Origin: a virus | Length of the DNA: 64,000 bases | Reading direction: 5' to 3' (one strand) | Virus record (IMG/VR): IMGVR_UViG_3300042345_000282 | Location: 1 to 64,000 of that record | In this document: positions 1 to 64,000 of the stretch, piece after piece | Layout of the letters: each line of letters starts with the position of its first letter | Numbering within the stretch: the first letter of the stretch is position 1 | The notes under the pieces: model-generated | Databases searched by the model: none | Seen by the model: the letters and a program-made list of their open reading frames with translations, nothing else | What the model was told of the DNA's origin: nothing | Position numbers and translations under genes: made by a program

Positions 1-1
1 C

Positions 2-259
2 GCAGAAGTCATCGAAGGTAAGTTGAATAAACTGCGCAATTCCAAGGACGAAGGTCGTAGTTTGATCTATGATCGTTACAACGAGATCAGTACCGGTGTA
101 GCGACTGAAGCAAGCAATCAGAGTTATAAGGAAGCATTGGCAGCGCACAAGCGTGAGAAGCAACGCTTGCAGGATGCAGTCCTCGAGGCCAATGTGCGCA
201 ATGAGATCATCATCGATGCTATGACCGTTGCCACCCTTCGTACAGAGGGTTTGATCTAA
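2..259 (+). CDS. Hypothetical protein, 5' end outside window
   Basis: The frame is open from the left edge to the TAA at 257-259; the only starts inside are non-ATG codons such as TTG at 23, so the gene probably begins upstream of the window. The visible 85 residues are strongly charged and helical (KREKQRLQDAVLEANVRNE), suggesting a coiled coil. No family is recognised. Confidence 0.55.
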   Translation, partial: AEVIEGKLNKLRNSKDEGRSLIYDRYNEISTGVATEASNQSYKEALAAHKREKQRLQDAVLEANVRNEIIIDAMTVATLRTEGLI

Positions 260-268
260 AAACGGTGT

Positions 269-298
269 TTTGGTAGGTGCATTAATATGCATCTACTA
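269..298 (+). other. Stem-loop between genes
   Basis: TAGGTGCAT and ATGCATCTA form a 9-bp stem (one G-U pair) around a short loop. No T-run follows, so this is more likely an mRNA processing or stability hairpin than a strong terminator. Confidence 0.4.
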
Positions 299-316
299 AG
301 CACTACTCACAACCTG

Positions 317-323
317 TAAATAC
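317..323 (+). promoter_or_regulatory. Late promoter (TAAATAC) of small membrane gene
   Basis: T4-type late element about 38 nt before the ATG at 362, with a GGAGG ribosome site at about 348-352 in between (leadered class). Confidence 0.5.
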
Positions 324-361
324 TAGTGAGGAAGTTTTCCAATCCTCTGGAGGTATTTATA

Positions 362-601
362 ATGGATAAACTAAAAAAAGCATTTGACATGGCTGGCGAC
401 TTTTTGCACATGATCATGGATCTAGGTATTAAGTTGTTAGCAGTAGGTGTCATACTACAGATATTGTTTGGACCAGCAGTTCCGTTCATGCATTTAGATG
501 TAGTAGGTAATATAACTGCGTTCGCAGGTGCTTTGGGTGAGAAAGGTCTTGTAGGCCTAGTCGCACTAGCAGTACTATTTTGGGCTTGGAATAAGAAGTA
601 A
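362..601 (+). CDS. Small two-helix membrane protein (79 aa)
   Basis: The chosen ATG at 362 has a GGAGG ribosome site 9 nt upstream; an upstream in-frame start at 326 has none. Two hydrophobic segments (residues about 16-36 and 62-76) flank a short loop, and the protein ends in charged WAWNKK. The size and topology would fit a phage membrane protein such as a holin or a host-membrane modifier, but nothing proves this. A terminator follows directly, making it monocistronic behind a late promoter. Confidence 0.65.
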   Translation: MDKLKKAFDMAGDFLHMIMDLGIKLLAVGVILQILFGPAVPFMHLDVVGNITAFAGALGEKGLVGLVALAVLFWAWNKK

Positions 602-626
602 TCTATACCCAACTTAAGTAGCATAG

Positions 627-654
627 CCCGCTTGAGAGATCAAGCGGGTTTTTT
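627..654 (+). terminator. Rho-independent terminator
   Basis: Perfect 9-bp stem CCCGCTTGA / TCAAGCGGG with a 4-nt loop, followed by TTTTTT. It ends the 362-601 transcript before pstS. Confidence 0.9.
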
Positions 655-691
655 GTAATAGAAATGCAATAAAAAAATTTGTTGATTTCCG

Positions 692-698
692 TAAATAG
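692..698 (+). promoter_or_regulatory. Late promoter (TAAATAG) of pstS
   Basis: T4-type late element 24 nt before the pstS ATG; GGAG at 711-714 is the ribosome site. No PhoB-box-like pair of CTGTCA repeats is seen in this interval. Confidence 0.5.
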
Positions 699-722
699 TG
701 TCGTAATCAAGGAGATTATGAC

Positions 723-1709
723 ATGAAAAAATTAGTAGCATTTAGTTTAGTAATATTAGCAAGCGCGGGTGCGCAAGCAAGAGATCAAATCAATATTGTA
801 GGTAGTTCAACAGTATATCCTTTCACTACAACTGTTGCAGAACAGTTCGGTAGAATTGGTAAATTTAAAACCCCGAAAGTTGAAAGCACTGGTACCGGTG
901 GTGGTATCAAGTTGTTCTGTAATGGTGTTGGTCCACAACACGCAGATGCGGTCAACGCATCCAGACAGATGAAAAAGTCTGAGTTCGACACATGTGCGAA
1001 AAATGGTGTAAGTGAAATACTTGAGATCAAGATTGGTTATGACGGTCTTACTATCGCTGAAAACAAAGCAGGTAAACTATCAGGTCTAAGTCGTAAAGAT
1101 GTTTATCTAGCATTAGCAAAGACTGTACCAGGACCAAATGGTGCTATGATACCTAATCCATATAAGACATGGCGTGATGTAAATCCAACTCTTCCTGCTG
1201 TGAAGATTGAAGTTTACGGACCACCTCCAACAAGTGGTACTAGAGATAGTTTCCATGAGTTGTATATGGAAGCAGGTTGTGAGTTAGAGAACAAGAAAGC
1301 CTGTCATGCTATTCGTGAAGATGGCGCATATGTTGAAGCAGGCGAGAATGATAATCTAATCGCACAGAAGTTGATAAGCAACGTGAATGCTTTGGGTGTT
1401 TTTGGTTATAGTTTCCTTGAGGAAAATCTAAACAAACTAAAAGGTCTAAAGATTGAGGGCGTAGAACCAAAATTTGAGACTATTAGCGATAGTAGTTTCC
1501 CGGCAAGTCGTCCATTATTCGTTTACGTAAAGAAAGCACATATCGGTGCAATTCCAGGATTGCGTGAATTTGCTGACGAATATGTAAGTGTCAGGGCTTT
1601 AGGCGAAGATGGGTATCTAGCAGAGCGCGGCCTAGTGTCATTAGACAAGGCTGAACTTGCTAAAAGCCGTCAAGAAGTTAAGGTTTTAAAGAACTTTAGC
1701 CCAAAATAA
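723..1709 (+). CDS. pstS: Phosphate ABC transporter periplasmic binding protein PstS
   Basis: 328 residues with a Sec signal peptide (MKKLVAFSLVILASAGAQA) and the PstS-family signatures: GSSTVYPF near the mature N-terminus, STGTGGGIKLFC, NASRQMK, GYDGLT, TSGTRDSFHE and SRPLFVYVKKAH. The family binds inorganic phosphate in the periplasm and delivers it to the host PstCAB permease. Phage pstS genes are established in marine cyanophages, where they are thought to sustain phosphate uptake. Here it is followed by a porin gene, which suggests an outer-membrane-to-periplasm route. The upstream signal is a phage late element, not a recognisable host pho box. Confidence 0.93.
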   Translation: MKKLVAFSLVILASAGAQARDQINIVGSSTVYPFTTTVAEQFGRIGKFKTPKVESTGTGGGIKLFCNGVGPQHADAVNASRQMKKSEFDTCAKNGVSEILEIKIGYDGLTIAENKAGKLSGLSRKDVYLALAKTVPGPNGAMIPNPYKTWRDVNPTLPAVKIEVYGPPPTSGTRDSFHELYMEAGCELENKKACHAIREDGAYVEAGENDNLIAQKLISNVNALGVFGYSFLEENLNKLKGLKIEGVEPKFETISDSSFPASRPLFVYVKKAHIGAIPGLREFADEYVSVRALGEDGYLAERGLVSLDKAELAKSRQEVKVLKNFSPK

Positions 1710-1741
1710 AGTAGTATATTTTAATGACCCCTCAGGCCTGT

Positions 1742-1748
1742 TAAATAC
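1742..1748 (+). promoter_or_regulatory. Late promoter (TAAATAC) of porin gene
   Basis: T4-type late element 63 nt before the porin ATG, giving a long structured leader. Confidence 0.5.
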
Positions 1749-1751
1749 TAT

Positions 1752-1790
1752 ATGTCTTTGAAATAGGACATGATGCCACTCACGTGGCAT
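1752..1790 (+). promoter_or_regulatory. Two stem-loops in the porin mRNA leader
   Basis: ATGTC/GACAT (1752-1756 with 1767-1771), then a perfect 7-bp hairpin ATGCCAC-TCAC-GTGGCAT (1773-1790). The AAGGAG ribosome site follows about 8 nt later. No T-run, so mRNA stability or translational control is more likely than termination. Confidence 0.45.
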
Positions 1791-1811
1791 AACAACAAGG
1801 AGATATAAAAT

Positions 1812-2786
1812 ATGCGTAAAGCACTTATAACATTAGTTATGTTGGGATCACTATCTACTGCGGCTCTCGCACAAGATGTGAAAATTAATGGTAACTTCGG
1901 TTATCGTTTTGATTCAGTCGAAGCAGGAACTGCACCTAAGTCTGAAAAAGATCGTATCAGAGCAGAGTTACTATTGAATGCTAAAGTTAACGATAAGACA
2001 ACTTTGGTATTTGGTACTAGAACTGGTACATTCAATTCATCTTGGGATGACATGGGCGGTAACGCCAATTCTAAAGATATGGGTCTACACTTAGCATATG
2101 TTGAGTACGCCGCTATGGATCAAGTCAAGGTTCGCCTTGGTAAGATGCATCAACCTTGGGCAAGTTCACCAAGTCTATTTTTTGACCGTGATATCAAGCC
2201 AGAAGGTCTAGCAGTAGCGTTTGCTCATAAATCAGGATTGTTCGCTAATGCGTCTTCATTGAAGATCGTAGAAGGCGGTGCAGCCGATGATTCTAGAGTA
2301 CAGAGCCTACAAGTTGGCTTAAAGAAGGATGTTGGAGCATTGTCATTGACAGGTGCTGCCGCATTACACAATCACAGCATCAAGCATGTTGCTGCCGGTG
2401 GTGTAGGCTCAGATGTGACTCTTCAGCAAGCATTCGGTGAAGTTGGTGTTAAGGTTGCTGGTCTTCCAGTAGCCGGTTTCGTAGACTTCATGCGCAACGA
2501 CAAGGCAAATGCTGATAACCAAGCACTAGCATACGGTGTGAAGGTTGCCAAAGGCAAGTGGGATGCTTCAGTATTCCATCAAAAAGTCGAGGCAAATGCA
2601 CAGTATGGTTTGTGGCATGATTCTGACTTTGCAGGCGCACAAGGTAATCACAAGGGCTATGGCCTAACTGCTGGTTACAGAGTCGCTAAGGGTTGGAAGG
2701 TCAACGCTAAGTATTTCGATGTTGAGCGAGGAGCCAACAAAGAAGATTACAAGCGTCTACAATTAGACTTGAACTACATGTTCTAA
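1812..2786 (+). CDS. Outer-membrane porin
   Basis: 324 residues: signal peptide (cleavage near AALA-QD) followed by alternating beta-strand pattern throughout and a C-terminal Phe after LDLNYM, the usual signal for BamA-dependent outer-membrane insertion. It resembles Gram-negative putative/phosphate-selective type porins, but the substrate cannot be read from sequence. A phage-encoded porin beside pstS suggests raised nutrient entry across the outer membrane during infection; an alternative is altered surface exposure to block superinfection. AAGGAG ribosome site; terminator immediately downstream. Confidence 0.85.
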   Translation: MRKALITLVMLGSLSTAALAQDVKINGNFGYRFDSVEAGTAPKSEKDRIRAELLLNAKVNDKTTLVFGTRTGTFNSSWDDMGGNANSKDMGLHLAYVEYAAMDQVKVRLGKMHQPWASSPSLFFDRDIKPEGLAVAFAHKSGLFANASSLKIVEGGAADDSRVQSLQVGLKKDVGALSLTGAAALHNHSIKHVAAGGVGSDVTLQQAFGEVGVKVAGLPVAGFVDFMRNDKANADNQALAYGVKVAKGKWDASVFHQKVEANAQYGLWHDSDFAGAQGNHKGYGLTAGYRVAKGWKVNAKYFDVERGANKEDYKRLQLDLNYMF

Positions 2787-2813
2787 TCGAACATCTAAAT
2801 TCAGTCAAGATCA

Positions 2814-2844
2814 GGGGAGATAGAAATATCTCCTCTTTTCTTTT
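2814..2844 (+). terminator. Rho-independent terminator after porin
   Basis: 7-bp stem GGAGATA-GAAA-TATCTCC followed by TCTTTTCTTTT. Confidence 0.85.
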
Positions 2845-2877
2845 ATATGATAAGTAAATCTGTTAAAATAATGAAAT

Positions 2878-2967
2878 GGAAGTGTGGCAGAGTGGTTGAA
2901 TGCTCTAGTCTTGAAAACTAGCGATTCCGCAAGGGGTCCGTGAGTTCGAATCTCACCGCTTCCACCA
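2878..2967 (+). tRNA. tRNA-Ser (UGA)
   Basis: 90 nt with CCA encoded. Acceptor GGAAGTG pairs with CGCTTCC (one G-U), anticodon loop CTTGAAA gives anticodon UGA, there is a class II long variable arm, and the T arm is GTGAG-TTCGAAT-CTCAC. The discriminator base before CCA is A, whereas bacterial tRNA-Ser usually has G. It reads UCA/UCG-type serine codons and may support phage codon use. Confidence 0.93.
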
Positions 2968-2976
2968 ATCAAACTT

Positions 2977-3273
2977 ATGACAATCAAATACGAAGATTTA
3001 CAACCACATGTTGATATGCTCATAGACGCCCTTGAGAACAGAGGGGCAAGTAGTAGCGGATTACCTAATGAACAAGTATATCCATTTGCTACGAAGTATA
3101 GGAGTTTCTTGCAAGAAGTGAGAGATAGACAAGTATCTAGATATAATCTAGAACATTTTTTGGCTGAAAATCACGAAGCGATAATGAAAGTCACTAATCA
3201 GCCTTTTAGGTCTGAACAAATCCTAGGAGCATTGAGAACATATTTTTTCAAAGAATTCATGAGACCTAAATGA
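2977..3273 (+). CDS. Hypothetical protein (98 aa)
   Basis: Starts 10 nt after the tRNA-Ser and overlaps the reductase gene by 4 nt (ATGA), so it is probably co-transcribed and translationally coupled with it. Predicted helical, with no signal peptide or membrane segment. No family recognised. Confidence 0.7.
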   Translation: MTIKYEDLQPHVDMLIDALENRGASSSGLPNEQVYPFATKYRSFLQEVRDRQVSRYNLEHFLAENHEAIMKVTNQPFRSEQILGALRTYFFKEFMRPK

Positions 3274-4007
3274 TCACAGAAACAGTTACATGGGTGCATC
3301 ACTGGAGCGATAGAACTTTTAGTTTTAAAACGACTAGAGATCAAGGATTTAGATTTTATGCAGGTGAATTTGCCATGATAGGTCTGCGTGTAGATAACAG
3401 AAATATACTACGTGCGTACAGCGTAGTCAGTCCACCATGGAAAGATGAATTGGAATTTCTCAGTATCAAGATACAAGACGGTGACCTTACTAGCAGACTA
3501 CAACATATCAAAGTAGGCGATGAAGTCATACTAGCAGAAAAGACTACAGGAACATTACGCAACGATGCATTGATTAAAGGCGGCGAACTATATATGCTAG
3601 CCACCGGAACTGGACTAGCGCCCTTCATGAGCCTAATACGTGATATCGAAACTCTTGAGACTTGGGATAAAATAAATATAATACATAGTGTGAGAGATAA
3701 AAAGGATCTAGCATATTATGATGATTTGATCAGTAGTTTCAAAGACGGAGAGCCCGAATTATTTGAGTTGATAGAACCCAAATTGACATATAAGCCTATC
3801 ATAACGGGCGCCGGCGAGAAAAGAATCACGGCTCAACTATATGATAATGACTTGACGATTGATTACAGCCGTGATAAAATCATGCTATGCGGTAATCTAG
3901 AATTCAATCAGGAAGTTACTGATTGGTGTATATCAAAGGGCATGACTGAAGGTAGTTTACGAGAGCCCGGAACTTTTGTCATCGAAAAGGCATTTGTAGA
4001 GAAATGA
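3270..4007 (+). CDS. fpr: Ferredoxin/flavodoxin-NADP(+) reductase (Fpr type)
   Basis: 245 residues with the order of the bacterial Fpr family: FAD-binding barrel with RAYSVVSP (about residue 50) and DGDLTSRLQHIKVGD, then the NADP domain with LATGTGLAPF (about 111-120), KRITAQ, MLCGNLEF and the C-terminal VIEKAFVEK typical of proteobacterial enzymes. It moves electrons between NADPH and ferredoxin or flavodoxin in the cytoplasm. This phage also encodes an FdxA ferredoxin (41031-41360) and a heme oxygenase (31142-31690) that could use such electrons. ATGA overlaps on both sides place it in a short operon. The C-terminal signature suggests acquisition from a proteobacterium. Confidence 0.9.
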   Translation: MITETVTWVHHWSDRTFSFKTTRDQGFRFYAGEFAMIGLRVDNRNILRAYSVVSPPWKDELEFLSIKIQDGDLTSRLQHIKVGDEVILAEKTTGTLRNDALIKGGELYMLATGTGLAPFMSLIRDIETLETWDKINIIHSVRDKKDLAYYDDLISSFKDGEPELFELIEPKLTYKPIITGAGEKRITAQLYDNDLTIDYSRDKIMLCGNLEFNQEVTDWCISKGMTEGSLREPGTFVIEKAFVEK

Positions 4008-4369
4008 ACAATTTTGAGATTGATGAACAATATATTACTGATGTAACAGTTAGGACTGAACACGATTTCATCGTAGATCGTAATAATCCTACACCCGAAG
4101 AAATCTTTAAAGTACTCAAAGGTTGGGACAAAGTTGTCAGCATCGGTAGCAAAGACCACGATGAGTTTACTAAGTTGCGTAATCAACTTGAAGAACAAGG
4201 TTACATCAAAACCGAACGCGGTTGGTGGAATGGCGATACTGTATTGAAGCCATTCTATTTGAACGGTTGGCGATTCAAAAAAAATCATAGATTTCCTTGT
4301 GCGGCGGCACTTAGCAATAGTATTAAGTGTGCTAAGAAATATAAATGGAAGAGCATCAGCAGTCTATGA
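4004..4369 (+). CDS. Hypothetical protein (121 aa)
   Basis: ATGA overlaps with fpr upstream and the SGNH gene downstream. The first half is acidic and the C-terminus basic (KCAKKYKWKS). Cytoplasmic, no recognised domain. Confidence 0.65.
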   Translation: MNNFEIDEQYITDVTVRTEHDFIVDRNNPTPEEIFKVLKGWDKVVSIGSKDHDEFTKLRNQLEEQGYIKTERGWWNGDTVLKPFYLNGWRFKKNHRFPCAAALSNSIKCAKKYKWKSISSL

Positions 4370-5181
4370 AACAGATACTAATAATGGGAGACAGTTGGGG
4401 AGTACCTGAATATTCACTAACACCGGGCGAACTATTATCTGATCCTACTAATGTCGTTCGTCCAAAATTTTGGTTAGATGCTGAACCAAATTATACAGAC
4501 GGTATATATCATACTGACCAATATTTACGTGGGCTAGGGTATGATGTTTATAATTCTGCGCAGGGCGGTATTTCAAATGTACAAGCGATTAGAAGAGCGA
4601 TAAGTTGCATCAAAAACGAAAAATTAAATCCTGATTTAATCATTTGGTTTCATACAGCATTGTTTAGAGACTATCAGCATTTTCAAACGAAAATTAGTTT
4701 ATTAAAACCTTATGAACAGGCAGTAGATGATTTAGCAGAAGCGGTGTATGGTAAAATGGCAAATTTCTTAAAAGAAAATAATGACATACCATTTATTGCT
4801 GTAGGCGGGCAAGCACCATTAGTTAAACACGTATTTGATAAGTATTTAAATCCTTTTTTCCGTGTAGATGATTGGAGAAGTGAAATACTGCAGGAAAAAT
4901 TGCCCGAGTTTCAAGCATTCGGATCAGAACCTATGTTACATTCTTGGACTTGGCATCCTGAGACTATCAAAAAACTGTTGTCAATATCAGACCTCTATCG
5001 CGATAAGATGACTGCTTTATCTAACTCTGCTCAAATAGAAGATCCTCTATTTCCTGATGGTTGTCATCCTGGAAGAACACCTCATTATGAACTCACTAAA
5101 AAAATTCATGATGCGATCAGTTGGTTTTATAAGAATAATCAAAAGCATGATTACATAAAAACTCCGGGTAACGCACTATGA
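4366..5181 (+). CDS. SGNH/GDSL hydrolase-like protein 1
   Basis: 271 residues. ATG 4366 (ATGA overlap with the previous gene) is preferred over 4345 because the conserved start MKQILIMGDSWG then matches the neighbour's. GDSWG near the N-terminus is block I of the SGNH fold, AQGGISN fits block II/III, and DGCHPG near the C-terminus supplies a possible Asp-His pair. SGNH enzymes are esterases acting on acyl or O-acetyl groups; in a phage a surface-polysaccharide O-acetyl esterase is plausible but unproven. It has no signal peptide. Tandem paralogue of the next gene. Confidence 0.7.
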   Translation: MKQILIMGDSWGVPEYSLTPGELLSDPTNVVRPKFWLDAEPNYTDGIYHTDQYLRGLGYDVYNSAQGGISNVQAIRRAISCIKNEKLNPDLIIWFHTALFRDYQHFQTKISLLKPYEQAVDDLAEAVYGKMANFLKENNDIPFIAVGGQAPLVKHVFDKYLNPFFRVDDWRSEILQEKLPEFQAFGSEPMLHSWTWHPETIKKLLSISDLYRDKMTALSNSAQIEDPLFPDGCHPGRTPHYELTKKIHDAISWFYKNNQKHDYIKTPGNAL

Positions 5182-5927
5182 AAAATATATTAATCGTAGG
5201 AGACAGTTGGGGAGTACCTAACTACGTTAAAGGCTATAATACAGTACCTGAAGATCACACAGAATTTCGACTAAGGGCTATGGGATATAATGTCTTCAAT
5301 TACTCATTGAATGGCGGAAGCAATGTCGATACAATAAGTTATGCTATATCTGCTATAGAAAACAAAGAACTAAGAGTGGATGAAGATGTAAGTTATAAAA
5401 AGAAAACATATGCTGATTCTGGTCCCGAATTCTTACCTGACCCAAATTATCGCGGTGAAAAGATAGACTGGATAATTTGGTTTCACACTGAGTCTATTCG
5501 CGCCTCAGTACAGCCTATAATGTTTCGTTGGATAAAGATTGAAGATATACATGAATTAGGGTGCAAGACTGCATATAGAGCATTCAAGCATTTAGTAGAA
5601 ATTTGCGGAAATCCAAAAACAGTAGTGATAGGTGGGCAGGCACCGGTAGAACCCATGCTATATGATTATCATAATCCAACATATATCATAGAAGATTGGC
5701 GTAGTGAGATTGTGGGTAGAAAGTTACCAAGATGCATATCGCTTTCTAGATTGGATATGATAGAACGATCATATCATTCAATAGATGAAAAACTTGAAAT
5801 AATGAATCTACATGCTGAGATATATGATGCTATGAACAATAAAGAGCAATTTTTTGATGCTTGCCACCCTGCCGCGATACCACATAAACATTTAACGAAT
5901 AGATTACATACTTGGTTTTCAGAGTGA
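5178..5927 (+). CDS. SGNH/GDSL hydrolase-like protein 2
   Basis: 249 residues, sharing with its neighbour the start KNILIVGDSWGVP, LNGGSN, DWIIWFHTE, VIGGQAPV, EDWRSEI and a final DACHPA. These fit SGNH blocks I, II/III and the catalytic Asp-x-x-His. ATGA overlap with paralogue 1 indicates tandem duplication and coupled translation. Substrate unknown. Confidence 0.7.
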   Translation: MKNILIVGDSWGVPNYVKGYNTVPEDHTEFRLRAMGYNVFNYSLNGGSNVDTISYAISAIENKELRVDEDVSYKKKTYADSGPEFLPDPNYRGEKIDWIIWFHTESIRASVQPIMFRWIKIEDIHELGCKTAYRAFKHLVEICGNPKTVVIGGQAPVEPMLYDYHNPTYIIEDWRSEIVGRKLPRCISLSRLDMIERSYHSIDEKLEIMNLHAEIYDAMNNKEQFFDACHPAAIPHKHLTNRLHTWFSE

Positions 5928-5935
5928 TTTCTTGA

Positions 5936-5942
5936 TAAATAC
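5936..5942 (+). promoter_or_regulatory. Late promoter (TAAATAC)
   Basis: T4-type late element 40 nt before the ATG at 5982, which has an AAAGGAG ribosome site. Confidence 0.5.
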
Positions 5943-5981
5943 TTTAGTATGCCAATGATGCATATATAAAGGAGAAATCTA

Positions 5982-6143
5982 ATGGATCTTGAAACAATTG
6001 TAACAGTATTAGTAGTAGCAGGTTTTGCAGCCTTCTTGTTTTTCAAGATGAAGAAAAAGTCTTCAGATGATGCAGGTCCAAGCACTGACGGATCGGGCGG
6101 ACACCCTGGCAAAGAGAATGGCGGAAGACAGCAACTAAAATAA
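5982..6143 (+). CDS. Small membrane protein (53 aa)
   Basis: ATG with AAAGGAG 8 nt upstream. One N-terminal transmembrane helix (TIVTVLVVAGFAAFLFF), a basic KMKKK stop-transfer, then a disordered Gly/Ser/Asp tail. Late promoter upstream and strong terminator downstream make it a single-gene unit. Function unknown. Confidence 0.7.
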   Translation: MDLETIVTVLVVAGFAAFLFFKMKKKSSDDAGPSTDGSGGHPGKENGGRQQLK

Positions 6144-6163
6144 GTCTCTGTCATGTTGGTTTT

Positions 6164-6191
6164 AGGGGGAATTAATTCCCCCTATTTTTTT
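6164..6191 (+). terminator. Rho-independent terminator
   Basis: Perfect palindrome AGGGGGAATT-AATTCCCCCT followed by A and a run of T. Confidence 0.93.
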
Positions 6192-6194
6192 GGC

Positions 6195-6202
6195 TATAAA
6201 TA
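6195..6202 (+). promoter_or_regulatory. Consensus T4-type late promoter (TATAAATA)
   Basis: Exact match to the T4 late element, just after a terminator and 27 nt before the ATG at 6230, with AAGGAG in between. Confidence 0.75.
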
Positions 6203-6229
6203 ATTGCACGACAAGGAGAACATAAATTT

Positions 6230-6367
6230 ATGGCTGGATCATCATCGCTAAACAAGAAGAATACAATATTCAAACGTACTAGCCAGGGTGGAAGCAGACC
6301 GAAAACTAGTGCTATGAATAAACAGCAAAAGAAAGCATTCAAACACTACAGAGGGCAGGGTAAATGA
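6230..6367 (+). CDS. Small basic protein (45 aa)
   Basis: ATG 6230 has AAGGAG upstream, and the TGA overlaps the next ATG (ATGA). Lys/Arg/Gln-rich (KKNTIFKRTS, NKQQKKAFKHYRGQGK), probably nucleic-acid or virion associated. No family recognised. Confidence 0.6.
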   Translation: MAGSSSLNKKNTIFKRTSQGGSRPKTSAMNKQQKKAFKHYRGQGK

Positions 6368-6576
6368 GTGGTAAGGGGTCAAGTCCTAGACCATATAGTG
6401 TAGATAAAAAAACATTTGATAATAATTGGGATCGCATTTTTAAAAAGAATTATTATCAAGATATACTGTCTACCGAAGATGCGGTTATCAGCGCACTAGA
6501 TAAATCAGACTATGATAACAGAAATAAAACCAACAAGCCCGACAATACTAAGTCTACTAAAGACGATAGAAAATAA
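6364..6576 (+). CDS. Small conserved-type phage protein (70 aa)
   Basis: ATGA overlap with the preceding gene. Charged, with a disordered C-terminal tail rich in Asn/Lys/Asp. The next gene starts inside it in another frame. No function seen. Confidence 0.55.
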   Translation: MSGKGSSPRPYSVDKKTFDNNWDRIFKKNYYQDILSTEDAVISALDKSDYDNRNKTNKPDNTKSTKDDRK

Positions 6577-7095
6577 AGATTTTGTCAACGGGGAACATAG
6601 TTTTGCAAAGAACTATGATGGCTTGAGTTACTATGACGCTCTAATGGCAGCCATAAGTGACGATACACTTTTCAATCACCTTGACTACGACATCCCTATA
6701 CTTAAGTACAAGCATAATAAAATACTAGGGGACACAGAGGGCGGGAAGTTTTTTTTAGAATCCTTTCAACAACTGGTTGAATTCGACGGCTTTTACACTA
6801 GCGGATACATACCCAAAGGATTTGATCGTTGGCATAGTGATAGTGATGTGACCGGATATGCTATCCTATTTTCTTATTCTAAAGATGGAAACGGGTATTT
6901 CAAATATAAAATTCCTGGATCAAGAGAAATCGTGACATTGGTAGACGAACCCGGATGGATGATTCGTGGTATGTATTATGGTAATGTCGAAGACAGTAAG
7001 TTGTGGCATTGTGTCGCTAGTGAAGGATTTAGGGTAACATTTATCTTGACTTTTGCGGCTGAAGATAAGTATAATACAGCAGTTGAGATATTAAC

Positions 7096-7105
<10 letters not shown>
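6512..7105 (+). CDS. Putative 2OG-Fe(II) oxygenase-like protein
   Basis: 197 residues. FDRWHSDSD gives an H-x-D pair; LWHCVASEGFRVTF near the C-terminus supplies a second His followed by Arg, the ligand and 2-oxoglutarate pattern of the double-stranded beta-helix oxygenases. The N-terminal part is unrecognised. Substrate unknown. It starts 65 nt inside the previous gene, and its last 10 nt form the first 10 nt of tRNA-Gly. Confidence 0.55.
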
Positions 7106-7171
<66 letters not shown>

Positions 7172-7179
7172 TTCTTTGC

Positions 7180-7186
7180 TAAATAC
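7180..7186 (+). promoter_or_regulatory. Late promoter, leaderless type (TAAATAC TAC ATG)
   Basis: Only 3 nt separate the element from the ATG at 7190. With T4 spacing, transcription would begin at the start codon. It lies immediately after tRNA-Gly. Confidence 0.55.
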
Positions 7187-7189
7187 TAC

Positions 7190-7678
7190 ATGCTATACAT
7201 TTCTTATCGTGGTATTTACGACGGCCAAAACTTTGAAGACGCTAACACACCTAATCAATTAGGAAAGGCTCTAGGTATGGGCTTTTCATGTATGATAGAC
7301 GTATGGAAGGTCGGAGATCAGTTTTATCTAGGAAATGATCAACCTATCACAGAGGTAACTACAAAGTACTTGCAGGGAAATCGTTGGTGGATTAATGCTA
7401 GAAATACTGCGATGCAAGCATGGTTGCCCACACAGAACGTAAAATTATATCCTAATTGGTTTTATTTCCCTACGATGCCCCCTCCACAATATGTTACTGC
7501 TAGTAACGGTAAGTTGATAACACCGGGTACAGTACCTATTAATAATTCAAGTGTTATATTTTTACCTGAGATAGATGACCGAGGTATGTTTAGTACTGTT
7601 AAGTTACGCTGTTATGGAATATGCAGTACATACCTAACGTTCATAAGAAGAATGCGTCAAGAAGGCGCATATTATTAA
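7190..7678 (+). CDS. Degenerate glycerophosphodiester phosphodiesterase-like protein
   Basis: 162 residues. The ATG 3 nt after the late element is chosen; the longer frame would read through the tRNA. It aligns by eye with the intact GDPD at 34495-34935 (YRGIYDG for HRGLTNG, DVWKVGDQFYLGND for DVWYINDVWYLGHD, NARNTAM for HAKNIDA, CYGICSTY for CYGICSDY). The catalytic residues are replaced: HRG is YRG, E-x-D is I-D and GHD is GND. It is therefore probably not an active phosphodiesterase and may act as a binding or decoy protein. Confidence 0.65.
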   Translation: MLYISYRGIYDGQNFEDANTPNQLGKALGMGFSCMIDVWKVGDQFYLGNDQPITEVTTKYLQGNRWWINARNTAMQAWLPTQNVKLYPNWFYFPTMPPPQYVTASNGKLITPGTVPINNSSVIFLPEIDDRGMFSTVKLRCYGICSTYLTFIRRMRQEGAYY

Positions 7679-8115
7679 AATACTAACTTACAGTAAGCGT
7701 TAGTACCTGTCTCGCCCTCACGCCACTCTGAAATCAATTCAAAACCAGCAGACTTATAAGTTGACCAACTCTCATATCTAGGATAACTCCATACTGCATC
7801 AGAGTTTTCTTTTCTGCCCTGATTGATAGTGGCTAATAGTAATTCTTTACCATAGCCCTTCTTTCTATAATCAGGAAACACATATAAACCCCTCGATCTA
7901 TATGTATTATCACAACATTTGTGACCGCTATTACAACCTACTATTGTGCCGTTGTCTTTGACGATAAAGAATGTAGGTTCGTATTCATAATTTTTAAGAT
8001 CATATTGATCGCCCATCAACATAGCACTATGTTTTTCTATAGGGCTTTTTCTATCAGGCCATAAATGATTGATCCAAATATTATACACTACATCATACTC
8101 AACTTGTTCTATCAT
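7675..8115 (-). CDS. GNAT-family N-acetyltransferase
   Basis: 146 residues with the GNAT fold pattern: FFIVKDNGTIVGCNSGH (beta strands 2-4), then GLYVFPDYRKKGYGKELL, the acetyl-CoA loop (R/Q-x-x-G-x-G/A), and TYKSAGFELI near the C-terminus. It transfers an acetyl group from acetyl-CoA to an amine; target unknown. Convergent with the previous gene (tails overlap 4 nt) and translationally coupled (ATGA) to the oxygenase upstream of it. Confidence 0.85.
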   Translation of the reverse strand: MIEQVEYDVVYNIWINHLWPDRKSPIEKHSAMLMGDQYDLKNYEYEPTFFIVKDNGTIVGCNSGHKCCDNTYRSRGLYVFPDYRKKGYGKELLLATINQGRKENSDAVWSYPRYESWSTYKSAGFELISEWREGETGTNAYCKLVF

Positions 8116-8906
8116 ATTAGATTTTCTTCTACGTTATATAAAAATTTAGATGCATGACCGGGTAAAAGCAAATCATCTTTGTGGGCTACTCTTATAGTGA
8201 AAGCCATGCGGGGTGATGAGTCCATGTTCTGAGTTACGCCGTGTACTGCTTGATGCCCGTTAATGATTATCAAACTATTAGATTTAGGTTTGAATGTAAA
8301 ACCATATGGACTCCATATCTCGCCCCCTAATCCTTCTTTATGATCATAAAGATAAAAAGTGATACTGTACATTCTAGCATCTCTATGATCTGTAGTATAC
8401 GGTGATGATTTTACGTTTGTTAAATGAGGTGCAGAATCTAAATGATATGCTAAGTATTTACCCTGTTCAAGGTAATTTAAGTGCAATCTATAGAATATCC
8501 AATCATCTTTGTTGTCTGCGAAAGGTTTTAGATTTTTGACAACTGATGTTGCTTTGTAAAAAATAGAACTTATGTTATTTCTAATAGTGTCATCTGCCCA
8601 TTTAGAAATAGTGTCGTTGGTTTGATTGTAATAATCTCTTAAGAATGTGATATCATAGACGACTATCTGTTCCCGAGCATTTTGAGCATGACTTAATATT
8701 CTTTTACTTTCTGTACCTATTTTAAAAGTTGTTGAATGGGTTAAGTAAGTTTTTGTATCACCATTCAATAGTATAGAAGATATGCAATTTTTTAGTGTGT
8801 TAAAAAAATGTGGTTCAAAAACATCATGGTAGATGTAGCCTTCTAACGCCACTCTACCATAATGTTCTGTTTTAATATCTTCTTTGAATTCAGTACAAAG
8901 AGTCAC
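8112..8906 (-). CDS. 2OG-Fe(II) oxygenase (prolyl 4-hydroxylase-like)
   Basis: 264 residues. LAYHLDSAP carries H-x-D, ITFYLYDHKEGLGGEI is the usual strand after it, HQAVHGVTQ carries the distal His, and PRMAFTIR provides the Arg that binds 2-oxoglutarate. These are the complete metal and cosubstrate ligands. Such phage enzymes may hydroxylate protein or nucleic-acid targets; the substrate is unknown. Overlaps the acetyltransferase by ATGA. Confidence 0.8.
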   Translation of the reverse strand: MTLCTEFKEDIKTEHYGRVALEGYIYHDVFEPHFFNTLKNCISSILLNGDTKTYLTHSTTFKIGTESKRILSHAQNAREQIVVYDITFLRDYYNQTNDTISKWADDTIRNNISSIFYKATSVVKNLKPFADNKDDWIFYRLHLNYLEQGKYLAYHLDSAPHLTNVKSSPYTTDHRDARMYSITFYLYDHKEGLGGEIWSPYGFTFKPKSNSLIIINGHQAVHGVTQNMDSSPRMAFTIRVAHKDDLLLPGHASKFLYNVEENLI

Positions 8907-8908
8907 GA

Positions 8909-10678
8909 TTACTTAATTGACGCGCTCCAAGCAGCATAGAAACTTATGCTATTAGTTTCAGTCAATGCCAATGTGATATCGCTTTCTTTAGTCTCAGCGT
9001 ACAATGGATTAGTCTGGAAGTAGAACATAGTTGTTCCGGTCATTCTTGCTCTTGATGTTGTTGCTACTGCAACGAACTCAATCATTTTGAGTTTAGTCTC
9101 TTCAGGAAGAGTTACAGTAGGATTAGCGATAGTGAGAGTACCTGTTTCTGGCTCTAGATTCATGAACTGCGCATAATCGGCTTCCATTGCAGAATCTAAC
9201 CATTCGATAGACCATACTACAGGATCATCCGGGAATACTACATTCAAGTCAGATACATTGATGGCACTGTTTAAGTTAGCAACAATAGGCTCACCTGACT
9301 CAGGATGCACACCTAAATACATAGTCATGTTATTATTTTTATAACTAGCGTTTGGATCTGAAGTGATTAAGTAGACGATCTTATTTTGATTTTCGCTGAA
9401 AGTGCTATCTTCAAACAACAATGCGTTTTCAGTAGCAGTAGTGATGATAGTGTTTTTCATCTGTGCAAACGGAACCATGTCCGCAAACAATGCTCCTATC
9501 TCCGCTGCAACACCTGCTACTAAAGGTGCGCTGAAAGATGTACCGGAGATCATTAGATATCCGCCTGTATAGTTTGCTACAACAACTGCCTCACCGGGTG
9601 CAAACAAGTCTAGTTCTTGACCATGACCAGTAGTTACCCCTGCGTCACTTGGACTGATGTTGTTGAATCCGCAAGGGATATCATATTTGTCCATCGCCGC
9701 AACTGTCAATACATCTACCATACCTGCAGGGCTTATGTCTGCAATATCGATACCATCGTTACCTGCTGCGCAGATAACAGTAATACCTAAGTCTAGTAGG
9801 CCCTGTACTTTAGCATCCAAGTATGCTGAACGTGCAGTACCCCAAGACATGTTACAAATTCTTGTCTTTAATGGGTCTGCGCTAGCAACAGCAACAAGTG
9901 CGTCTATCGCTTGACCTATTTGAAGTATACTTGCTGTGCCAGTAGCATCACCGATCTTAACATTGAATACTTTGCAATTATTAGCGATACCTAAATTCTT
10001 ACCTACAGCCATGCTAGTTACGGCTGTACCGTGACCGATGTTATCATCATAGTAGTCATAAGGACCGCCCGGAGGACCAAAGCATGTCCAAAAATTTACA
10101 CCTTCAAAGCCTGGGTAATCAAATTCAGGATGTGAGAAGTTGATACCTGTATCAAATACGTAAAGTTCTGGCTTTGATAGATAAGTCATATCATGTGTAC
10201 TGAATGATTCAGCCAATGGACGATAACGACTTACAATTCTGATTCTAGGCCATTGTGCATCTGAACCTGTAGGATCTAACGATGTTGATTCACCGTTCAT
10301 AGATTCGATGCTACCGACGTTAGCCATCAATTTCATTGGAGCACTGGTATGTTCGATAGAGTCTACGTTATCTGCAAGGTTAGTAGCATCAACAGATGAT
10401 ACATGATAGAATCCGTTCCCTAAATCAGCGATGATTGTAGCCCATTGTCCGAAATGAATCGGGTCACCCTTAATAACGAATTCTTGAATAGTTGCCGCGC
10501 CCATGCCTGCTTCAAGTACTGCTACCTGATGGTAATCGGTCGCGGTGGGATCCAGTTTAGCAAACTGAAGTAAATGCCAACCGATATCCAAATCAAGTGC
10601 ATCTACTTTTGTAGTTAATTTAAAACGGTCTGCAAATGCGTCTCTTGACGCTGTATCTGCGAATGTAACTCTAATCAT
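8909..10678 (-). CDS. S8 subtilisin-like serine protease
   Basis: 589 residues. Catalytic triad visible: Asp176 (VFDTGIN), His216 (NIGHGTAV) and Ser381 (SGTSFSAP), with oxyanion Asn307 (CAAGND). About 150 residues precede the protease domain and about 180 follow it; there is no signal peptide, so it may be packaged in the virion or act in the cytoplasm. A C-terminal beta-rich region would fit a structural or receptor-facing role. Late promoter upstream and an AGGAG ribosome site. Active residues look intact. Confidence 0.88.
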   Translation of the reverse strand: MIRVTFADTASRDAFADRFKLTTKVDALDLDIGWHLLQFAKLDPTATDYHQVAVLEAGMGAATIQEFVIKGDPIHFGQWATIIADLGNGFYHVSSVDATNLADNVDSIEHTSAPMKLMANVGSIESMNGESTSLDPTGSDAQWPRIRIVSRYRPLAESFSTHDMTYLSKPELYVFDTGINFSHPEFDYPGFEGVNFWTCFGPPGGPYDYYDDNIGHGTAVTSMAVGKNLGIANNCKVFNVKIGDATGTASILQIGQAIDALVAVASADPLKTRICNMSWGTARSAYLDAKVQGLLDLGITVICAAGNDGIDIADISPAGMVDVLTVAAMDKYDIPCGFNNISPSDAGVTTGHGQELDLFAPGEAVVVANYTGGYLMISGTSFSAPLVAGVAAEIGALFADMVPFAQMKNTIITTATENALLFEDSTFSENQNKIVYLITSDPNASYKNNNMTMYLGVHPESGEPIVANLNSAINVSDLNVVFPDDPVVWSIEWLDSAMEADYAQFMNLEPETGTLTIANPTVTLPEETKLKMIEFVAVATTSRARMTGTTMFYFQTNPLYAETKESDITLALTETNSISFYAAWSASIK

Positions 10679-10705
10679 CGTTATAGGCTCCTGCTATATA
10701 TGTAT

Positions 10706-10711
10706 TATTTA
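10706..10711 (-). promoter_or_regulatory. Late promoter (TAAATA) of the subtilase
   Basis: Minus-strand GATAAATAAT about 30 nt before the start at 10678; AGGAG lies between. Divergent from the + strand late element at 10732. Confidence 0.5.
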
Positions 10712-10731
10712 TCATTCTTCCTCAAACATTC

Positions 10732-10738
10732 TAAATAG
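10732..10738 (+). promoter_or_regulatory. Late promoter, leaderless type (TAAATAG TTA ATG)
   Basis: 3 nt between the element and the ATG at 10742; no ribosome site is present. Confidence 0.55.
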
Positions 10739-10741
10739 TTA

Positions 10742-11536
10742 ATGATAAAAATACATGTTATCAGCGATCTTTACTTGGGTTTTAACGAATTTAGCACCGA
10801 AGAAGAACAATTACCGGACGTAGACCTTGTAATTTTGAACGGTAATATAGGGCAGTTAAAACGATGCATGTTATATGCTGAAACCCTGTGTAAGAAGTAT
10901 CCCGACATTCAATTCGTAGTCAATTTAGGAGAAGTAGAATATCATAGTTCTTGTCCTAAACACATGGGCGAACTTGAAGAATCTTTGAATATTCGAAGGT
11001 CTGCAAATTTAGATTGGCCTAAAAATCTTCACTGGAGCACGGATTCCCAAATGGTCACACTGCGTAACGGAATTAAAGTAGACATCTTGTGTCTCTATGG
11101 ATACCCACAGATATATAGTCATTCTATACCATGGGAAGAAACCATATGGCACAAAACTTATACTATGGATATTTTGTATGAATTTCCTGAGTCAGGGCCA
11201 TGGCACAAACCTAATGAAACATCTAATGTCAGACATGGATATTGTCCGGTGTTTGCTACTAAAGACTGGATAAACAAGCAACATGCGAAAGAATGGATTA
11301 TTGCCAGAAACTGGGAAGTAAAAGTTACGTGTCTAAAGATATTAGTGACGCATATCAATCCCTATAAAGATACACGCTGTGCCGGGCAAAAAGTAGCACC
11401 CTATCTTATACATCTACATAACGGTATATGGATAGGTTCAAATACTGAATGCAATGATGTAAGTTTCTTAGGAGGAAGATTGTATTCAAATCCCGGAAGA
11501 GGATCCCAGGCCAGGCATAAAGTTATCACGGTATAA
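10742..11536 (+). CDS. Degenerate metallophosphoesterase (predicted pseudo-enzyme)
   Basis: 264 residues laid out like calcineurin-type phosphoesterases but with metal ligands lost: SDLYLGF for SDLHL, LNGNIG for LSGDI, LGEVEYH for GNHEFY, VTHINPY for the VGH motif and IGSNTE for GHTHH, then SNPGRG matching CNPRGY of the intact paralogue at 43487-44326. It starts directly at a late promoter. A non-catalytic binding or structural role is inferred. Its 3' end overlaps the convergent PP-loop gene by 51 nt. Confidence 0.65.
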   Translation: MIKIHVISDLYLGFNEFSTEEEQLPDVDLVILNGNIGQLKRCMLYAETLCKKYPDIQFVVNLGEVEYHSSCPKHMGELEESLNIRRSANLDWPKNLHWSTDSQMVTLRNGIKVDILCLYGYPQIYSHSIPWEETIWHKTYTMDILYEFPESGPWHKPNETSNVRHGYCPVFATKDWINKQHAKEWIIARNWEVKVTCLKILVTHINPYKDTRCAGQKVAPYLIHLHNGIWIGSNTECNDVSFLGGRLYSNPGRGSQARHKVITV

Positions 11537-12514
11537 AGAACCTACTTTGTCTTCAATTAGTTGATCTTTAAATTTAAGTCTTGGATCTCCCAAAGGCATT
11601 ACACTTAACATTTTTTCTATAGGGAATCTATATAATTTTTCAAACGTCCAACCGTCTCCGGTTTTCTTTTCTAAGTGATTCTTTACTAATTCAAAACCTG
11701 TGAACTTTTGTTTTTGAGGAATTATATTAAATCCTGCTCTTCTATATCCCCTGTTTTTCTGTAAATATCTTAAATCTTCCCAATACTTTCGTTCTGTATA
11801 AGACACTACACTGCTCGGTACATAGCCAGTCACTGGTGGTGTAAGCAGAGAAATAGCCCAAGTGAGTTTAGGATTACAACTAAGAAAATTACCCTGACAC
11901 TTAAATCCAGAAATGTTGCTGTAATTTATATAGTTTTGAGAATTTCTAGTATAGTTCATACCCCAACTGTTCAAGTATGTTGTATATAAAGGAGTGTTGC
12001 CTCCGGCTACTACTCCGTCGTATCCTTTCTGTCTTATCAAATCAAATAATTTATAATGTACATTAAAATGCGGGCTCGGGCTTTTGTATTTTTTAGCATA
12101 TTCATAGTTAGATATAGAAAGGAAATTTAATACATCTATCTCAATTATGTTATATGGTATATTATTTTTACTGCAATACATCACTGCATGATCTACGTCT
12201 TGACTATTCAAATTATTTTTAAATTTTAGAATGAAAAGATCAAACTTGATATCAGCCTCGACAAAACATTGAACCATGCACTGACTATCGACTCCCCCGC
12301 TGAAACTTAAAGCAATTTTTGAGCCTATAGAATTAGCAGTATGTTCGGCTGCTTTTATCCTATAGCGTCTTATGTCTTCTTCTAAAAAAGACAACGTATT
12401 AAAAAAATCAATATCTAAATTAACCGGTAGGTGATTTACTTCTCTACTGACAATATCAGAAAATATGCTAGAACAATCTAGCCAGTCATCATGAAAAAAT
12501 TTAAATTGCGACAA
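11486..12514 (-). CDS. PP-loop ATPase, asparagine-synthetase/N-type family
   Basis: 342 residues. LSFSGGVDSQ near residue 70 is the PP-loop that binds ATP in the adenine nucleotide alpha-hydrolase fold, and GVVAGGNTP fits the later nucleotide-contact motif. Such enzymes adenylate a carboxyl or carbonyl group for amidation or thiolation (AsnB, QueC, TilS types). The N-terminal glutaminase domain of AsnB is absent. Product unknown. Overlaps the upstream oxygenase by 14 nt. Confidence 0.72.
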   Translation of the reverse strand: MSQFKFFHDDWLDCSSIFSDIVSREVNHLPVNLDIDFFNTLSFLEEDIRRYRIKAAEHTANSIGSKIALSFSGGVDSQCMVQCFVEADIKFDLFILKFKNNLNSQDVDHAVMYCSKNNIPYNIIEIDVLNFLSISNYEYAKKYKSPSPHFNVHYKLFDLIRQKGYDGVVAGGNTPLYTTYLNSWGMNYTRNSQNYINYSNISGFKCQGNFLSCNPKLTWAISLLTPPVTGYVPSSVVSYTERKYWEDLRYLQKNRGYRRAGFNIIPQKQKFTGFELVKNHLEKKTGDGWTFEKLYRFPIEKMLSVMPLGDPRLKFKDQLIEDKVGSLYRDNFMPGLGSSSGI

Positions 12515-13136
12515 CTCTACGTACCATTTTTGCTAATAACTCAGGAGTCCACATAACATTAACGACTAACATAGTGCAACTGTCAATAAAACTGAATAGG
12601 CTATGTATTTTAGTAGTGTTGATGAAGTATACTTGTCCGGGTTTCAAATTTAATACTCGCTCTTCTTGTATCCATTTCATATCATTAATACCGAAGTTGT
12701 TGATAGGAACAAGTATTCTAAAACTAGGAACACCTACTATGGCACCGTTGTCTCTGTGGGGAGGAAAGAAACCACCTTTGTCTAGGCGTAAGAAATGTGT
12801 TCTTCCCAGACAGGGTTCGAAGAAATCTAAGAGTTCTTTTAACTCAGGCATGAATTCTACTATGCTAGTTCTTTTATTGAAGTCTTGCTCACCAAATTTA
12901 GTATTGTGTATTTTGTTATATTCACGTAAACTAGCAAGATCAGGCTCGCCGCTAAATCCTCCATCTAGACTAGTAACGCTAAGACCAAATCTATTATAAC
13001 CCGGCTTATGAGGTTGATAGACTTTCCATCCGGGGTGTCTCATGATGATATCATGAATTTTTCCAGCATGCCATACTGGAAAATCTAGTTCTACTACATC
13101 TCCGTAGTTAACAATGAAATCGGTTAGTGTGTGCAT
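12501..13136 (-). CDS. Aspartyl/asparaginyl beta-hydroxylase-like 2OG oxygenase
   Basis: 211 residues from the ATG 4 nt after a late element (longer starts would include the promoter). GGFFPPHRDNGAI gives the H-x-D pair, SFRILVPI is the following strand, and TTKIHSLFSFIDSC carries the distal His as in AspH-like hydroxylases. Expected to hydroxylate a side chain using Fe(II), O2 and 2-oxoglutarate; target unknown. Coupled to the PP-loop ATPase, so the two may modify the same molecule. Confidence 0.72.
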   Translation of the reverse strand: MHTLTDFIVNYGDVVELDFPVWHAGKIHDIIMRHPGWKVYQPHKPGYNRFGLSVTSLDGGFSGEPDLASLREYNKIHNTKFGEQDFNKRTSIVEFMPELKELLDFFEPCLGRTHFLRLDKGGFFPPHRDNGAIVGVPSFRILVPINNFGINDMKWIQEERVLNLKPGQVYFINTTKIHSLFSFIDSCTMLVVNVMWTPELLAKMVRRVVAI

Positions 13137-13140
13137 AGAC

Positions 13141-13147
13141 ATATTTA
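13141..13147 (-). promoter_or_regulatory. Late promoter, leaderless type (TAAATAT GTCT ATG)
   Basis: Minus-strand element 4 nt before the ATG at 13136; T4 spacing puts the transcript start at the A of the ATG. Confidence 0.55.
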
Positions 13148-13153
13148 TTTGGC

Positions 13154-13160
13154 TAAATAT
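13154..13160 (+). promoter_or_regulatory. Late promoter, leaderless type (TAAATAT CACT ATG)
   Basis: 4 nt between the element and the ATG at 13165; back to back with the minus-strand element at 13141. Confidence 0.55.
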
Positions 13161-13164
13161 CACT

Positions 13165-13617
13165 ATGAAAGTAACCTTCATCTACAAAGGCTCAGTAAAG
13201 CCGCCTTCTATCTATGAAAAGTTTTCAGAAAAAGTAATCAATATAATGAAGGCTCTTTATGTATTACCTGATACGATAGAGATACAATTCGAACAGATGG
13301 GACCTAGCATGTATGGTATGACTATGCTTGACCCTAGATTTCCAAATCGTATACGTATAAACCAAGATTTGTCATTAGAAGAATATCTATTACCATTGAC
13401 GCATGAATTAATTCACTTGCATCAAATGTTTACAAGTAGGTTGCAATCTAGACAGGGAGGGCGTATACTATGGGACAAGACTGTATATAAAGTCAACATG
13501 TTGGAGATGTCCTACGATGACTATCAGCAACTACCCTGGGAACTAGATGTTGCGGAAAAGCAACAAAAACTACTGAAGTTGTTGCAAGAAAACAACAGGA
13601 AACTGAAGGTTATGTAA
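13165..13617 (+). CDS. HExxH metalloprotease-like protein
   Basis: 150 residues. LTHELIHLHQMF carries HExxH followed by a third possible ligand; the fold context (short N-terminal sheet, then helix with HExxH) resembles phage zinc metallopeptidases of the SprT/gluzincin kind. The start is the ATG placed 4 nt after a late element, rather than the in-frame 13114 start inside the opposite gene. Substrate unknown. Confidence 0.6.
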   Translation: MKVTFIYKGSVKPPSIYEKFSEKVINIMKALYVLPDTIEIQFEQMGPSMYGMTMLDPRFPNRIRINQDLSLEEYLLPLTHELIHLHQMFTSRLQSRQGGRILWDKTVYKVNMLEMSYDDYQQLPWELDVAEKQQKLLKLLQENNRKLKVM

Positions 13618-13666
13618 GTGATTGATTCATATAGATTTCCTGTAGCAAAAAAACAACAAAAAAGGC

Positions 13667-13695
13667 TTGACATTTGGGTCAATAGGGCGCATAAT
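13667..13695 (+). promoter_or_regulatory. Early (sigma70-like) promoter, leaderless
   Basis: TTGACA - 17 nt - CATAAT, with the AAGGCTTGACaTTTGGG context shared by the other early promoters. The expected start, about 7 nt after the -10, coincides with the ATG at 13702. Confidence 0.75.
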
Positions 13696-13701
13696 ACATA
13701 T

Positions 13702-14037
13702 ATGCTGACAAAACAACGTAAACGCCGTAGTGATCGTAATCAAGCAATCTATATGCTTGAGAACACTATCACCGGTGAGCAATACATAGGATTGACTGTA
13801 GTATCATATCGCGGTAACGCCGAGCGTACTATACAACGCCGATTCTTGAAGCACGTACAACGTGCAATGACTGAAAACAAGAGTTGGGGTCTGAGTCGCA
13901 ACATTCGCAAGTATGGTGCTGAGGCTTTTATCGTTATGTTGGTAGATGTAGTACGCGGTAAGGCTGAGGCTCACAAAGTTGAGACTGGTCTTATCAATGA
14001 ATTGCAACCCGCACTTAACACTTTTGGAGTAAAGTAA
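13702..14037 (+). CDS. GIY-YIG nuclease-family protein
   Basis: 111 residues. AIYMLENTITGEQYIGLT matches the GIY-(x10)-YIG signature (AIY...YIG), followed by RFLKHVQRA and GLINELQPALN, where the family's catalytic Glu and Asn lie. Likely a small single-strand-nicking or free-standing homing-type endonuclease. ATG 13702 is preferred over GTG 13618 because the early promoter lies between them. Overlaps the next gene (TAATGA). Confidence 0.75.
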   Translation: MLTKQRKRRSDRNQAIYMLENTITGEQYIGLTVVSYRGNAERTIQRRFLKHVQRAMTENKSWGLSRNIRKYGAEAFIVMLVDVVRGKAEAHKVETGLINELQPALNTFGVK

Positions 14038-14267
14038 TGAATGAAAACATCGATATCCTGATACAATCTACTGCAACAATTTTAGATCGTGATCCACTAG
14101 ATCAAACGGAAGATACGTATAGTATCCTACTTAAGTTCACGCAAGCCCTCGCTACAGAGTTAGGTGAGATCCTAGTGAAAAGTCCCTACAACGAAGGGGT
14201 TCTTATGTACTTTGACGAGAAAATTGCTCGCTACGAAGTTAAGAAGGCAGTTGGATTAAATGGATAA
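14037..14267 (+). CDS. Hypothetical protein (76 aa)
   Basis: TAATG overlap with the GIY-YIG gene and an 8-nt overlap with the next gene, so part of the early operon. Helical and acidic. No recognised family. Confidence 0.6.
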   Translation: MNENIDILIQSTATILDRDPLDQTEDTYSILLKFTQALATELGEILVKSPYNEGVLMYFDEKIARYEVKKAVGLNG

Positions 14268-14532
14268 CGTAATGAAAAATCGGTACGGAGATGAATATAG
14301 TTTTGTCAAGGTCGATGACAATACCTACACTATTGCCGGTGACTTGATGAATTGGCGATTTGGAGGATGTCAAGGCCAAGAACAAATGGACTTCAGTAAC
14401 TTAGGTTTTGTTGACCCTAGCGGTGGTCCGTTTATTCAACTAGGTGCAAGTATCGATGGTCGCAAGATCAAGCGCATCTCCGCATCCGGGGACTTCAACA
14501 AGATGCCCACTATAATGTTTGAAGTTGAATGA
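14260..14532 (+). CDS. Hypothetical protein (90 aa)
   Basis: Last gene of this early operon, followed by a hairpin terminator. Predicted beta-rich (YGDEYSFVKVDDNTYTIAG, SIDGRKIKRISASGDF). No family recognised. Confidence 0.6.
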   Translation: MDNVMKNRYGDEYSFVKVDDNTYTIAGDLMNWRFGGCQGQEQMDFSNLGFVDPSGGPFIQLGASIDGRKIKRISASGDFNKMPTIMFEVE

Positions 14533-14552
14533 CGAAACCTATATAGGACATT

Positions 14553-14582
14553 AAACCCAACTAAATATTTAGTTGGGTTTTC
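14553..14582 (+). terminator. Palindromic terminator with embedded late promoter
   Basis: Perfect 28-nt palindrome (14+14, outer AAACCCAACT, centre AAATATTT) ending in TTTT. The centre contains TAAATAT on both strands, so the late promoter for 14584 (element 14562-14568) lies inside the early terminator. Confidence 0.75.
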
Positions 14583-14583
14583 C

Positions 14584-15546
14584 ATGATATACCATAATAC
14601 CAAGCACAATATTTTTTATTATCCTATATTCAGATGCGGTAGCAGTATCCTTCGCGATATCTCATCACAATATGATGAACTAGTAGAGTATCACGATGAC
14701 GAAGGATTCAAACTTATAGACCTTAATCGTGAATGTCCTATCTATGTAATTTATAGAGATCCCGAGACACGTTTTAAAAGTGGATTACAGATAACTATCA
14801 CGAGGTTTTTACCCTGCGATATACCACCGCAGTCAAGATACGTTGATCAATTCTTGGATGAGGGACATGATGTTTCCTTTGAAAATGCTATGGGGTTTTT
14901 AGATAATGTTATCACTACAGATATCCCTAAAGTTTCTGGATCCTGGCAAGGTAAGATTATGCGACCGTTCCATTTATATGACTCACACATCGATCATATG
15001 TTATGGAAGATACTGATACTCAAGGCATATGACTATAACGTTGTGCCCTTACCTATCAACAAATATGACAGTCATCTGGCTCCGTTATATCCTAAAGCAT
15101 ATAACGATATATTAAAGTCGCATGACAGGCCTGAAACTTTCAAACACAACAATAAGAGAGCATTAAGACTCTGGGATATCTATAAAAAAGTTTTTATAGA
15201 AAATAAATATTTTCAGAACAAAACACAGAGACCGCATATCTCTTTTAAAGAGTGGATGGATGAAGAAAGAAAAGTCTTTGCTACGATAGAAAAATTTAAG
15301 TCTGCTGCTACTTTTAAATTCGCCTGTGACAAGATGATAACGAAATTATTTGCGAACAAAATTTATTTTGAAGATATGTACTCGCCGTCATTAGAAAGAA
15401 TTCATGAATTGTTAGATATATTACATCGTCATAAAAAACCTTTAAAACAATTTGAATTATTTCATAAAACATATAGGTCTATCTCTGTACAAACGGATGA
15501 ATTTCAAAGTGGTCAATACATAGAAAACGATAAGAGGAGAAAATAA
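14584..15546 (+). CDS. Sulfotransferase-like protein
   Basis: 320 residues. FRCGSSILRD near the N-terminus fits the 5'-phosphosulfate loop, and VIYRDPETRFKSGL fits the 3'-phosphate-binding motif (R-D-P-x-x-R-x-x-S) of PAPS-dependent sulfotransferases. The remainder is helical. In phages such genes may modify host surface glycans or other acceptors, but the acceptor is unknown. Expressed from a late element inside the preceding terminator; followed 2 nt later by an SGNH-like gene. Confidence 0.6.
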   Translation: MIYHNTKHNIFYYPIFRCGSSILRDISSQYDELVEYHDDEGFKLIDLNRECPIYVIYRDPETRFKSGLQITITRFLPCDIPPQSRYVDQFLDEGHDVSFENAMGFLDNVITTDIPKVSGSWQGKIMRPFHLYDSHIDHMLWKILILKAYDYNVVPLPINKYDSHLAPLYPKAYNDILKSHDRPETFKHNNKRALRLWDIYKKVFIENKYFQNKTQRPHISFKEWMDEERKVFATIEKFKSAATFKFACDKMITKLFANKIYFEDMYSPSLERIHELLDILHRHKKPLKQFELFHKTYRSISVQTDEFQSGQYIENDKRRK

Positions 15547-15548
15547 AT

Positions 15549-16352
15549 ATGCCGGTGTTAGGTGTATGTGGTGATAGTTGGTATGCAGCCACGCAAAATA
15601 TTGAAAATAATCCAGCATGCCATGATAGTGAAGGAAAGCATTTTAGTGAGATCCTTGCTAATAAATTAGACTATATGTTATTCACGCTGGCGCGCGGTGC
15701 CGCAAGCAATAGTTGTATACGATTGCAAATAACTGAAATGGTAAAGAGAAAAGTAGACTTCATATTGATAGGTACTACCTCTGTTAACAGGATAGAATAT
15801 CCATTGTATCATGATAGAGAATATGATCCTAATTTAGGATTGTTCAACATCAATTACACATTTCATCCTGATCAAAGTTCTCAATATTTTTCAAAAAATA
15901 AAGAAGTTTTAGCAAGCGATACGTTGACTAACATTTTTGGTAACAAGAATAATCATGCCCCTGTGCGTAGCGAAGAACAACGTGAAGCAATAAAGAATTA
16001 TTATCTAGAAGCATACGATGACAAATTCAGAGAACAACAAGATTCGTGGATCATAGCAAGCGGTATACAAATGATACGTGATGCGAAAATTCCCTATCTT
16101 TTGTTAGGACATCCTTGGCTAGAGCATGCGGGATACTTCAAGGATTCTATCAGAGATGTATTATATGATGCTGAAAAGGGTATAATTCCCTGGACTTATG
16201 GAGTCACTAGCGCACCCCATGCGACACGTAGATGGCATACGGTCGATGAGACACAAGTGATTGTAGCAGAAAAATTGTATAAGTACATAACCAAAAATAA
16301 GTTATTGACACTTGCCCAAAATACTTTACCTCAGACCAGTTCCAGTTTATGA
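15549..16352 (+). CDS. SGNH/GDSL hydrolase-like protein 3
   Basis: 267 residues. CGDSWYAA near the N-terminus (block I), ARGAASNS (Gly/Asn of blocks II-III) and RWHTVDETQVIVAE with a late His. It shares only the core motifs with the two proteins at 4366-5927. GAGGAG ribosome site. Probably an esterase-like fold; whether it is catalytic is not certain because the usual D-x-x-H is altered. Possibly works with the adjacent sulfotransferase-like protein on a glycan. Confidence 0.6.
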   Translation: MPVLGVCGDSWYAATQNIENNPACHDSEGKHFSEILANKLDYMLFTLARGAASNSCIRLQITEMVKRKVDFILIGTTSVNRIEYPLYHDREYDPNLGLFNINYTFHPDQSSQYFSKNKEVLASDTLTNIFGNKNNHAPVRSEEQREAIKNYYLEAYDDKFREQQDSWIIASGIQMIRDAKIPYLLLGHPWLEHAGYFKDSIRDVLYDAEKGIIPWTYGVTSAPHATRRWHTVDETQVIVAEKLYKYITKNKLLTLAQNTLPQTSSSL

Positions 16353-16385
16353 TACAAAGATTGATTAACTTTAAAGGAGATGTCC

Positions 16386-16592
16386 TTGTCTACTCTAGAA
16401 TCTACACAACGCCCGGTCGTTAAGTTTGATCCTAGCAACCCAGACCATCGTAAGTGGTTGGGCCAATTCACTACTAATCTGAGTTGGGGTAACTGCCCTG
16501 TCAGGTTCAGTAATGAGGGATATGGTAACACTGTTGCGCAAATGCAACAGCGATTGATACAGTATTACGTTAGCCAAGAATTTAATAAATAA
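16386..16592 (+). CDS. Small conserved phage protein (68 aa), TTG start
   Basis: AAAGGAG ends at 16379, directly abutting the ATG at 16380, which is too close. The in-frame TTG at 16386 gives a normal 6-nt spacing and is preferred. The sequence (LESTQRPVVKFDPSNPDHRK) resembles small conserved phage proteins of unknown role. Confidence 0.6.
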   Translation: MSTLESTQRPVVKFDPSNPDHRKWLGQFTTNLSWGNCPVRFSNEGYGNTVAQMQQRLIQYYVSQEFNK

Positions 16593-16595
16593 CTC

Positions 16596-16627
16596 TTGAC
16601 AACAGGAACCAAATCCTGTAATATAAT
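16596..16627 (+). promoter_or_regulatory. Early promoter with irregular spacing
   Basis: TTGACA at 16596; TATAAT at 16622 (20-nt spacer) or TGTAAT at 16617 (15-nt spacer). Either predicts an mRNA start within a few nt of the ATG at 16632. Confidence 0.55.
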
Positions 16628-16631
16628 GGGT

Positions 16632-16796
16632 ATGAAAACTGAACGCATTTCTTTCGTTATCAAGGCCCCTAAGAAGCGTGTCCACAAGGCACTTTTCGAC
16701 AGGGAGTGTAACTTTCGCGGCAAGCGCCAGGACGACAAGCACGCCTACAAGCGCAAGCCCAAAAACAACCGCTGGGACATTGAATATGAGTACTGA
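16632..16796 (+). CDS. Small basic protein, possibly ArfA-like ribosome-rescue factor
   Basis: 54 residues, start chosen after the promoter. ALFDRECNFRGKRQ followed by DDKHAYKRKPKNNRW resembles the layout of ArfA proteins (AL-x-D-x-x-F-R, then a Lys-rich K-x-x-Y-x-RK tail). ArfA rescues stalled ribosomes by recruiting RF2. The match is by eye and short; a nucleic-acid-binding protein is the alternative. Confidence 0.4.
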   Translation: MKTERISFVIKAPKKRVHKALFDRECNFRGKRQDDKHAYKRKPKNNRWDIEYEY

Positions 16797-16956
16797 CCGT
16801 ACACAGGAAATTCGTGACCTACGGGCTCTAGGATATGATACTTATACCATAGCCCGTAAACTTGAGTTGACGGTTCCCGAGGTCGAGAAAGTGATCTATG
16901 GGACTGATGAAGCGACCGATGATTCCTTGGTATTTTGGGCTAGTCAGCACTACTAA
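16786..16956 (+). CDS. Small helix-turn-helix-like protein A (56 aa)
   Basis: Begins inside the previous gene (11-nt overlap). LGYDTYTIARKLELTVPEVEKVI reads as a helix-turn-helix. Same length and layout as the 56-aa protein at 18239-18409, and both end just before the same TTTTTAAACAAC hairpin, suggesting duplicated gene cassettes. A regulator is plausible. Confidence 0.5.
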   Translation: MSTDRTQEIRDLRALGYDTYTIARKLELTVPEVEKVIYGTDEATDDSLVFWASQHY

Positions 16957-16959
16957 GTT

Positions 16960-16983
16960 GTTGTTTTTAAACAACATTTTTCC
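16960..16983 (+). terminator. Hairpin terminator
   Basis: GTTGTTT-TT-AAACAAC followed by ATTTTTCC. The same hairpin core recurs at 18413-18428 and inverted at about 50600-50615. Confidence 0.7.
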
Positions 16984-17009
16984 GTAAAAAATCCGTAAAT
17001 TTCCGTAAA
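16981..17009 (+). repeat. Three phased TCCGTAAA repeats upstream of an early promoter
   Basis: TCCGTAAA at 16981, 16992 and 17002, spaced 11 and 10 bp (one helical turn), ending 6 bp before the -35. The layout suggests an UP element or a protein-binding site. Confidence 0.5.
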
Positions 17010-17015
17010 AAAGGC

Positions 17016-17044
17016 TTGACTTTGGGTCAGCCCGGTACTATAAT
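17016..17044 (+). promoter_or_regulatory. Early promoter (TTGACT-17-TATAAT)
   Basis: AAGGCTTGACTTTGGGTCA context; the leader carries AAGGAA before the ATG at 17074. Confidence 0.85.
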
Positions 17045-17073
17045 ATACATATAGTCGAGATTAAGGAACAGAT

Positions 17074-17541
17074 ATGAAAATCGTTATCACTACTCAAGTC
17101 CGCGAAAATTACGGTGACGCTAACAAGCCCTACTGGAAGTTCAAGGGCGGCGACACTTATGTTGTACCCGATCTCTCGGTCGAGCAGACCCTCAAGGTCA
17201 AGGAGTATGGAATCCCTACTCTCAGGGCATTGATTGAAACCCGCACTCAGGGTTTCGAGGAGTATGTCGTTGATTGGAGTATCCTCGATGATGACGCTAC
17301 TGTGTCCGAACCCTGGGAAACGCCCTATAATCTGTATTGGGAGCAGGGTCGTTGGGTCGCCCGTCGCATCGTTGAAAACGGTGAGTACGGATACATGCGA
17401 GCCGAGGTCGCTAGCAAGGCTGAAGAGTATGTTATGCTAATGGCTGGTGGTCGTGAGAATTATGTTGCTGTCTATACTATGCGCAACGGTGATGTTGTGA
17501 ATAGTAAGGATGTGGAAGTTTATTTAACTAAGGCTGCTTAA
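17074..17541 (+). CDS. Conserved phage protein (155 aa)
   Basis: First gene of an early operon. MKIVITTQVRENYGDANKPYWKFKGGDTYVV is an N-terminal pattern found in many phage hypothetical proteins. Cytoplasmic, no catalytic motif seen. Confidence 0.75.
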   Translation: MKIVITTQVRENYGDANKPYWKFKGGDTYVVPDLSVEQTLKVKEYGIPTLRALIETRTQGFEEYVVDWSILDDDATVSEPWETPYNLYWEQGRWVARRIVENGEYGYMRAEVASKAEEYVMLMAGGRENYVAVYTMRNGDVVNSKDVEVYLTKAA

Positions 17542-17551
17542 GGAGAAAATC

Positions 17552-17824
17552 ATGGATATCAAAGAAATCAATAGTGCTATCATGTTCGGTAATCTTACCA
17601 ATGACGAATTGAATTCGATTGGTGATGCTATTCGCTATCGCCGTAGTCAATTGACTACCCAATCGCGCCGTAGTCTTAGTCTCGGTTGTACTGTGAAGTT
17701 TACGAATAGCCGAACTGGACAGTTGGTTACTGGTAAGGTTGACAAGATCAACCGCAAGTTTATTATTGTTAATGCAGGATTTACTCGCTGGCGAGTGCCC
17801 GCAAATATGTTGGAGGCGGTATGA
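17552..17824 (+). CDS. Conserved phage protein with SH3/KOW-like C-terminus (90 aa)
   Basis: AAGGAG ribosome site. N-terminal helical half; the C-terminal GCTVKFTNSRTGQLVTGKV and following strands look like a small beta-barrel of the SH3/KOW kind, suggesting RNA or protein binding. Overlaps the next micro-ORF (ATGA). Confidence 0.6.
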   Translation: MDIKEINSAIMFGNLTNDELNSIGDAIRYRRSQLTTQSRRSLSLGCTVKFTNSRTGQLVTGKVDKINRKFIIVNAGFTRWRVPANMLEAV

Positions 17825-17898
17825 TCGCTAATTTGATTATCATAGCCAGCCCGATCATATTGATGGGCTTGGCGATTATTGTAGCAGGTGAGTTTTAA
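17821..17898 (+). CDS. Membrane microprotein (25 aa)
   Basis: ATG overlaps the upstream stop (ATGA) and the stop overlaps the next start (TAATG). Almost entirely one hydrophobic helix (NLIIIASPIILMGLAIIVAG). Translational coupling on both sides supports a real gene. Confidence 0.55.
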   Translation: MIANLIIIASPIILMGLAIIVAGEF

Positions 17899-18242
17899 TG
17901 GAAGCACATTCATTAGATGTTTTAGCAGAACGGGTTGTACGTGACGGAAAGGTCGCGGTACTGTATAGCCCTGGCTTCGGCGCAGGCTGGAGCACTTGGG
18001 GCGATTCGGAATTCCGTGATCGTCTGCTGTTCGACCCGGAAGTTGTAGCCTGGGTTGAAGGTGGCAAGGTTGGTTCGTTGCCGGATTTGGAAGCCAAGTA
18101 CGGTGTGGATCATTTTTACGACGGTGGAGCCAGCGATCTAATGATCCGTTGGGTACCGATTGGTTCTCGGTTCCGTGTGCATGAGTACGACGGATCGGAG
18201 AGTGTGGTTTTGTTTGAAGAGGAAGATTGGGTGTTAGCATGA
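17898..18242 (+). CDS. Conserved phage protein (114 aa)
   Basis: VAVLYSPGFGAGWSTWG and EVVAWVEGG are typical of a widespread phage protein of unknown role. Coupled to its neighbours by TAATG and ATGA overlaps. Confidence 0.75.
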   Translation: MEAHSLDVLAERVVRDGKVAVLYSPGFGAGWSTWGDSEFRDRLLFDPEVVAWVEGGKVGSLPDLEAKYGVDHFYDGGASDLMIRWVPIGSRFRVHEYDGSESVVLFEEEDWVLA

Positions 18243-18409
18243 GCAAGATGAGTGATTTGAATATTGAAATTCAGGACCAATTGGTCTCGGGTACGGACCC
18301 TGTACAGGTGGCGGAACGTCTCAAGATTCCCCTAGAATGGGTCACGGCCACATTGGAATACATGAATGAGTCGGACGAACCGGACCTGTCCTACTCTGAG
18401 GAACTGTAA
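18239..18409 (+). CDS. Small helix-turn-helix-like protein B (56 aa)
   Basis: ATG 18239 overlaps the upstream stop. GTDPVQVAERLKIPLEWV reads as a helix-turn-helix, parallel to protein A at 16786-16956. Probably a small DNA-binding regulator. Confidence 0.5.
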   Translation: MSKMSDLNIEIQDQLVSGTDPVQVAERLKIPLEWVTATLEYMNESDEPDLSYSEEL

Positions 18410-18436
18410 GTTGTTGTTTTTAAACAACAAAATATC
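18404..18436 (+). repeat. Intergenic hairpin repeat, also present inverted at 50591-50624
   Basis: Contains GTTGTTTTTAAACAAC (18413-18428). The 33-nt sequence from CTGTAAG to AATATCC is identical, in inverse orientation, between the 50619 and 50509 genes. Confidence 0.8.
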
Positions 18437-18459
18437 CTAAAAATAGTGGATAAAAAGGC

Positions 18460-18488
18460 TTGACTTTGGGCGCCCAAGGTACTATAAT
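18460..18488 (+). promoter_or_regulatory. Early promoter (TTGACT-17-TATAAT)
   Basis: Same AAGGCTTGACTTTGGG context; leader 18492-18514 (TACATAGAGTTGAG then AAACGGAGA) is identical to the leaders at 50191-50213 and 50515-50537 (minus). Confidence 0.88.
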
Positions 18489-18521
18489 AGTTACATAGAG
18501 TTGAGAAACGGAGATTACGAA

Positions 18522-18953
18522 ATGGCTTACATGAATCAAGAACGCAAGGCAAAGATCGCAACGGTGCTCAAGCCCATACTCGCAAAGTACGGTGTCAAGG
18601 GTTCGCTGAGTGTCCGAAATCATTCTAGCATTGTACTGACCCTCAAGTCAGGTAAGATTGATTTCATCGAAAACTACATTAAGACCGATGCCGAAAAGCC
18701 CTACGCTAAACACTTTTCGGAAGATCAGGTTGCGTACATTCGCAAGAATCAATCGATTGACGTTAACCCCTACTGGTTTCAGGAGCACTTCAATGGTGTT
18801 GCTAAGGACTTCTTGACTGAGGCTTTCAAGGCACTTAAGGCGGCTGACTGGTATGATGAGTCTGACGCTATGACCGATTATTTCAATACGGCTTACTACG
18901 TTGACCTCAATGTCGGCAAGTGGAACAAGCCCTACGTGGTTACTGCTAAGTAA
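18522..18953 (+). CDS. Conserved phage protein (143 aa)
   Basis: The ATG with GGAG 8 nt upstream is chosen over TTG 18501, which lies in the conserved leader. KAKIATVLKPILAKYGVKGS and VRNHSSIVLTLKSGKIDFI are typical of a broadly conserved phage protein of unknown function. Confidence 0.78.
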   Translation: MAYMNQERKAKIATVLKPILAKYGVKGSLSVRNHSSIVLTLKSGKIDFIENYIKTDAEKPYAKHFSEDQVAYIRKNQSIDVNPYWFQEHFNGVAKDFLTEAFKALKAADWYDESDAMTDYFNTAYYVDLNVGKWNKPYVVTAK

Positions 18954-18977
18954 TATAGTAGGAACAGGAGAATTAAA

Positions 18978-19133
18978 ATGAAACAATATTGGATGCTTTG
19001 CAGACTTAAAGATGAACCGGGCGCAGGTACGACCCGTGTCTACATCATGGCTGATAATCCTTACGCGGCGACTCAAATGTTGAAAGCCCAGTATGGCAAG
19101 TTGCTGATTAGCGACTATGCGATGCCGGTATAA
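18978..19133 (+). CDS. Small hypothetical protein (51 aa)
   Basis: ATG with an AGGAG ribosome site 6 nt upstream. MKQYWMLCRLKDEPGAG..VYIMADNPYAATQMLKAQYG has the look of a small soluble alpha/beta protein found next to similar phage genes. No function known. Confidence 0.55.
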   Translation: MKQYWMLCRLKDEPGAGTTRVYIMADNPYAATQMLKAQYGKLLISDYAMPV

Positions 19134-19142
19134 AGAATTGGG

Positions 19143-19178
19143 TAACAAAGTGGTTGACATTGGCTCCCCACTTTGTTA
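19143..19178 (+). promoter_or_regulatory. Operator-like inverted repeat across an early promoter
   Basis: Perfect 11-bp inverted repeat TAACAAAGTGG / CCACTTTGTTA separated by 14 nt. The left arm abuts and enters the -35, and the right arm covers the start of the -10. Confidence 0.6.
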
Positions 19179-19182
19179 TACT
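19154..19182 (+). promoter_or_regulatory. Early promoter (TTGACA-17-TATACT)
   Basis: Serves the gene at 19241 with a leader of about 50 nt containing GAGG before the ATG. Confidence 0.75.
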
Positions 19183-19240
19183 AATCTTGTAGTATATAAC
19201 TACATGTGTGTTTAACTTTAAACTTGATGAGGTAATTTAT

Positions 19241-19621
19241 ATGACGACTACTCTGTATACTGTTGTTGGTATCACTGTTCACAATGGCAACGCTAAGGTG
19301 CGTTTCACTGATGACATGGCTCGCCGTGTCAAGCAGTTCACGAAGGGTGGCGCGACTCGCGTTGACTTCGTTACGCTCCCCAATGCTATGGGAAAGATCG
19401 AGGCTCTTAAGTACATGCTGACTCTTAATGAGTTCGCAAGTGCTGAGGATCAGGCTACGATCAATGATACCCTCAGTGATCGTGAGAAGGAGGCCCGCAA
19501 GGGTGAAGTGAAGGTCAAGGCATCTACGGCTAAGCCTTCTCTTGACGCTATTAAGGCCCGCGGCAACAAGTCTAAGACTACTGTTGCTGACGTTCTTGAT
19601 GCGGTGAAGTCTGCTGAGTAA
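19241..19621 (+). CDS. Hypothetical early protein (126 aa)
   Basis: ATG 19241 has GATGAGG upstream; GTG 19208 lies in the leader. N-terminal beta-rich domain (TVVGITVHNGNAKVRFTD) and a Lys/Ala-rich C-terminal tail. High expression is suggested by its own strong promoter and terminator. Role unknown. Confidence 0.65.
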   Translation: MTTTLYTVVGITVHNGNAKVRFTDDMARRVKQFTKGGATRVDFVTLPNAMGKIEALKYMLTLNEFASAEDQATINDTLSDREKEARKGEVKVKASTAKPSLDAIKARGNKSKTTVADVLDAVKSAE

Positions 19622-19648
19622 TCAGTAATAACAAACTGATTTAGGTTA

Positions 19649-19670
19649 GGCCCCGCAAGGGGCCTTTCCT
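19649..19670. terminator. Terminator between convergent genes
   Basis: GGCCCC-GCAA-GGGGCC followed by TTTCCT on the + strand and AAC on the other. Ends the early operon and probably the minus-strand glycosyltransferase too. Confidence 0.8.
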
Positions 19671-19671
19671 A

Positions 19672-20796
19672 TTACAGACGAGGAAATTGTCTATGTAAGT
19701 AATTTAAATTTTGACGATCTGGCATACGTTCATACCAGCCCTTTCCTTCATACACATTGAGTATATTCTGGAAATATTCTTCATACATAGGGGCGACATG
19801 TTCTAGTGTAAAGTTCTCGGCCCATGTACGACAGTTTTGTGGTTTGATGTTAGTGATGTTCTCTGTAGCCCAAACGAAATGATCGAATGTGCGACAACGA
19901 TATCCGGTCACACCGTGTAGGTTGTTTTCAACAAACGAACCCCAATCTGTGGTAATAGTCGGAGTGCCCGACATTAGCATCTCAATCTGTACGCCACCAA
20001 ATGGTTCTATATACATGCTAGGCACATATGCACCTTTAGCATTAGCCATTAGTTTCTTTCTAGTAGGTACATCGGCATAGCCTACGAACTCAACGTGTTT
20101 TGGAAAATGCATGTCATCAGGCTTCTGTCCTGCGATAACTAATCGTTGACCTGCGGCTTCACTTGCTTGTATCGCTACATGAACACCTTTACCTGAGTAC
20201 ACACGGCCAAGATATAGCATGTAATCTTCTTTTTGATCATTGAATGTAAAATCATCTGTATCGAAATAGTTCGGAATCACTACATCATACCAGTCAGATT
20301 TGCAAGTGCCCACTCCCTGCATTCCATAGTAGGCATGCATGATAGCATAACTTTCAAATACTTTCCAACGTGCCCAATGTCCGCCGGCATATCCTATGCC
20401 AGGTTCAACTACTATCATATCATGTTGATGTGCATCACAGATAGCACGAACGCCACTACCCCAGAAGGGTAATATGAAATCGTTCTTTTGCTTGCGCTTA
20501 CCTATCTCACGTATAGCGTTAGCATAGAAAGTTTGATAAGCATGGTCTGAAGTATTGTAGGTAAAGAAGTTTTTACGCCAATCATAATTGCCGTATGCTT
20601 TTTCTAAATCTTTATTAGTTAGTACTGTGACATGTTCATCACAGACGAGGTCTGATTCCTCATGACCATAATGGATGATCTCATGGCCACGGGCCTTCAT
20701 CATCTTACCGAACTTAAGAACTTTTTGAGTATATGCACAAGCATTATATTCTTTGCTTGTGACCGTATGTGGTAAACCTAGTATATGAAATCTCAT
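19672..20796 (-). CDS. GT-B fold glycosyltransferase (GT4-like)
   Basis: 374 residues. [18 protein letters not shown] starts the C-terminal Rossmann domain; [20 protein letters not shown] with E-P-F-G-x-x-x-x-E is the donor-sugar motif of GT4 enzymes. Would transfer a sugar from an NDP-sugar; the acceptor could be a virion protein, host glycan or DNA base. Lies next to the fibre genes, which hints at virion or receptor glycosylation. Confidence 0.8.
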
Positions 20797-20832
20797 ACGA
20801 TTACTTATACTAGGTTACCTGTCAGTCAAAAA

Positions 20833-23412
<2,580 letters not shown>

Positions 23413-23430
23413 TCATCTGACGATATAAAA

Positions 23431-24102
23431 TTATGCACTAATAGCATTGCCACCATTTAGTGACGCTAGTAGTAAAACTGAACTCGTTGCGTTTCCGCCA
23501 TCACCGCTTACGCTAGGATCAATCTGAACCCAAGTTAAGTTGCCTGAACCATTCGTAGCAAGAACATATCCGTTTGAACCACCACTGATATAAACATTAG
23601 ATACGGGTCCTAGATTTGCTGTGACTGTATTTAATGCCGTTGCATTCAACGTATTAATATTGGCTGTGGTATCAACTGATAATACTTGTGCTGCCTGATC
23701 ATATCTAAAATTCGCACTAGCACCGAATAAATTATTATTATTGAACTGTACGTATGTATTAGATCCGGCAGGATTGGCGATCTCGCTTTGTATGTTAGCC
23801 CATGTAAGATTTCCACTACCATTAGTACGCAACACGTAATTGTTGCTACCACCTGTGATCGTGATATTTCCTACTGCGCCTAGATTACTCTTACCTTCTA
23901 CTGTAAGATTTTCAACAACGACATTGCCGAGGTTAGCATTGATGCTACCTGTTACTGTGACATTTCCGCCTACTGTAAGATTACCTGAGATACTACCTTC
24001 ACCTGTGACGGCAAGGTTGTCTACCAACAGGGTATCCCCTGCGGGCAGTTCTTGAATTGTCTTCGTAGCAGAATTAGAAACTAGTGGATACTTATTTGCC
24101 AT
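23431..24102 (-). CDS. Virion fibre protein with beta-repeat
   Basis: 223 residues: short N-terminal anchor (ANKYPLVSNSATKTIQELP), a triple-beta-helix-like Asn/Gly/Val-rich stretch (GSISGNLTVGGNVTVTGS) and two copies of the module GGSN.YVL.TNGSGNLTW. Structural fibre or base-plate-associated protein. Confidence 0.7.
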   Translation of the reverse strand: MANKYPLVSNSATKTIQELPAGDTLLVDNLAVTGEGSISGNLTVGGNVTVTGSINANLGNVVVENLTVEGKSNLGAVGNITITGGSNNYVLRTNGSGNLTWANIQSEIANPAGSNTYVQFNNNNLFGASANFRYDQAAQVLSVDTTANINTLNATALNTVTANLGPVSNVYISGGSNGYVLATNGSGNLTWVQIDPSVSGDGGNATSSVLLLASLNGGNAISA

Positions 24103-24120
24103 TGCTTAATCCTAATACTT

Positions 24121-24127
24121 GTATTTA
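24121..24127 (-). promoter_or_regulatory. Late promoter (TAAATAC) before 24102 gene
   Basis: Minus-strand late element 18 nt before the start at 24102, abutting the stop codon of the upstream fibre gene. Confidence 0.55.
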
Positions 24128-25111
24128 TCATATTTGCGTAACATTGAGGTCTAGGTAACTTCCATCACGTTGGCCTACTGGATAAACGCGCAAAACAGGA
24201 TCTGGACTGCTTAGATAATTGCTTCCGTCACGCATATCTACTGTGATATAATACACAGGAACTGTTTTCCAGCCCATTTCTTGTGTATTTTGATTGATGA
24301 TTCCTAGAACTTGTTGACTTGTTCCAGCACTGCTTGGAGGTATGAATGATGCATTGCCGCCTACTTTTGCGAACTTCGTTATACCTACAACGTTAGTATC
24401 TTTATTAAATGTGAATGCTGACGAACCGCCAAAAGTACCATTATCATTGAACTGTATCGCTGTATTAGGACCGTCTGCTACTGCTGCTTTTTCCCAAGAA
24501 AGATTCCCTGTACCGTCTGTAACTATGACAAAATGATTGCTACCGCCGTATATTTTGACGTTACTAATGTTGCCTAGATTACTGATACCATTGATAGTCA
24601 TTCCCGTACCTGAGAATGTGGCTACGTTTGCGTTGCCCGCTACACTTATGTTAACATTACCGTTAGCGACTGGAATTCTTACATTACTAGTACCGTTAGC
24701 GAGAGAAGCAGTTACTATGTTTGCGGTTATGACATTAGCATTTATTAGATCCGCAGTTATATCATCAACGGTGATGTCATTTGCAGTTATATTATTGACG
24801 GATAAATTACCAGTGACTGATAGATTTGATCCTATAGATACATTTCCCGAAACAGTTAATGAAGTCAATGTACCAACACTAGTGATGTTAGGTTGTGCAT
24901 TATTTCTAATAGTGTTTGCTACATTAGCAGTATGAAGAGAATTACCTGCTTCATCAAGTATGAAGTTGCCTAACTGGAAAAGATTCGCTTGTAATGTCTG
25001 CCCGTCAGGTGTGGCTAATGTGACTGTAGGATCTACTACCGGAATTATTAGATTACCGGAAACGACCTCTACATCATTCAAACCTGTTATTTTAGTACCG
25101 CGAGTAGCCAT
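24128..25111 (-). CDS. Virion fibre protein
   Basis: 327 residues with repeats SVTGNLSVNNITANDITVDDIT-like, then GGSNHFVIVTDGTGNLSW shared with its neighbour, ending in a compact domain. Same virion-fibre family. Confidence 0.7.
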   Translation of the reverse strand: MATRGTKITGLNDVEVVSGNLIIPVVDPTVTLATPDGQTLQANLFQLGNFILDEAGNSLHTANVANTIRNNAQPNITSVGTLTSLTVSGNVSIGSNLSVTGNLSVNNITANDITVDDITADLINANVITANIVTASLANGTSNVRIPVANGNVNISVAGNANVATFSGTGMTINGISNLGNISNVKIYGGSNHFVIVTDGTGNLSWEKAAVADGPNTAIQFNDNGTFGGSSAFTFNKDTNVVGITKFAKVGGNASFIPPSSAGTSQQVLGIINQNTQEMGWKTVPVYYITVDMRDGSNYLSSPDPVLRVYPVGQRDGSYLDLNVTQI

Positions 25112-25129
25112 ATTTTTATCCTATATAAT

Positions 25130-25136
25130 CTATTTA
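25130..25136 (-). promoter_or_regulatory. Late promoter (TAAATAG) before 25111 gene
   Basis: Minus-strand element 18 nt before the start at 25111. Confidence 0.55.
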
Positions 25137-25173
25137 TCCTTATACTAATCTCTCTATACTGATGTTCCACATA

Positions 25174-28100
25174 TTACCAGCTAGTAGTGCCTGTAAACTT
25201 AGCCCAAGTGTTTGCTGATACACAAACATATAAGTTACCACCACTGTCATAAGCAGCTTCACCTGCAGTACCATTTGAGGTATTTGCAACAGGAGCAGTA
25301 CTCCAAACTACAGTGTTTGCATTGATGACAGGTAATGCAACAAACGTTCCGTTACCATTCAATACATTACTTACATTACCATCTAAGTTTGTTGCTACGA
25401 TATTACCAAATGCACTTGAACCGTTAGCAAAGTTGATTGCTACTGTATTACCGGGTAGTGTTAAGTTACCACTTTGGTCAAATGTCCAATCAGAATAAGT
25501 TCCTGGTGTAACTGTAGGTACACTCAACGTCAAACCATTGCTGCCGTCGTCACCTATAACAACATCATTTGGTAAGACTATATCGCCAGTATTTACAAAC
25601 GACCAAGTCGCAGTAGTGTTACTACTATCGCTAACTATCGTCACATTACCATGAGCATATAGATTTGCGTTGGAATCGCCGATTAGACTTAATCCCGTGA
25701 TATTTCCACTATCATTTGCTTCAAGTGTTATGCTTACGTTAGCAATAACGCTTGTGGTGTCTGGCAGAGTTAAGTTACCATCAATACCAAATTTCCATTG
25801 TGCTGTATTACCAGCATTGTCATCACTATTGATAACAATATTACCTGTATTTGCTAACTTAACAAAGAGGTTATCACTACCTAAAAACAACTCAGTTTGA
25901 TACAAGTTGCCACTAGTCAAGTGAATATGATCGCCGTCACCCGCTGTAGGATAAACTAACAATTTTTGATTAGTAATTGAACCACTACCGTGTGGGTTCA
26001 GTGTAATAGTATTACCGGGATTGCCACTTGGAGTAAATCCTTCACTGTAGATAGAACCACCTGCCGGTAATGTTAAGTTGCCGTCTGTACCAAATACCCA
26101 ACTACTTGTATTACCGGTGTTAGCAAGATTGGTAGTCAATGTCATATTAGCATCAGTTGCCATCTCGCCGGTATCAGCGTAAAAAACTATCTTGTCGCCA
26201 CTGAACCCAGACAAGTTTAAGTAGTCTGCTTGTATAGCAAGATTAGCAGGACCTGCTAATGAAACATCTGTAGATTGTATAGTAGGAGTCGAGCCACCAA
26301 AGATATTTAAGTATGGATCAGTATTACCTGCTACGTCACGTGGGAAGTTCAAGTTACCATTTTCGTCAAATGTCCAACGAAGGGCTATACCATCACTTTC
26401 TTTTGTGTTTTCAATGTAGACTTGAGGCTTATCTATTAGATTATCTTTGAACGATACGTTTAGACGAGAAATCGCAGTATTAGATCCTGTGATACTATCT
26501 TCTACATATAGATCCCATACACCTGCTGTTTGGTATTCTACTGTTTTGACATTGGCAAATGTTGTTGTAAATGTGAGTGTGTCAGAACTTATGTTGCCAT
26601 CATTACCAAATGTCCAAGCCTTTCCGTTACTATGAATGACTGCTTGATTGTTTGCGCCTGATGTAATCTCAAACGCAGTATTTTCACCGCCTAAGAATAT
26701 ATTGGCTGCTGGATCATCAATGTTACTGAACGCATATGCACGTAAGTGAATATGACCAGGAGCCGTTGGATCCAATACTAATACTTGACTGTTGTAGTTA
26801 GCATCTGGTGTCAATGTCATTGTGCTGACATTTGGAAGTGTTGGGTCTAAACTACTGTTAGCAATACTGTAAATTACGCTATTACCGTTTGGTAATACTA
26901 AGTTACCGTTAGCAGTAAAGTTCCAAATATTAGCACTGGGTCCGACAGCACCGGTTAATACTACAACATCTCCTGCGCCACCGCTTGGACTGTTTATGTA
27001 GATTGCTGATAAAGCACTTGCGTTACTGATATCATCTATCCATTGTAGTACAGCACTACCGTTACCTTGACTGACCACACCAAATGGTGTGTTACTTGCT
27101 AATATAGCATCAGCACCAAATATACTTCCTATTACTACGTTACCACTTGGCAATGTCAATAAGCCATCTGTTCCAAATGTCCAAGTACTTGTGCTATTCG
27201 CTGTGATAGTCACATTGCCATCAACAGTTGCGATATCAAAATTACTATTACCATTTGCTATCGGTAGTGATGCGATACCAGACGGACCTGTTGCACCTGT
27301 ATCACCTTGTGGACCAGTAGCACCAGTCGCGCCATCACTTCCGTTAGTACCTGCTGGGCCAGTGGCACCTGTTGCTCCATCACTTCCGTTAGAGCCAGCT
27401 GGACCAGTAGCACCTACAGCGCCTACAGCACCTTCTTCTGCCATTACGCTCCAGCGAACTGGATCATCTGGTGGCGCACTACCTGAATTACCATCGCCTA
27501 TCTTGATGTATGAACTACCGGCATATGATACAACATCTCGTCCGCCGACATATGTTGTTGGTATAGGTTGCCAAGCACCCTGCCATACGAAACCTGGACC
27601 TGATGCGCCTGTTGCTCCATCACTTCCATTAGTACCGGCTGAGCCTGTTGCGCCCGTAGCGCCATCAACACCTGCTGTGCCTGTAGCACCAGTGGCGCCA
27701 TCACTTCCGTTACTACCTGCTGGACCTGTAGCACCTGTAGCGCCGAACCCACCTGCTGACACCCACGTGCCATCGCCGGCAAGAACACTACTCACATTAC
27801 CATCAAGATTAATATTTGCTATATTACCAATAGTACCTATGTTACCATTTGTGACTTCGATATTATCAACAACTAATGTATTTCCGTTCGCTGTGAGTAC
27901 AGCATTGCCTAATGTAATTGTGTTACCTGTTAACTGATCAAACAGAGTGACAGGTGCTCTAGTCAACGTAAACAAGTATATAAAAACATTACTTCCCGGA
28001 GCACTATCTACTGGAATATTAAAGTCAACATAACCAGATACAGGAGTTGTTGTTGATATTGTATTTGTAACTGTCAATACAGTATTTGCAGGTGCACCAC

Positions 28101-29175
28101 CTGTCAATAATTTAAATGAATCGTTTATTTTTAAAGATTCAAATATAGGTATGAACACAGAATTGTCATTTGTTCTTATATACAATTCACTTGCAGTTGT
28201 CCACTCTACGAATGATATCCCTCCGATTCCTTCGCCACCGTCAATTAGTTGAGAAGTAGATAATTGACCAGAGTCAGATACACTGAGTGCTATGTCACCT
28301 AAATGTATTGTACTGTTGGCTAACCAGATATCTTTCCAACGATTTGTAGTATTACCTAGATCATATGTAACGTTACTGATTGGATTCAAATTCGATAACA
28401 CGCTTGTACCAACGCTCAAATAATCCATGTCAACTCTAGTGACTGTCATTACTCCATCAGCAGGATTGTATTGTAGATTATCGTCAGCATCATTATGTAA
28501 TGTAGTGTCACCGGGATCAGTAGTTAATACAATGTGGTAACTATAATTGTTGTTGACTGCTTCTACTTCAACATTAGTAGCAGTACCTATAAAGTAATTT
28601 GCTGTGATATTACCTGCATTGCTGATGTTGAATCCATTAGCATCTACATTGGCAGTAAATGTATTATTAAACGCACCGGTAGCACCAGTCTCACCGGTCG
28701 CTCCTGTAGCACCTATAGTTGATGCGGGACCAGGTGGTCCTATAGGACCTGTCGCGCCTTCAGGGCCTGTTGCACCAGTAGCACCGTCATTACCGATCAC
28801 ACCGGTAGCACCTACCTGATCTACCCATCCTAAACTGCCATTACCGAACGTAGCAAGAACTTGACCTGCTGTACCACCTAACATAACAAAGTTGTTGGGG
28901 TAACCTACGTTTGTAGTTCCTACAACCGTCAATCCTGTTAATGTACCTACAGTAGTGATATTTGGCTGTGATGCGTTGATTACATTATATGCAAGATTTG
29001 CTATATCTGCGCTAGCAAAAAGATTACCACTCTCTCCTAAAATAAAGTTAGCAAGAGTCGCCACTGTGACTTTATCTGTGATGAACGTTCCGTTAGTACT
29101 AACGATAGGCATCAAGGCTTGTGACGTTAAGTTGCCATTGATGTTTGGAAGTTGTGATATTTTTATATTTGCCAT
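25174..29175 (-). CDS. Giant virion fibre protein (1333 aa) with collagen and WxF repeats
   Basis: N-terminal anchor IKISQLPNINGNLTSQ, three Gly-x-y tracts ([10 protein letters not shown] type) and, in the C-terminal 700 residues, about eight modules with the core W-x-F-x-x-x-G-x-L-x-LP (for example TWTFGTDGLLTLP, SWVFGTDGNLTLP, QWKFGIDGNLTLP, DWTFDQSGNLTLP). A carbohydrate-binding-like insert (GFVWQGAWQPIPTTYVGGRD) lies between collagen tracts. The longest gene here, probably a long fibre that contacts the host. Confidence 0.78.
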   Translation of the reverse strand: MANIKISQLPNINGNLTSQALMPIVSTNGTFITDKVTVATLANFILGESGNLFASADIANLAYNVINASQPNITTVGTLTGLTVVGTTNVGYPNNFVMLGGTAGQVLATFGNGSLGWVDQVGATGVIGNDGATGATGPEGATGPIGPPGPASTIGATGATGETGATGAFNNTFTANVDANGFNISNAGNITANYFIGTATNVEVEAVNNNYSYHIVLTTDPGDTTLHNDADDNLQYNPADGVMTVTRVDMDYLSVGTSVLSNLNPISNVTYDLGNTTNRWKDIWLANSTIHLGDIALSVSDSGQLSTSQLIDGGEGIGGISFVEWTTASELYIRTNDNSVFIPIFESLKINDSFKLLTGGAPANTVLTVTNTISTTTPVSGYVDFNIPVDSAPGSNVFIYLFTLTRAPVTLFDQLTGNTITLGNAVLTANGNTLVVDNIEVTNGNIGTIGNIANINLDGNVSSVLAGDGTWVSAGGFGATGATGPAGSNGSDGATGATGTAGVDGATGATGSAGTNGSDGATGASGPGFVWQGAWQPIPTTYVGGRDVVSYAGSSYIKIGDGNSGSAPPDDPVRWSVMAEEGAVGAVGATGPAGSNGSDGATGATGPAGTNGSDGATGATGPQGDTGATGPSGIASLPIANGNSNFDIATVDGNVTITANSTSTWTFGTDGLLTLPSGNVVIGSIFGADAILASNTPFGVVSQGNGSAVLQWIDDISNASALSAIYINSPSGGAGDVVVLTGAVGPSANIWNFTANGNLVLPNGNSVIYSIANSSLDPTLPNVSTMTLTPDANYNSQVLVLDPTAPGHIHLRAYAFSNIDDPAANIFLGGENTAFEITSGANNQAVIHSNGKAWTFGNDGNISSDTLTFTTTFANVKTVEYQTAGVWDLYVEDSITGSNTAISRLNVSFKDNLIDKPQVYIENTKESDGIALRWTFDENGNLNFPRDVAGNTDPYLNIFGGSTPTIQSTDVSLAGPANLAIQADYLNLSGFSGDKIVFYADTGEMATDANMTLTTNLANTGNTSSWVFGTDGNLTLPAGGSIYSEGFTPSGNPGNTITLNPHGSGSITNQKLLVYPTAGDGDHIHLTSGNLYQTELFLGSDNLFVKLANTGNIVINSDDNAGNTAQWKFGIDGNLTLPDTTSVIANVSITLEANDSGNITGLSLIGDSNANLYAHGNVTIVSDSSNTTATWSFVNTGDIVLPNDVVIGDDGSNGLTLSVPTVTPGTYSDWTFDQSGNLTLPGNTVAINFANGSSAFGNIVATNLDGNVSNVLNGNGTFVALPVINANTVVWSTAPVANTSNGTAGEAAYDSGGNLYVCVSANTWAKFTGTTSW

Positions 29176-29180
29176 CTAAG

Positions 29181-30794
29181 TTATCCTATACGCCAGTCAG
29201 TACCGTCACTATAAACCGGAACTCTGTTACTGCCGCCACCTTCTACTTGTGCGGCAAAATTAGTTGCTGCGGCTAAATTCGCATCTGTAATAAATGATCT
29301 AGCACCTGTACCTGCTGTTGCCGCCGCGGGCAAAGATGAAAATGTTATCGGCTTTGTTCTAATTATATTATTTGCTACTACATTATTTGATGTAATATCG
29401 CCGGTAACTGCTAATGCTGTTAGTGTACCGACTGAAGTGATATTTGGTTGTGCCGCAGTTGTTACTGTACCGGCAGTAGTTGCTGAACCTGATGTTGCTA
29501 CACTTAAGTTTGCTACTTGGGTAGTTGATGTTACTACAAGAGGAGCAGTACCCGTTGCTACAGTTGAAATCAACTGACCAGTTACATTAGCATTGCCTGC
29601 TGTTATGTTACCGGTAACTGTTAATATATTTGTAGTTTTATTGAATGTTAAGTTAGCACTACCATTTGCGATTGATGAATCATTAAAGATAATCTGTGTA
29701 TTAGTGCCTGCAACCGGACCAGTAGCACCAGTAGCACCTATGCCAGTAGCACCAGTAGCACCTATGCCAGTAGCACCAGTAGCACCTATGCCAGTAGCAC
29801 CAGTAGCACCTATACCTGTAGCCCCTGTCGCACCTATACCTGTTGCACCAGTAGCACCTATGCCAGTAGCACCTGTTGCACCAGTAGCACCTGGTACTGT
29901 TACTGCGCTTGCGAACACACCGTTGCCGAATAATACATTACTACCATTACCGTCTCTATTCAGTAACGCAACGTTACCTAATCCTGTGATGTTGGCTACA
30001 GGCAGATTAGTTAACCCGCTACCGTTACCTGAGAAAACACCACCGGCTGTAATATTATTTGCTATAGATAAGTTTGCAGGAAGATTAACACCTATGACAC
30101 CTGCCCCCACTACAGGACTTCCTGTTACTACTAATTGACTGCTTGATATACCTACGCTAGTGACTCCGCCACCACCACCAGTTGAACTTATTGTTACTTG
30201 ACCAGTGTTACCGGTTAACGTGATGCCCGATCCAGCATTTAATCTAGTCACGCCTGCGTTAGTGATAGTGATAGTGCCGGTGGTTGTGATAGGACCACCT
30301 GCAACGCTAATACCTTCACCCGGGCTCACAGCAACACTTGTTACAGTACCCACGCTATTAGCATTAGCAATATTAACTACTCTACCATAAGTATCAACAG
30401 TTACAGTGGGATATGTATAAACACCCGGGGTAACGTTCGCACTTGCTAATGATAATGTAACGTTTCCGGCATAGCCGCCACCCGATAGTCCCGTACCAGC
30501 AATTACGCCTGTTATACCGCCGCCATTGCCGCCTCCGCCTGTATTGATAATCCTAATAGCACCGTTAGCATTTTCTAGTGCTATACCCGTGCCTGCTAGT
30601 AGATTTGCTGAGACTACGGTATTGTTTACATTGTTTACGACTGTGATACCATCGCCTGCTACGACTTTGCTAGCATCAGCAAATATCCTGTCGAAATTAG
30701 TGTTTACTTTTGTAAATGCGGTGTATAGACTATCGCTACCTGTGCTTTCGTTAGGTAGGCCTATATTGATCTGTAAATTTCCTGAAATAGCCAT
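29181..30794 (-). CDS. Collagen-like virion fibre protein (537 aa)
   Basis: N-terminal domain [30 protein letters not shown] is a pattern common in T4-like structural proteins. Beta-rich repeats follow, then a perfect collagen tract built of about six GATGATGI units, and a C-terminal tip ending [22 protein letters not shown]. Five nt upstream of the giant fibre gene, same transcript. Confidence 0.78.
29723..29884 (-). repeat. 24-nt tandem repeat encoding GATGATGI units
   Basis: Near-identical 24-nt units (CCTATGCCAGTAGCACCAGT...) about six to seven times inside the fibre gene. Coding collagen-type repeat, prone to copy-number change. Confidence 0.85.
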
Positions 30795-30811
30795 AATTTA
30801 GTCCTGATACT

Positions 30812-30818
30812 GTATTTA
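30812..30818 (-). promoter_or_regulatory. Late promoter (TAAATAC) of the fibre operon
   Basis: Minus-strand element 17 nt before the start at 30794, enclosed in a small ATACTG/CAGTAT stem. Confidence 0.55.
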
Positions 30819-31145
30819 TCAGTATGGACTAAATGAGCTTCCGCATCCGCAGGTTGTTTGTGCTTGTGGGTTACTAATACTAAATCTGCTGCCGTTTAAG
30901 TCTTCTTTATAGTCTACTACAGCATTTTCTAGATACTGCATCGAAATAACATCGACCAGGACACTTGAGGATAATGCAGGAATTTCCCAATCGTCTTCTG
31001 CTTTTTCAGTAGTAATCTCAAAACCATATTGAAAACCCGAGCATCCGCCCCCTGTAACATACATTCTCACATGTGTGTTGGGGCTATTCTCTGCGGAGAC
31101 TATCTCTGCTAGTTGTTTTTGAGCGGATTCTGTTATTGTGATCAT
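30819..31145 (-). CDS. A-type Fe-S cluster carrier (IscA/ErpA family)
   Basis: 108 residues from the ATG at 31145. Cys35 (TGGGCSGF), Cys99 and Cys101 (TTCGCGSSF) reproduce the three cluster-binding cysteines and spacing of IscA/ErpA. It would receive an Fe-S cluster and hand it to client enzymes; clients in this window include ferredoxin and two radical SAM proteins. A leaderless-type late element sits directly upstream, and the start also overlaps the heme oxygenase stop (ATGA). Confidence 0.9.
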   Translation of the reverse strand: MITITESAQKQLAEIVSAENSPNTHVRMYVTGGGCSGFQYGFEITTEKAEDDWEIPALSSSVLVDVISMQYLENAVVDYKEDLNGSRFSISNPQAQTTCGCGSSFSPY

Positions 31146-31690
31146 TGTGTATTTATTTGAACATCCCACAATTCTGTGAAAATACTCATAAAATAATCAA
31201 AACCTAGATTGGCCTCATCTGCTAGATCATTGCTTAGTTTATCATTAAACGCTTTAATCAATCCGGCTCTGTCAGTAAATTGATACATGTATCCGTTTCC
31301 AGGAACTACCCTAGCCATCAGTTTGCCACCGTATAAGTCACCCATATGTCTGACATATACGTGAGCCATGAGTAATTTAGAGTTTTCCTTGCTTAGTTTA
31401 TCTAGATGTGCTAGATATGCTATAGTGCTGGGCATCAAATCACGATCAACTATGATACCTAATTCTTCCATATCTTTACAGATAGCATTATATCGGTCTA
31501 GATCAGGCATGCCCTCAGTAATACCATGCTCGTTGCTTAAATCTTCTATCTTTTTATAAATGTGTTTGAGTTCATACAGATAATCTATATACATCACATC
31601 GTTAAACTTGCCCTCAAACATTGTTTGAATCAATGGTAGTTTTTCGATTTCCCTATGTTTAGCCCAAGTAGCATCTTTTAAAATAGTCAT
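31142..31690 (-). CDS. Heme oxygenase
   Basis: 182 residues. Proximal His12 (WAKHREIEKLPLIQTMF) and the distal-helix motif VRHMGDLYGGKLMAR (family GDLSGG) are both present, and the length fits bacterial biliverdin-producing heme oxygenases. It cleaves heme to biliverdin, CO and Fe2+ using seven electrons, commonly from NADPH through Fpr or ferredoxin. Cyanophages use it for bilin pigments; with no photosynthesis genes here, iron release from host heme is more likely. Forms an operon with the Fe-S carrier (ATGA overlap). Confidence 0.88.
   Translation of the reverse strand: MTILKDATWAKHREIEKLPLIQTMFEGKFNDVMYIDYLYELKHIYKKIEDLSNEHGITEGMPDLDRYNAICKDMEELGIIVDRDLMPSTIAYLAHLDKLSKENSKLLMAHVYVRHMGDLYGGKLMARVVPGNGYMYQFTDRAGLIKAFNDKLSNDLADEANLGFDYFMSIFTELWDVQINTQ
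31149..31155 (-). promoter_or_regulatory. Late promoter, leaderless type (TAAATAC ACA ATG)
   Basis: 3 nt before the ATG of the Fe-S carrier, inside the 3' end of the heme oxygenase gene. Confidence 0.5.
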
Positions 31691-31707
31691 ATATTAACGC
31701 CTCATCA

Positions 31708-31714
31708 GTATTTA
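31708..31714 (-). promoter_or_regulatory. Late promoter (TAAATAC) of heme oxygenase
   Basis: Element 17 nt before the ATG at 31690, with GAGG between. Confidence 0.5.
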
Positions 31715-31716
31715 GT

Positions 31717-32664
31717 TCAAATTCCGGACTTAGGAATAGTTTTCGGGCGTGTTAAACTATAATCTGCTATGTCTATATCTGCCCTATCACATAATTGTAT
31801 TTTCATCTCAGTAGGCAAACTTAGCCACTCAGTGGTCCTCCTCTGCTTAGGTACTGATTTTGTATGCCCCGCATCCTCATCAGATATTTTAGGTATCTCA
31901 AATTCATTGGACCCTTCTTTGAAAATAATATCATTGGGTCTTATTATTTTTCCAGTGACAACATTACCAGTGTAACCATAGAACAATTGATTTCTAGATT
32001 GAATATATCCCATGTTCTGATGCGGATCCCAATTCATGAATTGAGGTATTATCGTGTCAGTATGATGAGGGTCAAAAAATCTTGTTCCATAAATGTCTGC
32101 TGCTAATTTCCCTGCGATCCAATTAAAATCGTTGACGAAATAATTTTCAGTTCTTGATGCTATATGTTGCCATTCACTTTTGTTGCCATAGTTCTGATTC
32201 AATATATCCATGTTACCCAATTCATCTAATTTTTTTGCAAAATCTTGCGGTTTGATGTTTACGGTAGTGCGATATATTATGTCAGGTCTTATGAATGTGA
32301 CCGTCTTGTACTCTATTTTATGGTCAATTTCATATCTTCTTTTTGCAGTAGACATGATATGATCTAGATAGGCTAGTCTCCAATAATTTACAGCGTTTTG
32401 ACTAAAAACAGTTGCGCCGTTGCGATCATTCATTACTGACATCGCATTGAATTTTTTATAAGTATCTTCATTCTCTATGTGTAACATTTTTACATTACAC
32501 CCATTGAAATCTTCTTTTAATTGCTCAGGTGCTCTAGTATTAGACTTCCAGAAGCAGATATACCAATCTGGCATACCCCATGCTGAATTATGAAATTCAA
32601 TGATATCTTTCTTTACAAAGTTCCAAGTTCTAAGAGAACCTCGTATGAATATTGCGTGTTTCAT
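31717..32664 (-). CDS. Hypothetical protein, possibly glycosyltransferase-like
   Basis: 315 residues. IFIRGSLRTW at the start, VTFIRPDIIYR mid-protein and FNWIAGKLAADI give a weak resemblance to WavE-like polysaccharide glycosyltransferases (R-x-D and a later Asp/Gly motif). No membrane segment. ATGA overlap with the gene upstream. Confidence 0.4.
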   Translation of the reverse strand: MKHAIFIRGSLRTWNFVKKDIIEFHNSAWGMPDWYICFWKSNTRAPEQLKEDFNGCNVKMLHIENEDTYKKFNAMSVMNDRNGATVFSQNAVNYWRLAYLDHIMSTAKRRYEIDHKIEYKTVTFIRPDIIYRTTVNIKPQDFAKKLDELGNMDILNQNYGNKSEWQHIASRTENYFVNDFNWIAGKLAADIYGTRFFDPHHTDTIIPQFMNWDPHQNMGYIQSRNQLFYGYTGNVVTGKIIRPNDIIFKEGSNEFEIPKISDEDAGHTKSVPKQRRTTEWLSLPTEMKIQLCDRADIDIADYSLTRPKTIPKSGI

Positions 32665-33119
32665 TTTGGCAGTATGTAAAGTTTTAAATTAAGACGCATC
32701 GCCCACCATATGAATTTGCGTGTGTTATCCGTTCGAGGATAGATAGTTCGTTGCGGCAGAACATCTTTTAATTTAGATACAGATGCAGCCCACTTAATGA
32801 TAGCTCGGGGGTTTCCGGCTATCCAGTTAACTGAATTCGAGTCTTTCACCAATACTTCGTCACCGCGAAAGTCTTTGGTGTATCTGTATACATCAAGAAA
32901 ATTTGAGTCTAATTTTTCCCATATGAGTACTACGCTATTGCAAGGAGTATCAGTCCATACTAACAATCTATCTATGAGTAGTCTTTCTAGTTCAAGTCCT
33001 AGTACCGTGATCCTGTCATATAGACTATCATATTGTTGCAGATCATGGTAAATGATCTCTATATCATTTGCGTCACGTATGTGTTCTACTGTTTTTGGAT
33101 CTGACGTTATACAAATCAT
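32661..33119 (-). CDS. Hypothetical protein (152 aa)
   Basis: Coupled by ATGA overlaps to the nucleotidyltransferase fusion upstream and the possible glycosyltransferase downstream, so it probably belongs to the same sugar-modification operon. No motif recognised. Confidence 0.55.
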   Translation of the reverse strand: MICITSDPKTVEHIRDANDIEIIYHDLQQYDSLYDRITVLGLELERLLIDRLLVWTDTPCNSVVLIWEKLDSNFLDVYRYTKDFRGDEVLVKDSNSVNWIAGNPRAIIKWAASVSKLKDVLPQRTIYPRTDNTRKFIWWAMRLNLKLYILPK

Positions 33120-34498
33120 GAATTTTTCTCATAATTGTCTAAAAAATATTGAAGATCACCGGGCGTTCCTAACCCCCACATCTTGTCTATGTGCTTGATC
33201 TTTATCTTTTTATTGTCTTGTATCGCTTCATTGAATACCGGACATACGTAAAATTCGTTGTTTGTTCTTATATTCTTTTCTATCATAGATGTAGCATATT
33301 TGACATAATCGCTTCCATGCTTCCAGTAATATACACCACATGTAGCATTTGAAGATATTGGTTTCTTTTCTGCTACTTCGCACACTAGGCCGTCGTCACC
33401 TAATTTAGCAAAAGACCATTTAGGGTGAGTCGATTCAAATGTCAATATACCGCCGTCTATGCTGTCAGCAGAGAACGCATACATGCAATCATTAGCACTC
33501 CACTCTAAAAACTGATCTGCATTAGATATCAATAATGGATTAGAATTATTGATCAACTCTTTAGCCATTAGTGTCGTACAAGCAGCACCTTCGGTGACAC
33601 CGTCTATCTGTATGATATCGCATCCCGGACTTATTAGGCTTAACACTTGTTTCAGATTGTATTTTTCATAGTGTTCTTTTTGAACGATGAAGATGTAGTG
33701 TGCTTCTATGTTTAAATTTTCGACAACTACTTGTATCATTGGTTTATTGTTGACTTCGATCAGTGGCTTGGGAAATATGTATCCTGCATCTGCAAATCTG
33801 CTACCTAATCCTGCCATAGGAACTAATACATTCAAGGTACTGTCGCGCCATGGCACGCTATTGATAGATTGAGTCTTGTTGTCTATCTTTTGAACTTCAT
33901 TTAATATCATATCTAGGTTTATTGATGTGCTATTTTCAACGGCTAACAGATTTGCCCCGCTGTTTAACGCAGCAGTCCTACCCACATGACTATCTTCTAT
34001 TATCAATGTTTCAAGAGCCGTTGTATTTAACCTTTTCATACACTGCCAGAAGATTTCGGGATAAGGTTTAGGTCTGGATACGTCTTCGTTGCTTAAGAAT
34101 ACGTCAACATATTCAAGCACCCCTAATCTTAATAAAGATATCTTCACTGAATTTCTAATGCTATTGGAGCATACTCCTATCTGATATCCTTTAGACTTTA
34201 GAGTAGAGAATATGTTTATCAACCTATCATCTATAGTTAACATGTCAAGTACATCAATAGTCGCTTTTTGTTTTTCACGCCATATGAAGTCAAAATGCTT
34301 AGGATCTAGATTTTTTTCTTTGTTTAGTATCTGTAACTTCTTAGTAGTGCTTAGTCCATCATATTTTGCTAGATGTTCATTTTTAGATATAACTAAGGAG
34401 GGGTCTATCTTTTCGATAGCACTATTCAATGTATCGTAGTGCATCTCTCTGCTGTCTATCAATACACCATCTAAATCAAATATTATACATTTTATCAT
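33116..34498 (-). CDS. HAD phosphatase fused to NDP-sugar nucleotidyltransferase
   Basis: 460 residues from the ATG at 34498 (ATGA with the GDPD gene). Residues 1-210: HAD of the beta-phosphoglucomutase/Gph type with FDLDGVLIDS (Asp8, Asp10), VCSNS and RPKPYPEIF plus IIEDSHVG. From about 223: VPMAGLGSRFADAGYIFPKP, the G-x-G-x-R-x-(x)n-P-K-P signature of sugar-1-phosphate nucleotidyltransferases, ending with LGTPGDLQYF. The fusion suggests phosphate removal and nucleotide activation of one sugar or alcohol phosphate for a downstream transferase. Confidence 0.82.
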   Translation of the reverse strand: MIKCIIFDLDGVLIDSREMHYDTLNSAIEKIDPSLVISKNEHLAKYDGLSTTKKLQILNKEKNLDPKHFDFIWREKQKATIDVLDMLTIDDRLINIFSTLKSKGYQIGVCSNSIRNSVKISLLRLGVLEYVDVFLSNEDVSRPKPYPEIFWQCMKRLNTTALETLIIEDSHVGRTAALNSGANLLAVENSTSINLDMILNEVQKIDNKTQSINSVPWRDSTLNVLVPMAGLGSRFADAGYIFPKPLIEVNNKPMIQVVVENLNIEAHYIFIVQKEHYEKYNLKQVLSLISPGCDIIQIDGVTEGAACTTLMAKELINNSNPLLISNADQFLEWSANDCMYAFSADSIDGGILTFESTHPKWSFAKLGDDGLVCEVAEKKPISSNATCGVYYWKHGSDYVKYATSMIEKNIRTNNEFYVCPVFNEAIQDNKKIKIKHIDKMWGLGTPGDLQYFLDNYEKNS

Positions 34499-34935
34499 TT
34501 TATCAATGCCACATAGTCGCTGCATATTCCATAACAATTTGCATCTTTAGCATTTCGCAGTTCTCCGTCATGCCAATTTGGCATCACGCATATGCTATGA
34601 TCAGTCAAACGATTGTTAGGGTATGTCCATATATATCCATGGCTGGTCAATGTGAAGTGATCTTCTTGATGCCAAAAATAGTTAAGTTCAGTTTTTGATA
34701 GTTGATATAATGCATCGATGTTCTTTGCATGTATCCAAAGACCGGGCTTTGAAAGAAATGATATATCTGTTTGATATAACGGCATGTCATGCCCTAGGTA
34801 CCAGACATCGTTTATATACCATACGTCAACTTCAACATCAAAACCTTTGTGTAATGCAATTGTTATTTGCATTTTAGAATTTTCTATATCAGGATTAGGG
34901 CCGTTAGTAAGACCTCTATGCGCTATTAATTTCAT
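34495..34935 (-). CDS. Glycerophosphodiester phosphodiesterase-like protein (intact motifs)
   Basis: 146 residues, shorter than cellular GDPDs (about 240). AHRG (residues 5-8), E-x-D in VEVDVW and GHD retain the His/Glu/Asp/His set of the family. It would hydrolyse glycerophosphodiesters to glycerol-3-phosphate, a phosphate or lipid salvage step. The protein at 7190-7678 is a paralogue with these residues replaced. Confidence 0.75.
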   Translation of the reverse strand: MKLIAHRGLTNGPNPDIENSKMQITIALHKGFDVEVDVWYINDVWYLGHDMPLYQTDISFLSKPGLWIHAKNIDALYQLSKTELNYFWHQEDHFTLTSHGYIWTYPNNRLTDHSICVMPNWHDGELRNAKDANCYGICSDYVALIK

Positions 34936-34945
34936 GTTTCCTCAC

Positions 34946-35494
34946 TTATAAACTTTGACCCCAACGTGTGGATATTCTGTTCCAATCTATGATTTTCCAT
35001 AATTGTTTTAGATATTCTTTCTTATCACTACCATAATCTAGTATCCACGCATGTTCCCACCAGTCCACCAATAGAAGTATGTCATTTTTAACTTCGTGAT
35101 TAGTTATAGTTTTTATGGATCCGTCAGTAGAAAGATATGCCCATCCGGATCCTTGTATTTTCATAGCAGTTTCTTCGAACTTTTGCTGAAACTCACCGTA
35201 AGTTCCGTAATGTTTTTCTATAAAATTAGCGATAGGTCCATTGGGTTTATTGATGACCCTTGCTTCACGGAATTGTTCGAACCAAATATTATGCAAGAAC
35301 ACTCCTGCATAGTTAAAATCCCTATCCCCTTCTTTGTTGTTATAACGTTTAGCATAACCCTTTGCTAGTTTGTTATAATGAAGGTCAACGGTATCATCGC
35401 TCATCACAGGTTTAACATCTTTCCTTGTGAATTTGAGCGGGAATATTTCTATGTCTTTCGGTTTCCCTTCAAGCAGTGGTATTAATGATAGCAT
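34946..35494 (-). CDS. Iron/manganese superoxide dismutase
   Basis: 182 residues. Metal ligands His39 (DLHYNKLAKGY), His68 (VFLHNIWF), Asp144 and His148 (DWWEHAW) are all present, with GSGWAYL of the active-site shell. A Gly occupies the position where FeSODs carry Gln, and TNH lies where MnSODs have Gln, so metal choice is unclear. Converts superoxide to H2O2 and O2. The ATG 4 nt after a late element is preferred to the ORF's upstream start. Its 5' end overlaps the SGNH gene by 26 nt. Confidence 0.87.
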   Translation of the reverse strand: MLSLIPLLEGKPKDIEIFPLKFTRKDVKPVMSDDTVDLHYNKLAKGYAKRYNNKEGDRDFNYAGVFLHNIWFEQFREARVINKPNGPIANFIEKHYGTYGEFQQKFEETAMKIQGSGWAYLSTDGSIKTITNHEVKNDILLLVDWWEHAWILDYGSDKKEYLKQLWKIIDWNRISTRWGQSL

Positions 35495-36146
35495 TCTGAT
35501 ATTTATCGCGTATAATATCAGCACATAATCTATGCGTATCTACACCATAATGCTTGCCGTCAGCGGCATAATCAAGTCTGTCTATACGTATAGTCCTATG
35601 ATCATAGGACTTGGTTGGGCCGAAAACTAATCGTATACAGGGAATGTCAATATACATAGACAACAACTTGTTTAACGTGAAGTTCCTGAACAAAAACATT
35701 CCCGATTCTTGTCCTTGGGTTATGAATTCTAAATCTTTGTCAGTCTTTCTCCATGGCCCGTATGGAACTACTAATGCAGATTCGCTCATCAATGTAGAGA
35801 ATCTAGACTGATCCGGATATTGCAATACTAACAATTTGGGTTTAGGATAGGTGTGTAACCAGGTCATGACGTTGTAAAACAATACGTCAAACCCGCTAGC
35901 GGGAATACCTAGATTGTAATAATCGCACTGTAGTTCTTGCGCAGTAATATAAGGGTAAGTATCAGGAAAATCAAGTCCTTCACCCTCAGTATGACTACAT
36001 CCTGCAAATAGTATATAGTTATTTAAATCTATCTGGTCTACATCTTTACATCTATGACCAAAATTATTATATTTGAATATAATCCCGTCTTTGACAAGAG
36101 CATCATTGGGTCGATCATATCCTATGAAATTCTTGTTGAATTTCAT
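35469..36146 (-). CDS. SGNH/GDSL hydrolase-like protein 4
   Basis: 225 residues. FAGCSHTEGEG (block I with Ser), YYNLGIPASGFD (block II Gly), and ADGKHYGVDTHRLCADII with a D-x-x-H-like end. Strong AAGGAGG ribosome site overlapping the IF-1 stop codon (TAATG). Same superfamily as the three proteins at 4366-5927 and 15549-16352 but distant. Confidence 0.65.
   Translation of the reverse strand: MKFNKNFIGYDRPNDALVKDGIIFKYNNFGHRCKDVDQIDLNNYILFAGCSHTEGEGLDFPDTYPYITAQELQCDYYNLGIPASGFDVLFYNVMTWLHTYPKPKLLVLQYPDQSRFSTLMSESALVVPYGPWRKTDKDLEFITQGQESGMFLFRNFTLNKLLSMYIDIPCIRLVFGPTKSYDHRTIRIDRLDYAADGKHYGVDTHRLCADIIRDKYQNAIINTTA
35499..35505 (-). promoter_or_regulatory. Late promoter, leaderless type (TAAATAT CAGA ATG)
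   Basis: 4 nt before the superoxide dismutase ATG, inside the 3' end of the SGNH gene. Confidence 0.55.
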
Positions 36147-36361
36147 TATAACCTCCTTACTATTCTTCCCCTAGTAAGGTCATAGGGACTGAGTTCTAGT
36201 TCTACTTTGTCCCCGTCAAGAATTCTAATTTCATGTTGGCGCATCTTACCCGAAATATAACCTAAGATTTTTTGTCCTCCGGTTATCTCTATTCTAAACG
36301 TGGCATTGGGTAATGCGTCTACAACGACTCCCTCTATCCTAATAGTACCTTCTTTAGCCAT
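36146..36361 (-). CDS. infA: Translation initiation factor IF-1
   Basis: 71 residues covering the full S1/OB-fold factor: [13 protein letters not shown] start, [31 protein letters not shown] and [14 protein letters not shown], closely matching bacterial IF-1 end to end. IF-1 binds the 30S A site and, with IF-2 and IF-3, controls start-site selection. A phage copy is unusual; with phage bS21 and leaderless-type promoters it suggests steering of initiation towards phage mRNA. No strong ribosome site is seen close to its own ATG. Confidence 0.93.
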
Positions 36362-36376
36362 AAGCGTGTTTTGATG

Positions 36377-36931
36377 TTACTCCTCTAGATTGAAATTGAG
36401 ATCCTTTAGTACTTTGATGTAAAGGTTCTCTCCGGCAGCGACTTGTTCTTTCCAAGTCACATTAGCATTCTCATCTGCCTTGTCGCTAATGTATTTCCAA
36501 ATTTCGCATTCTGTGCCTGTTAGTAGACAAGCCTTAGCAATGCTATACGCTTCCATTTCTACAATATCACATTGTATTCGTAACTTATGTGGTTCAGTCA
36601 CAAACAGATCACCGCTAGCGCAGGTCTTGCCCTCACCACCTAGATCAATAAAACTCTTATGATCATTAAGATGTTCGCCGGGCTTGAGACCTACCGGCTT
36701 TAGATTGACATCATGCTGAAGTAATTTGTTAATTCTGTATATACCGTGACCTGCAGTCAATCCGCCAGCAGTACCTAGATTGATCACGCGATCTGGATTA
36801 AAACGATTTATCAATATTGTTGTATTGATAGCAGCGTTTACCTTCCCCACACCCACACAAAATACATTTCTGTATTTCGCGAACAAGGTAGGCGCCTCTT
36901 CTCGCATAGCAAACAAAATTATATCATTCAT
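36377..36931 (-). CDS. MTA/SAH nucleosidase-family protein
   Basis: 184 residues of the PNP/UDP phosphorylase fold: FAMREEAP, VGVGKVNAA, NLGTAGGL, and DIVEMEAYSIAKACLLTG (the M-E motif that binds ribose), then ISDKADENA with the catalytic Asp. Expected to release adenine from methylthioadenosine, S-adenosylhomocysteine or 5'-deoxyadenosine. 8-nt overlap with the APRT gene, which would convert the adenine to AMP. Shorter than E. coli MtnN (232). Confidence 0.8.
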   Translation of the reverse strand: MNDIILFAMREEAPTLFAKYRNVFCVGVGKVNAAINTTILINRFNPDRVINLGTAGGLTAGHGIYRINKLLQHDVNLKPVGLKPGEHLNDHKSFIDLGGEGKTCASGDLFVTEPHKLRIQCDIVEMEAYSIAKACLLTGTECEIWKYISDKADENANVTWKEQVAAGENLYIKVLKDLNFNLEE

Positions 36932-37484
36932 TTATGTTAATTAGATTGACGACCTGGACGCCTAGTTGGTTGAGAAGTTTCTCACCAGGTAAAAATGTGA
37001 TGTTGAGTAAAGTTACCACGACCATATCTTTATATTCGATATCTAATCCTTCGTGTAACAACTTGCATATTGCTTCTGCCGTCCCGCCTGTAGCCAATAC
37101 ATCATCAATTATCATTACTGTACCTGCAGGCTTTTTGATTTTAGCGATCTCTAATGTGTCTGTGCCGTATTCAAGTTGATATTCGCGGCTGATTAGTTCC
37201 CCGGGCATCTTACCTTTTTTACGCACTACATGTAATGGAATTTGATATTTGAATGCTACAGGTGCAGCCCATAGAAAGCCTCTAGCGTCAGCGGCAAATA
37301 TTGTTCTAGCACTGATACTGTCAGCCACTCTACTATACCATACAACACTATTCCAAAATAGATCAGGGTCACGACATATATCTACAGTATTAAGATAATT
37401 CACGCCTTCTTTAGGCCAATCTTTGTATACCTTCAAATTACTTTCAACGTAATTTGATAGAGTTGAGTCGCTAATCCACTTCAT
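36924..37484 (-). CDS. apt: Adenine phosphoribosyltransferase
   Basis: 186 residues. DARGFLWAAPVA, VRKKGKMPGE (adenine-binding loop) and the PRPP motif MIIDDVLATGGTA are as in bacterial Apt. Makes AMP from adenine and PRPP. Overlaps the nucleosidase, so the two form an adenine-salvage pair for phage DNA synthesis; removal of SAH-derived products is a possible second benefit. Confidence 0.9.
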   Translation of the reverse strand: MKWISDSTLSNYVESNLKVYKDWPKEGVNYLNTVDICRDPDLFWNSVVWYSRVADSISARTIFAADARGFLWAAPVAFKYQIPLHVVRKKGKMPGELISREYQLEYGTDTLEIAKIKKPAGTVMIIDDVLATGGTAEAICKLLHEGLDIEYKDMVVVTLLNITFLPGEKLLNQLGVQVVNLININE

Positions 37485-38074
37485 CGCTTAAGTATATCCC
37501 ACATCTTTTCTTTTTCGATGAGTTCTTTTTCTAGTTCTTTATAACGCTTGCTCAGTTCTTTGAGTTCTTCCCAACGATCTTCAAGTTCTGGATTAGGTTT
37601 TAGTATAGCAAGACGTTCTTCTAATTTCTCTAATGTATCAGCAATGCTTTTGCCGTTGATCTTAACATCACCTTCAAACTCAGCATCACCTTTGACTTGT
37701 AATGTGCCTTGACGAACGTTTGATAAGTTACCCCAATTAACACCATTAGTACCGGTAGTTAGTATCTGCCCGCTATTAAGAGTATTAGGTCCTATCGTAA
37801 TATTGGGTAAAGAAGTCCCGGCGGATGTCACATTATTATAAGTGTAATTATATTGTCCTGATGCTGATGCACCAATAGCACCAATAGAGAAACTATAGTC
37901 ATCAGACAATGATATAGTGTCTGTCCCTATAGCACTGATAGTAAGAGCAGGTTGCGCTCCATAGCCGGTAGTATTCATGTTGTCATCGGTAAAATTTAAA
38001 CTAAGTTGTGATTCTTCTTTTGATAAATCATCTAACCAACTATTCAGATCTTGTAAACTATTCTTAATAGTCAT
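37481..38074 (-). CDS. Virion structural-type protein with C-terminal coiled coil
   Basis: 197 residues from MTIKNSLQD. Central beta-rich Gly/Ser/Thr region (SAIGTDTISLSDDYSFSIG, NGQ-type repeats) and a C-terminal charged coiled coil (KSIADTLEKLEERLAILKPN ... YKELEKELIEKEKMWD) that recurs in T4-like aquatic phages. Probably a small trimeric fibre or neck protein. ATGA overlap with apt. Confidence 0.62.
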   Translation of the reverse strand: MTIKNSLQDLNSWLDDLSKEESQLSLNFTDDNMNTTGYGAQPALTISAIGTDTISLSDDYSFSIGAIGASASGQYNYTYNNVTSAGTSLPNITIGPNTLNSGQILTTGTNGVNWGNLSNVRQGTLQVKGDAEFEGDVKINGKSIADTLEKLEERLAILKPNPELEDRWEELKELSKRYKELEKELIEKEKMWDILKR

Positions 38075-38075
38075 T

Positions 38076-38258
38076 TTAAGCCTTTGAAAGATATAGTTCG
38101 CCGTTGGGGCCAATCTCTAATTTAATATCATCACCTTCTTTGAGTCCCATCTGTGCGAGTATCGGGGGAGGGATAGGAATAATTAGATCACCTGATTCAG
38201 GATCTTCCTGTGTGATGACTTCGTACCTTACATTATTCTGTGGTGAATTTTTAGCCAT
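38076..38258 (-). CDS. AbrB/MazE-type DNA-binding protein
   Basis: 60 residues: GDLIIPIPPPILAQMGLKEGDDIKLEI followed by GELYLSKA is the swapped-hairpin AbrB domain. Such proteins are transition regulators or antitoxins; no toxin partner is adjacent. An early-type promoter ends directly at its ATG. Confidence 0.75.
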   Translation of the reverse strand: MAKNSPQNNVRYEVITQEDPESGDLIIPIPPPILAQMGLKEGDDIKLEIGPNGELYLSKA

Positions 38259-38263
38259 GATTT

Positions 38264-38292
38264 ATTTTACAATATAATATTTTAGTTGTCAA
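38264..38292 (-). promoter_or_regulatory. Early promoter (TTGACA-17-TAAAAT), leaderless
   Basis: The predicted mRNA start falls at the ATG of the AbrB-like gene (38258). Confidence 0.6.
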
Positions 38293-38301
38293 CTACAAAG
38301 G

Positions 38302-38934
38302 TCAATCAGTAACCCAATGCGCTAAAAAAATATCTCTATCCCCTTCATACCCCATGGTGATTTTTTTGACCCCGTGACCATAATAACCGTTATGCGCTAT
38401 CAATGAATTCGATAGTGTGTCATATGTTTCTATAGGTTCTTTATCAGTTAGACCTATATCCATGATCCCGCCGTAACTTACATCCCATTCAGGATGCATA
38501 TAGAATATGCTAATCCAAAATTTGCTTGGTGCTATATTCTTAGGACGTATATGTTTATGCCATTCTACAGAAGGTTTGTTATGTGTATATGCGCGAACCA
38601 TATATGGTCTAGGATTCACAAGTCCCTTTTCCTTAAATACACCTTGCGTCTTATACATGATATTGGAGTAGCCCTCACCTATATAAGGAATATAGTCTTC
38701 GATGTTGTATCTGTAATTAAAAAATGTGCCCGGCGATACTTCATAATCTGTATTGAGACCGGTACCGCTGTTAACAGGTTCTAATTTGTCTAATATAGTA
38801 GTAGTACCGTCAGAGTTCAAAACTACAGCAGGTTTTTTATCTTTGATCAACGACTTTTTATATGTCTGAAGTTGATCAAATTCAGACTGTTCTAACAGAT
38901 TGGTCTTTTGAAAGACAGTCACCTTACCAAGCAC
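38302..38934 (-). CDS. Putative oxygenase-like protein (210 aa, GTG start)
   Basis: GTG 38934 has GGAG 5 nt upstream; longer ORF extensions only repeat the neighbour gene in another frame. The C-terminal half (VEWHKHIRPKN, SKFWISIFYMHPEW, NSLIAHNGYYGHGVKKI) looks like a 2OG-oxygenase double-stranded beta helix with H-x-H in place of the usual H-x-D. Function uncertain. Confidence 0.45.
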   Translation of the reverse strand: MLGKVTVFQKTNLLEQSEFDQLQTYKKSLIKDKKPAVVLNSDGTTTILDKLEPVNSGTGLNTDYEVSPGTFFNYRYNIEDYIPYIGEGYSNIMYKTQGVFKEKGLVNPRPYMVRAYTHNKPSVEWHKHIRPKNIAPSKFWISIFYMHPEWDVSYGGIMDIGLTDKEPIETYDTLSNSLIAHNGYYGHGVKKITMGYEGDRDIFLAHWVTD

Positions 38935-39511
38935 GACAACTCCAATATCTTGCTTTCCAGCGCGGACCCGGATTGTCACAATTGTGTCGTGCGCGGAAGT
39001 TTTTACGGCGTCCTGGGTTGCTCTTTTTGATACGCATCTTCTTGTCACCAAAGTTAACTTTGACAACATTACCTTTAGGACCTTTAACATAGACTTTAGA
39101 TTTCTTGACATCACCTGCCATTGGCTTGCCAAGTGGAACTTTGCGTCCCTGATATTCGGCTTCGTCAATCTCGTCTTTCTTTTCTTCTTTTTCTTTCTTG
39201 CGCTGATAAGCAGGCTTATCATAATCTGTCTTATCTACAGGCTTGGTCTTACCGCTTTTGATACGGTTGATAGTAGGCTCATCATACTTTTTCCAATCAG
39301 TCTCTTCTAAGACCAATCCATGCTCTGCTAATAGTTCAAGGGTCTTATCATCACCCTCAATCAATATTCCATCTTCATTAATATCAACTACACCGGATTC
39401 TATCACTAGGTCTTCACCTAATTCAATGTCAAAACTATCATGTAATTCTATTGAGCCCTCTTCTTCGCTCATCTCGTTGATCAAATCAAGTATATCGCGC
39501 ATGTTGTTCAT
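38924..39511 (-). CDS. Conserved T4-like aquatic phage protein (YWSCRAW C-terminus)
   Basis: 195 residues. Acidic N-terminus with three MSEEEG-like stretches, then GRKVPLGKPMAGDVKKSKVY, KGNVVKVNFGDKKM and the C-terminal FRARHNCDNPGPRWKARYWS. This C-terminal block is a hallmark of a conserved protein in T4-like marine phages, probably virion associated. Function unknown. Late element 23 nt upstream (39534-39540). Confidence 0.7.
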   Translation of the reverse strand: MNNMRDILDLINEMSEEEGSIELHDSFDIELGEDLVIESGVVDINEDGILIEGDDKTLELLAEHGLVLEETDWKKYDEPTINRIKSGKTKPVDKTDYDKPAYQRKKEKEEKKDEIDEAEYQGRKVPLGKPMAGDVKKSKVYVKGPKGNVVKVNFGDKKMRIKKSNPGRRKNFRARHNCDNPGPRWKARYWSCRAW

Positions 39512-39533
39512 GGTATAATCCCTATCTATACAT

Positions 39534-39540
39534 CTATTTA
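39534..39540 (-). promoter_or_regulatory. Late promoter (TAAATAG) before 39511 gene
   Basis: Element overlaps the stop codon of the HAD gene, 22 nt before the next start. Confidence 0.5.
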
Positions 39541-40112
39541 TTCAGGTAGGGGGCGTAAATTTTTTCAAGTTTTGATATGGTGTGCGCACCTGTATCCGGA
39601 TCCTCATACTGATCTTCATGCTTGACTGCGATACCGCCCGCTCCCCTCCAAGCATTTAAGTACTTACCATAGTCATCGACAAGCACGTTTGGGACACCGC
39701 CCACAGTAGCATATTTCGCTTTATTCTGTGTGAATATAGCATGTCCGCTACTTCCGCCGTGAAACTCGTCCAACCAATCACGCTTTGCTTTTACGCTGGC
39801 TTGACTATAGGGACCGCGCAAAGGTGCGCTGAGTACTGTATAGGGTATCTTATTCTGCACTAACCATTGTATCACTTGCATACCCCCGCTTAATGGGTCT
39901 AAATTACGGAAAAACTCATAGACTTCTTGCGGGGTGCTATGTGCTAGTTCGTTGATTTCTTTTTCTTTATCTGCTATGGCTTTCCAATGCTCTACACCGC
40001 TACGTTTAGACCATGCACCGAAAAAGTCTGCCTGCACACCGTCCATATCTAGGTAAAGGTGTGGCATTTTATCTTTCATTTCTTCTTCTTTCAAAATTTC
40101 ACTTATACGCAT
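39534..40112 (-). CDS. HAD-family 5'(3')-deoxyribonucleotidase-like protein
   Basis: 192 residues. LYLDMDGVQADFF carries the DxDxT/V nucleophile motif, TVLSAPLRG motif II, and LVDDYGKYLNAWRGAGG motif IV, as in the NT5C-like HAD phosphatases of phages. Would dephosphorylate nucleotides. The N-terminus MRISEILKEEE resembles a T4-type capsid-targeting leader (L-x-E). Starts 4 nt after a late element. Confidence 0.78.
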   Translation of the reverse strand: MRISEILKEEEMKDKMPHLYLDMDGVQADFFGAWSKRSGVEHWKAIADKEKEINELAHSTPQEVYEFFRNLDPLSGGMQVIQWLVQNKIPYTVLSAPLRGPYSQASVKAKRDWLDEFHGGSSGHAIFTQNKAKYATVGGVPNVLVDDYGKYLNAWRGAGGIAVKHEDQYEDPDTGAHTISKLEKIYAPYLNK

Positions 40113-40116
40113 ATGT

Positions 40117-40123
40117 CTATTTA
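40117..40123 (-). promoter_or_regulatory. Late promoter, leaderless type (TATAAATAG ACAT ATG)
   Basis: Full TATAAATA with 4 nt between TAAATAG and the ATG at 40112. Confidence 0.6.
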
Positions 40124-40392
40124 TAGACGTTTTTAAACTTTTCGGGCCGTTTCGGATCAGGTAAATAGTCTTTGTAAGGTATAGGACTATTGTCTTTACG
40201 TATGTGATCCCAACTCTTCATATCATCTCCGTATTTGATCATGAGATAACTCTGCGCTTCTTCCGGAACAGTATGGCTGATCAATAATAGATAATATTTC
40301 CATCGAATACGTTGTCTAAAATACTTTTTGATAGTATTGTCATTCAATATATCTTCAAATTTGTTATCTTCTCTGTAAAATAGATAATTCAT
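40117..40392 (-). CDS. Hypothetical protein (91 aa)
   Basis: ATG 40392 overlaps the upstream stop (ATGA). Basic/aromatic (KKYFRQRIRWKYYLLL). No recognised domain. Confidence 0.6.
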   Translation of the reverse strand: MNYLFYREDNKFEDILNDNTIKKYFRQRIRWKYYLLLISHTVPEEAQSYLMIKYGDDMKSWDHIRKDNSPIPYKDYLPDPKRPEKFKNVYK

Positions 40393-40592
40393 TTTTTCCA
40401 CATTATAAATTTGACGAAATCTTTCTCGTCATCGAATTGAAATTCATATCTACCAGGACTAGTGCCCGGTATGTTGATCATATCATAATGCCAATCGCGC
40501 TCACAGTTATATTGACACCATTGAACTATCTCTTTAAGAGATCCGAATTCTACATCGACTTCTGTTTTATACGGGATTATGTTGGTGGACAT
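40389..40592 (-). CDS. Hypothetical protein (67 aa)
   Basis: Starts 25 nt inside the dCMP deaminase gene and overlaps the next gene by ATGA. Trp/Asp-rich small protein; no family recognised. Confidence 0.6.
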   Translation of the reverse strand: MSTNIIPYKTEVDVEFGSLKEIVQWCQYNCERDWHYDMINIPGTSPGRYEFQFDDEKDFVKFIMWKK

Positions 40593-41034
40593 GTACGCCG
40601 CTCAGTTCAAGGAACTTTAAACCTGCATCACTACGATACTGATCTCTGTAGTATACAGTATTGATGCCTGATTGATAAATCAATTTGGCACATTCGATAC
40701 ATGGTGCATGTGTGCAAAACAATGTAGCATCTTTACTGCTTTCTGTGCTTTGTGCCACCTTAGCAATCGCATTCGTCTCGGCGTGTAGTACTTCTGCCTT
40801 AGTTTTGAGTTGACCAGTTTTTTCTAATCTATTACCTTTTTCAAGATCGCTGACAAGAACTTCTTCTTCGTACTCACAAACATTTTCCCAACCGCTTGGC
40901 ATACCGTTATAGCCAGTAGCAAGTATCTGATTGTCTTTGACGATAACCGCACCAACATTTAATCGTTTAGCATAACTGAGGCCACTTGTGACCTCAGCAA
41001 TCTTCATGTAATAATCAATAAACTTTGGTTTCAT
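40567..41034 (-). CDS. dCMP deaminase
   Basis: 155 residues. VLHAETNAI (His and Glu of the zinc site) and APCIECAK (two Cys ligands) with the N-terminal [17 protein letters not shown] are diagnostic. Converts dCMP to dUMP, feeding dTMP synthesis, as in T4 cd. ATGA overlap with the ferredoxin gene. Confidence 0.93.
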
Positions 41035-41360
41035 TTCTCTAATAGATCACGCTTGTTGGGCTTGTCTTTCCATTCTGCGTGATCAGGCAATGCTTCTTTC
41101 TTTTTAGTGATAACTGGCCAACCACTTTGTGAAAGTTCAGTGTTGAGTTGAACCCAAAAGGGTATGTCAGGATAGTTCTTGTCTGTATCAACTTTGATCG
41201 CATCGACCGGGCATTCTGGAATGCATACACCGCAATCGATACATTCATCGGGGTTGATAGCAAGAAAATTAGGTCCCTCATAAAAGCAGTCGACCGGGCA
41301 TACGGCTACGCAATCAGTATGCTTACACTTGATACAATTTTCAACTACTACGTGTGTCAT
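41031..41360 (-). CDS. fdxA: Ferredoxin FdxA (7Fe type)
   Basis: 109 residues; ATG 41360 has AGGAG 6 nt upstream (preferred to TTG 41363). [20 protein letters not shown] binds the 3Fe-4S and part of the 4Fe-4S cluster and [12 protein letters not shown] completes the set, matching Azotobacter FdI-type FdxA along its whole length, including the C-terminal LNTELSQ...WKD. Low-potential electron carrier; likely partner of the phage Fpr (3270-4007), with heme oxygenase or radical SAM proteins as acceptors. Confidence 0.93.
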
Positions 41361-41369
41361 CAATAACTC

Positions 41370-41906
41370 CTAATCCCATAAATTTCTGTAATATTTACCA
41401 AATAAATCCAAACCTTCTTGTATGCGTTCTTCATGTTTACGCATACCTTCGTAATCTGTCCAATGTTCTTTTGGATTTTTGTCTACCATTTGAAACGTTT
41501 TTTCTATCTTGCCGGTAACGGGATTGGGGAACTCTTTATCAGTCCTAACCCAATCAAATTCACTTCTACCGTGACGATACTTTTCTTCATACTCATCAAG
41601 TAGGATTTGCTCAAAACTCCATATCATTTTATCTAATACTTCGTTCCAACGTTCAACACCTTTGTCGAAACACTCGTTATGTGTTTCTTTATAAAAGTCA
41701 AAACTTTCTTGTGCCTCATAATCGGCACCGCCTACTTCTGCAAATTCATGTGGGATACCATGTTTACATTCTTTTAATTGAATCAACATGGGCAGTATGA
41801 CATACGACAACGTATGATCCATGCTGAAAGAATCATGGCGCTCTATCTCTACCGATATGCGCCTATCAATCGCTCTTTTGAAATACTTCCCGATGTTTAC
41901 TTTCAT
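41370..41906 (-). CDS. Conserved phage protein (178 aa)
   Basis: MDHTLSYVILPMLIQLKECKHGIPHEFAEV, then DEYEEKYRHGRSEFDW and MRKHEERIQEGLDLFGKYYRNLW form a pattern seen in many tailed phages. Helical, cytoplasmic. Function unknown; overlaps the upstream gene by ATGA. Confidence 0.75.
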   Translation of the reverse strand: MKVNIGKYFKRAIDRRISVEIERHDSFSMDHTLSYVILPMLIQLKECKHGIPHEFAEVGGADYEAQESFDFYKETHNECFDKGVERWNEVLDKMIWSFEQILLDEYEEKYRHGRSEFDWVRTDKEFPNPVTGKIEKTFQMVDKNPKEHWTDYEGMRKHEERIQEGLDLFGKYYRNLWD

Positions 41907-42292
41907 TGCAATTCTTTTAAATCATCACGTATCTTGCCCTCAACAAACCAAAATTGTTTAGATTCATGGTTGACTAGGGCAAACTTGACCTTTTCAAACT
42001 TATAGATATGTTCAGCGAGTTCTTCTATAGTCTTTGCTTGGCCCATGAATCTTCCTGTATCCTTGTTATATAATAGTATACTATTATCTGCGACCTCAGT
42101 AAAGAAATTAGGTACTTTGATAACTCTAGTCTCTAGTCCGTTTGCTTGATCAAACATCTCTACTATCTCTTCTAGCGTCATACCGTTTTCTTCAGCGATC
42201 TTTTTGATGGCTCGGCGAAGTTTGTAGGTCATGAAAAATTGACCGCATACCCAGCCGGACGCAAAGATAGATAGCACAAATAATAGTTCCAT
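41903..42292 (-). CDS. Membrane-anchored phage protein (129 aa)
   Basis: The ATG at 42292, 4 nt after a late element, gives MELLFVLSIFASGWVCGQFF, an N-terminal transmembrane segment, followed by a helical cytoplasmic domain (LRRAIKKIAEENGMTLEEIV) and a beta-rich end. Function unknown. Confidence 0.65.
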   Translation of the reverse strand: MELLFVLSIFASGWVCGQFFMTYKLRRAIKKIAEENGMTLEEIVEMFDQANGLETRVIKVPNFFTEVADNSILLYNKDTGRFMGQAKTIEELAEHIYKFEKVKFALVNHESKQFWFVEGKIRDDLKELQ

Positions 42293-42296
42293 GCTC

Positions 42297-42303
42297 ATAT
42301 TTA
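42297..42303 (-). promoter_or_regulatory. Late promoter, leaderless type (TAAATAT GAGC ATG)
   Basis: 4 nt before the ATG at 42292; an earlier in-frame ATG (42298) overlaps the element itself. Confidence 0.55.
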
Positions 42304-42789
42304 TTTTACTAATTGATCCCAATTATCCAAGCACTCGTCGTGCTTGATCCATTCAGTATTACCCTTAGGGGTATCCTTAGTTTTGATTACAAATCCCCAA
42401 TCACGTACTTGAGGTCCCATGAAGAATAGTGTAGTAGCAGATCCTACATCTGGGTCCATTTCAAGCCAATGCAATGCTTTGCTACCGCGTATGATGATGC
42501 TACCCGGTCCACGCCAGCGAATCTTCTCGCCTCGTATATATTTTCCTATATACAACGGGGTATGCTCATAGTAACCACCCTTAAGTATGATAGTCATATA
42601 AGGCCAGGGGTGGTCATGAAAAACAGGATCGTCACTACGAACAATCTTATGTAGTGTAAGATTGAACGGAAACCAGCAACGGTCCCTCAGAAATAAATAA
42701 TACCGGTGCATATAATCTGCACCGGTCCGTCGATCATGTATTAAACGATATCGACCAAGTTTGTTGAATAGTTTATGAAAAATATTCAT
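42301..42789 (-). CDS. Cupin-like phage protein
   Basis: 162 residues. DPVFHDHPWPYMTIILKGGYYEHTP and SKALHWLEM fit the two cupin motifs with H-x-H...E and a later His, so a metal-binding small barrel is likely. Substrate unknown; a common orphan in tailed phages. Confidence 0.6.
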   Translation of the reverse strand: MNIFHKLFNKLGRYRLIHDRRTGADYMHRYYLFLRDRCWFPFNLTLHKIVRSDDPVFHDHPWPYMTIILKGGYYEHTPLYIGKYIRGEKIRWRGPGSIIIRGSKALHWLEMDPDVGSATTLFFMGPQVRDWGFVIKTKDTPKGNTEWIKHDECLDNWDQLVK

Positions 42790-42793
42790 TTAT

Positions 42794-42801
42794 GATTTAT
42801 A
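42794..42801 (-). promoter_or_regulatory. Late-promoter variant (TATAAATC ATAA ATG)
   Basis: Seven of eight matches to TATAAATA; 4 nt before the ATG at 42789, so the leaderless arrangement recurs here. Confidence 0.4.
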
Positions 42802-42804
42802 GTA

Positions 42805-42826
42805 TGCGGGACTTAAGGCGCCCGCA
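42805..42826 (-). promoter_or_regulatory. TGCGGG...CCCGCA hairpin (copy 1)
   Basis: TGCGGGACTTAAGGCG then CCCGCA: outer 6-bp stem. Lies between the HTH gene stop and the cupin start. Shares TGCGGGACTT and the closing CCCGCA with the element at 48997-49037. Confidence 0.5.
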
Positions 42827-42843
42827 GACCTTCTAATCAATGA

Positions 42844-43110
42844 TTAGACTAGACCAGCAGCCAACGCCTTGTAGCCGGCAGCAACAACAGCACGGCTCGG
42901 AGTTCCGAGACGATACTTAGTTGAAGTGCGACCCTTAGAGTCAGTGCTTGGGTTAGCGTAAACAGCGAAGCCCAAGAAGCGCAAGTCACTAACAGTGGCA
43001 GTCGGGTTAGCGATGCCAAAACGTGCCTTGATCTGGGCAGCAGTCAACTGCTCACCAGTACGAAGAGCCTCAAGAAGACGACCCTGCTTAGTTACATTTA
43101 CATTACTCAT
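42844..43110 (-). CDS. Winged-helix DNA-binding phage protein
   Basis: 88 residues. GRLLEALRTGEQLTAAQIKARFGI then ATVSDLRFLGFAVYAN and GRTSTKYRLG read as a winged helix with recognition helix and wing. Conserved in several phages; probably a transcription regulator or middle-gene factor. Own early promoter. Confidence 0.72.
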   Translation of the reverse strand: MSNVNVTKQGRLLEALRTGEQLTAAQIKARFGIANPTATVSDLRFLGFAVYANPSTDSKGRTSTKYRLGTPSRAVVAAGYKALAAGLV

Positions 43111-43157
43111 TTCAATTTCCTCTTAGTAAAAGCATTGTCTTTCAACAATGTAGAGAT

Positions 43158-43186
43158 ATTATATGATATAGCACTTCAAGTATCAA
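43158..43186 (-). promoter_or_regulatory. Early promoter (TTGATA-17-TATAAT)
   Basis: Minus-strand promoter about 40 nt before the winged-helix gene start. Confidence 0.75.
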
Positions 43187-43199
43187 GTACTTTGGTTGC

Positions 43200-43490
43200 C
43201 TAGATATACTGATCTATCAATGTGCCTACCCAATATGCATATTTGTAGTCACGATATGCTTGCACTTGACCCAAACGATTGTAGAGATTTAGATCCTTCA
43301 TCTCATCTTGCATTTTTCTACGCTCAACGAGGCGCTGTTCTTCTTGATGTTTCTCAAGTTTCAATGCCTCACGCTCTACTTCTGCACGTTGATCTTCTAA
43401 ACGACGGATGCGTAACTCATCCTGTTGTCGATTATAACGCTCAGTGTATTTTAATAGAGGTGAGGGTACGAATGGAATTGGAGTAGTCAT
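43200..43490 (-). CDS. Coiled-coil hypothetical protein (96 aa)
   Basis: Central Glu/Arg/Gln-rich helix (RRLEDQRAEVEREALKLEKH) predicted as a coiled coil. ATGA overlap with the phosphoesterase gene. No family recognised. Confidence 0.6.
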   Translation of the reverse strand: MTTPIPFVPSPLLKYTERYNRQQDELRIRRLEDQRAEVEREALKLEKHQEEQRLVERRKMQDEMKDLNLYNRLGQVQAYRDYKYAYWVGTLIDQYI

Positions 43491-44326
43491 AGTTCTATGA
43501 TACTATTTACATCCCAACCACTGTCGGGTTCATAACCCTCGTATCCACGTGGATTACAGGCCACTTTGGTAGATCCTATCATATATTCAAAAGCATGATG
43601 TGTATGCCCTTGAGTCCATAATTTGATCTGTGGATGATCAAGAATGAATTCGCTGAGGTCGCTACAGTATCCACCATTCAAGTGAAAATCATTTTTATAT
43701 TGTTCGTGGATGCTAAGGTGACTTGGTCCCATATGGCCAACTACCACTACCTTATTATAGTTTGGTAATGTTTCACGTAACCAATTCTTATGTTCTTGAT
43801 GGCGCTCCATAGTATGCATGGCTCTAAGCCTACTAAATCCCAACTTATCATTGCGAATCAGTCTATGATCGTTCATCATAGACTCAACGCTATGCATAGT
43901 CAATGGGTCACCCTTGTTCAAGTCAGTCCAAAGAGTGCAACCAAGAAAGGCTATATCATCGATGACTTTGACATCTTTCTCAAGGAAATAGATGTTTGGC
44001 CAATAACTACATTCCTCACGTAAGTAATCAAGTGTAGCATACCACTTACCATGATAAAACTCATGGTTGCCTGCTACATAAATCACATGCGGAAAGTTCT
44101 TGCTACAGCGATCAAGAAAATTACGGAATCGATCTGCCTTTTGAGGTCGCATCTGACCTCCCTTCCAAAGGTACTCCTGGGTTTGCAGCCAATCACCGCG
44201 AGGATGGTCGTGAAGGTCTTGTGCGATCATAATATCGCCGCTCAATATTAGTACATCACAACCATTATTTGGAATGTCTACATCACTAAACTCAAGATGT
44301 AGATCACTCACTAATTTAATCTTCAT
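43487..44326 (-). CDS. Metallophosphoesterase (intact)
   Basis: 279 residues; ATG 44326 has GAGG 6 nt upstream. All calcineurin-type ligand motifs are present: Asp8/His10 (SDLHLEF), Asp31 (LSGDI), GNHEFY, VVVGHMGPS and QGHTHH, then CNPRGYEG. Substrate unknown; the family includes phosphomonoesterases, phosphodiesterases and nucleases. Two paralogues with these residues lost are at 10742-11536 and 56400-57089. Confidence 0.85.
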   Translation of the reverse strand: MKIKLVSDLHLEFSDVDIPNNGCDVLILSGDIMIAQDLHDHPRGDWLQTQEYLWKGGQMRPQKADRFRNFLDRCSKNFPHVIYVAGNHEFYHGKWYATLDYLREECSYWPNIYFLEKDVKVIDDIAFLGCTLWTDLNKGDPLTMHSVESMMNDHRLIRNDKLGFSRLRAMHTMERHQEHKNWLRETLPNYNKVVVVGHMGPSHLSIHEQYKNDFHLNGGYCSDLSEFILDHPQIKLWTQGHTHHAFEYMIGSTKVACNPRGYEGYEPDSGWDVNSIIEL

Positions 44327-44924
44327 CTTCATCCTCTTCAAATTCCGGCACATTCCAATCGTAACCCTGCTCTTTAGCATGTGTTTCGCACAATGTACGG
44401 TGCCAACCTTGGGGCAGATATTTGCCCGGGTTACCACAGTCTTCACAAGTAACAGCACTCATGCTATCAGCCAACGATTCTACACCTTGACAGTATTCAT
44501 CACCGCCATAGTAATAGAAACGCAACGTACCAAACTTTTCTTTGACTTGACTTGCTACAACTTGTGGGCACGCCTTAGGTACATCACGAAATTTAAGACC
44601 ACGCTCAACATCTTCGTTAGTATACTTGATAGCGTATTCACGGGCTTGTAACCCCCTACCGTATGTGTGATACTTGATGAGAGGTTCAAGATCACCATTA
44701 ATGGCCCTTTTGACAGCACGGTTATATCTAAGTGCGCGGGCGCGGCTTTTGCGTGATTGGTCGATGTGCCATTGCATACTACGGCACATTTGATTGATGA
44801 TGTTGAACCAACCATCACCGATATCAAATCCCCAGCACATGGCGGTAGTCCGCATATCGCCATGGCGATCACGGAAAATTTTTGGATATTGCTTGCACAG
44901 CAGTTCGTCAAGTTCTTTTTTCAT
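44316..44924 (-). CDS. Conserved phage protein with zinc-finger-like C-terminus
   Basis: 202 residues. KEKFGTLRFYYYGGDEYCQG, then CEDCGNPGKYLPQGWHRTLC with a following H make a C-x-x-C...C-x-x-H site. An acidic EEDEDED tail overlaps the next gene. Widespread in T4-like phages, function unknown. Confidence 0.72.
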   Translation of the reverse strand: MKKELDELLCKQYPKIFRDRHGDMRTTAMCWGFDIGDGWFNIINQMCRSMQWHIDQSRKSRARALRYNRAVKRAINGDLEPLIKYHTYGRGLQAREYAIKYTNEDVERGLKFRDVPKACPQVVASQVKEKFGTLRFYYYGGDEYCQGVESLADSMSAVTCEDCGNPGKYLPQGWHRTLCETHAKEQGYDWNVPEFEEDEDED

Positions 44925-44943
44925 GTTGCGTCCCCTTGTTAGC

Positions 44944-44966
44944 GCACTATTATTATACTATAGTGC
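44944..44966 (-). promoter_or_regulatory. Inverted repeat over the -10 of an early promoter
   Basis: GCACTAT / ATAGTGC with a 9-nt centre that contains the -10 TATAAT (44952-44957, minus). Operator-like. Confidence 0.5.
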
Positions 44967-44980
44967 TAGCAGGAAAACAA
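44952..44980 (-). promoter_or_regulatory. Early promoter (TTGTTT-17-TATAAT)
   Basis: Weaker -35 but consensus -10; serves the gene starting at 44924. Confidence 0.6.
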
Positions 44981-44990
44981 CATGTTTGGG

Positions 44991-45143
44991 TCATTCTTCT
45001 GAATGCTTTTTACTTAATGATTTATTCTTTAATAATCTAAATTTTGGATGAATCAAAAACAATAGCAAAAATAGACTACCGAACATTATGATGAGCGGTA
45101 GCAATACTAGTTTGATCAAAAAATTCTTTAGATAGTTAACCAC
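44991..45143 (-). CDS. Membrane microprotein (50 aa, GTG start)
   Basis: GTG 45143 lies 16 nt inside the upstream gene. One long hydrophobic helix (LVLLPLIIMFGSLFLLLFLI) and a basic Lys/Ser-rich tail. Plausible, but non-ATG start and no clear ribosome site. Confidence 0.45.
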   Translation of the reverse strand: MVNYLKNFLIKLVLLPLIIMFGSLFLLLFLIHPKFRLLKNKSLSKKHSEE

Positions 45144-45325
45144 ATAACACCGAATAGTATAATAAAAATCATGGCATAAAATAACGCCGCGCGTAAAGTC
45201 AAATTAGGTTTAGGGTACATAGGACAACGACCTTGCTGAAAGTCGCAATATTCTACAGGTATGTTATCGCTATCTAATTTCTTCCTACAACCACTAATAG
45301 GACACTTGACAATTTCTGTACTCAT
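45128..45325 (-). CDS. Small zinc-ribbon-like membrane protein (65 aa)
   Basis: ATG 45325 overlaps the upstream stop (ATGA). N-terminal CPISGC, then YCDFQQGRCPMYP, four Cys suggesting zinc binding, and a C-terminal transmembrane helix (AALFYAMIFIILFGVMWL). Confidence 0.6.
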   Translation of the reverse strand: MSTEIVKCPISGCRKKLDSDNIPVEYCDFQQGRCPMYPKPNLTLRAALFYAMIFIILFGVMWLTI

Positions 45326-45600
45326 AATAGATTTAATTGTTTGATGAGGCCCACGGTGCAAATGAACAGCATCACGCCATTAACTAATTGCATGGCTCTG
45401 TCGCCCCACTTGTAGCCAACCCAGTACCAACCTAACGCGCCTATCCAACTAGCGGCAGTATCGTATACTTGCCACTCAGGATTACCTGTACCACGACCTA
45501 AAGCCATGCCTACAAGCATGATGATGCTGACACTCCACTTGACATACCACGTAGCATCTTGTTTCGGGGTGATGCTTTTGACCTCATTGAACCATTTCAT
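45322..45600 (-). CDS. Small membrane protein (92 aa)
   Basis: Two or three predicted transmembrane helices (WSVSIIMLVGMALG, TAASWIGALGWYWVGY, GVMLFICTVGLI). Small orphan membrane proteins of this layout are common in T4-like phages. ATGA overlaps both sides. Confidence 0.65.
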   Translation of the reverse strand: MKWFNEVKSITPKQDATWYVKWSVSIIMLVGMALGRGTGNPEWQVYDTAASWIGALGWYWVGYKWGDRAMQLVNGVMLFICTVGLIKQLNLL

Positions 45601-45788
45601 AAACTGCCCTTATACCAATATTGGTCTACTTTTTCCAATACAGGTCCTAAATTGCTAGGATAGACTACAGCATGATCGTTGAGTACATCATGATTAACCG
45701 TTAGGCTACAAACCTCTTTATACATCTCTTTCAATTTTTGAAAGAGTGTCGCTTCTTCGTTACTGATAACTGTGAAATTCCCGCTCAC
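45597..45788 (-). CDS. Hypothetical protein (63 aa)
   Basis: ATGA overlap with the following membrane gene; helical N-terminal part (NEEATLFQKLKEMYKEV). No family recognised. Confidence 0.55.
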   Translation of the reverse strand: MSGNFTVISNEEATLFQKLKEMYKEVCSLTVNHDVLNDHAVVYPSNLGPVLEKVDQYWYKGSL

Positions 45789-45816
45789 TAGACACCTCGC
45801 ATTTGCTATTAATATA

Positions 45817-46941
45817 TTATTTCTTATCTACTAAAAAATCAACCATTTCGGGAAAAGTATTCTTAAAGTTTAATTTACGAAAACCATCGTGCCTCACTAA
45901 TCTATATCTAAACGTATCAAAGTGTTTGCTGTCGTCTTCAGTATTCAACAGCAAGATGAACGGGCTTAGATCAAAACGGCAATTCTCTAATCGATTTATG
46001 ATGAATTGTTTAGCGTCTTCTCTCCATACAGTAGGTCTTAAGTGAACTGGGTTATGTACCCTGCCTAGATAAGGCAACCCTAATCCTATGTCATCACACC
46101 ATTCTACTAACTCATTTAGATACGCAATATTATATGCGCTGACTGTAGTAGAAACACCTAGTTTGATACTGCTACTGTTTCTAAGTTCTATATATTTTTT
46201 TATGTTAGATAGCACTTCTTCCCATACTGCAGGATACCTGATATATTCAAATTTATCAGCCACACCATCTATGCTCAACTGCAATTCTACTTCGTTGAAG
46301 TGGCTCCATATCTCTAACCATTCATCATCAGGAAACTTAGTGCAGTTTGTTGTATAATGAAGGCTGATATCTTTAGCAGAGTTATCATTTATATACATGC
46401 GTAACAACTCTTTTTGTTGCTTGACACCACTCAGTAAAGGCTCACCGCCCGGTATATCAAGATGAATCAGATTGGGTGTCTTATCTTTAAAACTCTGTAC
46501 GAAATCTTCTTTGTAAAAATGATTAGGTTTGACATCCTTACCTAAAAGTATCTTCCATTCTTGTTGCCATTTACTTGATGCTGATGGGTCGCAGGTTATA
46601 CAACTCAGATTACATGTGTTTCCGAACGCTACACTAGCGGTGACGAAACCTTTATCCTCTGATAATAATGAGCCCCAACGTTCATGGTCTTGAACACGCT
46701 TGCTACGTATATCGTTAGCCTCTTCGATCTTACAACGTTCACAACCCTTAGGCCATTTTCCTTCTTTGAAATCTCGTTTTACTTCTTTTAGTGTGGGGCT
46801 ATTGATATATTCATCTATAGATGATGAATTGATGTTGCTAGGTCTGTTGGGATATAGAGAACTTTTAAACTTACAGCAAGGAGACATCTCTCCTTGCGGA
46901 GAGATGTCTATGTTAGTCCATGGTAATGAACAATAGGGCAT
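45817..46941 (-). CDS. Radical SAM protein with N-terminal Cys (twitch/SPASM-like) region
   Basis: 374 residues. N-terminal CSLPWTNIDISPQGEMSPCC ... CERC resembles the auxiliary-cluster region of twitch/SPASM proteins; GNTCNLSCITCDPS is the C-x3-C-x2-C motif that binds the radical SAM 4Fe-4S cluster, followed by DIPGGEPLLS (GGE motif contacting SAM). Reaction unknown, often peptide or sugar modification. Needs Fe-S supply and reduced ferredoxin, both encoded by this phage. Confidence 0.82.
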   Translation of the reverse strand: MPYCSLPWTNIDISPQGEMSPCCKFKSSLYPNRPSNINSSSIDEYINSPTLKEVKRDFKEGKWPKGCERCKIEEANDIRSKRVQDHERWGSLLSEDKGFVTASVAFGNTCNLSCITCDPSASSKWQQEWKILLGKDVKPNHFYKEDFVQSFKDKTPNLIHLDIPGGEPLLSGVKQQKELLRMYINDNSAKDISLHYTTNCTKFPDDEWLEIWSHFNEVELQLSIDGVADKFEYIRYPAVWEEVLSNIKKYIELRNSSSIKLGVSTTVSAYNIAYLNELVEWCDDIGLGLPYLGRVHNPVHLRPTVWREDAKQFIINRLENCRFDLSPFILLLNTEDDSKHFDTFRYRLVRHDGFRKLNFKNTFPEMVDFLVDKK

Positions 46942-46948
46942 CAACTAC

Positions 46949-47197
46949 TTAGTCAGTAAAGGGCTTCCTGTCATGGAATGCATTTTGCCTGATTAGCATC
47001 TCAAATGTCTCAAATAGCCGTTCAAACTTGACCTGATAGATCGTCTCAAGGCCCAATAGGTAATTGTTGACCTCATCTTCAGTCATATTGCGCCGATCCA
47101 TCTTGCAACGGCTGAGTTCTTTGATATCTTCAACTACGCTCCAGCAGTTCATGATATCTTGCTCTAGGTCAAATCGTGTTCGATTAGTCTCACTCAT
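46949..47197 (-). CDS. Conserved phage protein (82 aa)
   Basis: Helical and charged (VVEDIKELSRCKMDRRNMTE). 8-nt overlap with the gene upstream. Unknown function. Confidence 0.6.
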   Translation of the reverse strand: MSETNRTRFDLEQDIMNCWSVVEDIKELSRCKMDRRNMTEDEVNNYLLGLETIYQVKFERLFETFEMLIRQNAFHDRKPFTD

Positions 47198-47420
47198 CTT
47201 TTACTCCATAGTATTTGAGGATCAATTTAAAGGCTTCGATATGCTCTTTGATTAGTGCTAAATCGGTAGTCTTATCTGTTTCAAAAATAGCCATGCCTGT
47301 GCCTTTCTTGCGCTTCTTTAGATCCTCTTGTAGATTAGCCTTGAGGCTAACAAGTTCCTGTTTGACGATACCATCGATGGTATTCCAATCTAGTTCAACT
47401 GTCACTTTACGTGCTTCCAT
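47190..47420 (-). CDS. Conserved phage protein (76 aa)
   Basis: KANLQEDLKKRKKGTGMAIF, then HIEAFKLILKYYG; helical, basic. Similar small proteins recur in T4-like phages. Function unknown. Confidence 0.6.
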   Translation of the reverse strand: MEARKVTVELDWNTIDGIVKQELVSLKANLQEDLKKRKKGTGMAIFETDKTTDLALIKEHIEAFKLILKYYGVKDE

Positions 47421-47428
47421 GATATTCC

Positions 47429-47515
47429 TTATTCAATAAAAACCCAATAGATCCCTAGTAGGATCACGTACACAAAAACGATGTTAGCAACGCTAATCCA
47501 GAAATCTTTACTCAT
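47429..47515 (-). CDS. Membrane microprotein (28 aa)
   Basis: ATG 47515 overlaps the upstream gene by 8 nt. Single hydrophobic helix (VANIVFVYVILLGIYWVFI). Short, so uncertain. Confidence 0.4.
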   Translation of the reverse strand: MSKDFWISVANIVFVYVILLGIYWVFIE

Positions 47516-47969
47516 TTGTTTCCTCTTTAGTTAATTCACATACCAATAAGAAATGTTCGTATGCTTTTTTGACACTAGGATTAGACAGTAGTTTTTCAGC
47601 CTCATCCTGCATAGCCTTGACAGCAGTTTCACACGCTTCTCTGGCACTAGGCCATTCTAACCTACGTGCGTCTTCACCGAACTCTTTGACTAGATTTTCC
47701 CAAGCCTCTTTTTGTTTTTTTGTGATAGGTTTAGTACGTGGGCGCAAGTCAGTAGCCTTCCTGATCACTTCACTGATCTTATCTTCTGCTACACGACCAG
47801 CGGCAATCATAGGCGCATATGCGATATTGATACTATATCGTGTGCTACGACCGCCTGGATACACACATACCAAGTGCGCACCTTTAGGCATAGCATCCAT
47901 CAATACTTGGTCGTACTCATATACAGGCTTATACCTGCGACCAACTTTCTCGTAAAAAATTTTCTTCAT
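47508..47969 (-). CDS. Conserved phage protein (153 aa)
   Basis: KKIFYEKVGRRYKPVYEYD, VYPGGRSTRY, YAPMIAAGRVAED and AYEHFLLVCELTK are highly conserved across many phages of Gram-negative bacteria; function not known. Confidence 0.8.
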   Translation of the reverse strand: MKKIFYEKVGRRYKPVYEYDQVLMDAMPKGAHLVCVYPGGRSTRYSINIAYAPMIAAGRVAEDKISEVIRKATDLRPRTKPITKKQKEAWENLVKEFGEDARRLEWPSAREACETAVKAMQDEAEKLLSNPSVKKAYEHFLLVCELTKEETNE

Positions 47970-47975
47970 GATAAC

Positions 47976-48221
47976 TTAATCAAAAATCTTAGACCAGACA
48001 GTTAGTTTCTCACGTTTGGATTGTTTAGCCACATCTAATTCTTCTTTAGTGATGATGTTGTTTTCTAACATCAAGTCAATCATGCACCAAACATCACCTA
48101 CCTCTTTAATTAGATGATCTCGGTTAGAGTCCATACCGAAACGTCTTACCTTGCTAATGACTTGAACCAACTCCCCGCATTCTTCCTGCGTGATAGTGAA
48201 AATCTCTTCTATCTTATCCAC
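47976..48221 (-). CDS. MazG-like nucleotide pyrophosphohydrolase (81 aa)
   Basis: GTG 48221 with AAGG 7 nt upstream; longer TTG start runs through the upstream gene. ITQEECGELVQVISKVRRFG and HLIKEVGDVWCMIDLML give the E-x-x-E...E-x-x-D metal-binding pattern of all-alpha NTP pyrophosphatases. Likely hydrolyses (d)NTPs or ppGpp-like nucleotides. Confidence 0.78.
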   Translation of the reverse strand: MDKIEEIFTITQEECGELVQVISKVRRFGMDSNRDHLIKEVGDVWCMIDLMLENNIITKEELDVAKQSKREKLTVWSKIFD

Positions 48222-48639
48222 GGCGCATCCTTGAAATGTCTTGCATCTGTTCTTCGTTGATAACGGGAACAGCATTGCTCTTATGCATAGTAGCAATACC
48301 TTTGATCAACGTACCTGTATACTTAGGTGGTTCTTTCTTAGCGCAACTATCGGGACTACCCATAGTTTGCAAACTAGGAATATGTTGTGTAGTCTCTCGC
48401 CTATAAGGAGTATCGTTAAAAATCTTTACCGAGGACACTTGCGCAATTTTGCCGCGAACGATACCGCGACGGTTGTCTACATACTCATCGAAATCAATCT
48501 TGGGCAGTCCTTGACGTTTCTGATCACGATTATGTTGCATCCAATCAACCTGCAATTCGGCATACTTAGCCTTAGTCATTTTGAACTTTGGCTTGCGAGT
48601 GTTGAGTGTGCAAACACCACGGATAAGATGCATTGTCAT
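48214..48639 (-). CDS. Conserved phage protein (141 aa)
   Basis: MHLIRGVCTLNTRKPKFKMTK at the start and a final KGIATMHKSNAVPVINEEQM are hallmarks of a widely conserved phage protein. Function unknown. Confidence 0.8.
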   Translation of the reverse strand: MTMHLIRGVCTLNTRKPKFKMTKAKYAELQVDWMQHNRDQKRQGLPKIDFDEYVDNRRGIVRGKIAQVSSVKIFNDTPYRRETTQHIPSLQTMGSPDSCAKKEPPKYTGTLIKGIATMHKSNAVPVINEEQMQDISRMRRG

Positions 48640-48646
48640 AATATAA

Positions 48647-48976
48647 TTATAATACAGAATTTAAATGTTTGCAAGTACCTCGGAACTGGAATCCAGCACA
48701 AGTGCAAGTCTTGTTGTCCGGATCTACAAAATAGGTATCGCCCTTGCTACCGGATACTTTGATTAGATTGGTCTCGACTTTGACCTTGAAGGGATTCTTT
48801 TTGAGTTCCACAAACTGGCGACCACGCTTGTCGATGCGCAAAGGCTTCTTAAAGTAGAATGCATCACCTTCGCCCCACTTGATGTATGCAACAGCCTTGT
48901 CACCATCTAGCAAATAGATATGATTGGGTTGCTTGTATTCAACATCCCATTTAGTAGTTTCACGCACAGCAATCAT
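48647..48976 (-). CDS. SWIM zinc-finger protein
   Basis: 109 residues. C-terminal [15 protein letters not shown] matches SWIM (C-x-C-xn-C-x-H). SWIM domains bind DNA or protein partners. Early promoter with a hairpin in its leader. Confidence 0.75.
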
Positions 48977-48996
48977 ATATCACCTGTAGAAAAAGA

Positions 48997-49037
48997 TGCG
49001 GGACTTGATCGCTTCAATTGAAGCAGGGGTGCCCGCA
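48997..49037 (-). promoter_or_regulatory. TGCGGG...CCCGCA hairpin with inner palindrome (copy 2)
   Basis: Outer TGCGGG/CCCGCA stem, inner perfect palindrome GCTTCAATTGAAGC (49011-49024), followed on the minus strand by TTTTT. It lies between the promoter and the SWIM gene start, so it would act as a leader attenuator or RNA element. Confidence 0.55.
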
Positions 49038-49051
49038 CAACCCATATTAGA

Positions 49052-49080
49052 AGTATACTGTACTAGTATGCTAATGTCAA
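49052..49080 (-). promoter_or_regulatory. Early promoter (TTGACA-17-TATACT)
   Basis: Minus-strand promoter about 75 nt before the SWIM gene. Confidence 0.78.
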
Positions 49081-49082
49081 GC

Positions 49083-49373
49083 CTAAGCATGATATTTCAT
49101 AAAGTGAGTTAGTATTTGACTGGCCCTGCTTAGATCAAAATTCTCTTGACGATAGTGCCACAATTTTTTTCTTTCTGCGACTTCAAGGGCTTTCATAAGC
49201 ATAAACTTTTCATCTAGACTTTTTGTAGTCATCAATAGTTTATTCATATCATGTATATCAACACTATACTCTACCCATTTTACTGTGCTATCAATGCGAT
49301 CCCTAGGAATCATCATTGGGCCTTTGCTAGTACTAGCAGTATATTTTACAGCATAACGTTTAGCATTAAACAT
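49083..49373 (-). CDS. Hypothetical early protein (96 aa)
   Basis: AAAAGG ribosome site before the ATG. Basic start, then helical (SLDEKFMLMKALEVAERKKLW). Own early promoter. No family recognised. Confidence 0.62.
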   Translation of the reverse strand: MFNAKRYAVKYTASTSKGPMMIPRDRIDSTVKWVEYSVDIHDMNKLLMTTKSLDEKFMLMKALEVAERKKLWHYRQENFDLSRASQILTHFMKYHA

Positions 49374-49403
49374 ATAACACCTTTTCTAGTTGATAGAATT
49401 AGT

Positions 49404-49432
49404 ATTATATGCCCAAATTGACCCAATGTCAA
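49404..49432 (-). promoter_or_regulatory. Early promoter (TTGACA-17-TATAAT)
   Basis: AAGGCTTGACATTGGGTCAA context; serves 49373. Confidence 0.88.
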
Positions 49433-49435
49433 GCC

Positions 49436-49717
49436 TTAATCACCGCTGTCGATTTCGTACCTATGACCACAATCCGTGCAAGTATATTCTGTCAAACACC
49501 GACCGGTCGTGCGACTAGTATATTTGTGCTTGCAGGGCTGTCCCTCTTTGTTCAAGGGCACTTGACCACTAGCACGACCATACATAGTTTGCCCACCACA
49601 ATTGCTACAAGCCCTGTGTGTCTTGTCCTTATTCCAACTATACTTCAATTCACCGTCTGTAAGAGGGACTTCCTTAGTACCATTACAAACCGGGCAAACT
49701 CCATATTCAATCGCCAT
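49436..49717 (-). CDS. Zinc-ribbon phage protein (93 aa)
   Basis: CPVCNGT, CSNCGG, then a C-K-H pair and CTDCGH: several paired Cys suggesting two zinc ribbons. The stop is inside the downstream promoter. Common in T4-like phages; nucleic-acid binding likely. Confidence 0.7.
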   Translation of the reverse strand: MAIEYGVCPVCNGTKEVPLTDGELKYSWNKDKTHRACSNCGGQTMYGRASGQVPLNKEGQPCKHKYTSRTTGRCLTEYTCTDCGHRYEIDSGD

Positions 49718-49729
49718 TTTAATTTCCTA

Positions 49730-50185
49730 TTAAGAACCAGTTGTCATGAAAAGAATTTCGGGGTTGACCGAACTTTGCTTGAAATGTTCGATAAACACAT
49801 GATGGTTGTCGCCGCTGTCACGGATGAGTGCATTACCTGCGACATACAATGCCGCCCAAGTACTACCATTGATAGCGACCTCTTGATCGCCTGAACCAAA
49901 CGCACTATAGACTACCTTAGTAGCGCCCTCGAACGGATGACGTTCGCTAAGGTTGTCAACCTCGTAGACAGACCAAATCGCATCAAGACCAAGTTCCTTC
50001 TTGACCTCACTATAATGCTCATGCTTGTTATCGAATGAATCTTGATCTTGTGCATAAGCACCAGCAAGAGCCTCACGAATCTTTTGAGCACCTGTCACAG
50101 CATCCATGCTATTAAACTCTAGATGCCAGAGGATGTTGTGAATCTCAGAAAATTCCTTAGCAGTCAATGTCACATCGCAATTCAT
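49730..50185 (-). CDS. Conserved phage protein (151 aa)
   Basis: LTAKEFSEIHNILWHLEFNS and SDV-like later motifs typical of a conserved phage early protein. First gene of the unit behind the 50217-50245 promoter. Unknown function. Confidence 0.72.
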   Translation of the reverse strand: MNCDVTLTAKEFSEIHNILWHLEFNSMDAVTGAQKIREALAGAYAQDQDSFDNKHEHYSEVKKELGLDAIWSVYEVDNLSERHPFEGATKVVYSAFGSGDQEVAINGSTWAALYVAGNALIRDSGDNHHVFIEHFKQSSVNPEILFMTTGS

Positions 50186-50216
50186 ATCAGTCTCCGTTTC
50201 TCAACTCTATGTAACT

Positions 50217-50245
50217 ATTATAGTACCAAATTGACCCAAAGTCAA
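50217..50245 (-). promoter_or_regulatory. Early promoter (TTGACT-17-TATAAT)
   Basis: AAGGCTTGACTTTGGGTCAA context; leader 50191-50213 identical to the ones at 18492 and 50515. Confidence 0.9.
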
Positions 50246-50248
50246 GCC

Positions 50249-50509
50249 TTAATAGTCATACTCGTAAAACTTAACTGCCGGATCCAACTTGCGTAGTTCC
50301 TTAGCGGCAGCATCCAATTCCTTATAACGACGGTTAACTTCTGCACGGGGCAGTTCGCCATCGCATGTCAAGTTCTCGGGACTCAGTGCCGCATCGATCA
50401 TATCCGCAACACGCTGGCGACCAGCGGCAGTCTTGATTTCATATTGCTCACCGTTGAAAAAACTGTTCCAACGATTCTTTTGATCTATGAATTTCTGTAG
50501 TGCTTTCAT
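50249..50509 (-). CDS. Conserved phage protein (86 aa)
   Basis: AAGRQRVADMIDAALSPENLTCDGE, then RYKELDAAAKELRKLDP. Helical conserved phage protein of unknown role, own early promoter. Confidence 0.7.
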   Translation of the reverse strand: MKALQKFIDQKNRWNSFFNGEQYEIKTAAGRQRVADMIDAALSPENLTCDGELPRAEVNRRYKELDAAAKELRKLDPAVKFYEYDY

Positions 50510-50514
50510 TTCTA

Positions 50515-50624
50515 TCTCCGTTTCTCAACTCTATGTATTAATTATAGACCCATGATACCCAAAAGTCAAGCCTTTTAGCCATTATTTTATGGATATTTTG
50601 TTGTTTAAAAACAACAACTTACAG
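50515..50624 (-). repeat. Early-promoter cassette, inverted copy of 18404-18514
   Basis: Same order as the + strand copy: CTGTAAG..AATATCC hairpin, AAGGCTTGACTTTTGGG, -10, then the conserved leader (50515-50537). Spacer bases differ, conserved blocks are identical. Confidence 0.82.
50541..50569 (-). promoter_or_regulatory. Early promoter (TTGACT-17-TATAAT)
   Basis: Serves 50509; part of the repeated cassette. Confidence 0.9.
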
Positions 50625-50822
50625 ACGGATTTTGTCGAAAATCTGCTGTTGTAAACGTGCAACATCATCACGGGGCACGTAAAAGTCGGTCTGCGGGTCC
50701 CAATAATCCCCTGCTTTGGGATCGTAATAAAGCACCGCACCTGACGGGTAGAAGAACGGACCCTCGAGGCCCTTACGGGGTTGATACTTGCGCTCCAACT
50801 CAGATAGTACACGGAAACCCAT
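50619..50822 (-). CDS. Conserved phage protein (67 aa)
   Basis: GLEGPFFYPSGAVLYYDPKAGDYWDPQTDFYV pattern is a conserved phage early protein. Ends at the repeated hairpin, just like 18239-18409. Confidence 0.7.
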   Translation of the reverse strand: MGFRVLSELERKYQPRKGLEGPFFYPSGAVLYYDPKAGDYWDPQTDFYVPRDDVARLQQQIFDKIRL

Positions 50823-50832
50823 AACTCACTCC

Positions 50833-51102
50833 TTAAAGAAGATCAACTTGAACATCGTACTCAACTTGCTCACCGGTCTCACCGAAGACCTTCTCGCGGC
50901 GTAGCAGACCAGTGGGACGCTTACCTTCAGGCAAATACTGATCGAAACCTAAGTTAGTCAACGCAGAACTGACCGCGATACGTTGGCTAGTGAAACACAT
51001 ATCGAAAACGCCTTTGACGGTCGTCACGAAACCGATCCCATTGATGATCACACGGATCTTTTGGTTATTGTCAAGTCCCATGATATATCGCTTCGTCTTC
51101 AT
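50833..51102 (-). CDS. Hypothetical early protein (89 aa)
   Basis: First gene of its unit; GGAG ribosome site. Beta-rich (KIRVIINGIGFVTTVKGVFD). No family recognised. Confidence 0.65.
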   Translation of the reverse strand: MKTKRYIMGLDNNQKIRVIINGIGFVTTVKGVFDMCFTSQRIAVSSALTNLGFDQYLPEGKRPTGLLRREKVFGETGEQVEYDVQVDLL

Positions 51103-51132
51103 TAGTATCTCCTAAAATCTCAGTATGTAGTT

Positions 51133-51161
51133 ATTATGCTCCCTAATGGGTCAAAAGTCAA
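51133..51161 (-). promoter_or_regulatory. Early promoter (TTGACT-17-CATAAT)
   Basis: AAGGCTTGACTTTTG context; directly follows the terminator of the radical SAM gene. Confidence 0.85.
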
Positions 51162-51186
51162 GCCTTTTATGCCATTATTTCGCCAT

Positions 51187-51221
51187 AAAAAAGGCGTTGT
51201 AAATCAACAACTTACAACGCC
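51187..51221 (-). terminator. Rho-independent terminator
   Basis: On the minus strand GGCGTTGTAA ... TTACAACGCC (10 bp, 9-nt loop) followed by TTTTTT. Ends the 51245-52702 transcript. Confidence 0.9.
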
Positions 51222-51244
51222 AGGATGTTGTGTAAAAACAACGG

Positions 51245-52702
51245 TTATAGTCCCAAATATGCTTTCTTTTTTGCTATGTATATCTGTTTAAGTTGGGCAC
51301 TCACGTTATACGCTTGGTTTCTCAATTGTTCGTATATGATTTTTTTGCCGGGTCTCAACAATCCTAGTGAACGGAATCCAGCATACTCAAAATGATTCAT
51401 CAATAGAATTCTCTGCCCTATGCTTTCATATAATTCACTTACGAAAGTTTGTGCTTGTTTATAATCTATCCAATCACTATTCCAATCTAAAGTATTAGTT
51501 TCTTTATCTCCGTGCAAAGATGTTATGGGAATTCTTTTAGTTTTAAAACCGTATTTTTCTGGTTCTTTATCTAAGTCACTTAAAAAATAACTATCGGTTA
51601 AACTATTAGAACTAGTGATGACTAAAGGATATACTTGCAAGCCCCATAACAATTTTTCATCAATGACACGTTCGATGCTATCAACAATAGACTGTTTATT
51701 GTCTCCTTCTAATCCTACAATTAAACTACCGATAGTATACGTATCAGGACAGCGTTTCTTGATCTCACGTAGTGTTTCAAAGTTATCAATCAAGCCGGTA
51801 CGTTTGCGCATAGTCTTACTAACATCAGGATTGAAACTCTCTATACCAAAAAACAATGCGGAGAACTGTATCTTTTCAATAAGGTCTAATTGATGTTTGC
51901 GCTTACTAAACAAATCCAGTCTAGCAAAACTTGTTATCTTAGGACTATAATCAAGGCCCTCCATAGCCTCTACTATGATCTCTAGTTTCTGATCGCTCTC
52001 GTTGATAGTATCATCGCTAGTATAAAAATTAGTGATTCCGTATTTTTTATATGCGACTTCAAAATAATGATGTAACTCTTTAGGGTCTAGAAACTTAGTG
52101 ATCTTGGCGTTACGTAATTCATAGTTACAGAAAGTACAATTAAATTTGCAACCTACACCGATCTCAAAACCTAATATATCCCTATTTAAAAAGCAATTGT
52201 CTTCATCGTCTATGTTAGGTAATACGGGCTCATCGATTACTTGATCAAAATCATGATTCAGTAAAACTAGAGGTGAATTGTGAACGATATACTTAGACAA
52301 ATCCTTATTAGTCACCCAAGCATCAAACATCTCCATGCTTCTTCCTAAGAAGAAGACTTCGATAAGATCATCTAATGTCTTTTGAAAAGTTCTGCTGCCG
52401 CCGTGAATTATTTTAAGTTTGGGGTATCTTGCTTTAGCATCCCTCAAGAAAGATTCAATCTTATACAAGTCACGATTATCAAAAGGTGTTGATACTGCTA
52501 TGACTGGTTCGTCCGTGTCTTTGAAGTATGCGCCTGCAGCCGCAATTAGATCATCTATCTTCCAATGAGTGAACCACTCAAGTATAGTAGCATCATGACC
52601 GTGCCTTTTTGCACGTTTCTTTAACTCAAAGGCACCCAGGCCCCTGTAATGCAGGTAGGGCCAAGCGCCATTGCTGTTCTCGCATAATATCAGGAATTTC
52701 AT
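51245..52702 (-). CDS. Radical SAM protein with N-terminal B12-binding-like domain
   Basis: 485 residues. N-terminal Rossmann-like part (RGLGAFELKKRAKRHGHDAT, IAVSTPFDNRD) fits the cobalamin-binding-domain class, though a D-x-H-x-x-G motif is not seen. GVGCKFNCTFCNYE is the C-x3-C-x2-C cluster motif and SLIVGLEGD the later GxIxGxx strand. Reaction unknown. Starts 5 nt after a late element lying over the clpP stop codon. Confidence 0.8.
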   Translation of the reverse strand: MKFLILCENSNGAWPYLHYRGLGAFELKKRAKRHGHDATILEWFTHWKIDDLIAAAGAYFKDTDEPVIAVSTPFDNRDLYKIESFLRDAKARYPKLKIIHGGSRTFQKTLDDLIEVFFLGRSMEMFDAWVTNKDLSKYIVHNSPLVLLNHDFDQVIDEPVLPNIDDEDNCFLNRDILGFEIGVGCKFNCTFCNYELRNAKITKFLDPKELHHYFEVAYKKYGITNFYTSDDTINESDQKLEIIVEAMEGLDYSPKITSFARLDLFSKRKHQLDLIEKIQFSALFFGIESFNPDVSKTMRKRTGLIDNFETLREIKKRCPDTYTIGSLIVGLEGDNKQSIVDSIERVIDEKLLWGLQVYPLVITSSNSLTDSYFLSDLDKEPEKYGFKTKRIPITSLHGDKETNTLDWNSDWIDYKQAQTFVSELYESIGQRILLMNHFEYAGFRSLGLLRPGKKIIYEQLRNQAYNVSAQLKQIYIAKKKAYLGL

Positions 52703-52707
52703 TAACT

Positions 52708-52714
52708 ATATTTA
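52708..52714 (-). promoter_or_regulatory. Late promoter, near-leaderless (TAAATAT AGTTA ATG)
   Basis: Overlaps the TAA stop of clpP; 5 nt before the ATG at 52702. Confidence 0.5.
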
Positions 52715-53305
52715 CACGACCCTCTTGTCGAGAATCTTATCAGCAAGGCCGTATTCCAATGCCTGCTGTGCGCTCATGAAAAAGTCACGCTCCATGTCTT
52801 TAGCAAGTTCTTCATATGTCTTGCCTTTGCTATTATGCTTGACGTAGATGTTGGTTAGATTCTTTTTCATCTCAAGGATTTCCTTGACTTGAATCTCCAT
52901 GTCAGTTGCTTGACCACGTGCGCCGCCACTTGGTTGATGAATCATGTGACGGGCATTAGGTAGAATCATTCGCTTACTTGCGGCACCTGCTTGTGCAAGC
53001 AAACTACCCATGCTACAAGCCTGTCCCATGACGATAGTTGAAACGTCTGGTTGAATGAATTGCATAGCATCATAGATAGCCATACCAGCAGTCACGCTAC
53101 CACCTGGACTATTGATGTAAAGGCTGATATCTTTTTCAGGATTTTCTGATTCAAGATAAAGTAATTGGGCAACGATAAGATTTGCCATCTGATCGTGGAC
53201 CTCACCCTCAAGTAAGATCACACGATCACGTAATAGACGGCTATAGATATCGTAACTACGCTCACCGCGGCTTGTCTGCTCAAGGACTATTGGAACTAAA
53301 CTCAT
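52712..53305 (-). CDS. clpP: ATP-dependent Clp protease proteolytic subunit ClpP
   Basis: 197 residues. Catalytic Ser98 (GQACSMGS), His123 (RHMIHQ) and Asp170 (AKDMERDFF) with [15 protein letters not shown]. Forms a double-heptamer chamber that degrades proteins fed by ClpX. The phage also encodes ClpX and the adaptor ClpS, so a phage-made ClpXP is possible. Early-type promoter with an inverted repeat upstream. Confidence 0.95.
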
Positions 53306-53321
53306 ATATTCTCCTGTAATT

Positions 53322-53341
53322 GATAGTTATAATAAACTATC
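53322..53341 (-). promoter_or_regulatory. Inverted repeat over the -10 of the clpP promoter
   Basis: GATAGTT / AACTATC with a 6-nt centre spanning the -10. Operator-like. Confidence 0.45.
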
Positions 53342-53357
53342 TAGCAGACAAAATCAA
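53329..53357 (-). promoter_or_regulatory. Promoter of clpP (TTGATT-17-TATTAT)
   Basis: Five of six -10 and four of six -35 matches with ideal spacing; GGAG ribosome site before the clpP ATG. Confidence 0.5.
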
Positions 53358-53367
53358 ATGAAACGGA

Positions 53368-53598
53368 TTACTTTGCTAATTTAAAATTAGGAAACTGACC
53401 AATTTCTTTGCTGATTACTGTACTGATCTCAGCGCCGGTCTTTACTACTTGCTTGGCAAAGTTTGTCTGTGCATCGACAAAACCATTCATGGCTTCAGCA
53501 ATCTTCTCGTCTTTAACGAATTGCTTTACCCATTCTTTCTTTGCACCTTGGACCATACTAATACCTAAATTTGCGTTATCTGATAACATTGTAAACAT
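53368..53598 (-). CDS. Phasin-like small protein (76 aa)
   Basis: AAAAAAGGAAA ribosome site supports ATG 53598. FVDAQTNFAKQVVKTGAEISTVISKE resembles the helical repeat of phasins, the coat proteins of polyhydroxyalkanoate granules. One base after the stop of the preceding small gene. Alternative: a helical virion or scaffold protein. Confidence 0.45.
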   Translation of the reverse strand: MFTMLSDNANLGISMVQGAKKEWVKQFVKDEKIAEAMNGFVDAQTNFAKQVVKTGAEISTVISKEIGQFPNFKLAK

Positions 53599-53599
53599 T

Positions 53600-53740
53600 T
53601 TATTTCCTTTTTTGAGTTTGATTATAAGCCACGAGTTCGCGGGCTTGTTCAGCATAGCCACGATTATAAAGAATATGTGCGGCTCTTGCTGTAGCGAATA
53701 CTTCATACCACTCCATAAAGGAGTTCCATAACTTTCTCAT
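53600..53740 (-). CDS. Small hypothetical protein (46 aa)
   Basis: AAAGGAT ribosome site; WNSFMEWYEVFATARAAHIL, then YAEQARELVA, an amphipathic two-helix protein. Late element 48 nt upstream (53788-53794). Co-transcribed with the phasin-like gene. Confidence 0.6.
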   Translation of the reverse strand: MRKLWNSFMEWYEVFATARAAHILYNRGYAEQARELVAYNQTQKRK

Positions 53741-53765
53741 GATAATCCTTTCATATGGAAGTTAG

Positions 53766-53794
53766 TGTGAGAAGAACATCTCACAGTGTATTTA
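53766..53794 (-). promoter_or_regulatory. Late promoter (TAAATAC) with leader hairpin
   Basis: Element 53788-53794, then GTGAGA-TGTTCT-TCTCAC hairpin (53766-53783) in the leader of the 53740 gene. Confidence 0.5.
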
Positions 53795-53820
53795 TGCTGC
53801 GGCGCAACAATTTGAAATTT

Positions 53821-55233
53821 TTAGTCTGTGACTTTGAAAGAAAGAGCCTGGCTCATGTCAGCCGTGCTTAGTTTAGTATATAGTGACACATTACCGTCAA
53901 CTTTACCTGGCCACAACACTTTGAATACAAGTTTGCCGCCAACAACTCTAGTGAAAATTTGCATGAAGTTTTCATCTAGTAGTTCAAGAACCGTTTCTCT
54001 GAAGCCCGGAATCAATCCATCGTTGATGATTTTTACTAATTCTTTGGTCATGAAATATACGACACTGCCGCCCGCTGTGCCTTTGCCCGGCTTCATAAAA
54101 GGTTCTTGTGTGAATTTTTTGAACTTGGCAGGGATAGGAGTAGTACCCTTCATCTTTATATTGGCGAGTACTTTGTCTACGTCATCGTTGCTGAACGGCA
54201 TTAGTTTTCTTAGATAGTCAGGTATAGCATCTGGATAATGTTGTGATACCCAGTTCAAGCCCACGAATCCTTGTTTCACAGTAGAAGTAGAATTCATAGT
54301 ACTGATGAAATCAAGACCGTTGCCGGGCTTAATCTTTCCCTTACGTTTTTCAACACTTGACTTTAATCCACTCATTGCTGGAGCGGCACCGGTCGCAGTC
54401 TTACCTACGCCACCTTTACTACTGATCATGATAGTATGACCAGTCTGTGCGTTCTGTACGCCGTAACTGTCTGCGAGACTTGCGTTCTGCTCACCGGGGA
54501 AGATCAATAATAAATTATCTAAATTCTGAGACTTCAAGAATTTTAAGAATGCTTCCTTCTTGGGGAACTCTGCAACGTCTTTGACCATTGCCAATATGCC
54601 TAGATACTCGCCAGCATCGATAGCCATAGTCTTTTGTGTTCGTTCATCATATTGCTTGACCGAAGGATTTTGACCCTCGTTGATTTCTTTAGCAGCCTGC
54701 TTGATAGCCGCACCCAAATCTCCTGCTTTATCTAATGTAGGGTTGGACATGATCACATCATATAACTTACCTGCAGGGATTTCTTTATGTGCGTCTAATG
54801 CGTCTTGTATCGCTTGGTCTGTGGTTACAACTTCTTTTTTCTTACCCTTGATCGCAGCCTTAGGATTTGTAGCGATGCCGATACCTATAGGCTGTACGTT
54901 GACTGATTGTGTCGCTTGACCAGTAGCCTTTTGTAGATCGGCCTTTTCAAATTTTTTAGTAGACATCAAGCCATGATCTTTGATTTTTACTTGTATGTCA
55001 GGGGCAGCAAACATTGGATTCTTTAAAAGAGCCTGCACAGTTTTTGTGACGACAGGTTCAAGTCTTTCGCCTTCACCTTCTTCAGGATAATACTCGTTAC
55101 CTGCTTTATCTACGAAAGGTGTACCTGAGTGCAACTTACTGATAAAGGCGCTGGGTCTCCAAGTCAAATGTCTGGGATCAAACAATGCACTGGAATCTAG
55201 TGACTTTTCTGTTAAAAATTCTTTTGCTCGCAT
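53821..55233 (-). CDS. Large phage protein with capsid-targeting-like N-terminus (470 aa)
   Basis: MRAKEFLTE at the N-terminus matches the short leader (L/I-x-E end) that T4-type head proteins use for packaging and prohead-protease cleavage. Mid-protein LIFPGEQNASLADSYGVQN then SSKGGVGKTATGAAP, which looks like a deviant Walker A (KGGVGKT), although no Walker B is obvious. Starts exactly 4 nt after a late element. Probably an internal head protein injected with DNA; function unknown. Confidence 0.6.
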   Translation of the reverse strand: MRAKEFLTEKSLDSSALFDPRHLTWRPSAFISKLHSGTPFVDKAGNEYYPEEGEGERLEPVVTKTVQALLKNPMFAAPDIQVKIKDHGLMSTKKFEKADLQKATGQATQSVNVQPIGIGIATNPKAAIKGKKKEVVTTDQAIQDALDAHKEIPAGKLYDVIMSNPTLDKAGDLGAAIKQAAKEINEGQNPSVKQYDERTQKTMAIDAGEYLGILAMVKDVAEFPKKEAFLKFLKSQNLDNLLLIFPGEQNASLADSYGVQNAQTGHTIMISSKGGVGKTATGAAPAMSGLKSSVEKRKGKIKPGNGLDFISTMNSTSTVKQGFVGLNWVSQHYPDAIPDYLRKLMPFSNDDVDKVLANIKMKGTTPIPAKFKKFTQEPFMKPGKGTAGGSVVYFMTKELVKIINDGLIPGFRETVLELLDENFMQIFTRVVGGKLVFKVLWPGKVDGNVSLYTKLSTADMSQALSFKVTD

Positions 55234-55237
55234 TATA

Positions 55238-55244
55238 GTATTTA
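55238..55244 (-). promoter_or_regulatory. Late promoter, leaderless type (TAAATAC TATA ATG)
   Basis: 4 nt before the ATG at 55233, in the 3' end of the intergenic gap after SprT. Confidence 0.6.
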
Positions 55245-55252
55245 TTCAACTA

Positions 55253-55744
55253 CTAGCATTTGAAAAGTTGTTGTGTCTGGAACCATTTGTTATGATCATT
55301 AAATGTTTTTAATGGAATACTGTGCTTTTTGAATTTGTCTTTCCATTGATAAAAACTAGGACCATGACTCATGATAGGATCCAGACCTTTCTTCATACGT
55401 CTCTTACTGTAAACATCCCATTGCCATTGATGAACCATCTCATGCGCTAGAGCCATGATTAGCCATTGACGGCAATACCAACGCTCAGATAACAAAATGA
55501 CGCATCTAGACCTGCCCCTATCATACATCGTGTCAGCACCATAGCATTGTCCCCACATTTCCCTTAGTCTGGGTTTTACATGGATCTTGGGCATACTCAA
55601 TCTGTCGTTAAATATGCTACTATTAATAAGACGATATAGAGCCTTAGTTTCCCTGATATTGGTGACATAAGACATCTTTCTTTGATATGTCAGAGTAGGG
55701 AGTTCTTGGGACATTAAATCTTTCAGGGTAACATTATGATACAT
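55253..55744 (-). CDS. SprT-like zinc metalloprotease
   Basis: 163 residues. LAHEMVHQWQW gives HExxH and HGPSFYQW a third His, the SprT/Spartan ligand set; ERWYCRQ and a Cys/Trp-rich C-terminus complete the fold. Spartan-type enzymes cleave DNA-protein crosslinks; role in phage not known. GAGGAG ribosome site and a late element (55767-55773) upstream. Confidence 0.82.
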   Translation of the reverse strand: MYHNVTLKDLMSQELPTLTYQRKMSYVTNIRETKALYRLINSSIFNDRLSMPKIHVKPRLREMWGQCYGADTMYDRGRSRCVILLSERWYCRQWLIMALAHEMVHQWQWDVYSKRRMKKGLDPIMSHGPSFYQWKDKFKKHSIPLKTFNDHNKWFQTQQLFKC

Positions 55745-55766
55745 GTCTCATCTCCTCTTTCATATG

Positions 55767-55773
55767 ATATTTA
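55767..55773 (-). promoter_or_regulatory. Late promoter (TAAATAT) of the SprT gene
   Basis: 23 nt before the ATG at 55744, overlapping the stop of the next gene. Confidence 0.5.
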
Positions 55774-56013
55774 TTTCTTCAAACTGTCTATATACTCTTG
55801 GTATTCCCGATTGGGGTGATTTGTCAGTCTTTTATGATACAGAAAAATTACGGTTTTAGCAGCCGTTCCGGGAAAAAGACCTGGAATAAACCCGTGCAAC
55901 ATACTTGCTATACCTGCCCAAATCAGTCTAAACCCGGCTAGAAACGCCCAAATTAAGTGGCTAAAGTAGGTTTCTTTGCTTTTTTCGAGGTGCTCTCGGC
56001 TTTTCTTAAACAT
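55771..56013 (-). CDS. DUF6356-like membrane protein (80 aa)
   Basis: YFSHLIWAFLAGFRLIWAGIA and GFIPGLFPGTAAKTVIFLY fit the short family with one or two amphipathic membrane helices between basic ends. Divergent from the 56081 gene, each with its own late element (56030-56036 on the minus strand). Confidence 0.6.
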   Translation of the reverse strand: MFKKSREHLEKSKETYFSHLIWAFLAGFRLIWAGIASMLHGFIPGLFPGTAAKTVIFLYHKRLTNHPNREYQEYIDSLKK

Positions 56014-56029
56014 TGTTATTTTCCCTAAA

Positions 56030-56036
56030 ATATTTA
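56030..56036 (-). promoter_or_regulatory. Late promoter (TAAATAT) of 56013 gene
   Basis: CATAAATAT 17 nt before the start, with AGGGA between. Confidence 0.5.
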
Positions 56037-56054
56037 TGTGTTATAAAAATAAGT

Positions 56055-56061
56055 TAAATAA
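56055..56061 (+). promoter_or_regulatory. Late promoter (TAAATAA) of 56081 gene
   Basis: TTAAATAAG 20 nt before the ATG, with AGGAG between; divergent from the minus-strand element. Confidence 0.45.
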
Positions 56062-56080
56062 GTTTTTAGGAGAAAAAACA

Positions 56081-56392
56081 ATGGACGCATTCGTATTAGT
56101 ATTATTAGTCATCGCTGGTGGTTTAGCCGCACTTTGGTACTTCAATAGAGGTACTAAGGACTTCGATACCAACAAAGATGGCGCAGTCAATTTTGACGAT
56201 GCTAAGAAGGCTGTTGAAAATACAGTTCAAGGTGTTAAGGCTGTAGCAGATGTAAACAAAGACGGTACTGTTAATGTTGCTGATGCTAAGGAAGTAGTTG
56301 CTAAGGCCAGAAAGACGGTAGCCAAGAAGGCCGCCCCTAAGGCTAAGCCTGCTGCCAAGAAGACATCACCTAAACTTAAAGTAGCAAAATAA
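56081..56392 (+). CDS. Membrane-anchored EF-hand/dockerin-like protein with Lys-rich tail
   Basis: 103 residues: N-terminal transmembrane helix (VLVLLVIAGGLAALWYF), two calcium-loop repeats DTNKDGAVNFDDAKKAV and DVNKDGTVNVADAKEVV, and a basic tail (AKKAAPKAKPAAKKT). The D-x-N-x-D-G-x-V-x-x-x-D pattern is that of EF-hand or dockerin calcium loops. Dockerins pair with cohesins; none is visible here. Role unknown, but a membrane calcium-binding or DNA-tethering protein is possible. Confidence 0.68.
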   Translation: MDAFVLVLLVIAGGLAALWYFNRGTKDFDTNKDGAVNFDDAKKAVENTVQGVKAVADVNKDGTVNVADAKEVVAKARKTVAKKAAPKAKPAAKKTSPKLKVAK

Positions 56393-56399
56393 GACCGAG

Positions 56400-57089
56400 A
56401 TGGAGATAGGATTTGATTTAATCGGCGATTTGAATCTAGACCCAGAAGAAAGTTTCAACTGGGAGGGCAAAGCAACCAGCCTGTATTGCATAGTCGCTGG
56501 AAATGTTAGTGATGACTTAAGAACAGTTTTTCAAACTTTAAGTCACCTAAGCAGATTCTATCAAGGTATTTTTTATGTTCCAGGATTAGAAGAGTACAAG
56601 AACAGTACTGACTTCGAAATCAGGACTAAAGAAATTCAAACTTTAGTTAGAAGATTACCTAAGGTTGCGTTGCTATACCATCATGTAGTAATTATTGATG
56701 GTATAGCAATACTCGGCATCAATGGCTTCAGCGCAGATAATCCTGATGACATTGATATACAATTGATCAAGGCTAGACTTGATGATATCGCATATTTGAA
56801 TAAGAGTGTGGCTAAACTACAAACTCATTTAGATGTGAAGAGCATTCTTGTTGTCACAGCATGTGTTCCTAGCAAGCAATTATATTTTGGTAAAGTACCG
56901 GAACACGTTGACGATCATATATACCCCGATCATTGCTTTAGTGTTGATACTGAAATGAAAATCACTCATTGGGCCTATGGTGGCTCAGATACAGTAGCCG
57001 AGACTGTATATCAGAGTGTGACCTACATGAATAACCCATATAAAAAGAAAGGGCCATATTGGCCCAAACGTGTTGGAATAGAGACTTAA
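56400..57089 (+). CDS. Degenerate metallophosphoesterase 2 (predicted pseudo-enzyme)
   Basis: 229 residues. Layout of a calcineurin-type phosphoesterase (IGDLNL for SDLHL, VAGNVSDD for LSGDI, VPGLEEYKN for GNHEFY, VVTACVPSK for VVTHxxPS, AYGGSD for GHTHH, MNNPYKKKG for CNPRGYEG) with every metal ligand changed. Immediately after the EF-hand gene (7-nt gap). Binding or regulatory role inferred. Confidence 0.62.
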   Translation: MEIGFDLIGDLNLDPEESFNWEGKATSLYCIVAGNVSDDLRTVFQTLSHLSRFYQGIFYVPGLEEYKNSTDFEIRTKEIQTLVRRLPKVALLYHHVVIIDGIAILGINGFSADNPDDIDIQLIKARLDDIAYLNKSVAKLQTHLDVKSILVVTACVPSKQLYFGKVPEHVDDHIYPDHCFSVDTEMKITHWAYGGSDTVAETVYQSVTYMNNPYKKKGPYWPKRVGIET

Positions 57090-57401
57090 TTATTTCTCTG
57101 CTTCAACTTTGACTTGCAATGGATAGCCCTGTGATCTGGCTTCCAGGGTTACTTCAATACCTTTTTGTTCTGCAATCTCATAAGGAAGCACAGCAACTAC
57201 TGCGCTACCGTTATCATGAATATCTTTTGTGATAGTAGTGGCAGTATCTGGATTATAATTGAAATATTCAATCAATGAACCAACAACAAATTCCATAGTA
57301 GTAACTTCATCATTCATATAGATGATTTTATACATAGGTGGTTCTTGTAGTGCGTGATTGACTTTGATATGTTGTTTTGTTTCTGGATGTGCGTTTGCCA
57401 T
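57090..57401 (-). CDS. clpS: ClpS adaptor
   Basis: 103 residues from ATG 57401. PPMYKIIYMNDEVTTMEFVV (N-degron-binding pocket Asn-Asp), HDNGSAVVAVLPYEIAEQK and SQGYPLQVKVE match ClpS throughout. ClpS delivers N-end-rule substrates to ClpAP; no ClpA is in this window, so it may redirect host ClpA. Its 3' end abuts the convergent gene without a gap. Confidence 0.9.
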   Translation of the reverse strand: MANAHPETKQHIKVNHALQEPPMYKIIYMNDEVTTMEFVVGSLIEYFNYNPDTATTITKDIHDNGSAVVAVLPYEIAEQKGIEVTLEARSQGYPLQVKVEAEK

Positions 57402-57422
57402 TACTTTGTTTCCTTTGTTAAA

Positions 57423-57450
57423 GTGTTCGCAGCCTGATGACTGCGAACAC
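57423..57450 (-). terminator. Strong hairpin between hsp20 and clpS
   Basis: 10-bp stem GTGTTCGCAG / CTGCGAACAC with an 8-nt loop; only a short T-run, so partial terminator or mRNA processing site. Confidence 0.55.
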
Positions 57451-57464
57451 ATGCTACTACTATA

Positions 57465-57911
57465 TTATTTATTGTAGGAAATTGCAATCTTCTTGGGTTG
57501 CAACTCGTCAGGTACTTGACGTTCAAGGGTGATTCCCATGATACCATTGTTAACAACGGCGTCAGATACTTCTACATGGTCGGCGAGAGTAAAAGTGCGG
57601 GTAAAATTACGGGCACTGATACCACGATATAGATACTCAACATTACTGTCAAGATCCACGCTCTGGCTACCCTCAATAGTAAGTAGGTTCTTATCCACAG
57701 TCACGTTGATATCCCCTTCCTTGAAACCAGCAACGGCCAATTCGATAACAAACTTGTTGTCGCTATGTTTCACAATATTATATGGGGGATAGTTTGTGTC
57801 TTTTTGCTGATTGGATAGTCTTAGAATTTCATCAAAGACTCCATCAAATCCGACTGCAAACTTGTGAATCGACGGAATGTCGAAGGAACGTAGTGTTAAT
57901 GTATTTGTCAT
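57465..57911 (-). CDS. Small heat-shock protein Hsp20 (IbpA-like)
   Basis: 148 residues: N-terminal RSFDIPSIHKFAVGFD, alpha-crystallin domain with YPPYNIVK, IELAVAGFKEGDINVTV, YLYRGISARNFTRTFTLAD and the C-terminal LERQVPDELQPKKIAI including an I-x-I-like end. ATP-independent holdase. Hsp20 genes are known in T4-like aquatic phages. Late element at 57973-57979. Confidence 0.9.
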   Translation of the reverse strand: MTNTLTLRSFDIPSIHKFAVGFDGVFDEILRLSNQQKDTNYPPYNIVKHSDNKFVIELAVAGFKEGDINVTVDKNLLTIEGSQSVDLDSNVEYLYRGISARNFTRTFTLADHVEVSDAVVNNGIMGITLERQVPDELQPKKIAISYNK

Positions 57912-57972
57912 TTGTTTTCTCCTTTATTAAGCAAGATGACTATTGTAGACCCGACTATCGGCATCTACAACA

Positions 57973-57979
57973 GTATTTA
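57973..57979 (-). promoter_or_regulatory. Late promoter (TAAATAC) of hsp20
   Basis: 62 nt before the hsp20 ATG, GGAG ribosome site in the leader. Confidence 0.45.
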
Positions 57980-58017
57980 TTATAACGTGTTTCGCAATAA
58001 ATTAAAGTATTTAGGAA

Positions 58018-58239
58018 TTAAAACTTAGACTTAGGGAGATTTTGTTGGTCTATTTGTTTTTTCCAACGTCTTTTGGCTAATTCTCTAGCGAGTTTCTTTT
58101 TGACGCTAGGTTTAGTATATGTCTCTCTATCTTTAAGTTCTAATAGTAAGCCGGACTCCTGCACCTTTTTCTTTAGTTTTCTTAGTGCTTTTTCTACGTT
58201 TCCGTCTTTGACTATTACTTTTCTACCGTATAAATTCAT
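58018..58239 (-). CDS. rpsU: Ribosomal protein bS21
   Basis: 73 residues. RKVIVKDGNVEKALRKLKKKVQESG, then KPSVKKKLARELAKRRWKK follow the bS21 layout along its length. bS21 sits near the anti-Shine-Dalgarno site of the 30S and aids initiation; phage copies are known in large phages. It overlaps clpX (ATGA) and may help recruit phage mRNAs. Confidence 0.9.
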   Translation of the reverse strand: MNLYGRKVIVKDGNVEKALRKLKKKVQESGLLLELKDRETYTKPSVKKKLARELAKRRWKKQIDQQNLPKSKF

Positions 58240-59453
58240 ATTAATGTCTCAGGATTTTTCACAAGGTCCTGAATAATATTTATCTCCGCAACGTCACTTT
58301 CCTTGTATCTGCTGATGTTAAACATGTGGGGCATGAGTACTCGTTCTAGTTCGCTTTGTATGCCCCTAGCACCGGTTTTTAACTTAAGACAGTTATCAGC
58401 CATCTGTTCTATAGCACCCTTGCTAAATTTGAGTTTGATCTTGTCGATGCTGAATAGATATGTATATTGATCAATTAGATTGTTTTTGACCTTGGTCATG
58501 ACTTCGACTAACTGTTTCTTATCTAAATCCTCTACAGATATAGAAGTAGCGAATCTACCAACAAATTCAGGTATCAAACCAAATCGTGTCAAGTCGTCCG
58601 GACTTACTCTATCTAAGAAACTTTCATCAGTATTTGGCTTTACTTCAGCATTGAAGCCTATGCTGGTTCCCTTGATGCGAGACTTGACGATATCGTTCAA
58701 TCCTACAAACGCACCGCCCGCTATGAACAATATGTTCCTAGTATCAATCATATCCATCTTGCCGTCAGGGTGCTTTCTCCCGCCATTAGCAGGAATACGA
58801 CAACGTGTTCCTTCTATCAGTTTCAGTAGTGCTTGCTGAACGCCCTCACCACTAACGTCACGGGTGATACTAGTGCTTTCGCTTTTACGTGCGATCTTGT
58901 CAATCTCATCGATGAATATGATTCCACGTTCGGCTAGTTGTATATCTCCACCGGCTTCTTGTAATAACATAGCGATCATGCTTTCGACATCATCACCTAC
59001 GTAGCCCGCTTCAGTTAAACTTGTAGCATCGGCTATGACAAAAGGAACACGCAAAAACTTAGCGGCTGTCTTAGCCAATAAGGTTTTACCGGAACCAGTA
59101 GGACCTAGCAACAATACATTACCTTTTTGAATCTCAAGATTATCCGGCGGATGCATGATACGCTTATAATGATTAGCGATAGCGACAGACAAGGTAACTT
59201 TAGCGTTATGTTGCCCGACTACATGCCCATTTAAGTGATCATAAATGTTTAGGGCATCTACATCTCTTAACGCCTCTAACATCTGATGTTGTTTCTCATC
59301 ATCAGGCTTTATGTCTTTACTAACAAGATCGTGGCATAGATACGTGCAATAATCACATATTGCTACCTCACCGGACACAATTAATTTTTTTCTTTTATCC
59401 TTATGGGTACCACAAAAAGAACAGGTTTCTAAATGTTTTTCTTCATCACTCAT
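58236..59453 (-). CDS. clpX: ATP-dependent Clp protease ATP-binding subunit ClpX
   Basis: 405 residues. N-terminal zinc finger (CSFCGTHKDKRKK..CDYC), Walker A GPTGSGKT, pore loop GYVGDDVE, Walker B FIDEIDKI, RDVSGEGVQQALLKLIEGT, the ClpP-docking IGF tripeptide (TSIGF), and FGLIPEFVGR. Complete and likely active; unfolds tagged proteins for ClpP, whose gene lies 5 kb away. Operon with bS21. Confidence 0.95.
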   Translation of the reverse strand: MSDEEKHLETCSFCGTHKDKRKKLIVSGEVAICDYCTYLCHDLVSKDIKPDDEKQHQMLEALRDVDALNIYDHLNGHVVGQHNAKVTLSVAIANHYKRIMHPPDNLEIQKGNVLLLGPTGSGKTLLAKTAAKFLRVPFVIADATSLTEAGYVGDDVESMIAMLLQEAGGDIQLAERGIIFIDEIDKIARKSESTSITRDVSGEGVQQALLKLIEGTRCRIPANGGRKHPDGKMDMIDTRNILFIAGGAFVGLNDIVKSRIKGTSIGFNAEVKPNTDESFLDRVSPDDLTRFGLIPEFVGRFATSISVEDLDKKQLVEVMTKVKNNLIDQYTYLFSIDKIKLKFSKGAIEQMADNCLKLKTGARGIQSELERVLMPHMFNISRYKESDVAEINIIQDLVKNPETLI

Positions 59454-59482
59454 GACTTTACTTAGTGCCTTAAATTGTTATG

Positions 59483-60430
59483 TTATAATTTGCAATCACG
59501 TGCCGCAACAACATCTACGTATATATCATATATGACATCTGCAGGTACTGTCAGTTTAATGCGCATGGTTCCTGCATTGCGGTCATTGCCGAATACAGTT
59601 AATCGATTATTTACGCCTATGCTGTAGAATATGCCGCCTGCTCGGTACTCAGGATTATAACAGATATTCAATACTTGTCTGCCGCGATCATCTCTAGCCT
59701 TTACCTTCAGACGCAGTTCGTTTTGGTTTACAAACTTGCTTTTTAGATAATCAAGTCTATGTAAATCATCGATGAAATATTTATTGTGCTTACCTAACAA
59801 TAAATCATTAGGATTTTTAGCAGAAACATTGATCACCCCACGGCCTATAGGAGTCTCTATCTCAGAGAATATCTCATTCATCGATGTGACAAAATTGTAA
59901 TTCCATCTGATATCATAGGGTACCATCAGATAGAAGTTTCTATATGAATCTGTTGTAAAGTATGGATTTTTAGTTTGTTGCAAATTATAGGCACGATAAG
60001 GATAATCGCGAAATACTTCATCAATTAATCTATCGCCTTTCTGCTGTTCATGGCGAATAGTATGTACTTGTGCATTGACGATATTACTGTCAAATTGATT
60101 TTTAGAATTAGATTTGCTGAACAATCTTTCGGATGTTTTGTTATTGGTCACCGTCACATTGATCTTTATTTGAGTACCAATATCCTCTAGTATCTCGTAT
60201 TTCTCTACACGACAACTACTGTATGAGATTACTTGATCATGAACCGTCTTTCCGTTGAAATGTTCACGGTCGCTTAACACGGCAGTACCGCATATATTTT
60301 CTATGGCAGTACGGAAAGCGTCCTTCTTGGCAGATTCGCGGTCGGCACCATAACCATATACAGTTATAGATTCAGCACCGACCGCGATTCCCGCAAATGA
60401 TAGAAGGATCGCAGTAGCGATCTTCTTCAT
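59483..60430 (-). CDS. Secreted protein with LPP20/FlgT-like N-terminal domain
   Basis: 315 residues from ATG 60430. Signal peptide (MKKIATAILLSFAGIAVGAES), then SITVYGYGADRESAKKDAFRTAIE as in the N-terminal domain of FlgT/LPP20-like periplasmic proteins, followed by an unrecognised beta-rich part. Follows the lipoprotein gene after 1 nt. Probably acts in the host envelope. Confidence 0.65.
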   Translation of the reverse strand: MKKIATAILLSFAGIAVGAESITVYGYGADRESAKKDAFRTAIENICGTAVLSDREHFNGKTVHDQVISYSSCRVEKYEILEDIGTQIKINVTVTNNKTSERLFSKSNSKNQFDSNIVNAQVHTIRHEQQKGDRLIDEVFRDYPYRAYNLQQTKNPYFTTDSYRNFYLMVPYDIRWNYNFVTSMNEIFSEIETPIGRGVINVSAKNPNDLLLGKHNKYFIDDLHRLDYLKSKFVNQNELRLKVKARDDRGRQVLNICYNPEYRAGGIFYSIGVNNRLTVFGNDRNAGTMRIKLTVPADVIYDIYVDVVAARDCKL

Positions 60431-60431
60431 A

Positions 60432-61070
60432 TTAGCCGCCAGCAATCAAGCCACGTACTTGTCGAATGTCATTACTATCATACTTGTTCCAATTGATAGT
60501 ACATGCCACAGTCTTGGGATCTACAAGATTAGTCTTACTGATCGCAAAACCTACAAGACGACCTTGAGCATTAACAGTAACAGTTCTGACGATATCAATG
60601 TCAGTGTTGATCAATGCTTCGCGGACGCTATAGTTGGTATCCTTGTTAGGATCATCGGGACTCATAGAAACATCAGGTCCGATCTCAGTTTGGCTCTTGA
60701 ATCTATCCTTCTGATTCTCGTTCTGGTTGTTCTTAGTAATAGTACGGCGATTTTCGGAAACGTTCATACCAAACACATAAGCGACTACGTTAGCACGGGC
60801 ATTATCACACGCCATACTAGTCGTAGACTTCTGAAGCAATCGGGTAGCACCAACACTAGGTTGCACACCTACAGCCTGAATGCCGATCACTTCGCACTGT
60901 TTGCTATTCCATAGCCACCCGCACTTCTTATCAATCTTGATAGTCTCGCCGGGAACGTTTGTTGCGAAAGTTTGAGATTCGATTGTGGGAATCTCGCCCT
61001 TCTTAGGACCATTACTAGAACAACCAGCAATAGCCAATGCAACACCTGCAACAATTAAACTAGACTTCAT
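60432..61070 (-). CDS. Envelope lipoprotein
   Basis: 212 residues from ATG 61070 (GGAG upstream). Lipobox LAIAGC near residue 17 marks a lipid-modified Cys; the mature part holds several Cys (DKKCGWLWNSKQC) and Asn/Thr-rich segments. Own early promoter. Phage lipoproteins often alter receptors or block superinfection; function here unknown. Confidence 0.75.
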   Translation of the reverse strand: MKSSLIVAGVALAIAGCSSNGPKKGEIPTIESQTFATNVPGETIKIDKKCGWLWNSKQCEVIGIQAVGVQPSVGATRLLQKSTTSMACDNARANVVAYVFGMNVSENRRTITKNNQNENQKDRFKSQTEIGPDVSMSPDDPNKDTNYSVREALINTDIDIVRTVTVNAQGRLVGFAISKTNLVDPKTVACTINWNKYDSNDIRQVRGLIAGG

Positions 61071-61097
61071 AAACGTTTTCTCCATAGTTGTGAAACG

Positions 61098-61110
61098 TAT
61101 AATGATTATA
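61098..61110 (-). promoter_or_regulatory. Inverted repeat over the -10 of the lipoprotein promoter
   Basis: TATAAT-g-ATTATA covers the -10 on both strands. Operator-like. Confidence 0.4.
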
Positions 61111-61133
61111 GAATAGTCTACTGTTTAGGTCAA
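61105..61133 (-). promoter_or_regulatory. Early promoter (TTGACC-17-TATAAT)
   Basis: Serves the lipoprotein and LPP20-like operon; -35 lies in the 3' end of the upstream membrane-protein gene. Confidence 0.78.
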
Positions 61134-62742
61134 GTGTTTTGGTTACCTTTTAGATGTGCTTCTATCTCAGCCTTTTCGTCATCGCTGAATACATCCAAAT
61201 CGTATTCGCCCGAATTCAATTTCTCAATCAAAAACTCAATGTACTCCTTGTTGTACATATAACTTTGGCTAGTGTTCTTATTTTGCTCTAACCATTTTTT
61301 ACCGTCAAACTTGAATACACGATTTGGTAACACATCTACGCGAACGAATATATCACCTTTCGCGGCTATTTTGGGAAACTGTGTTCCAAATCCTGTACTC
61401 TTTTGAGCACCTAAATCTGCTTTGGCAGAGAATAAATCCGGACGCAATTCTTTCAGTGCGTTGCTCTGATATAAAGAACTATTGAATTCTACGTAGCCGT
61501 TACCTACATCCTTTAAAGGGGTAACACCCTCAGTTATTATTTCTTTGGGGGCAACAACTTCTTGAACAGATTTAATATCGGGCTTCGGCTCCAGTTTGTT
61601 AGGTTCTTCCAACTTAACTTTTCTTTTACGTTTAGTTGGCTTAGGCTGGAACGTAACTTGCTTGAGAGGTTTGACGGGCTTAGTGACTTTATTTGGTCTA
61701 ATCTTGGCAACTTTAAGTTTAGGTTGCTCAACTTTAGCCTTTCGCTTAACTTTTTTTTTACAGGACTATCCTGCTTTACTTCTTCTTTAACTAAGCCGCC
61801 GTCGGCAGTGAGTTCTGCATCCCCTGCTTTTGGCTCAATAGGCTCGCTTGTTTGTTCTTTTTCTTCAGGGGTTAATGGTAGATATCCTGCTGTGGTGGCC
61901 GGAACAAACTCTTCCTTCTTTTCAAATTCCCATTTATAACTACTGATTGCGGCGATCACAAGCATCAATGCTAATGGGTCAAATACAAAAATCAATAGTA
62001 TGATTACCCAACGGACGGCCTTTTCTAACAACGCATTGTCTGGGTTGTCACCATATATCAATGCCGCGATATATTTTATAGGACCTACTTCTGCTTCAAT
62101 CTTACGAAACTGAGTGGCTAACGGAGCCTTTTCTAAACTCAATGCCTGTATAGTCTGATTTGATTTTTCTATACGGGACTGTGCATCATCAATCTCTTTT
62201 GTATATGCCTGTCTATCTCTACGCTGTGCGGCTCTTATCTGTACGGATCTTTCTGCACTTGCCTCACTAGTGCCGCGATCCAGTCTTGCGGACACTTGAG
62301 CATCCATCTGTGATAATGCTCTGCGGGCAGATTCTATATTTTCGCGCTCACTGCTTATCAATTCACGCTGAATAGCGATCTTCTCATCGATTAAACTTAT
62401 CTGAGCAGCCACATCGCCTGTAGGTATACCCTGATCCATATGGGCTTTGCTTAAGAAGCCGAATATGCCCATGCTTGTGACAAGTGCTAATACTGCTACA
62501 GCACCTGTCAAATATGTTTTCATCAACCATCTACATCTTTCCCAATATCGGTGCAACCATATCGTTGTAACAATCTTGGCTACCTCGAGACTACCTCCCA
62601 TGATGATCACGGGTATGACGGCGGCAGCGAATATAGCGGTCAAACCGACTACGCTATACCAGGCTGCTATGGCACTGAGCGTTAATGCTGTGATTAACGC
62701 TAATGTAGATAGGCTAAATACTTTCCTTATTAATAGTGGCAT
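61130..62742 (-). CDS. Membrane/coiled-coil protein joined to a C-terminal domain by -1 frameshift (537 aa)
   Basis: Frame 0 starts at ATG 62742 (4 nt after a late element): four predicted transmembrane helices (two near residues 8-45, one near 68-90, one pair near 225-250) around a Ser/Gln/Glu-rich coiled coil. At minus-strand 61756-61750 the sequence A AAA AAG occurs in the frame expected for -1 slippage, with AGGA about 11 nt upstream. Frame 0 alone ends at 61537 (401 aa); the -1 frame is open from a TAG at 61768 to 61130, adding a Lys/Pro-rich linker and a 150-residue domain whose only own start is a weak TTG at 61612. Two products are predicted. A sequencing indel in the A9 run is the main alternative. 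Confidence 0.65.
61750..61756 (-). other. Slippery heptamer A AAA AAG
   Basis: In-phase dnaX-type slippery site within a run of nine A, preceded by CAGGA-TAG-TCCTG (small stem and SD-like AGGA). Confidence 0.65.
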
Positions 62743-62746
62743 TAAT

Positions 62747-62753
62747 ATATTTA
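62747..62753 (-). promoter_or_regulatory. Late promoter, leaderless type (TAAATAT ATTA ATG)
   Basis: 4 nt before the ATG at 62742. Confidence 0.55.
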
Positions 62754-62781
62754 TTACGAATTGCACCAAAATAAGTGCATA

Positions 62782-63015
62782 TTATTCTCTAGGTTCAGGA
62801 GCCTCTCCTTTACCAAACAAATGCCCGTAATTGCCTAAAAACTCTGTAAGAGACTGCACAAGATTTCGTGGAATGCCTGGACCTTGTTGTACTAGATATC
62901 CTACAATAAAGTCTTCGTCACCGCGCCATTTGATATGCTTAACTTCAAGCCAGTCACCATCAGCGAACATATATCGCTGACCTACTAAATCTTCGTAGCC
63001 GCTGAGTTTAGTCAT
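62782..63015 (-). CDS. Conserved phage protein (77 aa)
   Basis: Starts at MTKLSGYEDLVG (ATG 63015) overlapping the upstream gene. QRYMFADGDWLEVKHIKW, Gly/Pro-rich loop, conserved type in T4-like phages. Function unknown. Confidence 0.6.
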   Translation of the reverse strand: MTKLSGYEDLVGQRYMFADGDWLEVKHIKWRGDEDFIVGYLVQQGPGIPRNLVQSLTEFLGNYGHLFGKGEAPEPRE

Positions 63016-63298
63016 CTTCGCCGGGAACCTCATAGGCTACGTCATAGCCACCCTTGCGATCACTGAACCAATCATCATCACGGTCGTAATCGTAGTTTTC
63101 GATGAACTCTAAGAAATTATCATGCTCTTCATCAGTAGGTTCTTCACCTTCTGGTTCGTTCCAATCATTGCTAGTCATATGGCTAGCGATCTCTTTGAAA
63201 CGTTCTACTGAACCAAAGTTCTCAATGATATCTTCTTCAGGGATATCATAATTAAAATGACTATGTACTTGGTGATACTCAATTTTTACGAATTTCAT
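63008..63298 (-). CDS. Acidic hypothetical protein (96 aa)
   Basis: AAGGAG 6 nt before ATG 63298. Very acidic (NEPEGEEPTDEEHD, DYDRDDDW), perhaps a DNA-mimic or partner-binding protein; no family recognised. Confidence 0.6.
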   Translation of the reverse strand: MKFVKIEYHQVHSHFNYDIPEEDIIENFGSVERFKEIASHMTSNDWNEPEGEEPTDEEHDNFLEFIENYDYDRDDDWFSDRKGGYDVAYEVPGEDD

Positions 63299-63309
63299 GG
63301 TTTTCTCCT

Positions 63310-63510
63310 TTACCAACTATCTGAATGTGTGACGTTAACGCGAACAGTTACCGGTGTACTATTTAATACAAAATCAAACTCCATAGATAAAGTAGATCCG
63401 ATATCGCTCTCATTATCATAAATCAATTTTATAACACCGTCTACTTCATTCTCTCTTACGACATTAACTATAAAGTCTAATTCTTGTTTGGTTATATAAA
63501 TTTCATTCAT
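63310..63510 (-). CDS. Hypothetical protein (66 aa)
   Basis: Beta-rich C-terminus (FVLNSTPVTVRVNVTHS). ATGA overlap with the next gene upstream. Unknown. Confidence 0.55.
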   Translation of the reverse strand: MNEIYITKQELDFIVNVVRENEVDGVIKLIYDNESDIGSTLSMEFDFVLNSTPVTVRVNVTHSDSW

Positions 63511-63740
63511 TCTTCAACTCCGAAATGTTCTTTAATATCTTTAAGATGTTTCATGGAACGCAAATACTTTTCAGTATTGTGGCCATCACGGGTAATACCC
63601 ATCTGAATAGTTAGAATACATTCTTTCACAATCAACTGGGCAAACTTTTCTTTGTCAAAGATCCATCCCTCGCCACTGTTTGCTGTTGGCTCAATATAGG
63701 TAGTAGCCTGTACGGCAAGTAGTTTAATTCGTTCGTTCAT
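63507..63740 (-). CDS. Conserved phage small protein, paralogue A (77 aa)
   Basis: MNERIKLLAVQA, then FDKEKFAQLIVKECI and a final IKEHFGVEE: a family repeated in many T4-like phages. Tandem duplicate of the next gene. Confidence 0.7.
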   Translation of the reverse strand: MNERIKLLAVQATTYIEPTANSGEGWIFDKEKFAQLIVKECILTIQMGITRDGHNTEKYLRSMKHLKDIKEHFGVEE

Positions 63741-63952
63741 AGTTCAACGCCGAAATGTTGTTTAATCTGTTCACTGATCATCCGGCCTGTCCAAGCAGGA
63801 TGATCCTCACAAGTCTGCAACATTTCCCGAACAATCAACTCGGCGAACTTTTCAGTATCAAAACGATCTACCATGTAACTGTTAAACGCAGTAGTACCTC
63901 GTTGTTCACGGACAATGCATTGTGATTTTAATAATGCGATACGTTCATTCAT
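63737..63952 (-). CDS. Conserved phage small protein, paralogue B (71 aa)
   Basis: ATG 63952 chosen by alignment of MNERIALLKSQ with the neighbour; DTEKFAELIVREML and IKQHFGVEL match paralogue A. ATGA overlap shows coupled translation after tandem duplication. Confidence 0.7.
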   Translation of the reverse strand: MNERIALLKSQCIVREQRGTTAFNSYMVDRFDTEKFAELIVREMLQTCEDHPAWTGRMISEQIKQHFGVEL

Positions 63953-64000
63953 CAAAAGTGTTTCCCAAAAAGACAATACACAGCAAATCGTTTCCAAGTC

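Follow-up and report, generated by a model that had tools for sequence, protein, structure and literature searches.

A pstS gene adjoining a porin gene in a viral genome raises the question of where such a pair came from, and whether the host or the phage switches it on. The DNA analysed here (the window) comprises the initial 64 kb of an IMG/VR virus record 100,327 bp in length (40% GC); all elements of the locus given with coordinates below are on the plus strand. A gp43-like polymerase tail at the right end of the record, which matches the DNA polymerase region of the Pelagibacter phage Mosig, relates the virus to T4, as does a gp45-like clamp at the same end, recognised by eye. Relatives bearing the same pstS-porin pair contain gp23, gp45 and gp55; gp55, the late sigma factor, is present in G014, G017 and G021, and a search of the window's record, a genome fragment, did not find it. 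Within the overall explanation set out below, which we consider probable as a whole, the virus would be a T4-related phage and its host a Gram-negative aquatic bacterium.

The initial annotation had placed pstS next to a porin gene, and both are intact ORFs with Pfam matches (723-1709 and 1812-2786). The product of pstS (328 aa, with a signal peptide) matches PBP_like_2 (PF12849) with E 1.4e-47 and 163 bits against a cut-off of 27, can be aligned over its full length to 9jwy, a phosphate-binding protein of solved structure (E 1e-83), and carries the ligand-loop motifs GSSTV, TGTGGG and SGTRD, which are present in nearly all of the aligned set. By sequence it is a PstS-family phosphate-binding protein, predicted to be periplasmic; at 154 bits it falls below the cut-off of 206.6 for the NCBIfam subfamily TIGR02136 and was therefore not filed there. 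The dN/dS ratios are 0.10-0.17 for pstS between close relatives and 0.10-0.30 for the porin, the latter being also the range for both genes together, and indicate purifying selection on the phage pair.

The 324-aa porin matches Porin_5 (PF16930) with E 2.8e-12 and 46.4 bits (cut-off 22) and also Porin_4 (E 3.2e-6). Its AlphaFold model is a 16-strand barrel, predicted to lie in the outer membrane (pLDDT 82.5), for which the best solved fold matches are the Veillonella OmpM1 porin barrel (TM 0.73) and general porins; OprP and OprO are absent from the top 50. Against the OprO/OprP family PF07396 the window porin scores 16.5, under the cut-off of 20.9, which is narrowly passed only by the porin of locus L011 (21.7). 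Because the net charge of the phage porins ranges from -7 to +6 and the fold matches favour general porins and OmpM1, anion selectivity is not indicated; an assignment based on charge was dropped, as net charge gave no clear anion signature. Phosphate selectivity of the window porin we regard as unproven. Its link to phosphate comes from the gene neighbourhood in bacteria, where 28 of the 30 best porin loci adjoin pstS, pstC, pstA, phoU or phoR, and by this measure it would be a Pho-regulon-linked porin. The earlier suggestion that the porin belongs with the phosphate genes is thus supported at the sequence level.

Neither PHROGs nor the annotated phages of INPHARED gave a porin match, so that the comparison had to draw on IMG/VR, scans of which yielded 29 pstS loci and 7 porin loci. 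The porin lies directly downstream of pstS (2-102 nt) in 21 of the 22 viral loci with enough sequence, some of which are near-duplicates; the exception, L028, has a 91-aa ORF in its place. Among annotated phages, a close PstS was seen in a single genuine phage, Mosig. Acinetobacter "phage MD-2021a" was not counted as a phage, since it carries a full pstS-pstC-pstA-pstB set together with metabolic genes and resembles bacterial chromosome contigs; its records in the phage collection (CAKLQF020000007.1 and CAKLQH020000006.1) hold amino-acid metabolism genes too. In a quick tree of 102 PstS sequences, 20 phage sequences group together in one clade (SH-aLRT 99) with L055 as its sister (support 98), and 21 phage porins also form a single clade (support 100). 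The L055 genome, a MAG, carries the label Proteobacteria bacterium and is of freshwater or pond origin judging from the isolate name only. Its genes are arranged in the order phoR-like gene, phoU, pstS, porin, pstC, pstA, pstB, with a 13/14 Pho box before pstS, and the porin was found in 43 of 79 relatives of this genome. Taken together, the single phage clades, the sister position of L055 with its pst operon and the 28 of 30 Pho-linked bacterial porins suggest that the phage pair most likely represents the outer half of a pst operon, captured and since placed under phage transcription. On the simplest reading, pstS and the porin were captured once, pstCAB and the Pho box were lost, and the pair then spread among phages.

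Host control was addressed by scanning the 250 nt upstream of pstS for CTGTCAT-N4-CTGTCAT, the sole consensus scanned systematically, from which that of the host may differ. The best match in the window was 9/14, with about 8.8 expected by chance, in agreement with the earlier remark that no host Pho box is visible. Across 30 phage pstS upstream regions, the window and its duplicate L013 being counted together, the mean was 8.77/14 against 8.88 for shuffled sequence and no region exceeded 10. The same scan of 79 bacterial pstS genes gave a mean of 10.1/14 against 8.7 shuffled, with at least 11 in 25 of the 79 and 14 in one. CTTA-N7-CTTA does not occur in window positions 601-1815. Pho-box prediction in phages is described as unreliable and may fail either way, and PhoB binds one cyanophage promoter in which no Pho box can be recognised (PMC10976474). 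The initial annotation had taken cyanophage pstS to be under PhoBR control, which agrees with P-SSM2, whose pstS is cited as PhoBR-controlled in PMC10976474, but does not hold uniformly: for nine cyanophage pstS genes, Sullivan et al. describe "no single regulatory solution" (PMC3037559).

TAAATA is the most enriched 6-mer at -70 to -5 of ORF starts in the window's record (26 genes, 4.0 expected), and is enriched at the same positions in G014 (29 against 4.6 expected), G017 (34 against 5.3), G005 (26 against 2.4) and Mosig (42 against 9.9). It precedes the major capsid gene gp23 in G014, G017 and G021, though not in G005. As noted earlier, pstS and the porin each have a TAAATA of their own (692-697 and 1742-1747), the latter kept in L007, L008, L009, L011 and L012. 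A further element (317-322) precedes the upstream neighbour, a small membrane ORF of 79 aa (362-601) which occupies the same place in L008 and L012 and has no family match in Pfam or PHROG. The extended TATAAATA is present at neither the pstS nor the porin site. A strong intrinsic terminator with an 11-bp stem and a T run (625-650) would insulate pstS from upstream transcription, and a sigma-70-like site was looked for ahead of the gene and not found. These elements fit T4-type late promoters, and the two genes would accordingly be candidates for late transcription. Separate elements are, however, a feature of the window's lineage and not universal: most relatives have an operon arrangement with only 2-28 nt between pstS and the porin, and about a third of the pstS copies have TAAATA upstream, about a third a conserved TATATAC, while about a third lie directly after a PlcP-like gene. 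Of the proposed phage late-type control, the replacement of the Pho box by TAAATA thus stands at the sequence level, and the separate elements turn out to be lineage-specific. Nine loci (L014, L015, L016, L020, L021, L028, L033, L037 and L041) share a conserved TCTATATACTGA(C/T)TC...GGAGTCA upstream of pstS, a region that consists of the TATATAC element and then a hairpin in which the Shine-Dalgarno sequence would be concealed. TATATAC, as found in the L014/L016/L020 group, does not look like a second general promoter motif in G009 and G011, where its upstream occurrences are few.

The two stem-loops that had been seen in the porin leader were recovered (1752-1771, ATGTC...GACAT, and 1773-1790, ATGCCAC...GTGGCAT; leader fold z -4.2). 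All six relatives retain stem-loop 2, in which both sides of a pair have changed from A-U to G-C in L008, and five of six have stem-loop 1, with a long loop insert in L011 and L012. In the minimum-energy fold of the window leader, the 5' end pairs with the Shine-Dalgarno region and loop 1 is not formed. Besides the terminator, two hairpins went beyond the initial annotation: a terminator-like one 3' of the porin (2813-2836) and a perfect 10-bp hairpin in the pstS leader with the Shine-Dalgarno sequence AAGGA in its loop (699-723, folding z -4.9). The expected late start of pstS, at about 703, falls within the 5' arm of the latter, so that late RNA would fold the hairpin only partly and read-through RNA fully. 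The leader of the T4 lysozyme gene has a hairpin arrangement which this one resembles. Late-start and read-through folding were compared for 122 TAAATA genes, a comparison in which longer RNAs are biased towards pairing. Opening of the ribosome-binding site was +0.31 for pstS, +0.33 for the porin and +0.37 for the plcP gene of G017 (mean +0.09), which places these three near the top; the pstS genes of G014 and G017 do not rank there. This is suggestive, and only that, of a late-start RNA that frees the ribosome-binding site. Upstream of pstS in L025, L026, L038 and L030, the TAAATA lies between inverted arms of the GTCTCCG...CGGAGAC type, and pairing of the Shine-Dalgarno sequence is expected there in read-through RNA only, as in T4 lysozyme.

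In the close relatives of the window, the small membrane ORF, the porin and tRNA-Ser frame one common slot. The tRNA-Ser(tga) gene (2878-2967), which closely follows the porin in L007, L008, L009 and L012 as well, marks this slot; its content is pstS in the window and a PlcP-like phosphoesterase with a glycosyltransferase (GT2 or GT4) in the other four. The six porin loci L007-L012 are without pstS and four carry the phosphoesterase-glycosyltransferase pair instead. On the T4-related contig L011, a 1063-aa TonB-dependent-receptor-like protein (2463-5654; Pfam OMP_b-brl_4 7e-39, CarboxypepD_reg and Plug) is encoded directly upstream of the porin. The order plcP-pstS-porin occurs in L017, L019, L029, L031, L035 and L180, and pstS-porin-plcP-agt in L030, a 188-kb T4-like record. 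The plcP/agt pair is absent from the window's record.

A scan for viral relatives of the phosphoesterase gave 401, and about 50 of the 80 kept are followed immediately by a GT4 gene, in most cases with an overlap. Such plcP-like and GT4 (Agt-like) pairs lie at L030:8396-10149, L012:4088-5835 and L007:4241-5860 and in about 50 of L135-L210. LpxH was rejected as the identity of the phosphoesterases on score (42-60 bits, far under the cut-off of 134). Bacterial homologues of the phosphoesterase adjoin a GT4 with FPSxTDTFG, a motif published for Agt (PMC8231724); GRVSxEKN and FPS[KR]xDT[FY]G occur in almost every phage GT4. In bacteria, PlcP and Agt form a lipid-remodelling pair of phosphate starvation (PMC4796936). 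The phosphoesterase of the related phages is by these comparisons PlcP-like, distinct from LpxH and paired with an Agt-type GT4, and the widespread viral pairs possibly encode membrane lipid remodelling; no publication on viral PlcP turned up in the openly available literature. The larger story, in which one piece of a pst operon was probably captured and later traded against genes of lipid remodelling, goes beyond what the initial annotation had in view.

We consider it probable that the locus is a phosphate cassette which derives from one capture from a pst operon and is expressed from TAAATA late promoters without host PhoB. A proteobacterial pstS-porin pair would have been taken in a single event, with pstC-pstA-pstB left behind, and would be transcribed from the phage promoters. 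The porin would admit phosphate to the periplasm, where phage PstS would pass it on to the PstCAB of the host; this supply would sustain late DNA synthesis regardless of the Pho state of the host and presumably raise phage yield. Other phosphate-economy genes in the slot of relatives were counted for a phosphate cassette; TAAATA missing from pstS in two thirds of relatives, and gp55 not found in the fragment record, were counted against late promoters. TAAATA could be a chance AT-rich match, the genes being read from upstream or from a host-type promoter, and the motif is indeed short and lacks its extended form at both sites; however, the excess of 26 over 4.0, the porin element kept in five of six close relatives, the terminator and the missing sigma-70-like site before pstS speak against this, and we hold it to be very unlikely.

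Regulation of pstS by host PhoB through a divergent site missed by the consensus scan, as in cyanophage P-SSM2, appears quite unlikely. The cyanophage promoter bound in spite of its unrecognisable Pho box (PMC10976474) is a point in its favour, and the Pho box of the host may differ from the consensus; yet the same scan detects boxes at many bacterial pstS genes, including sister L055, and the 72 nt between the terminator (650) and the ATG (723) are mostly taken up by TAAATA and the leader hairpin. It is likewise unlikely that the porin modifies the cell surface, replacing or masking a receptor porin against superinfection, or acts as a general nutrient pore, with PstS an unrelated neighbour. 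Porins without pstS in L007-L012, the TonB-dependent receptor beside the porin in L011 and the general porins among the best fold matches would suit such a role. Phage PA-2 offers a precedent, as it bears a porin that brings about lysogenic conversion. Such a role is at odds with the 28 of 30 bacterial homologues within pst/pho operons, with pstS-porin adjacency held across diverse phages and with the phosphoesterase and glycosyltransferase that replace pstS in four of the six pstS-less loci.

The captured phosphate cassette that we favour has several partial counterparts, while no report of a phage pstS-porin cassette was found in the openly available literature. Cyanophages such as P-SSM2 and S-SM1 (PMC3037559, PMC10976474) are likewise T4-like and encode PstS without pstCAB, sometimes accompanied by a second phosphorus gene, phoA. 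Their PstS belongs to another lineage, no cyanophage record matching even at E 1e-3, and no porin has been reported with it, whereas the window has a porin, a late-type element and no detected Pho box. The T4-like Mosig (EXVC030M, MT647606) has a pstS 48.6% identical, which adjoins a PlcP-like phosphoesterase annotated as UDP-2,3-diacylglucosamine hydrolase and lacks a neighbouring porin; in the tree, the Mosig protein does not join the clade that contains the window PstS and other phage sequences but sits on a long branch of unsure placement, and so was probably, with the same uncertainty, a separate acquisition. Closest is the proteobacterial pstS-porin-pstC-pstA-pstB operon of L055 and relatives, which shares gene order and homologues with the phage pair and is its apparent source; it has a Pho box and a full ABC transporter, of which the phage retains two envelope parts only. 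The glnK-amtB-ompL cassette of oxygen-minimum-zone viruses (PMC8115048) also joins captured nutrient-transport genes to an adjacent porin, but serves nitrogen instead of phosphorus, with another porin and a predicted Bacteroidetes host. The bacterial plcP-agt operon (PMC4796936, PMC8231724) is mirrored in related phages, where the plcP-like and agt-like genes overlap and the region of the published Agt motif is present; unlike in bacteria, this pair has been added to, or swapped with, pstS and porin.

Cyanophage pstS has so far been viewed as a host-regulated helper. The window cassette adds an outer-membrane step, its single origin is traceable to a bacterial pst operon, and the host's starvation switch has apparently been traded for a late switch of the phage. 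Together with the PlcP-Agt pairs of relatives, it becomes testable whether phages remodel host membrane lipids for phosphate. We tentatively propose, as a possibility short of even chances, that many T4-related phages of aquatic bacteria carry interchangeable modules for complete PhoB-independent phosphorus salvage, with porin and PstS for import and PlcP and Agt for lipid stripping. Phosphate would then be stripped from host phospholipids, glycolipids substituted, and membrane phosphorus passed to phage DNA late in infection. Elsewhere in the window there are genes for a ClpP-like protein (52712-53305), a ClpX-like protein recognised by eye (58236-59453) and a small heat-shock protein (57465-57911), the last matching that of Mosig, and for a haem-oxygenase-like protein (31142-31690) with 26% identity to the haem oxygenase region of Mosig.
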